The translations under genes and the position numbers were made by a program. A stretch of 26,046 nt of DNA from a virus, in the IMG/VR virus record IMGVR_UViG_3300037189_004619, positions 1 through 26,046 of that record. One strand, written 5' to 3'. Positions 1 through 26,046 of this stretch are shown here, in pieces (the first letter of the stretch is position 1; the number at the start of each line of letters is the position of its first letter). The notes under the pieces are model-generated. The model did not search any database. It was not told the DNA's origin and saw only the letters and a program-made list of their open reading frames with translations.

Positions 1-65
1 CGTTCTGCGCTAGGTCTACTCAAGATGTAATTGACGAGTTCGCAAGGCTTGGCGTGACGATATGA
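1..65 (+). CDS. VRR-NUC-like nuclease, C-terminal end only (copy 1)
   Basis: An open frame enters from the left edge and stops at TGA 63-65. Only about 20 residues are visible, reading FCARSTQDVIDEF then ARLGVTI. They align without gaps to the last 20 residues of the VRR-NUC protein encoded at 1080-1424 (FVARSIDDVIKGF then AEYGIIL), sharing the A-R-S, D-V-I, F-A and G positions. I infer that a second VRR-NUC nuclease ends here. Its stop overlaps the next start as ATGA, exactly as at the other copy. The catalytic part lies outside the window, so the family assignment rests on this tail and on the matching downstream gene. Confidence 0.6.
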   Translation, partial: FCARSTQDVIDEFARLGVTI

Positions 66-298
66 GCGAAAGAATACTAGCAGAAACTAGACGGCGTGAA
101 TCCGAAAGACAAAAACGTGCCTATGAAGAATACGCCGATCAGCGCGATTCTTTAATGATCATGAAACAACTCCAAACACTAATCTACTCAATGAAGCTTA
201 ATGGTTTTAGATCTAAAAAAGTTCGCTTGCTTTATTGTGGAGCTATACTAGAACTAAATATAAAAGTTGAAACACAATACGGGGGCGACTGGTCTTGA
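62..298 (+). CDS. Small charged protein paired with VRR-NUC (copy 1, intact)
   Basis: This 78 aa protein belongs to no family I recognise. Residues 1-30 are strongly charged and probably helical (ILAETRRRE, then further R/K/E). The C-terminal half looks like beta strands and ends in Q-Y-G-G-D-W-S. The start is fixed by an ATGA overlap with the preceding VRR-NUC-like gene. A diverged relative of the same length sits behind the second VRR-NUC gene at 1421-1660, sharing the N-terminal ILxETRRRExER motif and a C-terminal QYG-WS. That repeated pairing suggests the two proteins work together, for example as a nuclease and an accessory or DNA-binding subunit. This is inference from context only. It is followed by a coupled TTG start for the next gene. 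Confidence 0.75.
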   Translation: MSERILAETRRRESERQKRAYEEYADQRDSLMIMKQLQTLIYSMKLNGFRSKKVRLLYCGAILELNIKVETQYGGDWS

Positions 299-414
299 AT
301 AATTTTAATGATTTTTTAGAACTTATGGGTATCTTGATTGTATCTGGCATGGCTGCTGGCACTGGCTTCATTATCGTTGTCGCTGTCGCATTCTGGCTCA
401 GAAATAATGAGTAG
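295..414 (+). CDS. 39 aa single-pass membrane peptide
   Basis: A TTG start overlaps the previous TGA as TTGA, and a GGGGG Shine-Dalgarno-like run lies about 9 nt upstream. The 39 aa product begins MNNFNDFLEL, then has one hydrophobic stretch at roughly residues 11-34 (GILIVSGMAAG, then IIVVAVAFW), and ends in a short polar tail RNNE. This is a typical one-segment inner-membrane peptide. The gene is short and starts with TTG, so standard gene finders may skip it. Its TAG stop lies just upstream of the HNH gene start. Function is unknown: holin-like or superinfection-type membrane roles are possible, but nothing here decides between them. Confidence 0.6.
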   Translation: MNNFNDFLELMGILIVSGMAAGTGFIIVVAVAFWLRNNE

Positions 415-424
415 GTTAAGCTAT

Positions 425-961
425 ATGCCATCTGGACATTACAAAAGAAAAACTAGGGACGAATATTTCTTTAGCAAAGTTGTTTTTATACCATTTCATT
501 CTTGCTGGGAGTGGATAGGTGGATTGGGCGAAAAAGGCTATGGAATTTTTTCAATAGGCAAAGGTAGCTTTATACACGCACACAGATATTCATACTCAAT
601 ACACAAAAATGAACCTAAAAGAGAAAATGTTATCATGCATAGTTGCGACAACCGATCTTGCGTTAATCCTTTGCACCTTACTGAAGGCACTCAAAAAGAA
701 AACATAAATGATGCTCAGGCTAAGGGTAGATTACCAAAAGCGTCAAAGACAAAAAAAATAAGGCTAAACACAAAAAAAAGAAATCTTGCCTGTTTGGTTA
801 ATATGGTCTGCGCTAACGGTCATGACTTAACAAAAGTGCCGTGGAAGTTTCAAAAAGATAAAAAACGAGGAATAACTTGCACAATGTGTGTAAAAATTTA
901 TAAGAGCAAGTACAAACAATTGAGAAAGGAGAAACTTTACAATGAGCAAAGCAAAAGCTAA
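425..961 (+). CDS. HNH endonuclease (HNH_3 family), free-standing
   Basis: This 178 aa protein has the HNH_3 layout of phage homing-type endonucleases. A CWEWIG motif lies near residues 27-32, a YGxFSI strand near 40-44 and A-H-R-Y-S-Y near 52-57. The active-site segment reads H72-S-C-D-N-R-S-C-V-N81-P-L-H84-L, followed by TQKENINDA. A C-terminal CxNGH (129-133) plus CxxC (152-155) resembles a small zinc ribbon. I chose the ATG at 425 because homologues often begin MPxGxYKR and AGGT sits 8 nt upstream. An ATG at 407, overlapping the membrane-peptide stop, would add six residues. It is related to the minus-strand HNH gene at 8852-9262. Such genes usually nick DNA and spread by gene conversion. 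Confidence 0.88.
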   Translation: MPSGHYKRKTRDEYFFSKVVFIPFHSCWEWIGGLGEKGYGIFSIGKGSFIHAHRYSYSIHKNEPKRENVIMHSCDNRSCVNPLHLTEGTQKENINDAQAKGRLPKASKTKKIRLNTKKRNLACLVNMVCANGHDLTKVPWKFQKDKKRGITCTMCVKIYKSKYKQLRKEKLYNEQSKS

Positions 962-986
962 GAAAAAACCAGCAAAAAAGAAGTAA
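942..986 (+). CDS. Possible 14 aa lysine-rich basic peptide
   Basis: An ATG preceded by AAAGGAG (10 nt spacing) opens a 14-codon frame that reads MSKAKAKKKPAKKK and then stops at TAA. It starts inside the last codons of the HNH gene, in another frame. Nine of 14 residues are lysine, and there is one proline. The product resembles a histone-like or nucleic-acid-binding tail. It may equally be an untranslated AT-rich stretch before the terminator. The good ribosome-binding site is the main argument for translation. It could also be the remnant of a longer gene cut by HNH insertion. Confidence 0.35.
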   Translation: MSKAKAKKKPAKKK

Positions 987-1003
987 TTCTAAACAAATTA
1001 TTT

Positions 1004-1046
1004 TAAAAAAAGGCTGAACTTGCACAACAGGTTCGGCTTTTTTTAT
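1004..1046 (+). terminator. Rho-independent terminator
   Basis: An A-rich run leads into GGCTGAAC (1012-1019), an 11 nt loop and GTTCGGCT (1031-1038), followed by a run of seven or more T. The arms pair through eight positions with two G-U wobbles and extend into A-T pairs. It lies after the HNH gene and basic peptide and before the VRR-NUC gene, so it separates the first accessory operon from the second. Confidence 0.8.
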
Positions 1047-1079
1047 TTCTTTTTTCTGTCACCGTGCTACCGATTAAGT

Positions 1080-1424
1080 ATGGGACAGCAAGAAAAAATT
1101 ATCGAAAATGCAATTTTAGAATACCTCTGGATGAAGGGGGTGTTTTGTTGGAAGCAGCAAACCATCGGGGTCTATGACTCAAAAAAGAAAACTTATCGAA
1201 AAAGATCAAAGTTTCAGTTAGCTGGGATTTCTGACATTCTAGGCATCCTTCCAAATGGGACCTTTTTCGCGATCGAAGTCAAAACGTTTGAACCAAAGAA
1301 ATACGCTTCCCCTGATCAAAAGGAATTCATAAAAAAAGTGAACGAGTGCTTCGGGGCCGCTTTCGTTGCCCGTTCTATCGACGACGTAATCAAAGGTTTC
1401 GCAGAATACGGGATTATACTATGA
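1080..1424 (+). CDS. VRR-NUC domain nuclease (copy 2)
   Basis: This 114 aa protein is a complete, minimal VRR-NUC nuclease of the PD-(D/E)xK superfamily, whose members cut branched or structured DNA. Visible catalytic signature: I-S-D52-I-L-G in the beta strand, P-N-G turn, A-I-E66-V-K68-T, and Q80 in S-P-D-Q-K-E-F. Basic residues at 35-44 could contact DNA. The ATG at 1080 fits the usual family N-terminus (QQEKIIENAILEYL). The open frame extends back to 1020, but that stretch is the terminator hairpin. The stop overlaps the next start as ATGA. Its place next to the terminase genes suggests a role in resolving DNA before packaging, which is inference. Confidence 0.88.
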   Translation: MGQQEKIIENAILEYLWMKGVFCWKQQTIGVYDSKKKTYRKRSKFQLAGISDILGILPNGTFFAIEVKTFEPKKYASPDQKEFIKKVNECFGAAFVARSIDDVIKGFAEYGIIL

Positions 1425-1660
1425 GCGACAAAATTCTGACCGAAACCCGTCGCCGAGAACAAGAACGAATGCGCATAGCTTAAGAAAAGCACCAAGATGC
1501 AAAAGATGCGATGGAACTGTACGAATCCATAAAGCAAGCAATAACGATGACAAAGCTTTACGGAAATGCCAAAAAACAGGAAGTGAACATCTACCTCATG
1601 GGTGCAAGCGTGACCCTAACGGTCGTCCCAGACCAATATGGCTTCATGGGATGGTCATAA
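1421..1660 (+). pseudogene. VRR-NUC partner gene copy 2, interrupted by an in-frame TAA
   Basis: Reading from the ATG that overlaps the VRR-NUC stop gives MSDKILTETRRREQERMRIA, then TAA at 1481-1483. The same frame then continues for 58 codons (EKHQDAKDAMEL through MGWS) to TAA 1658-1660. Total length is one codon longer than the intact paralogue at 62-298. The stop falls exactly where that protein has Tyr21 (TAT), so a single base change explains it. The rest of the frame still matches at the C-terminus (QYG, WS). It is therefore a recently interrupted gene, a read-through gene or a sequencing error. Re-initiation at ATG 1511 is possible but lacks a clear Shine-Dalgarno site. Confidence 0.75.
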
Positions 1661-1699
1661 AAATTTTCCTACAATACGAAAAATTTTCTGCTATACAAT
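1659..1699 (+). promoter_or_regulatory. Repeated AAAAATTTTC boxes with TACAAT motifs before terS
   Basis: AAAAATTTTC occurs at 1659-1668 and again at 1679-1688, exactly 20 bp apart. TACAAT, one mismatch from the -10 consensus, follows each copy (1670-1675 and 1694-1699). There is no convincing -35 box. The second TACAAT lies 7 nt before the terS ATG, which also lacks a Shine-Dalgarno site, so a very short leader or leaderless transcript is possible. A protein-binding or packaging-related site is an alternative reading. Confidence 0.4.
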
Positions 1700-1705
1700 T
1701 AATCT

Positions 1706-2125
1706 ATGAGCAGAACAGGCAGACCAAATAAAAATATAAACATGACCATGGTTGAAAACCTAGTTCAGTTCGGATGCAAAATTGATTTCATAGCCTATGA
1801 ACTTGCTAGGGACAACGGGATTGCAAAACCAGACAAAAAAGATATTTATAACTATTCCAAAACATTAACGCGCAAATTAAATAGAGAGTTCGGAATGAAT
1901 TTTGTGCAGTATCGTGATTTTTTTAAAGACAAATTAAAGTCCACTGCATGGAAAGTTTATCTTGATGAATCAATAAATAAACGTAATCCAAGGCTAATTA
2001 AAGATTTAATGGATAGATTAGATGGAAAACCACAAGATTCTTTAAAATTATCAGGTGACCCAAGTAGCCCGATCACAACCGACAGCAACATCACTATTGA
2101 ATTTGTAGATAAAAAGATCGAATAA
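1706..2125 (+). CDS. terS: Terminase small subunit (putative)
   Basis: This 139 aa protein lies one base before the large terminase gene and has the layout of a small terminase. A basic start (MSRTGRPNKNI) leads into predicted helices at about 12-60, suited to binding the packaging site. A basic helix follows at about 70-105, then the tail LMDRLDGKPQDSLKLSGDP, a phrase seen in many small subunits. The last ~25 residues (SNITIEFVDKKIE) would reach the large subunit. The small subunit recognises the pac or cos site and regulates the motor. No Shine-Dalgarno site precedes the ATG. The assignment rests on position, length and the C-terminal signature. Confidence 0.75.
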   Translation: MSRTGRPNKNINMTMVENLVQFGCKIDFIAYELARDNGIAKPDKKDIYNYSKTLTRKLNREFGMNFVQYRDFFKDKLKSTAWKVYLDESINKRNPRLIKDLMDRLDGKPQDSLKLSGDPSSPITTDSNITIEFVDKKIE

Positions 2126-2126
2126 A

Positions 2127-3332
2127 ATGAAGCTGCAACTACCTAAGTACGCCAAGGCTTTATTCGAAAAAAAGCGTTTCAAGGTTTTGTACGGTGGTCG
2201 GGGTAGTTCTAAGTCATACACGATTGCCAGAATTTTATTGCTTGAAGGATTTAGGCGCAGGATCAGGGTTCTTTGTGCGCGTGAGTTTCAGAACTCTATT
2301 TCAGAATCAGTTCATTTTTTGTTGGTTCAGGAAATCAATGCACTTGGGCTTTCCGGAAATTACAACATTACGAATTCAAGCATTTCAGGGATCAACGGGA
2401 CAGAGTTCATTTTTAAAGGTGTAAGGCATAACGTACAAAGCATAAAGTCGATGACTGGACTTACCCATCTTTGGATTGAAGAAGCCCAAACCATTTCGCA
2501 AGCATCATGGGACGTGCTTACGCCTACGATCAGGGAACCGGAGTCAGAAATTTGGCTGTCGTTTAATCCGGACGGTGAGGACGATCCTGTTTACAGTATG
2601 TTCATAACCAAAGAAGGTGAACCAATACAGCGCGACGATGCGGTCACCATAAAAGTGAACTGGATGGACAATCCTTTTTTCCCTGACGTGCTTCGAAAAG
2701 AAAAAGAATACTTGTATTCGGTAAACCCAGAACTGGCCGATCATATTTGGGGCGGTAAGTGCCGAACTCATTCCGATGCACAAATATTTAAACACAAATG
2801 GGTCGTGCGTGATTTCGAACCTGATGCAACCATGGACGGGCCTTACTTCGGAGCCGACTGGGGATTTTCTGTCGATCCGACTACACTTGTAAAAGTTTAT
2901 GTCAACCGGACAAATCGCGAACTTTTGATAAGATATGCCGAATTTGGCTACGGTGTCGAATTAGACGATATTCCTAAAATGTTCGATAAAGTCCCACAAT
3001 CTAGGCAGTTTTTGATTCGAGCCGATAGCGCACGACCCGAAACAATCTCATACGTCGGCCGAAAAGGTTTTAACATCACTGCTGTCGATAAATGGAAGGG
3101 ATCAGTCGAGGACGGTGTCGAATGGCTTAAGTCTTTTGAAAAGATCGTAATTCACCCATCATGTGAAAAGATGATTCAAGAAGCTAAAAATTATTCGTAC
3201 AAAGTGGATCGACTCACGCAAGATGTTCAGGTAGAAATAGTCGACGCTTACAATCACGGATGGGATGCAGTGCGATATGCTTATGATCCATTAATCCAAG
3301 CTGGATCGGCAAGCATTTTAAGCGTACTTTAA
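2127..3332 (+). CDS. terL: Terminase large subunit (PBSX/Terminase_3 type)
   Basis: The ATP-driven packaging motor and headful nuclease, 401 aa and complete. Walker A is G-G-R-G-S-S-K-S at 23-30. The Walker B region is L-W-I-E-E at 115-119, followed by a coupling-like S-F-N-P at 145-148. The RNase-H-like nuclease domain has F-G-A-D244-W-G, I-R-A-D300-S-A and H-G-W-D380-A-V-R-Y, three acidic positions expected to hold metal. All key residues are present. The start follows the small subunit stop by one base, so translation is probably coupled. A short gap with AAGGGG leads into the portal gene. Confidence 0.95.
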   Translation: MKLQLPKYAKALFEKKRFKVLYGGRGSSKSYTIARILLLEGFRRRIRVLCAREFQNSISESVHFLLVQEINALGLSGNYNITNSSISGINGTEFIFKGVRHNVQSIKSMTGLTHLWIEEAQTISQASWDVLTPTIREPESEIWLSFNPDGEDDPVYSMFITKEGEPIQRDDAVTIKVNWMDNPFFPDVLRKEKEYLYSVNPELADHIWGGKCRTHSDAQIFKHKWVVRDFEPDATMDGPYFGADWGFSVDPTTLVKVYVNRTNRELLIRYAEFGYGVELDDIPKMFDKVPQSRQFLIRADSARPETISYVGRKGFNITAVDKWKGSVEDGVEWLKSFEKIVIHPSCEKMIQEAKNYSYKVDRLTQDVQVEIVDAYNHGWDAVRYAYDPLIQAGSASILSVL

Positions 3333-3348
3333 AAATAAGGGGATACGA

Positions 3349-4794
3349 ATGACGACAAAAAAGATTAACGAAAAAGTTCCGTTTCCAAAAACTAAGGCAT
3401 CTGCACCTAAGAAACAAAAAGTTTCAAATGATTCAGGTCAGATCAGTAACGGGTTAACGGACGCGATCCTTGGCTATACTCCGGGCGGCTCTGGCGTTCA
3501 GCTGTCGCAGCTTGATACCCTATTTAAAAATAACCGCTGGTACATGATTTCAAACATGCGGCAGCTTTTATCCGAAATTTACGTCGAGCATGGATTGATT
3601 CAGACAGTGGTAGATGTGCCTGTAGACGATGGCTTGCGCGGTGGAGTCGACATTCGATCAAAACAGCTTTCGGCCGAACAGGTCGAACAGCTTCAAATTT
3701 ACGTTAAACGCCAAAATATCATGTTCAACACCGTTGGACAGGCGTTAAAGTGGAATCGACTCTATGGCGGGGCAGGGATCGTAATTATCACTGATCAAGA
3801 TCCGAGCACACCATTAGACCTAAATGCTATTAAACCAGATTCATCATTAGAATTCCGCGCCGTAGATATGTGGGAGTTATTCTGGGATAAGCAATCAACC
3901 GAAGGCTACGACGTTACGGTTCAGGAGCATTCGTTCGAGTATTATTCTTACTACGGAACAAAACTTCATCGTTCGCGCGTTTTAAGAATGAAAGGGCTTA
4001 CCGCTCCATCATTTATTCGACCACGACTACGCGGATGGGGCTATTCTGTAGTTGAATCAATGGTTAGATCCATCAATCAATATTTAAAAGCCAATGACCT
4101 ATCATTTGAAGTATTGGATGAATTTAAAATCGACGTATTTAAAATCAAAGGACTAACCCAAACGCTTTTATCTGCAAATGGAACGCAACAAGTCCAAAAA
4201 CGGGTTGCATTAACTAATCAACAAAAGAATTACCAGAATGCTATAACTATGGATGCAGAAGATGACTACATCCAGAAACAATTAACGTTCGCAGGTCTAG
4301 CCGATACTATGCAAGAGATCCGACTGCAGATCGCAGCCGATATGCGCATGCCTCAGTCTAAGCTATTCGGTGAATCCGCTACCGGTTTCGGCGGAGGACA
4401 AGATTCAATCGAAAACTACAACGCAATGGTCGAGGCACAGGTTCGAGAAAAAGCAGAGTATGAGATCCTACGCATCCTTGAAATTTCATGTCAAAAATTA
4501 TTCGGGTTTATCCCCGACGACTTAACAATCAAATTTAAAACGCTTCGAGTGCTAACCGCTGACCAAGAAGAAACAGTTAAAACTCAAAAATTTAACCGCC
4601 TTTATCAAGCCGTTACTGCCAACCTAATCACTCATGAACAATTCGTAAACGCTGTAAACGCCGAACAATTACTTGGAATTCAGCTCGACGTAAATGAAAT
4701 GACTCTTGCTGATGAAATCGGAACCGAAGACGTTGCAGCCGAAGACGGGCAACCCATTAACGAACCCGATAAACAAGCGTCAAAAAAAGAGTAG
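3349..4794 (+). CDS. Portal protein (DUF1073 / Phage_portal_3 type)
   Basis: This 481 aa protein forms the dodecameric channel through which DNA enters and leaves the head. It has the family order: a polar lysine-rich start, NNRWYMISNMRQLLSEIY near 63-80, VDVPVDDGLRGGVDI near 92-106, a crown/wing region including LKWNRLYGGAGIVII, and the conserved MRMPQSKLFGESATGFGGGQ near 334-353. An acidic tail (residues ~455-481) follows. AAGGGG lies 7 nt before the ATG. Some databases label this family 'anti-CBASS Acb1' because of fused relatives. I see no phosphodiesterase motif here and regard this as a plain portal. Confidence 0.9.
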   Translation: MTTKKINEKVPFPKTKASAPKKQKVSNDSGQISNGLTDAILGYTPGGSGVQLSQLDTLFKNNRWYMISNMRQLLSEIYVEHGLIQTVVDVPVDDGLRGGVDIRSKQLSAEQVEQLQIYVKRQNIMFNTVGQALKWNRLYGGAGIVIITDQDPSTPLDLNAIKPDSSLEFRAVDMWELFWDKQSTEGYDVTVQEHSFEYYSYYGTKLHRSRVLRMKGLTAPSFIRPRLRGWGYSVVESMVRSINQYLKANDLSFEVLDEFKIDVFKIKGLTQTLLSANGTQQVQKRVALTNQQKNYQNAITMDAEDDYIQKQLTFAGLADTMQEIRLQIAADMRMPQSKLFGESATGFGGGQDSIENYNAMVEAQVREKAEYEILRILEISCQKLFGFIPDDLTIKFKTLRVLTADQEETVKTQKFNRLYQAVTANLITHEQFVNAVNAEQLLGIQLDVNEMTLADEIGTEDVAAEDGQPINEPDKQASKKE

Positions 4795-4804
4795 AAAATT
4801 TTTC

Positions 4805-4821
4805 TCAACGTGTTACGTTGA
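4805..4821. promoter_or_regulatory. Perfect 17 bp palindrome, candidate operator
   Basis: TCAACGT, a GTT spacer and ACGTTGA form a perfect inverted repeat with 7 bp arms in the 44 bp gap between the portal gene and the Fis-like HTH gene. No T-run follows, so it is not a terminator. TTGACA at 4818-4823 matches a -35 box but I find no -10 at proper spacing. The site may be bound by the HTH protein encoded 18 bp downstream. Confidence 0.45.
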
Positions 4822-4838
4822 CACCATAGGGGTAATTT

Positions 4839-5087
4839 ATGATTAATTGGCAGATAGGCGTTACGCTTGATGAAGTTGAAAAGCAGGTAATTTTAGCTGC
4901 GCTTCAGTTTTTTCATGGCAATAAAACTAAAGCAGCCGAAGCATTAGGCATTACCTCACGAACAATTCAAAATAAATTGAATTTTTATAATGGGGTTAAA
5001 AATGAACCAGAAGAAGATAATACCGAATCCAATTCTCAAGATGGGCCGGAACGATCCTTGTCCATGCGGAAGCATAAAAAAGTTTAA
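4839..5087 (+). CDS. Small Fis-type helix-turn-helix DNA-binding protein
   Basis: The 82 aa product holds one HTH_8 (Fis/NtrC C-terminal) domain at about residues 10-51. L-D-E-V-E-K leads to I-L-A-A-L, then G-N-K-T-K-A-A-E-A-L-G-I-T and the recognition helix S-R-T-I-Q-N-K-L. AGGGG lies about 6 nt before the ATG. The family binds DNA as a dimer and can bend it or regulate transcription. A DNA-binding regulator between portal and Mu F-like genes is unusual. The tail after ~residue 55 overlaps the SEC-C gene in another frame and looks unstructured, so that part may carry little function. The palindrome just upstream is a candidate target, which is inference. Confidence 0.75.
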   Translation: MINWQIGVTLDEVEKQVILAALQFFHGNKTKAAEALGITSRTIQNKLNFYNGVKNEPEEDNTESNSQDGPERSLSMRKHKKV

Positions 5088-5310
5088 ACACTGCTGTTTG
5101 CCTACGATGCCACTTTATATTGATTCAATGGTTGTATTCGACGAAGCAAAACTATTAGGTCATATCCATGCATCGGCTTTCGAAAAGTTTTGCATTCAAA
5201 CTAAAAGATTTTTTGTAAGGTTAAAACAATGGCAATTAAAACATTCCTTCCTATCGTTGAAAAAGAATCTGACTACAAAGACATTCAAGAAGAAATCATT
5301 CTTGTTTTAA
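5002..5310 (+). CDS. SEC-C zinc-motif protein
   Basis: The 102 aa frame carries a full SEC-C motif at about residues 15-33 (GRNDPCPCGSIKKFKHCC) with C20, C22, C31 and/or H30/C32 as zinc ligands. SEC-C motifs occur at the end of SecA and on many small adaptor proteins. The ATG at 5002 has GGGG 6 nt upstream; another ATG at 4990 would add four residues. Both ends overlap other genes: 86 nt with the HTH gene and 82 nt with the Mu F-like gene. The C-terminal ~27 residues are K/F/L-rich and read like a shadow of the next gene. Function in the phage is unknown. Confidence 0.65.
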   Translation: MNQKKIIPNPILKMGRNDPCPCGSIKKFKHCCLPTMPLYIDSMVVFDEAKLLGHIHASAFEKFCIQTKRFFVRLKQWQLKHSFLSLKKNLTTKTFKKKSFLF

Positions 5311-6185
5311 AGGAAGCGATCTACGCTCCGCTTGTTTCGATTCTTAAAAAGCCAGTAAAGTTTAAAAACGCATCCGATAACTTGGCTATGGCTATCATGT
5401 CCGGGCAGGTCGTATTTAATCGCGGTTCTTTTACGGGCACATTTAATTCAAAAATATCAGCCGAACTTCGATCAATCGGAGCTAAGTGGGACAACGCAAA
5501 GAAATGCTATAAACTTTCGTCATCGGATTTACCGCTCGACGTTCGCCTGTCCGTTTCACTCGCTAAAGCCAAGGCTGACGAAACACTAAATAAGCTAGAT
5601 CAATTACTTTTAAAATTAGATCCAAAAGCTATTGCAGAGCGTGTTAATGTTGCACCGCTCATAGATAAAACAATGTACCGATACGAAAAAGACTTTAAAA
5701 AAACCGTAGAAAGTATTTCCGTAAAAGCAAATTTAACCGCCGAACAAATGGCAGAGTTTAACAAAACCTATACCGATAATCTTCGACTCTACATCGCGGA
5801 CTTTGTTGAAAAGGAAACGGCCGAACTTCGCAAGAACATGAAGAAACGCGCACTATCAGGCTTTAGGTCGGAATCCGCAATTCAGGAAATTCAGAAAAGC
5901 TACGGAGTAAGCTACAATAAAGCCAAGTTTCTGGCACGACAGGAAACATCACTTGCATTATCTGCCTTTAGGGAAACCAGATACAAGTCCGTTGGTTTAA
6001 ACAAATACAAATGGAAATGCGTTGCCGGTTCACCACTGCATCCCGTTCGATCTATGCATAAAATCCACGACGGAAAAATTTTCTCTTGGGATAAGCCACC
6101 CGTAGTAAACGACAAGGGCGATAGAAAAAACCCAGGCGAAGACTATAACTGTCGATGTGTTGCAATTCCTATTGTTGAATTTTAG
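5229..6185 (+). CDS. Mu gpF-like head morphogenesis protein
   Basis: This 318 aa minor head protein carries a Mu F-like domain in its C-terminal third. Signature: A-R-Q-E-T near 237-241, then W-K-C near 262, H-P-V-R near 271, H-x-I-H-D-G-K-I-F-S-W-D near 277-289, and Y-N-C-R-C-V-A-I-P near 307-315. The family sits with the portal, is thought to be packaged in the procapsid and helps head assembly. The N-terminal two thirds are mainly helical. TAAGG lies 8 nt before the ATG. The first 82 nt overlap the SEC-C frame, and a stop at 5202-5204 prevents a start further upstream than that. Confidence 0.88.
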   Translation: MAIKTFLPIVEKESDYKDIQEEIILVLKEAIYAPLVSILKKPVKFKNASDNLAMAIMSGQVVFNRGSFTGTFNSKISAELRSIGAKWDNAKKCYKLSSSDLPLDVRLSVSLAKAKADETLNKLDQLLLKLDPKAIAERVNVAPLIDKTMYRYEKDFKKTVESISVKANLTAEQMAEFNKTYTDNLRLYIADFVEKETAELRKNMKKRALSGFRSESAIQEIQKSYGVSYNKAKFLARQETSLALSAFRETRYKSVGLNKYKWKCVAGSPLHPVRSMHKIHDGKIFSWDKPPVVNDKGDRKNPGEDYNCRCVAIPIVEF

Positions 6186-6209
6186 GTTTCGTGATGTCAT
6201 CCTGAAACA

Positions 6210-7286
6210 GTGAGCACACAAATTACTAATGCGAAAACATTTCCTAAGCGATATTTTGGACTGCACTTCGCCCCCGGCGTTGCAGAGTATGCCGAACCAC
6301 AAGCTAACGGCGATTCATCCTTTCGAATCCTTGTTGAAGAAACAGTTATCAAAAACATGGACAAGTCTTACGAAGGCAAGCCTGTTTATGTAAACCATGT
6401 AGATAACGTAAACCTAGACAACATTCAAAACGAAGTCGACGGATACGTCGTTAAATCATTTTTTAATAAAGCCGATGGAAAACACTGGGTCGAATTCATC
6501 GTTGTATCCGATAAGGGTCACGAAGCAATCGCATCCGGCTGGAAACTTTCAAACGCTTATATTCCTAAAAGCTACGGACCCGGCGGTCTATGGCATGGCG
6601 TTGAATATTCGAAAGAAGTCATGGATGCCGAATATGAACATCTAGCAATCGTGCCAAATCCACGATACGAGGAATCAATTATATTGAATCCGGATGACTT
6701 TAAAGCATACAATGAAAAAAAAGTGCAGGAACTTGAAAAAATTGCTAACGCAAAGGAAGGTAAGAAATCAATGTTTAATTTCTTTAAAAAAACGAAAGTA
6801 GAAAACGCGACTGACTTCGACACCATGTCAGTAACTCTAGAAAAAAGCGGAGTCGAGAAAACCATTACCACTCTAATAAACGAAGCAGACGCTATGGAAA
6901 TGTTTAAAAAAGAAGAACAACCAATGGCTAACTCTGATCACTACGTTATGGTTGGCGAAGAAAAAATGAAACTTAATGAACTAGTAGAAAAATATTGTTC
7001 AATGAAATCTTCTATGGATAAGCCAAAAGAAGAACCTAAAAAAGAAGAAATCAAAGAAAAGGTCGAAGATAAAAAAGAAAAAAACATGGGCGATGAAGAA
7101 GCCCTTAAAACCGACCTTGAACTAGCTGAACACGAATTGGAAGAAATAAAAGAAAAGAAAACCAATTCAGGTGACGAGCATTTTAAAAAATTAGTTAACG
7201 CCGAGTTTTCTGAAAAGACTGCTTCGGTTATTGAACTATCAAGTGACCTCGTTTCGCGGGGCAAACAACGATACGGGTCTAATTAA
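6210..7286 (+). CDS. DUF2213-type prohead protease fused to scaffold
   Basis: This 358 aa protein has an N-terminal DUF2213-like domain (about 1-165) and a C-terminal scaffold region. The first resembles phage prohead proteases: V-Y-V-N-H63 and K-L-S114-N-A-Y are candidate catalytic His and Ser, followed by E-H-L-A-I-V-P-N-P-R. Residues ~240-320 are extremely Lys/Glu-rich and probably coiled coil, as expected of a scaffold cleared during maturation. The GTG at 6210 is the only in-frame start between the upstream stop (6192) and the domain, yet it has no clear Shine-Dalgarno site. An internal start at 6771 may yield scaffold alone. Confidence 0.82.
   Translation: MSTQITNAKTFPKRYFGLHFAPGVAEYAEPQANGDSSFRILVEETVIKNMDKSYEGKPVYVNHVDNVNLDNIQNEVDGYVVKSFFNKADGKHWVEFIVVSDKGHEAIASGWKLSNAYIPKSYGPGGLWHGVEYSKEVMDAEYEHLAIVPNPRYEESIILNPDDFKAYNEKKVQELEKIANAKEGKKSMFNFFKKTKVENATDFDTMSVTLEKSGVEKTITTLINEADAMEMFKKEEQPMANSDHYVMVGEEKMKLNELVEKYCSMKSSMDKPKEEPKKEEIKEKVEDKKEKNMGDEEALKTDLELAEHELEEIKEKKTNSGDEHFKKLVNAEFSEKTASVIELSSDLVSRGKQRYGSN
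6771..7286 (+). CDS. Possible nested in-frame scaffold protein
   Basis: Codon 188 of the DUF2213 gene is an ATG preceded by AAAGGAAGG with about 10 nt spacing, a far better ribosome-binding site than the one before the full-length GTG start. The 171 aa product would begin MFNFFKKTKVENA and contain only the charged, coiled-coil-like scaffold half. This is the arrangement known from lambda C/Nu3, where a scaffold is made from an internal start of the protease gene. It is supported here by the site and by domain boundaries, not by any direct evidence of translation. Confidence 0.45.
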   Translation: MFNFFKKTKVENATDFDTMSVTLEKSGVEKTITTLINEADAMEMFKKEEQPMANSDHYVMVGEEKMKLNELVEKYCSMKSSMDKPKEEPKKEEIKEKVEDKKEKNMGDEEALKTDLELAEHELEEIKEKKTNSGDEHFKKLVNAEFSEKTASVIELSSDLVSRGKQRYGSN

Positions 7287-7312
7287 ACCCATAAACAAAG
7301 GAGAGAGAGAAA

Positions 7313-7777
7313 ATGGCACAAAACATGAACCAATTTGCTCAAGCCCCCGTTCAGGGAATGTTGGACCTGAAGTCGGCTGCAGCACCGGTAATTAGTTGTC
7401 AATTAGACAGTTCAACAGCAGGAGGGATTCTTCCCGGCGTTGCGGTTAAACTTGTTGACGTTGCGGGCGGGATTCCAAACGTAGTAGAGTGTGCAGCTAA
7501 CACTGATAATGTTTTCGGTTTTATCGCGTACAACGTAAAAGATCAATCATACGATTCAGGCGACAAAATGGAAATCATGTACGGACATGATGGCATTATG
7601 TACATGACAGCCGCAGCAGCTATTGCAGTTGGTGCTTCTGTAATGATCGTTCCAGCTTCAGATAAAGTTATCACCGCGACTACTGGTAAAGTTATCGCAG
7701 GTTTTGCTTTAGATAAAGCAGCAGCAGATGGCGATTTAATTCGCGTTGTTGTTAACCTTCCGGGCGCATTAGCGTAA
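7313..7777 (+). CDS. Capsid cement/decoration protein (putative)
   Basis: A 154 aa protein encoded between the protease/scaffold and capsid genes, the usual place for a head decoration protein. It is Ala/Gly/Val-rich with alternating strands: GILPGVAVKLVDVAGG, VFGFIAYNVK, MEIMYGHDGIMYMTAAAAI and KVIAGFALDKA. This pattern resembles the beta-sandwich/beta-tulip cement proteins (DUF2190-like, lambda D-like) that add GVA-A-VGA-V repeats at capsid symmetry axes. An AAAGGAG site precedes the ATG, a strong signal that fits a highly expressed structural protein. The family assignment is tentative; the position is convincing. Confidence 0.7.
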   Translation: MAQNMNQFAQAPVQGMLDLKSAAAPVISCQLDSSTAGGILPGVAVKLVDVAGGIPNVVECAANTDNVFGFIAYNVKDQSYDSGDKMEIMYGHDGIMYMTAAAAIAVGASVMIVPASDKVITATTGKVIAGFALDKAAADGDLIRVVVNLPGALA

Positions 7778-7799
7778 TCAAATAGAAAGGATCAATTAC

Positions 7800-8825
7800 A
7801 TGAAACAACCAGTAATTCTAAATTCAAAAGGTGAACCAATTGTTCTTAATGCAAAAGAACAACGTATTGCCGAAGTAAACCAAAAGATCGTCAATTCTTT
7901 GGGATACGAAATCAACATCACCACGTTGACCACTATCATCAAAAAAGTGACAGAACAAAAATTCTTCGAAATCGCTCCTGCTGACTATATGCCAGTTCGA
8001 GTTGGCGAAGGTTCTTGGTCTAGCAATTTGATCACTTACCGTTCATTTCAAATCGCTGATGATTTTGATTCTGGTATTATTAATACCGGCGCAAACTCAG
8101 CTAAATTGGCGCAAGCAGATGCAGGCGTTGATTCAGTAAGTGTAAAAGTCCTTAATTGGGCAAAGGAAATCGGCTGGTCAATTTTCGACCTAGAGTTAGC
8201 AGCTAAATCTGGTAACTGGGATCTAGTTACTGCGAAAGAAAAATCGCGTAAACGTAACTGGGACTTGGGTATCCAGAAGACTGCTTTTTTAGGTATTGAA
8301 GGCGACAGCTCTGCAAAAGGTTTATACAATCTTTCAGGCGTTACCGATAACTTGACTGCAATTACAGCTCCGATCAAAGGTTTATCTGCTGCCAACTTAA
8401 ACACTCTTTTAGGTGCATTAGTTGAAGCATACAGAAACAACTGTGTTCGCACTGCTTACCCAACTCACTTCATTATTCCTGAGTCTGATTATAACGGATT
8501 GGCTTCATTAACTGATGCTGCATTCCCTATTAAAACTAAACTTCAGGTTCTTGAAGAAGCGTTTCAACTTGTTTGTCGCAATAAGAATTTCAAGATTCTT
8601 CCATGCGCTTACGGTGATGCAGCTTACAACAGCACAGTAATCAACAAGCAACGATACATTCTTCTTAACTACGATGAAGAATCTGTTCGTATGGACATTC
8701 CAGTCGATTACACCAACACATTAGCAAACTCTGTAAACAACTTCTCTTTCCAGAACGTTGGATACGGTCAGTTCACAGGCGTTGGCATCTATCGTCCATT
8801 AGAAGTCCTTTACTTCAGCTATTGA
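7800..8825 (+). CDS. Major capsid protein (DUF2184-like)
   Basis: This 341 aa protein is most likely the HK97-fold major capsid subunit. Its position after scaffold and cement genes, its length and an AAAGG site before ATG all fit. Visible features resembling the DUF2184 family: an N-terminal helix (residues ~15-36), FEIAPADYMPVRVGEGSW near 59-76, a paired-helix segment EIGWSIFDLELA near 121-132, GIEGDSSAKGLYNL near 164-178, and THFIIPESDYNGLAS near 222-236. The C-terminal part (MDIPVDYTNTLANS, then GVGIYRPLEVLYF) would form the E/A-domain strands. A strong terminator follows, fitting a separately ended head operon. Confidence 0.88.
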   Translation: MKQPVILNSKGEPIVLNAKEQRIAEVNQKIVNSLGYEINITTLTTIIKKVTEQKFFEIAPADYMPVRVGEGSWSSNLITYRSFQIADDFDSGIINTGANSAKLAQADAGVDSVSVKVLNWAKEIGWSIFDLELAAKSGNWDLVTAKEKSRKRNWDLGIQKTAFLGIEGDSSAKGLYNLSGVTDNLTAITAPIKGLSAANLNTLLGALVEAYRNNCVRTAYPTHFIIPESDYNGLASLTDAAFPIKTKLQVLEEAFQLVCRNKNFKILPCAYGDAAYNSTVINKQRYILLNYDEESVRMDIPVDYTNTLANSVNNFSFQNVGYGQFTGVGIYRPLEVLYFSY

Positions 8826-8833
8826 TATTAATT

Positions 8834-8880
8834 TTGGGGGATGGCAGCTTGCTATCCCCCAATTTTCAAACATTTTTTTA
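8834..8880 (+). terminator. Strong Rho-independent terminator after the capsid gene
   Basis: TTGGGGGAT (8834-8842) pairs perfectly with ATCCCCCAA (8854-8862) around a short inner stem and loop (GGC, AGCTT, GCT), followed by T-rich DNA ending in seven T at 8873-8879. It ends transcripts of the head operon. The minus-strand HNH gene has its stop codon (8852-8854) inside the hairpin, so the stem may also mark the 3' end of that gene, although the minus side lacks a T-run. Confidence 0.85.
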
Positions 8881-9262
8881 CAGCATTGTATTTGCATACT
8901 CGACACTGTCTGTATCCTTCTTTTGTTGTATATGTATTTTTTGAGGTAAATTCATGTCCATTTTTACAAAAAGAATTTTTAGACGTATTAACAAGTCCTC
9001 TGTTGATATTTTCTTTTTGCGTCACAGCCTCAAGATGATCTGGATTAACGCAGTCTCTTTTTCTACAAAGATGATCGATTTGAAAACCATCTGGAATTTT
9101 TCCTTTATAAAATTCATAAGAAAATCTATGGGCGTATGTTTGTTTCCCATTAACGCAAAAAACAGCATAATCACCATTTTTGCCCCCAGTTTTACTAGCC
9201 ATCCATATCCAACAGGCTTCAGTTTTTATTATTTTTTTAAGAAATCTTTTTTCTTCATTCAT
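8852..9262 (-). CDS. HNH endonuclease (HNH_3 family), antisense insertion
   Basis: A 136 aa minus-strand gene, the only clear one here. Domain order: C-W-I-W at 17-20, G-D-Y-A-V-F near 30-35, Y-A-H-R-F-S-Y near 43-49. The active site reads I-D-H64-L-C-R-K-R-D-C-V-N73-P-D-H76-L, followed by TQKENINRG. A C-terminal C99-x-N-G-H103 and C120-x-x-C123 pair matches the other HNH gene at 425-961. All catalytic residues are intact. It sits in a roughly 490 bp gap between capsid and connector genes, a common insertion point for free-standing endonucleases. The start at 9262 lacks a Shine-Dalgarno site; an AT-rich TAATATTATAC lies just upstream on the same strand. Confidence 0.9.
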   Translation of the reverse strand: MNEEKRFLKKIIKTEACWIWMASKTGGKNGDYAVFCVNGKQTYAHRFSYEFYKGKIPDGFQIDHLCRKRDCVNPDHLEAVTQKENINRGLVNTSKNSFCKNGHEFTSKNTYTTKEGYRQCRVCKYNAVKKCLKIGG

Positions 9263-9291
9263 GCGTATAATATTAGCACACTATCACGCAT
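9261..9291. promoter_or_regulatory. Candidate promoter and inverted repeat between HNH and connector genes
   Basis: A perfect TATAAT (9266-9271, plus strand) lies inside an inverted repeat ATGCGT (9261-9266) and ACGCAT (9286-9291). The capsid terminator and an antisense gene lie upstream, so the neck and tail genes from 9319 on need a new promoter, and this is the best -10 in the gap. No good -35 is seen, so an activator or phage-modified polymerase may be needed. On the minus strand the same AT-rich DNA could serve the HNH gene. Confidence 0.4.
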
Positions 9292-9318
9292 TTTACTAAT
9301 AAAAAGGGTGACTGCATA

Positions 9319-9750
9319 ATGGCTTACACGCAACCGACAGTTTCAGATTTTAAAGCTTACTTTACTCGCGACTTCCCTTACGGGACTACGCAGGACATGG
9401 TTTTAGATTCTGACATCACTAAGTCGATCGCCGAAGCTCAATTCAACATCAACGAAGGTCTGTTCGCCGATCAATCAGAGTATTTAATGGGGTTTATGTA
9501 TTTAACCGCCCATTTCCTTGTGATGGATTTACGAGCTGCTTCTCAGGGTATATCTGGTTCCTATTCTTGGATGACGACTTCAAAGTCGGTCGGTTCCGTA
9601 TCAGAAGGAATCGAAGTGCCTGATTTTATCAAAAACAATCCTACAATATTCATGTATTCAAAAACTCCCTACGGAGCAAAATACATTAATCTTCTAATCC
9701 CAAGAATCATTGGGAATATGTTTTCTGTTTTTGGAAACACTAAACCGTGA
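9319..9750 (+). CDS. Head-tail connector/adaptor (DUF4054-like)
   Basis: A 143 aa protein with the all-helical layout of DUF4054 head-tail adaptors. PTVSDFKAYFTRDFPYG near 6-22 is followed by VLDSDITKSIAEAQFNIN near 28-45, and FADQSEYLMGFMYLTAHFLVMDLRAAS near 49-75 forms the central helices. The end, SKTPYGAKYINLLIPRI, matches the family close. Such proteins dock under the portal and extend the DNA channel. AAGGGTG lies about 9 nt before ATG. It is the first gene after the capsid terminator and antisense HNH gene, and its stop overlaps the next GTG start as GTGA. Confidence 0.82.
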   Translation: MAYTQPTVSDFKAYFTRDFPYGTTQDMVLDSDITKSIAEAQFNINEGLFADQSEYLMGFMYLTAHFLVMDLRAASQGISGSYSWMTTSKSVGSVSEGIEVPDFIKNNPTIFMYSKTPYGAKYINLLIPRIIGNMFSVFGNTKP

Positions 9751-10202
9751 GCGATTCATACGAATATAAAGACAACGGATTAGCCAAACTTATTAGGATG
9801 CTAAAAGGCAAAATGCCCATGGCTAAGGTCGGAGTATTGGCCGGAAATAACGCTAGGAACGACGAAAATACAAACGCAACCATTGGAGCTAAACACGAAT
9901 TCGGGTTAGACGGAATGCCGGTTAGGTCATTCCTTCGTATGCCAGTAATGATGAAAATAAATTCAAAGCTAAAAGAGGCTAATTTTTTTAAAGGTCGATG
10001 GATCAAAGAAGTCATAGAAGACGGTTCTTTCGTTAAAGTAGTTCAGAAAATAGGCGTAGTCGGCGAAAATTGTGTGCAGGACGCTTTCGACTCGGGTGGA
10101 TTCGGTCAGTGGAAGGTATCGGATATGCGATATAAAACCAATCACCAAACCCTTGTTGAAACAACTCAGCTTCGTAAATCAATTACAAGCGAGGTCGTAT
10201 GA
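9747..10202 (+). CDS. Neck/tail-completion protein (HK97 gp10- or Mu gpG-like, putative)
   Basis: A 151 aa protein starting with GTG in a GTGA overlap. A central K-H-E-F-G-L-D-G-M-P-V-R-S-F-L-R-M (near 49-65) is the signature of phage virion-morphogenesis and HK97 gp10-type proteins, in which a compact alpha/beta fold completes the head-tail junction. The preceding helix and strand (LAKLIRMLKG, then AKVGVLAG) and the C-terminal TTQLRKSITSEVV also fit. It lies between connector and neck genes. Whether it acts at head closure or at the tail end of the joint cannot be told from sequence. Confidence 0.72.
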   Translation: MSDSYEYKDNGLAKLIRMLKGKMPMAKVGVLAGNNARNDENTNATIGAKHEFGLDGMPVRSFLRMPVMMKINSKLKEANFFKGRWIKEVIEDGSFVKVVQKIGVVGENCVQDAFDSGGFGQWKVSDMRYKTNHQTLVETTQLRKSITSEVV

Positions 10203-10591
10203 GCGGACCAATACAAAGCGCACGATCTCGACGGTTGACCGAAGGAAATTCAACGCTTCCACAGATGACCGAAGCCATGTCGAACTGGTATCAGCCCATT
10301 ACATTCGTTTTAATCACAAAAGAGACGATTAATTTTCAGGTGGTAGAAACCCGCGCCGAGATTATGTTTAACGGAGTCGTGGAATCAATCACGCCTACAG
10401 CACTAATGATAAAACCAGAAGGTCAAAGAAACTGGAACTATATTAACGTATGGGTTTCTGGAAGCATTGACCTTAAAAACGACGATCAGTTTTTATATCA
10501 ATCCAAAGTTTATCGCGTAACTATGGAAAACGACTGGAGTCCTTACGGATACCAACAGTTCGAATGTGTGGAGGATTACACTAACAAATGA
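10199..10591 (+). CDS. Head-closure/collar protein (putative)
   Basis: A 130 aa protein coupled by ATGA to the previous gene. The first 30 residues are polar and basic, followed by beta strands (ITFVLITKETINFQVVETRAEI, then RNWNYINVWVSG) and LKNDDQFLYQSKVYRVTMENDWSPYGYQQFECVEDY. The phrase 'L-K-x-D-D-x-F-x-Y-x-x-K-x-Y-R-V' with a closing E-C-V-E is typical of small beta-barrel stopper proteins that plug the connector after packaging. The role is inferred from size, predicted fold and position between the gp10-like gene and the neck terminator. I recognise no catalytic motif. Confidence 0.6.
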   Translation: MSGPIQSARSRRLTEGNSTLPQMTEAMSNWYQPITFVLITKETINFQVVETRAEIMFNGVVESITPTALMIKPEGQRNWNYINVWVSGSIDLKNDDQFLYQSKVYRVTMENDWSPYGYQQFECVEDYTNK

Positions 10592-11298
10592 GCGTAAAAA
10601 TACTTTCAAACGCATCCTATGTTGGCTACGGAATTCCAATTGCGATGATCGGAACGGGCGGTACAGCTCCATACACCTATTCTGTCGCTCCCGACGGTGT
10701 GGGTGGATCAATTAGTGTTTCTGGAATTTACACAGCTCCGAACGCAACCGGATACGATGTTATTAAGGCTACAGACTCACTTGGAATTTCAAATTACTAC
10801 AAGATTTACGTTGGTACGGTCATGCACTTAATCGCTGACATTATCCAAAAAGAACTAAGCCTAGAGGACGGGCGCGTGTATCTTTGGGATCAGAAGATCA
10901 TGATGCCCACGGATTCGGGCTTGTTTATTCCAATCGCGATGTTAAGCGTAAGACCTTACTCGAACATTTCTAAGTTCGATAACGGCGTTTTGACGCAGAC
11001 CGTGAACAGCTACGCACTCCTGTCGATTGACGTTATTTCAAAAGATGCTTCCGCTAGGGATCGAAAGGAAGAAATTCTAATGGCTTTAAATAGCCAGTAC
11101 GCAAAGCAACAGATGGAAATAAATTCCTTTTACATTGCTAACCAACCAACAGGTTTTCAGAATATTTCACAAATTGACGGTGCAGCTATTCCTTATAGGT
11201 TTACACTTACAGTAGGAATACAGTATAAAATAGAAAAGAGCGCATCGGTTGATTACTTTGATGATTTTCAGGACGCAGCGGTAACGGTCGATCAGTAA
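10588..11298 (+). CDS. Neck/tail terminator protein with N-terminal Ig-like domain
   Basis: The 236 aa product looks like two domains. Residues 1-76 form an Ig-like module: ASYVGYGIPIAMIGTGG, A-P-Y-T-Y-S-V near 27-33, then G-G-S-I-S-V-S-G-I-Y-T-A-P and Y-D-V-I-K-A-T-D-S-L-G, the pattern of bacterial Big/putative-Ig repeats. Residues ~78-236 resemble a phage neck terminator: LIADIIQKELSL, V-Y-L-W-D-Q-K, I-P-I-A-M-L-S-V-R-P, then Y-A-L-L-S-I-D-V-I-S-K-D near 141-153 and I-P-Y-R-F-T-L-T-V-G-I near 199-210. Terminators cap the tail tube and join it to the head. The Ig-like module would sit on the neck surface. An ATGA overlap links it to the previous gene. Confidence 0.7.
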   Translation: MSVKILSNASYVGYGIPIAMIGTGGTAPYTYSVAPDGVGGSISVSGIYTAPNATGYDVIKATDSLGISNYYKIYVGTVMHLIADIIQKELSLEDGRVYLWDQKIMMPTDSGLFIPIAMLSVRPYSNISKFDNGVLTQTVNSYALLSIDVISKDASARDRKEEILMALNSQYAKQQMEINSFYIANQPTGFQNISQIDGAAIPYRFTLTVGIQYKIEKSASVDYFDDFQDAAVTVDQ

Positions 11299-11314
11299 AA
11301 TATAGGGGGCAAAT

Positions 11315-12442
11315 ATGTCAGATTTATCAATTAATAACGTAATCAATATCAGTGTTTCACAACCCGGCGCAGGTTTAGGCCAATACAACACAAGCAACTT
11401 GGCTTTATTTACAGCCGAAACCCCGCTTGTCGTTTTCTCAGACGCTTACAAACTTTACTTAAATCCAACCGAGGTTGCTACCGACTTCGGAACCGGATCT
11501 AGCACATACAAAATGGCTTTGGGTGTTTTCTCTCAACAGCCGAATATTTTAGCTGGAGGCGGTTACCTTTGCATTATTCCTTACCTTGCACTTGAAACAC
11601 TTGATGATGCAATCACACGAACAGCCGGAGTTATTCAATACTTCGGAGTAATGTCTGCACGAATAGAATCTCAGGTTGATATACTTGCAGCAGCAGCGGT
11701 TATTCAAACATTAAATAAAATTGCATTTTTCGTTTCTAAAACAGCAGCAGACGTAAACACTGGTGGAATGCTGGACTTACTTCGGACCGGCGGTTTTACT
11801 CAGTCGCGAGGATTATTTCATGGAGTCGCCGCAACTGCAGACGCTCTTGTAATGATGGCATCGTACGCTGGTCGCGCTTTATCTGTTAACTTTAACGGAT
11901 CAAACACAACTACTTCAATGCACCTTAAAGACCTTGCCGGTGTTCAACCTGATCCTTCAATGAATCAAACGCTTTTAAATAAGTGTGAAGATGCCGGAGT
12001 AGATGTTTATATCTCTATTCAGGGCGTTTCTAAAACATTCACAAGCGGTAAAAACGCATTCTTCGATGACGTTTATAACCTTCAGTGGTTGGTTGGTTCA
12101 CTTCAGATTGCTGGGTTTAATGCTCTAGCTCAAACTGGAACTAAAATTCCTCAAACTGAAAACGGAATGAACGTGCTTAAATCTGCTTACCGACAGGTCT
12201 GCGAACAGGCACTTTCTAACCAGTACGCAGCTCCGGGGTCTTGGACTAGCCCAACTACTTTCGGAAATCAAAGCGACTTGCTTCAAAACATCATACAGCG
12301 CGGTTACTACATCTACAGCACTCCAATATCGCAGCAATCACCCGCAGCTCGTGCAGCTCGTGAAGCACCGTTAGTTCAGATCGCACTAAAGGCTGCTGGA
12401 GCAATTCACAGCTCAAGCGTAATCGTAACAGTAAACGTATAA
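11315..12442 (+). CDS. Contractile tail sheath protein (DUF3383-like)
   Basis: This 375 aa protein is the sheath subunit that polymerises around the tube and contracts during infection. It opens with the family's typical NNVINISVSQPGAGLGQYN, then has A-L-F-T-A-E-T-P near 31-38, F-G-T-G-S-S-T-Y-K-M-A near 59-69, and P-N-I-L-A-G-G-G-Y-L near 76-85. Near 175-190 are residues around YAGRALSVNF, and it closes with I-Y-S-T-P-I and K-A-A-G-A-I-H-S-S-S-V-I-V-T-V-N-V. AGGGGG precedes ATG. The compact length matches the DUF3383 family rather than the larger T4/P2 sheaths. Followed directly by the tube gene, as usual. Confidence 0.9.
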   Translation: MSDLSINNVINISVSQPGAGLGQYNTSNLALFTAETPLVVFSDAYKLYLNPTEVATDFGTGSSTYKMALGVFSQQPNILAGGGYLCIIPYLALETLDDAITRTAGVIQYFGVMSARIESQVDILAAAAVIQTLNKIAFFVSKTAADVNTGGMLDLLRTGGFTQSRGLFHGVAATADALVMMASYAGRALSVNFNGSNTTTSMHLKDLAGVQPDPSMNQTLLNKCEDAGVDVYISIQGVSKTFTSGKNAFFDDVYNLQWLVGSLQIAGFNALAQTGTKIPQTENGMNVLKSAYRQVCEQALSNQYAAPGSWTSPTTFGNQSDLLQNIIQRGYYIYSTPISQQSPAARAAREAPLVQIALKAAGAIHSSSVIVTVNV

Positions 12443-12454
12443 GGAGAATAAACA

Positions 12455-12910
12455 ATGGCTACAGTCGCAATGTCAGGATCGGACTCAATCACAATCAACA
12501 ACCGAATCTTAAATGATTTAGCTGATGGGGATTGTGTTGCTTTAACTTTCCCGAATAACATTTCGGAAGTTAAAACAGGCAAAAACGGAAACAGCATTTA
12601 CTCATTAAATGAAACCGGAAAACAATGCGAAGTCATGCTTCGCTTGATCCGAGGATCAGACGATGACAAATACATGAACAACCTTTTAGTTCAGCAACAA
12701 ATCAACTTCGCAGGTTTCGTTCTTATGACCGGCGAGTTTGTTAAAAAAGTTGGTGACTCTAAAGGCAATATCGCTGGTGACACTTATGTCCTTGGCGGTG
12801 GTATCTTCATGAAACAGGTCGAAGGTAAATCAAACGTAGAGGGTGACGTTGAACAGTCTGTATCAATTTACAGCATGAAGTTTAGCTCCGCTCCACGGGC
12901 AATCGGGTAA
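12455..12910 (+). CDS. Tail tube protein (DUF3277-like)
   Basis: A 151 aa inner tube subunit. DUF3277 landmarks: G-S-D-S-I-T-I-N-N-R-I-L-N-D-L-A-D-G-D near 8-26, then T-F-P-N-N-I, K-N-G-N-S-I-Y-S near 42-50, and Q-C-E-V-M-L-R-L-I-R-G-S-D-D-D near 58-72. The end, SVSIYSMKFSSAPRAIG, is the usual close of the beta-barrel. The subunits stack as hexameric rings to form the DNA conduit inside the sheath. AAGGAG lies 7 nt before ATG. Order sheath, tube, chaperone, tape measure is the standard myovirus order. Confidence 0.9.
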   Translation: MATVAMSGSDSITINNRILNDLADGDCVALTFPNNISEVKTGKNGNSIYSLNETGKQCEVMLRLIRGSDDDKYMNNLLVQQQINFAGFVLMTGEFVKKVGDSKGNIAGDTYVLGGGIFMKQVEGKSNVEGDVEQSVSIYSMKFSSAPRAIG

Positions 12911-12917
12911 TTAAAAA

Positions 12918-13307
12918 ATGGAAACTATTAAACTAATCAGCGGGGCAGAGTTGAAAATTACTCTTGCCCCTTTCGTTGATTCAAAGAATTTGTATCAAGT
13001 GTTTCTTGAGGAAGTAAAAGACGTTAAAATTACTTCAGACATGGAAATTGGTCCGGGTCTATTAAAAGATATGATCTGTACGCTCATGTCGTCTAAAAAG
13101 TTTGAGTTGGTTTTAAATCAATGCATGAAACGGGCGACTTATAACTCGTTAAAGATTGATGAAAACACTTTCGAACCTGTCGACGCTCGACAGGATTATT
13201 TTGAAGTCTGTTTTTACGTTGCGAAAGAAAACCTACTGCCTTTTACGAAAAGCCTTTATGTGAAGTTTGCTCCTATGTTGGATCAAATCAAACAAAGCCT
13301 CGCATAA
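12918..13307 (+). CDS. Tail assembly chaperone, upstream (gpG-like) product
   Basis: A 129 aa protein between tube and tape measure genes, the fixed place of tail assembly chaperones. It is mixed alpha/beta with strands at the start (IKLISGAELKITLAPFVDSKNLYQVFLEE) and a cysteine-containing helix region in the middle. The end is LPFTKSLYVKFAPMLDQ. Chaperones of this type wrap the tape measure and guide tube assembly. In many phages a fraction of ribosomes shift frame near the end to add a second domain; here a coding-like frame in the -1 register continues past the stop (see 13301-13480). Confidence 0.72.
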   Translation: METIKLISGAELKITLAPFVDSKNLYQVFLEEVKDVKITSDMEIGPGLLKDMICTLMSSKKFELVLNQCMKRATYNSLKIDENTFEPVDARQDYFEVCFYVAKENLLPFTKSLYVKFAPMLDQIKQSLA

Positions 13308-13480
13308 GGGCCGAAGACGATGTTTTGCTAGTGTATTATCGCCTCGTAAAAGCTGGATACGGTTCTTTTAAGGAGGTTCAAGATATGAATACACGGGAAG
13401 TCTTACAGGCTTTAAATTACGAAAAATTCTTGTGTGATTATGAATCTGCTTATTTAGAATTAAATAAGGCGGGGGGTTAG
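13301..13480 (+). CDS. Tail assembly chaperone, downstream (gpT-like) frame
   Basis: The -1 frame relative to the chaperone gene is open from 13205 to TAG 13478-13480. From about 13310 it reads like real protein: A-E-D-D-V-L-L-V-Y-Y-R-L-V-K-A-G-Y-G-S-F, then T-R-E-V-L-Q-A-L-N-Y-E-K-F-L, then Y-L-E-L-N-K. This is the helical 'T' part seen in frameshifted chaperones. There is no classic XXXYYYZ heptamer. U-UUU sites at 13211-13217 and 13241-13247 allow P-site slippage only. Alternatively it is translated alone, from GTG 13331 or from ATG 13385, the latter preceded by a perfect AAGGAGGT at 7 nt. The start is therefore unresolved. Confidence 0.6.
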   Translation, partial: RIRAEDDVLLVYYRLVKAGYGSFKEVQDMNTREVLQALNYEKFLCDYESAYLELNKAGG

Positions 13481-13481
13481 C

Positions 13482-14627
13482 TTGAATGTAGGTGAACTGT
13501 TTGTAAAAATTGGAATTCAAGGGTCTGATACCGTAGGTAAATCTTTAAGCAAGGTTGAAGACGGTTTAAAGAACGTCGGCCAAATGTCATTACAGGCAAA
13601 GGCGGGAATTGTTGCAGCAATTTTCGCTCTTGAGCGTATGACTCTCGGTGCTGCTGAATTCGGTACAAGCATCCTTCATACTACAAGCGCGTTAGGTATA
13701 AACGCGCAACACCTACAGAGTTGGCAAAATCAAGCGCGTAAGTTTGCAGTATCCAACGATGCGGTTATTCAGTCCTTTCAAGCGTTAAAAAAAGTATCGA
13801 CTGATATTATGCTCGGGAAGGGTGCTCCCGCATCCTTTAAGGTAATTCAATCTAAAGTCGGACTAGATCCAAACAAAATGCGCGATTCAATGTACTTCAT
13901 GAATCAGCTTCAGAAGTTTGCTAAAACCGTATCGCCGGATATTGCATCAACGATGCTTCGGGATCTAGGCATCGGTGAAGAAATGGCGCAATTTCTAATT
14001 AGAAATAAAGCCGACATGAACAAACTTCATGGATCAATTTTAAGCGATAAAACGCTACATTCTTTGGAGCGAACAAACGCGGCTTGGATGACCTTAAAGC
14101 AAAACATGATGCTTAGTCTTGGCACTAAGCTAATGGGTCCGACGACTTTCGTAGTCGATAAGTTAAATCATTTTATTAACGGTGTTGGGAAAATTAGCGC
14201 AGCGATTAAATCCGCTTCGCCGGAGTGGAAAAGTTTCTGGACTGTTGCTGCGACTTCCGCTGCAGCTATCTTTGCATGGCTTAATCCATTAACGGCTGTA
14301 GTCGCCGGGCTTATGTATTTAATCGCAAAATACGACGAAGATCCTGAAGCATTTACTAAGGGAGCAAAAAAGGGTGCTGCTGATATTTCTGGTATGACTT
14401 CGTTTAAGGCGCAGATCGAAAAATTAAAAAACGGCGACTTTGAATCATTCTTTCGCGGAACCATGAATGCAGCTCCGAATATGGTCGACAAGGTTGGAAA
14501 TAAACAAGTAATTCAAAACAACAACACAGTAATTCATGGTGTAAAAAATCCGAATCAAGTTAAAACTGAAATGGATAAAGTAAACACTCGAACGGCTCAA
14601 AAACTTCAAACACTGGTGGGGTACTAA
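13482..14627 (+). CDS. Tail tape measure protein (short)
   Basis: This 381 aa protein starts at TTG with GGGGGG about 8 nt upstream. The N-terminus V-G-E-L-F-V-K-I-G-I-Q-G-S-D, then S-L-S-K-V-E-D-G-L-K-N-V, is characteristic of tape measure proteins. Long helices follow, and a hydrophobic segment at about 255-283 (AATSAAAIFAWLNPLTAVVAGLMYLIA) would insert in the host membrane during DNA entry. It sets tail length. At the commonly used ~1.5 angstrom per residue this predicts a tail near 55-60 nm, which is inference. It is short for the family but I see no frameshift or truncation. The stop overlaps the next ATG by one base. Confidence 0.85.
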   Translation: MNVGELFVKIGIQGSDTVGKSLSKVEDGLKNVGQMSLQAKAGIVAAIFALERMTLGAAEFGTSILHTTSALGINAQHLQSWQNQARKFAVSNDAVIQSFQALKKVSTDIMLGKGAPASFKVIQSKVGLDPNKMRDSMYFMNQLQKFAKTVSPDIASTMLRDLGIGEEMAQFLIRNKADMNKLHGSILSDKTLHSLERTNAAWMTLKQNMMLSLGTKLMGPTTFVVDKLNHFINGVGKISAAIKSASPEWKSFWTVAATSAAAIFAWLNPLTAVVAGLMYLIAKYDEDPEAFTKGAKKGAADISGMTSFKAQIEKLKNGDFESFFRGTMNAAPNMVDKVGNKQVIQNNNTVIHGVKNPNQVKTEMDKVNTRTAQKLQTLVGY

Positions 14628-15484
14628 TGAGTTTAAATATAAGCGCATTATCGACGGTTACATCTACAGCGTTAAGCCTAAACAGCCTAATACTTGCAAC
14701 CCCATCAAAGTCGAACAACTATCAGCCTCAGAATACTCCGCTTAGTCCCGGCCTACCTCAATCAATCGAATGGGGTAAGTCACTCGTGTTTCATTACGAA
14801 AACGAAAACAGCCTTATTTTTGATTCCGATATTACGGATCACTGGGTTGAAAACAATACCACAATTCAAGATCACATCGGATTTAAACCGATCACGATAA
14901 CGGTTCAGGGATTTATTGGTGAACTAAACGACGTAGTGCCGGACTTAGAAGTTTTCCGTATTGCTAAACTTTTATCCGAAAAACTTTTTGCATTATCCGC
15001 GTACATTCCGGCCGTTTCGATTACCGCGCTTCAGGCTTATAATGCTGCATTTCAGGCGTACCAGATTGCTAACAATACGGCAAATAACGTCGTCACGACT
15101 TGGAACACGATCACCAATCAAAACAACAACAACGAACCGCAAAACCTTCAACAAAAAATGTTTGCTGCTTTATACGGCTACTATTCGAATCGAACTCTTT
15201 TTACTGTTCAGACTCCTTGGCAGAAGTTCGACGACATGGCAATTAAAACCGTTAAGGCAATTCAATCGGGCGATTCACGAACTACGTCTGAATTCGAAGT
15301 CACCTTTAAGCAAATTAGAAAAGCAGAAACGAAGCTGACTCCGGGCTTTAACTCTGGAAACATTGAAGCGAAAAACACACAGGGTCGTTTATCCGCTCAG
15401 TCATCTAAAACCGTAAACCTAGGAACCTCAACACCGCCGGAAACATCGTTTACTTTCACTGAAGGGCTGGGAAATATAGCATGA
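14627..15484 (+). CDS. Dit-like/baseplate protein following the tape measure (putative)
   Basis: A 285 aa protein with recognisable Dit-like N-terminal features: I-E-W-G-K-S-L-V-F near 46-54, S-D-I-T-D-H-W-V-E-N-N-T-T-I-Q-D-H-I near 66-83, and K-P-I-T-I-T-V-Q-G-F-I-G-E-L near 86-99. These resemble the 'Dit-like phage tail protein' family that joins tail tube and baseplate. The middle is a helix-rich, Asn/Gln/Ala-rich stretch (~130-175). The end has E-F-E-V-T-F-K-Q-I-R-K-A and an unstructured Thr/Ser tail. Position right after the tape measure and before the plug and hub genes agrees. The exact baseplate role is inferred. Confidence 0.65.
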   Translation: MSLNISALSTVTSTALSLNSLILATPSKSNNYQPQNTPLSPGLPQSIEWGKSLVFHYENENSLIFDSDITDHWVENNTTIQDHIGFKPITITVQGFIGELNDVVPDLEVFRIAKLLSEKLFALSAYIPAVSITALQAYNAAFQAYQIANNTANNVVTTWNTITNQNNNNEPQNLQQKMFAALYGYYSNRTLFTVQTPWQKFDDMAIKTVKAIQSGDSRTTSEFEVTFKQIRKAETKLTPGFNSGNIEAKNTQGRLSAQSSKTVNLGTSTPPETSFTFTEGLGNIA

Positions 15485-15828
15485 ATCAGATTCAGCAAAT
15501 TACTTCAGACCCTAAGCAGAAACAGCGTTTTGTTTTACCGGACAAGACGACGTTTACTATGTCGATTGAATACAAACCCCTTCAAAGCGGGTGGTTTATT
15601 ACCGAGCTAAGTTATGATCAGTTTACGGCCAAGGGGCTACGAATTGTAACCTCACCGAATATGCTTCATCAATACAAGAACCTTATCCCGTTCGGACTTA
15701 TGGTTTTAACCCGTGATGGATTAGATCCAACACTTCAGCAGGATTTTTCTAGTGGTTATGCTACGTTTTACTTGTTAAACGAAACAGAAACAAAAGCATA
15801 CGAGGACTATTTAAGTGGCCAAGTTTAA
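15481..15828 (+). CDS. Baseplate plug protein (Pam3 gp18-like)
   Basis: A 115 aa protein coupled by ATGA to the previous gene. Its compact beta pattern is K-Q-R-F-V-L-P-D-K-T-T-F-T-M-S-I-E-Y, then G-W-F-I-T-E-L-S-Y. It continues K-G-L-R-I-V-T-S-P-N-M-L-H-Q-Y-K-N-L-I-P-F-G-L near 51-73 and F-S-S-G-Y-A-T-F-Y-L-L-N near 89-100. This matches my knowledge of the plug protein described in cyanophage Pam3 and common in similar myoviruses. It probably seals or braces the tube at the baseplate. The family recognition is from memory of the pattern. Confidence 0.68.
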   Translation: MNQIQQITSDPKQKQRFVLPDKTTFTMSIEYKPLQSGWFITELSYDQFTAKGLRIVTSPNMLHQYKNLIPFGLMVLTRDGLDPTLQQDFSSGYATFYLLNETETKAYEDYLSGQV

Positions 15829-16711
15829 TCGGCAATATCAACTACTGATTGAAACGGAAGTTAAGAATGAGTTTATTGAAATTAAACTCCCGTTTACGAT
15901 CGAGTTTGAAATCACTAAAAACTATTTAGCATCACAGAATGAAGCAACGATCCGCGTAATGAACCTTGGTGTAAAAAATAGGAATAGGATTCGTTTCGAC
16001 TTTTATGATATTACCGATCAAAACAAACGAAAGGTTATATTAAGGGCTGGATATGAAGGTTTTCTTGCTGACGTTTTTGTTGGTTTCATTAATTTTGCAC
16101 ACAGTGAACGCTCTAATCAAACTTTCGTAACTACGATTGTAGCCTTTGACGGCGGTTTTGCGTTTAATACTCCAGCGGATCAGGTCACATACAACGACGG
16201 TACTCCAGTAAAACAAATCGTATCTAACTTGATGGATCAGCTCATTGATAACGGGATTAATAAAGGCGTAGTAGGAAACATCGAAGGCACGATTAAAAAG
16301 TCATACACTCCGAACGGAACCGTAACGGATGCAATTAGAGAGCTAACTGGTCAGACTGGTTTCTTTGTTGATGGAAATGTATCTAATTTTTTAAATGATT
16401 CTGAATCCCTAGGCGGGGACATACAGGTTATTGATGCTGAAACGGGGCTACTTAACACGCCAATGGTTTCTCAGCTCGGATTACAGGTCGATATTTTATT
16501 TGAACCGAGACTTAGAATCGGTCAGGTTGTAAGGCTAAACACACTAACTGGTGATTTACGGCAAAGCGGTTTTACTGATTATCAATTTTCCTATAACGGT
16601 GATTTTAGAATTAATTCAATTCAACATAGCGCGACTATTTCGGAAGCCGTATCGGGCGAAGCATTTACGTCGATTGGTCTATCGGCTGGAAAATTTACGG
16701 GGGTTATATAA
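15815..16711 (+). CDS. Baseplate hub protein
   Basis: A 298 aa hub-type protein. GTG at 15815 overlaps the previous gene by 14 nt. The N-terminal half has beta strands typical of gp27-like hubs: F-T-I-E-F-E-I-T-K near 27-35, N-E-A-T-I-R-V-M-N-L near 42-51, R-K-V-I-L-R-A-G-Y-E-G near 71-81, and D-V-F-V-G-F-I near 86-92. A later part with R-E-L-T-G-Q-T-G-F-F-V-D-G near 175-187 and I-N-S-I-Q-H-S-A-T near 268-276 resembles hub domains of D and XkdQ type. The hub is the trimeric base for the spike encoded next. A one-base overlap links the two. Confidence 0.75.
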   Translation: MAKFNRQYQLLIETEVKNEFIEIKLPFTIEFEITKNYLASQNEATIRVMNLGVKNRNRIRFDFYDITDQNKRKVILRAGYEGFLADVFVGFINFAHSERSNQTFVTTIVAFDGGFAFNTPADQVTYNDGTPVKQIVSNLMDQLIDNGINKGVVGNIEGTIKKSYTPNGTVTDAIRELTGQTGFFVDGNVSNFLNDSESLGGDIQVIDAETGLLNTPMVSQLGLQVDILFEPRLRIGQVVRLNTLTGDLRQSGFTDYQFSYNGDFRINSIQHSATISEAVSGEAFTSIGLSAGKFTGVI

Positions 16712-17406
16712 TGGCAACAAATGATCCCGTCTACAAAGCACAGCCTAACCTAGCTGAAGTTTTACAGCAGCTACAAAGGAATATCTTCCTTCAAATGAAC
16801 TGTCACGCGGTTGGGATTATTCGTGCGTTTAATTCTACAACACAACTTGCACAGGTAGAGATCGCCTATTCAAAAGTTCAGTACGTTCTAAGTGGTTCGC
16901 TTGAATACACGAAAACGACTCCGGCGTATCCGCTTATTGCGTCTGTTCCGGTTATTATTCTAAGCGGTGGGGATGCTAGATTAGAAATGCCGATTCAGCC
17001 CGGCGACGAGTGTTTGCTTTTATTTAACGATAGGGATTTTACAACTTGGTGGGATAATGGTCAGCCGAATCAAGCTCCGTCTACACCACGAGCACATTCG
17101 TTTTCTGATGCAATTGCATTGGTCGGGGTAACGTCTAAGGTTAATGCTTATTCTAACTTTGATTCTACCCGCGCATCTTTACGAAACGGAACCACTCGAG
17201 TCGGAGTGAGCTCAAGCAAAGTTCTAATCGAAAACAACACTAAAACCCTAAAGGCATTGCTTGATTCTACGAATGGAATTTTAAAAGTTGTAAATCAGCT
17301 TGCAACCCTAATTACTCCTACGACCGGTTTGACGGCTGGTAATTTAGCTACAATTCAGGCGCAGATAGTTGCACTAAACACACAGATAGGCGGGTTACTA
17401 GAATGA
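16711..17406 (+). CDS. Baseplate central spike (Gp138-like OB-fold)
   Basis: A 231 aa membrane-puncturing spike protein. The N-terminal OB region resembles the Gp138 family: N-C-H-A-V-G-I-I-R-A-F near 30-40, then A-Q-V-E-I-A-Y near 47-53. Near 75-110 are V-I-I-L-S-G-G-D, L-E-M-P-I-Q-P-G-D-E-C-L-L-L-F-N-D-R-D and T-W-W-D-N-G. A predicted beta-helix segment (D-A-I-A-L-V-G-V, then R-V-G-V-S-S-S-K-V-L-I-E) and C-terminal heptad-like helices follow (T-L-K-A-L, I-V-A-L-N-T-Q-I-G). It is encoded after the hub and before the gp25-like gene, in the standard order. No lysozyme domain is present. Confidence 0.82.
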   Translation: MATNDPVYKAQPNLAEVLQQLQRNIFLQMNCHAVGIIRAFNSTTQLAQVEIAYSKVQYVLSGSLEYTKTTPAYPLIASVPVIILSGGDARLEMPIQPGDECLLLFNDRDFTTWWDNGQPNQAPSTPRAHSFSDAIALVGVTSKVNAYSNFDSTRASLRNGTTRVGVSSSKVLIENNTKTLKALLDSTNGILKVVNQLATLITPTTGLTAGNLATIQAQIVALNTQIGGLLE

Positions 17407-17756
17407 TTATTCGAGCATTGGACGTAAATCATGATTGGACTTTTGGTCAGGGAAAATTAAACTACATCACTCAAACGAATGCAGTAGTTCAAGATATTGA
17501 TACTCGACTTCGAAGTTTTCTCGGGGACTGCTTTTTTGACATTTCTTCTGGTATTGACTGGTTTAATCTCCTTGGTGAAAAGAATAAAATCGCCTTAGAA
17601 CTTGCGGTGCGTACTGTCATTTTAAATACTGAAAATGTTTCCGGTATTTTAGATAGTTCGATCTCGGTCGACAACAATAGGCAGATCACAATTTCTTATT
17701 CCGTAAATACTGTTTTTACCCAAACATTGAACAATACAGTTATAGTGAATTTATAA
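17403..17756 (+). CDS. gp25-like baseplate wedge protein
   Basis: A 117 aa wedge subunit coupled by ATGA to the spike gene. The gp25/gpW-type pattern runs W-T-F-G-Q-G-K-L-N-Y near 12-21, Q-D-I-D-T-R-L-R-S-F-L-G-D-C-F-F-D near 30-46 and G-I-D-W-F-N-L-L-G near 50-58. It ends in I-A-L-E-L-A-V-R-T-V-I-L-N-T-E-N-V and strands V-D-N-N-R-Q-I-T-I-S-Y-S-V. Gp25-like proteins form the first sheath-like ring at the baseplate and trigger contraction. Next comes the baseplate J gene, its usual partner. Confidence 0.82.
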   Translation: MIIRALDVNHDWTFGQGKLNYITQTNAVVQDIDTRLRSFLGDCFFDISSGIDWFNLLGEKNKIALELAVRTVILNTENVSGILDSSISVDNNRQITISYSVNTVFTQTLNNTVIVNL

Positions 17757-17773
17757 GCGAGAGGATATAAGTC

Positions 17774-18967
17774 ATGCCTAATCAAATAACAGCGTCCGGC
17801 CTAGAAACGAAGACGGTTCAGGATTTAAGTACAGAATTCACGACCGACTTAGAGGCGATTTATGGGCCAGATATTGATCTAAGTCAGAACTCACCAGACG
17901 GTCAGTTGATGATGATCTTCGTTCAGTCTGTGATTGATAATCTTGATCTATTAACTCAGATTTATAATTCATTCGATCCAGACAAGGCTTTTGGTCGCTC
18001 CCTAGATGCGCGTGTAGCGATTAACGGAATTCAACGTCAAGCTGGAACCAGTACAGCCACAAGCATCACTGTAGTGACTTCTCAAGCCGTAACCCTAGAC
18101 GGACTCGATACAGCTCCAAACGCTCCGTACACGGTTGCAGACGCTAATGGAAACCAATACCAGCTAACCACGACTACAGTAATACCGAGCGCAGGTTCGA
18201 ACGTATTGCCGTTTCAGGCTGCTAAAACAGGAGCTAGTCCTACTATCCCGAATACGATTACAATTCCAGTAACGGTAGTTCTGGGTGTTTCATCAATTAA
18301 CAACCCGTCCGCATACACCACACTAGGGACAAACGAGGAAACGGACGCAGCACTACGCATAAGACGACAACAGTCCGTTTCCTTGGCTTCTCAGGGTTAC
18401 TTGGCAGGGCTTTTAGCAGCGTTAGAAAATGTCAGCAATTTACTATCCGCTTACGTTTACGAAAATAATACCAACGTAACCGATATTGACGGTGTTCCCG
18501 GTCACTCTATCTGGGTAATTACAAGCGGTGGAGCGGACGCTGATATTGCTAATGCAATTTACAAAAAGCGAAACGCGGGATGCGGAATGTTTGCTTTAAT
18601 TGATGGAAGCGAAAAATCATACATCATTACACAGGTTGACGGAACACCGTTTACTGTTGAATGGAATCAAGTCGTAAATCAAACCCTGTACATTGAATTT
18701 GACGTATCTTCGATCGACGGAATTAACGTGCCAAACGCTGCATTGATTCAATCAACGCTTCCAACGCTTCTTGTTCCCGGAGTTTACGAGCGATTAAATA
18801 TCAATGACCTTGCTACCTTGGTTCAGCAAATTGATAATAACGCCTTGGTAACTGGGGCTGGTTTTGGATTATCCGGTGGTGGTCCGTTTACTCCTACGCT
18901 TATCCCGACCGCTAAAAACAAACAATTTTCTTTATTGTCTGCAAATATTAACATAACGGTAATTTAA
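17774..18967 (+). CDS. Baseplate J-like wedge protein
   Basis: A 397 aa gpJ-like wedge protein. The order is family-like: helical start with Y-G-P-D-I-D-L-S-Q-N-S-P-D-G-Q-L near 31-46, then Q-S-V-I-D-N-L-D-L near 52-60. F-G-R-S-L-D-A-R-V-A-I-N-G-I-Q-R near 73-88 is the classic segment. A variable strand domain follows, with G-T-N-E-E-T-D-A-A-L-R-I-R-R-Q-Q near 186-201, which is strongly diagnostic. The end carries P-G-V-Y-E-R-L-N-I-N-D-L. GAGAGG lies 6-11 nt before ATG. With the gp25-like and gpI-like proteins it forms the wedge triangle. Confidence 0.92.
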   Translation: MPNQITASGLETKTVQDLSTEFTTDLEAIYGPDIDLSQNSPDGQLMMIFVQSVIDNLDLLTQIYNSFDPDKAFGRSLDARVAINGIQRQAGTSTATSITVVTSQAVTLDGLDTAPNAPYTVADANGNQYQLTTTTVIPSAGSNVLPFQAAKTGASPTIPNTITIPVTVVLGVSSINNPSAYTTLGTNEETDAALRIRRQQSVSLASQGYLAGLLAALENVSNLLSAYVYENNTNVTDIDGVPGHSIWVITSGGADADIANAIYKKRNAGCGMFALIDGSEKSYIITQVDGTPFTVEWNQVVNQTLYIEFDVSSIDGINVPNAALIQSTLPTLLVPGVYERLNINDLATLVQQIDNNALVTGAGFGLSGGGPFTPTLIPTAKNKQFSLLSANINITVI

Positions 18968-18969
18968 AA

Positions 18970-19593
18970 ATGACTGATAATGAAATCATTAAATACTATG
19001 TAGACTTGCTGATTATGCAATACCGGGATAAGCCGAATGCCCGTGCTTTTGTAGAATCAGTAATCCGCATGGCAATCATGAATCAGCTTCCCGCATCCCT
19101 AAACGATGCGTTTGATTTAGATACCGCCGAAGGTGTGCAGCTCGACACGATTGCTAAGTATGTAAACGCTACTCGAAACGGGAATAACTTTAGCGGACCG
19201 ATGACCTTAACAGACGCTCAGTTTAGAGAGTTTATTAAAATCTGTATCGTGTCGAATTCATCTGGGTCTTCGCTTTATGAAATTGTAAACCTGTTAAATA
19301 TTTACTTCCCCGGCGTTATTTATACTTTTGATCAAAAAACAATGCGCTTGGACTACTTTTTTGACGCAACGATAGGATCTCAAGCACTAGCGGAATTCTT
19401 CATTGAGTCGGGAAGATTACCAAAACCAATGGCCGTTTTACTAGGCGTTGTTATTTATATCCCTAATTTACAAGACATATTCTTATTCCGAACATACGCT
19501 TCGCCTGCACCATACGGGCACGGCTTTAACAATTATTCAAGTTATGATTCAAGTTGGACATGGATCGGGTATTCTGATGTTATATATCCATAG
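18970..19593 (+). CDS. DUF2612 / gpI-like baseplate wedge protein
   Basis: A 207 aa protein two bases after the J gene. DUF2612 landmarks: Y-Y-V-D-L-L-I-M-Q-Y near 9-18, D-L-D-T-A-E-G-V-Q-L-D-T-I-A-K-Y-V near 47-63, and T-L-T-D-A-Q-F-R-E-F-I-K-I-C near 76-89, the family core. A loop S-N-S-S-G-S-S-L-Y-E-I and strand F-P-G-V-I-Y-T-F-D follow. The C-terminal ~45 residues (P-Y-G-H-G-F and D-S-S-W-T-W-I-G) are aromatic-rich and probably face the fibre. It links the wedge to tail fibres. Confidence 0.82.
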   Translation: MTDNEIIKYYVDLLIMQYRDKPNARAFVESVIRMAIMNQLPASLNDAFDLDTAEGVQLDTIAKYVNATRNGNNFSGPMTLTDAQFREFIKICIVSNSSGSSLYEIVNLLNIYFPGVIYTFDQKTMRLDYFFDATIGSQALAEFFIESGRLPKPMAVLLGVVIYIPNLQDIFLFRTYASPAPYGHGFNNYSSYDSSWTWIGYSDVIYP

Positions 19594-19605
19594 AGAGGCA
19601 AACAG

Positions 19606-20307
19606 ATGGCTAGATTAAGTAGGGTTTATCAAAAGATTTTTGGATCAAGCGCACCTTCTGGGAAAATTTCTCAATTCGGTAGCTTAGCGGCTGGTTCACC
19701 AGTCACAACAACTAATCCGGCAACAGTTCAAGGGATTTCAGAGTTCCTACAGGGTTGGACTAGCGCAGTGGTTGGTCCTGCAGCTCCGGCCATCGAAGAC
19801 ATGAATGCGCTATTTTATTTAGCGTTTTATCAGTTTGCATATTTATTTCAAGCCGGAGTCGCTGAATGGGACGCATCAACAACATACTACATTGGAAGCA
19901 TCGTAAATGATGGAACCGGCGCACTTTATATTTCACTGCAAGACAACAATTTAAATAACGCCGTAAGCAATGGAGCATTCTGGAAATCAGCTCTTGGTGG
20001 AAATGCGATTCTATCAAACGGATTAACTTCGGTTAAAACTTCAAACTACACAATTCAAGTCAGCGATGGCGGTAAGTGTATTCTTCTTAATTCTGCTGCT
20101 GCATCTTTTAACTTAACTTTAATTACTCCGACCGCTGGGTTTTCTTTTTCCGTAAAAGATACGACTGGAAGCCTAAGCACGTTCCCGGTTACAATCGTAA
20201 GAAACACTGCAAATAAAATTGAAAATTTAACATCGGATTATGTATTAGGAGCTGATTATGGTTTCTGGACATTCTTTTTTGATGGTACAAACTGGTTTAT
20301 TGCGTAA
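19606..20307 (+). CDS. Tail fibre-type protein with carbohydrate-binding-like module
   Basis: A 233 aa protein after the wedge genes. The N-terminus (residues ~1-80) resembles baseplate-proximal fibre domains, with A-S-G-like repeats and a helix F-Y-L-A-F-Y-Q-F-A-Y-L-F. Residues 84-128 hold W-D-A-S-T-T-Y-Y-I-G-S-I-V-N-D-G-T-G-A-L-Y, then N-N-L, then F-W-K-S, the pattern of small chitin/CBM5-type modules found in fibres. Residues ~135-233 form another beta domain ending F-F-F-D-G-T-N-W-F-I-A. GAGAGGC precedes ATG. It may bind surface glycan or act as an adaptor for the RCC1 fibre encoded next. Confidence 0.7.
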   Translation: MARLSRVYQKIFGSSAPSGKISQFGSLAAGSPVTTTNPATVQGISEFLQGWTSAVVGPAAPAIEDMNALFYLAFYQFAYLFQAGVAEWDASTTYYIGSIVNDGTGALYISLQDNNLNNAVSNGAFWKSALGGNAILSNGLTSVKTSNYTIQVSDGGKCILLNSAAASFNLTLITPTAGFSFSVKDTTGSLSTFPVTIVRNTANKIENLTSDYVLGADYGFWTFFFDGTNWFIA

Positions 20308-20316
20308 GGGGATATT

Positions 20317-21855
20317 ATGAATAACGTCACTAGAAAAATATTTAAAAAAAACGATACGTTTATTGTTCCAGCGGGTGTTACACAGGTTAGTGTAATTCCA
20401 AATTATAATGCATTAAATCCATTTTATAGTTTGAGAGCTACTCAACCAACAGGCGGCGGGAACTATATAATAACATCTGGTGGAAGTGTTTTTTTATGGG
20501 GACCTCAAGACGGAACAATTTCTTATCCTTTATCCCCAGAACAACAGTCACAAAATGTAATTAACTTTTTTGCTGGAAACAATAAATCTTTTTGGCTATT
20601 TCAAGACGGAATGTATGCAACGGGTGGAAATAATGAAGGTCAGCTTGGAATTGGAAATACTACAAGTCAAGTATATACGACTAGAGTAAAAGTTTTAAAT
20701 CCATCTAATTCAAAATATGTTGCAGCATACTCTTTTGGATCATCATTTTTTTTAGATGAACTAGGAAATGCGTATTCTGTTGGTAAAAATAGAAGCGGAG
20801 TTCTTGGAGATGGATCTGTTGCATCAACCACCGCTGCAAAATCTACTCCAACCCTTGTTGCTGGTGGCTATTCTTTTAAGAAATTATATCCACTTAGGGG
20901 CGGTGGTGATTTTGGAGCTATAGCAGGACTAACATTTGATGGCGATTTATATACTTGGGGATTTAATGAAAGCGGTGGAGCTGGACAGCTTGGGGATGGA
21001 ACGTCTGTTTCTAAGTCATCCCCAGTGTTAGTTGTAGGCGGTTATAAATTTAAGGACTTTTTTAATGGACAAGGTGGTGGGCCAACTTGCTTTGGAATTA
21101 CAGAATCAGATGATGCTTATGCATGGGGAGGAAATACCGCTGGATCTCTTGGGGCTAATATTACAATTCCACCCTCAGCGGTTAGTTCACCAGTATTAGT
21201 TGTTGGTGGATTAAAATGGAAAAAAATAGTTCAAACTATCAATAATACTACAATTGGATTAACAACATCTGGACAGCTATATTCTTGGGGTGCAAACACA
21301 AACGGTGCTTTAGGACAAAATAATCCAACAACTTCTGATAAAATTAGTAGTCCTGTACTTGTTGTAGGCGGTAGAACTTATGTTGATATTTTATCTTTAT
21401 CGGATTCTATTTTTGCACTTGACACTAATGAAGACATTTATTCATGGGGAAATAATGTATTTGGTCAGCTAGGGACTGGAGATGTACTTCCAAGATCATC
21501 ACCAACAATAGTGGTTGGTGGATTAAAATTTAATTCGTTTTGTTTTTTAAAGTCAGAAATGATAACTGCGCTTACAACGTCTGGACGCTTATATTCTTGG
21601 GGAAATAATGGTACTGGTGTAGTTGGAAACGGAACTAATGCTAACTCTTATTCAAGCCCTGTTTTGGTTTCAACAACGGCTATGCCTTTTTTAAGTAATG
21701 CATTATTAACAACTGGAGTTATGAATAGAACGCCTATTAGTGTTAAACCTGGTGAATCTTATTCAATTAAATTTTTTAATGGTGCAAGTTTTTTTGGAAA
21801 CAATCAAATTGCTTATGGACAATTAGAAAGCATAACTGTTGAATACGAATCATGA
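20317..21855 (+). CDS. Tail fibre/receptor-binding protein with RCC1-type beta propeller
   Basis: A 512 aa protein. The N-terminus F-I-V-P-A-G-V-T-Q-V-S-V (15-26) and C-terminus I-S-V-K-P-G-E-S-Y-S-I-K-F to S-I-T-V-E-Y (474-510) are typical of phage fibre beta-domains. Between them lie RCC1-type repeats. Each has a (D/G)-x-x-Y-x-W-G-x-N core, G-x-L-G-x-G, and S-S-P-V-L-V-V-G-G. Repeats start near 98, 150, 209, 266, 319, 371 and 423, about 52-59 residues apart, with a weak eighth near 55. Seven repeats fit a seven-bladed propeller. DNA here looks more AT-rich and CpG-poor than its neighbours, suggesting later acquisition. Likely role is host receptor binding. GGGG lies 8-11 nt before ATG. Confidence 0.85.
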   Translation: MNNVTRKIFKKNDTFIVPAGVTQVSVIPNYNALNPFYSLRATQPTGGGNYIITSGGSVFLWGPQDGTISYPLSPEQQSQNVINFFAGNNKSFWLFQDGMYATGGNNEGQLGIGNTTSQVYTTRVKVLNPSNSKYVAAYSFGSSFFLDELGNAYSVGKNRSGVLGDGSVASTTAAKSTPTLVAGGYSFKKLYPLRGGGDFGAIAGLTFDGDLYTWGFNESGGAGQLGDGTSVSKSSPVLVVGGYKFKDFFNGQGGGPTCFGITESDDAYAWGGNTAGSLGANITIPPSAVSSPVLVVGGLKWKKIVQTINNTTIGLTTSGQLYSWGANTNGALGQNNPTTSDKISSPVLVVGGRTYVDILSLSDSIFALDTNEDIYSWGNNVFGQLGTGDVLPRSSPTIVVGGLKFNSFCFLKSEMITALTTSGRLYSWGNNGTGVVGNGTNANSYSSPVLVSTTAMPFLSNALLTTGVMNRTPISVKPGESYSIKFFNGASFFGNNQIAYGQLESITVEYES

Positions 21856-22829
21856 TGAAAAAAAATGATCGTATCGTTATTCCTGCAACCCTTATTCCGT
21901 CTTTTCGTACTCAGTTAGCAATTCAAAACAAGATAGAAAAAAACTTAATATTTAGAACTTGGGGCGGTCTAGGCGATCAGATTTGTGCAGAGCCAACGCT
22001 TCGTTATGCCTTATCAGCGTTTAAGGATTGCAAGGTTTCATTGGCTTCGGAGCAGCCGGAATTATTTCAACACTTAAACTTTCATGAGGTGTTTGATTTA
22101 AAAAAAGTCACGCCTAATTACGATAACTATTTGTCCTTTGAAACTATTACACCGCCAAACGACTCAAACCTTGTGTGGCAGTTTTTTTCTCACATGCTTA
22201 CTAACTGCGTTGATTTCCCTTCAATGTGTGCGCTACGCCTACAGCTTCCAATTGCGGACAAAGAAGTAAAGCTAGTCGACGTAGGATGTAAAACAGACCT
22301 AGATTTTTCTAAGTCAGTTATTATTCATGCCGGAAAACACTGGGCATCAAAAACATTTCCAAAGCATTGGTGGGATGCGGTTATTGCCTCAATTATTAAC
22401 GACGGATTTATTCCCGTCCTAATCGGAGCAAACACGGACGACAATCGCGGAACCGTCGACGTAGACACTCGAGGATGTATTGACCTAAGAAATAAATTCT
22501 CGATCATGGAAACTATTTCCATACTTAAACAAAGCAAGGTTCTTTTAACTAACGACTCAAGCCCGATGCACATGGCCGTAGACTCGGATTGCTGGATCGG
22601 GTTTATTGCAACGTGTAAGCACCCCGATTATATTATGCATTGGAGAAAAGGCCAATTCGGACACCGCATGGTAAACCACGGTAAAGGTGGAATTTGGGAT
22701 ATTATTAGTAACTGCCCGAATGCAGAACAAGAAGTAACGGCCGAATACGTCGACGAGAAAACACTAGAATCTTGGCTTCCTAATCCTGTAGACTTTAGTA
22801 AGTGGGCAACCGATAAACTAAAGGAATAA
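21852..22829 (+). CDS. GT9 (heptosyltransferase-like) glycosyltransferase
   Basis: A 325 aa GT-B fold glycosyltransferase resembling ADP-heptose:LPS heptosyltransferases (GT9). The N-terminal nucleotide-fold motif is F-R-T-W-G-G-L-G-D-Q near 34-43, followed by P-T-L-R-Y-A-L. The C-terminal half has I-I-H-A-G-K-H-W-A-S-K-T-F-P near 157-170 and the donor-site motif L-L-T-N234-D-S-S-P-M-H240-M-A, which is diagnostic. It overlaps the RCC1 fibre gene by ATGA, so the two are translationally coupled. It may glycosylate the fibre or alter host surface sugar. Both are inference. The start at 21852 has a second in-frame ATG at 21855. Confidence 0.85.
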   Translation: MMKKNDRIVIPATLIPSFRTQLAIQNKIEKNLIFRTWGGLGDQICAEPTLRYALSAFKDCKVSLASEQPELFQHLNFHEVFDLKKVTPNYDNYLSFETITPPNDSNLVWQFFSHMLTNCVDFPSMCALRLQLPIADKEVKLVDVGCKTDLDFSKSVIIHAGKHWASKTFPKHWWDAVIASIINDGFIPVLIGANTDDNRGTVDVDTRGCIDLRNKFSIMETISILKQSKVLLTNDSSPMHMAVDSDCWIGFIATCKHPDYIMHWRKGQFGHRMVNHGKGGIWDIISNCPNAEQEVTAEYVDEKTLESWLPNPVDFSKWATDKLKE

Positions 22830-22833
22830 ATTT

Positions 22834-23073
22834 ATGAATCTGTCCGGTGAATTCATGTGGATTATTGGTGGAACAATTACGATAACTGCGTGGCTTGTCC
22901 GTATTGAAGCAAAAACTATTGCATTAGAAAAAAGTCATGAAAAGCTTGATTCAAAACATGAGGCGTTGGACAATCGGATCGTAGAAAAACTATCACACAT
23001 TGAAAAGTCGATCGCTAGAATCGAAGGATTCTCTGAACGTATTTACAATGTGCAATTCAAAGAAAAGGAATAG
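22834..23073 (+). CDS. Membrane-anchored coiled-coil protein (XhlA-like layout)
   Basis: A 79 aa protein with one hydrophobic segment at about residues 7-23 (FMWIIGGTITITAWLV) followed by a long charged helix with heptad spacing (EAKTIALEKSHEKLDS, then RIVEKLSHIEKSIARIEG). The layout resembles holin-associated proteins such as XhlA or the i-spanin type. It lies at the start of the small membrane gene cluster, five nt after the glycosyltransferase. I see no family signature beyond layout, so the lysis link rests on context. Confidence 0.6.
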   Translation: MNLSGEFMWIIGGTITITAWLVRIEAKTIALEKSHEKLDSKHEALDNRIVEKLSHIEKSIARIEGFSERIYNVQFKEKE

Positions 23074-23076
23074 AAA

Positions 23077-23355
23077 ATGAAAAATCAAGAATTAAAAGAG
23101 GCATTAGTTGGGTTTATGGCTTTAGCGGTTATCCTTGCTGAAGAATTTAAAGACGGTGTTCAGGCTTCCGACATTGCTGACATTATCGTTAAAATTCAGG
23201 GCAACGAAGAATTAAAAGCAAAATTAGTTGCTGCATATAATGGGATTGATAAAGTTCCAAGCGAGATCGGTGTAGTTGGACTACCAGAAGGCATTGATCT
23301 TTTAATTGCTGTTATTCCTGAATTTACAAAATTAATCGCTGCGATTAAAAAATAA
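23077..23355 (+). CDS. Small protein of unknown function in the lysis region
   Basis: A 92 aa protein starting three nt after the previous stop. The N-terminal half is amphipathic helix (LKEALVGFMALAVILAEEFKDG). The middle reads ASDIADIIVKIQGNEELKAKLV, and the C-terminus is hydrophobic, LLIAVIPEFTKLIAAIKK. No lipobox, no catalytic motif. Similar ~90 aa helical proteins are common beside phage lysis genes, but their function is not established. Helices alternate with short loops and no clear transmembrane segment of 20 residues. I cannot name it. The next gene starts within its stop codon. Confidence 0.6.
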   Translation: MKNQELKEALVGFMALAVILAEEFKDGVQASDIADIIVKIQGNEELKAKLVAAYNGIDKVPSEIGVVGLPEGIDLLIAVIPEFTKLIAAIKK

Positions 23356-23558
23356 TGAGCATTGGAACAATTATCCAAGTCATTTTGGCGATTCCTAAAA
23401 TTATTGGAATGATTTTGTCTTTAATTAAACAAATCGAACTAATGAAAGAAAAGTCAAAACAATCTGATCTTAATTCTGCAATCGCTGCCTCAAAGGCTGC
23501 GACTTCAAAAGAAGAAATGAAAAAAGCCAATGAAGAAACTACTCGCAATTTGCCTTAG
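23355..23558 (+). CDS. Small membrane protein, putative inner-membrane spanin
   Basis: A 67 aa protein. A hydrophobic N-terminal segment spans residues 2-23 (SIGTIIQVILAIPKII then GMILSLI). A charged helix follows (KQIELMKEKSKQ to KEEMKKANEE). The start overlaps the previous stop by one base. Its last 29 nt overlap the start of a lipoprotein gene in another frame, which is the usual arrangement of i-spanin and o-spanin genes. Its length is short for an i-spanin, so a holin or accessory membrane role is also possible. Function is inferred from the overlap and topology. Confidence 0.6.
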   Translation: MSIGTIIQVILAIPKIIGMILSLIKQIELMKEKSKQSDLNSAIAASKAATSKEEMKKANEETTRNLP

Positions 23559-23808
23559 TTTGTCAGGATGCGCCAACCTTCCGGATCAGCCGGATGGTTG
23601 GTCGTGTTCGTTTTTTTACGATAAAATTAACCCCCTTTCTTCGGTTTTTTTATGCAACCGCATTGAAGATGTATCTATTCAGAAAGAATTTCCTATTCAA
23701 GATCCTTTAGTGTTCGGTGCAAAGTGTATGGATTTAGATACATTTGCAGCGTATTCTGACTATGTATATAAATTACGAAAAGAAGTTATACAATGCCGGG
23801 GGAATTAA
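23530..23808 (+). CDS. Outer-membrane lipoprotein, putative o-spanin
   Basis: A 92 aa lipoprotein. Signal M-K-K-L-L-A-I-C-L-S-L-S-G-C gives a lipobox L11-S12-G13-C14, predicting acylation on C14 and outer-membrane placement. The mature part has cysteines at about 26, 42, 66 and 89, with P-D-Q-P-D-G-W near the start. It overlaps the 3' end of the small membrane gene, so I read the pair as spanins that join inner and outer membranes in the last step of lysis. The signal is unusually short. Four cysteines in the periplasmic part may allow disulphides. No endolysin is seen next to it. Confidence 0.7.
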   Translation: MKKLLAICLSLSGCANLPDQPDGWSCSFFYDKINPLSSVFLCNRIEDVSIQKEFPIQDPLVFGAKCMDLDTFAAYSDYVYKLRKEVIQCRGN

Positions 23809-24186
23809 ATGGCTGCTGCAAAATACGACATTACAATCGAACAGGGCGCGACCTTTATTAAGAATTTTGTTTATCAAGATTCTAATGGAAACCCTATTAA
23901 TATGACTGGAATGACTTTAACTGCACAGGTTAAACGTACATATTCGGACACTACTCCTTCCGCTACTTTTACTTGTACGATTGCAAATCAGGCTATTTCT
24001 GCAAACCTAGGAAACTTTACTATTGAGTTATCATCTATCGAAACGGCTGCGCTTTTACCTGTTCAGGCACAAGATTTTCAAACTCCATCAACTAACTATT
24101 GCTGGGATCTATATTTAAACACTGGAACAATAGTTAAACGACTTCTAATGGGAACTGCATTTTTATCGCCTGAGGTAACTGTTTAA
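23809..24186 (+). CDS. Small beta-structured phage surface protein (putative)
   Basis: A 125 aa protein starting directly after the lipoprotein stop. [11 protein letters not shown] near 5-15, then [13 protein letters not shown] near 24-36, and a final [15 protein letters not shown] form a pattern I have seen in many phage tail-region proteins. The fold looks like a beta sandwich. The same region encodes fibre-type proteins, so this one is probably a virion accessory or fibre-associated module. No enzyme motif. Its stop overlaps the collagen-like gene start. Confidence 0.65.
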
Positions 24187-25406
24187 TGAGCGACGGAATT
24201 ATAATCATAAAAGAAAGTAGTGATTTAAAAATTATAATTTCTGATGTTGGAACACAGGGGCCGGGCGGTGCTTCTGGTCCACAAGGGCCTGTCGGAGCAA
24301 CTGGCCCAACAGGTCCAGCTGGTCCGGAAGGACCTACCGGCGCGACCGGTCCTCAAGGTCCGATCGGGCCTACCGGCGTAGGTATTAATCCAAAAGGTAG
24401 TGTTGATACGTTTGCAAACTTACCGCTAAACCCTGATCCCGGTGACGCTTGGATTACCGATGATACGAACCGTTTATATATCTGGTCTGGACTTGTTTGG
24501 GTCGATTCTGGTGACATTTCTGGACCGCCCGGTCCTACAGGACCTACGGGAGCAACCGGTCCAGCGGGGGCAACTGGAGCAACTGGAGCACAGGGTCCGC
24601 AAGGTATTCAAGGCGTAGCAGGAATCGGGATTAATCTTTTGGGTGAAGTTGCAACCGTAGGAGACTTACCGGTTAGCGCATCTGTTGGTGACGCTTATAT
24701 TGTTTCGGCTAACGGTCATCTTTATCAGTGGAATGGTTTAATATGGATCGACGTTGGGACTATTGTTGGTCCTCAAGGTCCGGCCGGAACTACGGGCGCA
24801 ACTGGTGCAACTGGTCCTCAAGGACCTACTGGACCAACCGGTCCTACTGGTGCAACCGGAGCAACTGGACCTACGGGCCCAACTGGTCCTACTGGTCCCG
24901 CTGGTCCGAATGTAATTAACTCCGGGGTAACTGCAACCGATATTACGGGCATAATAAAGGGCAATGGATCTGTAGTTTCCGTCGCCGTTGCCGGAACCGA
25001 TTATCAAGCACCGTTAGGATTTACCGCTGTTCCAGATACTCGCACAATTACTGCTGGAACTGGATTAACCGGTGGTGGTGACTTAACGGCGAACAGAACA
25101 ATTTCATTGGCAAACACAGCGGTAACGGCTGCATCATACACAAACGCAAACATAACAGTAGATGCTCAGGGACGCATTACAGCTGCCTCTAACGGTAGTT
25201 CTGGTGGTGTTTCTTCTGTTTCAAACGTAGATGGAACATTAACTATAAGTCCGACAACAGGCGCGGTTATTGCGTCTTTATCAAACTCTGGTGTAACGGC
25301 TGGTACTTATTTAGTGACAGGAGCAACTATTGATTCTAAAGGTCGTGTAACTGCCGCGCAAGAAAACTACTATTTAACAATCGTGAACGCATTAATTTTT
25401 GGTTAG
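24186..25406 (+). CDS. Collagen-like tail fibre protein
   Basis: A 406 aa fibre. Three Gly-X-Y blocks (about 22-66, 113-148, 195-241) are separated by two related ~45-residue modules: [14 protein letters not shown] to L-V-W-V-D-S-G, and [14 protein letters not shown] to L-I-W-I-D-V-G. The triplets are rich in G-P-T, G-A-T and G-P-Q and should form a trimeric triple helix. The C-terminal ~165 residues carry fibre motifs: [21 protein letters not shown], then [15 protein letters not shown] and a second S-K-G-R-V-T-A-A. Start overlaps the previous stop as ATGA-type. Role: side fibre or capsid/neck appendage. Confidence 0.85.
24249..24911 (+). repeat. Tandem Gly-X-Y coding repeats (collagen-like), three blocks
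   Basis: Short GC-richer 9 bp units of the type GGTCCTACT, GGAGCAACT and GGACCAACC recur in three blocks near 24249-24383, 24522-24629 and 24768-24908. They code Gly-Pro-Thr, Gly-Ala-Thr and similar triplets. Such repeats are prone to expansion and contraction by slippage, so copy number may vary between isolates. They are coding repeats, not CRISPR: there are no constant repeats with unique spacers. Confidence 0.75.
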
Positions 25407-25415
25407 GATGACAAT

Positions 25416-26046
25416 ATGAAAATAATTTTACCGAACACAGCATACACTTTCACGCCGGGCAGTAATCAGATCAACTTCACGCTTTTCGGCTCTCAATGGA
25501 AATCAGAAAGACTGTATGCTGTTATCAACATTACGACCGGCAAGCTTGTTTATGCCGTGGCATCAAATGCGGCGGGATATGGTGGGACTTTTACAAGTGT
25601 ATTTTATCCAAACGATCTTTTAACTTACAATTCTTCAAACGCCGGTCAGAATTCATCAGACGTTCTTCAGATCATTTATGACGATCCTGATGCCAATCAG
25701 AACGTATTGGTGACAAGCATGCCTGTCGTAAATGTAAACCCGGTAACTGTAACGGAATCTCCAGTTTTTGACGCTAATGGCGTTCCCATTCTTTCCACCG
25801 TCGATCCGATGACTGGCGGCGATGGCTTGAATATGCACCTTCAAAGCTCGTCTTACGGCGGACAGCTTGGATCTCCGATTCCAATGCCGAACAATAATAA
25901 CGCTCTTTCGGTAGGTTTCATGAACGGATCGGTACTTTCCGCTCCAAAAATGGATCCGGTCACGAACGAGCTTATCGTAAGAACCTCCGGCAGTGTTGGC
26001 ACTCAGGATGTAAACATTGATCAGGTAGGTGGCACCACTGTTAGCA
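25416..26046 (+). CDS. Unrecognised beta-rich protein, C-terminus outside the window
   Basis: ATG at 25416, with AGGATG about 9 nt upstream, opens a frame that stays open to the window edge: 210 codons and incomplete. It begins MKIILPNTAYTFTPGSNQI and continues with strands (INFTLFGSQW, LYAVINITTGKLVYAV). Later come polar stretches such as NPVTVTESPVFDANGVP, Q-S-S-S-Y-G-G-Q-L-G-S-P-I, and V-G-F-M-N-G-S-V-L-S-A-P. This looks like a virion surface or fibre-associated protein of the collagen-like gene's operon. I recognise no family. Codon use is somewhat richer in G and C than the RCC1 gene. Confidence 0.75.
   Translation, partial: MKIILPNTAYTFTPGSNQINFTLFGSQWKSERLYAVINITTGKLVYAVASNAAGYGGTFTSVFYPNDLLTYNSSNAGQNSSDVLQIIYDDPDANQNVLVTSMPVVNVNPVTVTESPVFDANGVPILSTVDPMTGGDGLNMHLQSSSYGGQLGSPIPMPNNNNALSVGFMNGSVLSAPKMDPVTNELIVRTSGSVGTQDVNIDQVGGTTVS

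Follow-up and report, generated by a model that had tools for sequence, protein, structure and literature searches.

The solved stand-alone VRR-Nucs psNUC, stNUC and saNUC (PF08774; PDB 4QBL, 4QBN and 4QBO) are single-domain proteins, and enzymes of this kind cleave four-way junctions as homodimers, needing no partner (PMC4103454). For T4 endonuclease VII, a phage resolvase, a de-branching role in packaging is known (PMC3485210). In the type VI secretion system (T6SS), VRR-Nuc toxins have dedicated immunity proteins encoded next to them, in TseV/TsiV pairs (PMC9635880). We analysed a stretch of viral DNA, hereafter the window, which is a complete virus record of 26,046 bases and so has no sequence preceding base 1; searching the phage collection turned up no near-identical phage. 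At its left end, a VRR-NUC gene and a small gene follow each other twice. The first-pass annotation had taken nuclease and partner for a functional unit and proposed that the partner may found a new nuclease accessory family. Our results do not support a new conserved VRR-NUC accessory family; a phage-specific orphan gene that is decaying beside an ordinary resolvase would explain them more simply, although the pairing of the two genes in both diverged copies does genuinely hint that they were linked in the past.

The one complete nuclease gene (1080-1424, plus strand) encodes a stand-alone VRR-NUC of 114 amino acids, a predicted Holliday-junction resolvase. It matches the PHROG 93 endonuclease profile (phrog_93, 2e-15) and the PHROG 5702 Holliday junction resolvase profile (phrog_5702, 1e-9) over most of its length, aligning to only part of the far longer PHROG 93 profile (613 positions). 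Its score against the Pfam family VRR_NUC (PF08774), 18.6 bits, lies below the gathering score of 23.8, which is a practical cutoff and not a biological defining feature. Residues D52, E66, K68 and Q80 and a glycine are invariant across 11 relatives, and the profile matches the solved structures 4qbl (E 4e-4), 4qbn and 4qbo. The predicted structure (pLDDT 88) matches psNUC/stNUC (4qbl, 4qbn), RecU and Hjc; the Foldseek values for 4qbl are E 5e-4, prob 1.00 and TM 0.63. In predicted fold, size, single-domain build and SD/EVK/Q motif residues the phage protein is like psNUC, stNUC and saNUC, though distant from them, at ~21-24% identity over the structural match. This motif, profile and fold evidence outweighs the sub-cutoff single-sequence Pfam score, and the annotation of the gene as a VRR-NUC was thus correct. 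By analogy with the junction-cutting homodimers (PMC4103454) and with T4 endonuclease VII (PMC3485210), a resolvase acting before packaging would be its likeliest function.

The left edge of the window holds the 3' end of a second such gene (1-65, plus strand), of which 20 C-terminal codons and a TGA (63-65) are inside the record and the catalytic core and all else are off it. Bases 3-65 translate to FCARSTQDVIDEFARLGVTI followed by the stop, and the tail aligns without gaps to the C-terminus of the complete nuclease, FVARSIDDVIKGFAEYGIIL, with 10 of 20 residues identical and a C-terminal ARSxxDV motif present in the tail. The end-anchored BLOSUM62 score is 47, a value reached by 0 of 200,000 shuffles; among 7,719 ORF C-termini from related contigs the next best score was 33, and the top three include two VRR-NUCs. 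Being so short, the tail reaches only 3.7 bits with an 11-member profile. With an end-anchored score beyond all controls and shuffles, the tail very likely represents the last codons of a VRR-NUC gene, and the ungapped match pointed out in the annotation is beyond chance.

Both VRR-NUC frames overlap the downstream small gene through ATGA (62-65 and 1421-1424). The first small gene (62-298, plus strand) is an intact open frame for a 78-residue orphan protein. The second (1421-1660, plus strand) is interrupted: it translates to MSDKILTETRRREQERMRIA, then meets a stop codon, TAA, in frame at 1481-1483 (TAT, for Tyr21, in copy 1), and resumes as EKHQ. An alternative code in which TAA is a sense codon was rejected, as neighbouring genes end in TAA. 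The two proteins are homologous, with 30-31 identical residues in 80 alignment columns (~39%), and the alignment contains the ETRRRExER start and QYG..WS end that the annotation had described as common to both. Its picture of two related proteins of about 78 residues, each joined to a nuclease by ATGA, therefore holds for the homology, the overlaps and copy 1, and fails for copy 2 at the stop. Likewise, the pair order is present twice, but one partner is interrupted and the left nuclease is seen as a tail only. An intact small frame beside a complete nuclease does not occur in the window: copy 2 carries the TAA, and the nuclease of copy 1 lies outside the record.

Divergence between the copies is deep. 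Synonymous differences are saturated (pS 0.85, against pN 0.46), DNA identity is ~52% and no repeat between them was detected at the DNA level; the copies are therefore old, from duplication or separate acquisition. Conservation is strongest at the N-terminus, with 13 of 20 residues identical before the position of the stop and 17 of 56 after it (pN 0.29 and 0.52, respectively). Downstream of the TAA, copy 2 has no further stop or frameshift and remains alignable to the conserved QYG..WS end. Because the rest of the frame is free of other lesions, the stop is probably recent, or else may reflect an error in sequencing or assembly. Copy 2 is a probable pseudogene.

The small protein gave nothing significant in Pfam, PHROGs, PADLOC or NCBIfam and no significant sequence match to PDB chains. 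The model of copy 1 (pLDDT 82, pTM 0.50) consists of a long helix (residues 3-47) and a beta hairpin (51-68), and a fold search with it returned no match at E < 0.1. When the record was searched with copy 1, copy 2 was recovered with the same tool (E 6e-11); this positive control was the sole match obtained anywhere. Tblastn of phages and plasmids yielded no homologue, nor did profile searches of 37 related records and of 369 genomes belonging to the same phylum as the Bdellovibrionales MAG L121, and none lay beside the 23 further VRR-NUC genes that we inspected. Viral and genome contigs scanned with peptide patterns were equally negative, such patterns having limited reach for a family defined by only two sequences. 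The gene was also not found in the relatives closest in terminase or in capsid, including 80 capsid relatives, some of whose loci end short of the upstream region. A weak profile match at 2058-2513 of locus L055 (E 0.8) was dismissed as a chance hit, the ORF instead bearing a weak resemblance to the window's putative small terminase subunit. Linkage of the small protein to VRR-NUC genes elsewhere was accordingly not found, a comparison of little power for a family that has no other known member. With two diverged copies in one phage and no homologue in the collections searched, the proposal of a new accessory family is not borne out.

As the annotation had stated, the two pairs flank an HNH gene. 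This gene (407-961, plus strand) encodes an HNH endonuclease of 184 amino acids, putatively of the homing, zinc-binding type (phrog_826, 1.8e-23, among others; PF05551 and PF13392 below cutoff). Between it and copy 1 we read from the sequence a putative membrane-spanning ORF of 39 amino acids (295-414, plus strand), whose TTG start overlaps the stop of 62-298 (TTGA). A second HNH gene of the same type (8852-9262; PF13392, 5e-14) immediately follows the major capsid gene and, being on the minus strand, runs against its neighbours. It would fit mobile HNH genes, not a cassette role. Between the first HNH gene and the complete VRR-NUC gene, a terminator-like stem-loop of 17 pairs, 5 of them G-C, precedes a T run (1006-1044, plus strand); four such sites were found, against 2.7 expected in shuffles. 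Given this hairpin, a new transcription unit may start with the VRR-NUC gene (at 1080) and continue into the terminase genes. These comprise a probable small subunit (1706-2125, plus strand), assigned by position and with no family match, and the large subunit (TerL; 2127-3332, plus strand; PF04466, 2e-45; PF17288, 5e-16).

The rest of the record showed several other features. Two ORFs in different frames overlap between the portal and head genes, one of Fis-type helix-turn-helix character (4839-5087) and one with a SEC-C zinc motif (4990-5310); in the same place, Bdellovibrio phage phi1422 has a gene annotated as a sigma-54-dependent regulator. The tail-gene region includes an RCC1-type repeat protein (20317-21855; PF00415, 2e-37) and, overlapping its gene by four bases, a heptosyltransferase-like glycosyltransferase of family 9 (21852-22829; PF01075, 9e-9), a pairing unusual for a phage. 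A collagen-like repeat protein (24186-25406; PF01391, 4e-18) is encoded in the putative tail-fibre region.

TerL is 68% identical to that of relative L003, 59% to that of L004 and 55% to that of phi1422. Downstream, phi1422 and the window have their terminase, portal, Fis-type regulator and head genes in similar order; in the pre-terminase region of phi1422, unlike that of the window, neither a VRR-NUC nor the small gene was found. In phi1422, L004, L041 and L045 an opposite-strand ParB-like gene occupies this slot, whereas in L003 a VRR-NUC gene directly precedes the terminase genes without the small gene. Together with the window and L011, these loci suggest that the slot before the small terminase gene takes interchangeable DNA-processing modules. 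The VRR-NUC loci gathered for comparison were 27 from viruses and five from genomes, one of the latter in a Bdellovibrionales MAG. Where other VRR-NUC genes have a close downstream ORF, it is of one of several unrelated kinds, none akin to the small protein; by eye, these ORFs are winged-helix-like (L035/L036), zinc-finger-like (L016) or membrane-like (L021).

How the small gene came to follow the nuclease can be read in several ways. These unrelated ORFs trailing other phage VRR-NUC genes, none common to the window, are what one would expect if small genes become coupled to VRR-NUC by chance operon packing, unrelated to nuclease function. We consider this a possible but not the favoured explanation, as the same pairing has been kept in two diverged copies. 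Identical gene order and ATGA coupling in both copies, together with the well-conserved N-terminus and the precedent of T6SS immunity proteins (PMC9635880), could instead point to a true accessory or regulator of VRR-NUC, such as an inhibitor, a specificity factor or a loading factor, with the intact copy 1 serving both nucleases in trans and the loss of copy 2 tolerated. Against the view that nuclease and partner form a functional unit stand the interruption of the partner beside the only complete nuclease and the VRR-NUC of L003, which lacks it. Furthermore, no homologue accompanies other VRR-NUC genes, and the solved stand-alone enzymes need no partner (PMC4103454). The TseV/TsiV pairs (PMC9635880) share with the phage locus the order of a VRR-Nuc gene and then a neighbour gene, but TsiV3 is ~37 kDa against 78 residues here, no sequence match to a solved chain was found for the small protein in the PDB copy searched, and the phage locus shows no PAAR-like domain or secretion context. 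An accessory role is therefore unlikely in our judgement. A more specific version, in which the helix-plus-hairpin protein is encoded in cis as a dedicated resolvase modulator, a kind of partner not described for phage VRR-NUCs, and copy 2 is regulated by or acts as a 20-residue N-terminal peptide that ends at the stop, appears very improbable; the short-peptide part is prompted by the first 20 residues being the best conserved.

The stop itself could be an artefact of sequencing or assembly, with both partner genes intact. A single T/A difference separates the TAA from the TAT of copy 1, and the remaining frame is open to QYG..WS. Single substitutions in a consensus sequence are, however, usually rare, and the main structural genes of the record are long and open, with no gross assembly errors evident. 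We regard such an error as improbable, somewhat more so than an accessory role.

The account we consider probable is a pre-terminase segment with an ordinary VRR-NUC resolvase and two old VRR-NUC/orphan pairs, one orphan having recently decayed. The region would belong to a tailed phage related to phi1422, and the VRR-NUC would most likely act as a homodimer that resolves Holliday junctions, clearing replicating phage DNA of branches before or during its packaging. The small orphan gene would follow it by translational coupling through ATGA, and the two anciently diverged pairs would stem either from an old duplication or from acquisition of the pair on two occasions, in either case specific to this lineage, the HNH gene between them probably being an independent mobile element. 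On the terminase side the nuclease is intact and the orphan gene appears prematurely stopped, so this nuclease probably works without a partner in cis. Against this account, both copies have retained gene order and ATGA overlap although their divergence is saturated, and this suggests that the linkage was long of importance. The clean, alignable frame after the stop also speaks for a lesion that is recent or an error, and homologues of the small protein may lie outside the collections or beyond the reach of a two-sequence profile.

In summary, a missed stop codon can make a decaying gene pair look conserved. Control of the resolvase by the small protein, if real, would provide a first instance of a phage VRR-NUC enzyme with a partner. 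On present evidence, the locus adds a stand-alone VRR-NUC beside the terminase genes, in the place where relatives have a ParB-like gene.
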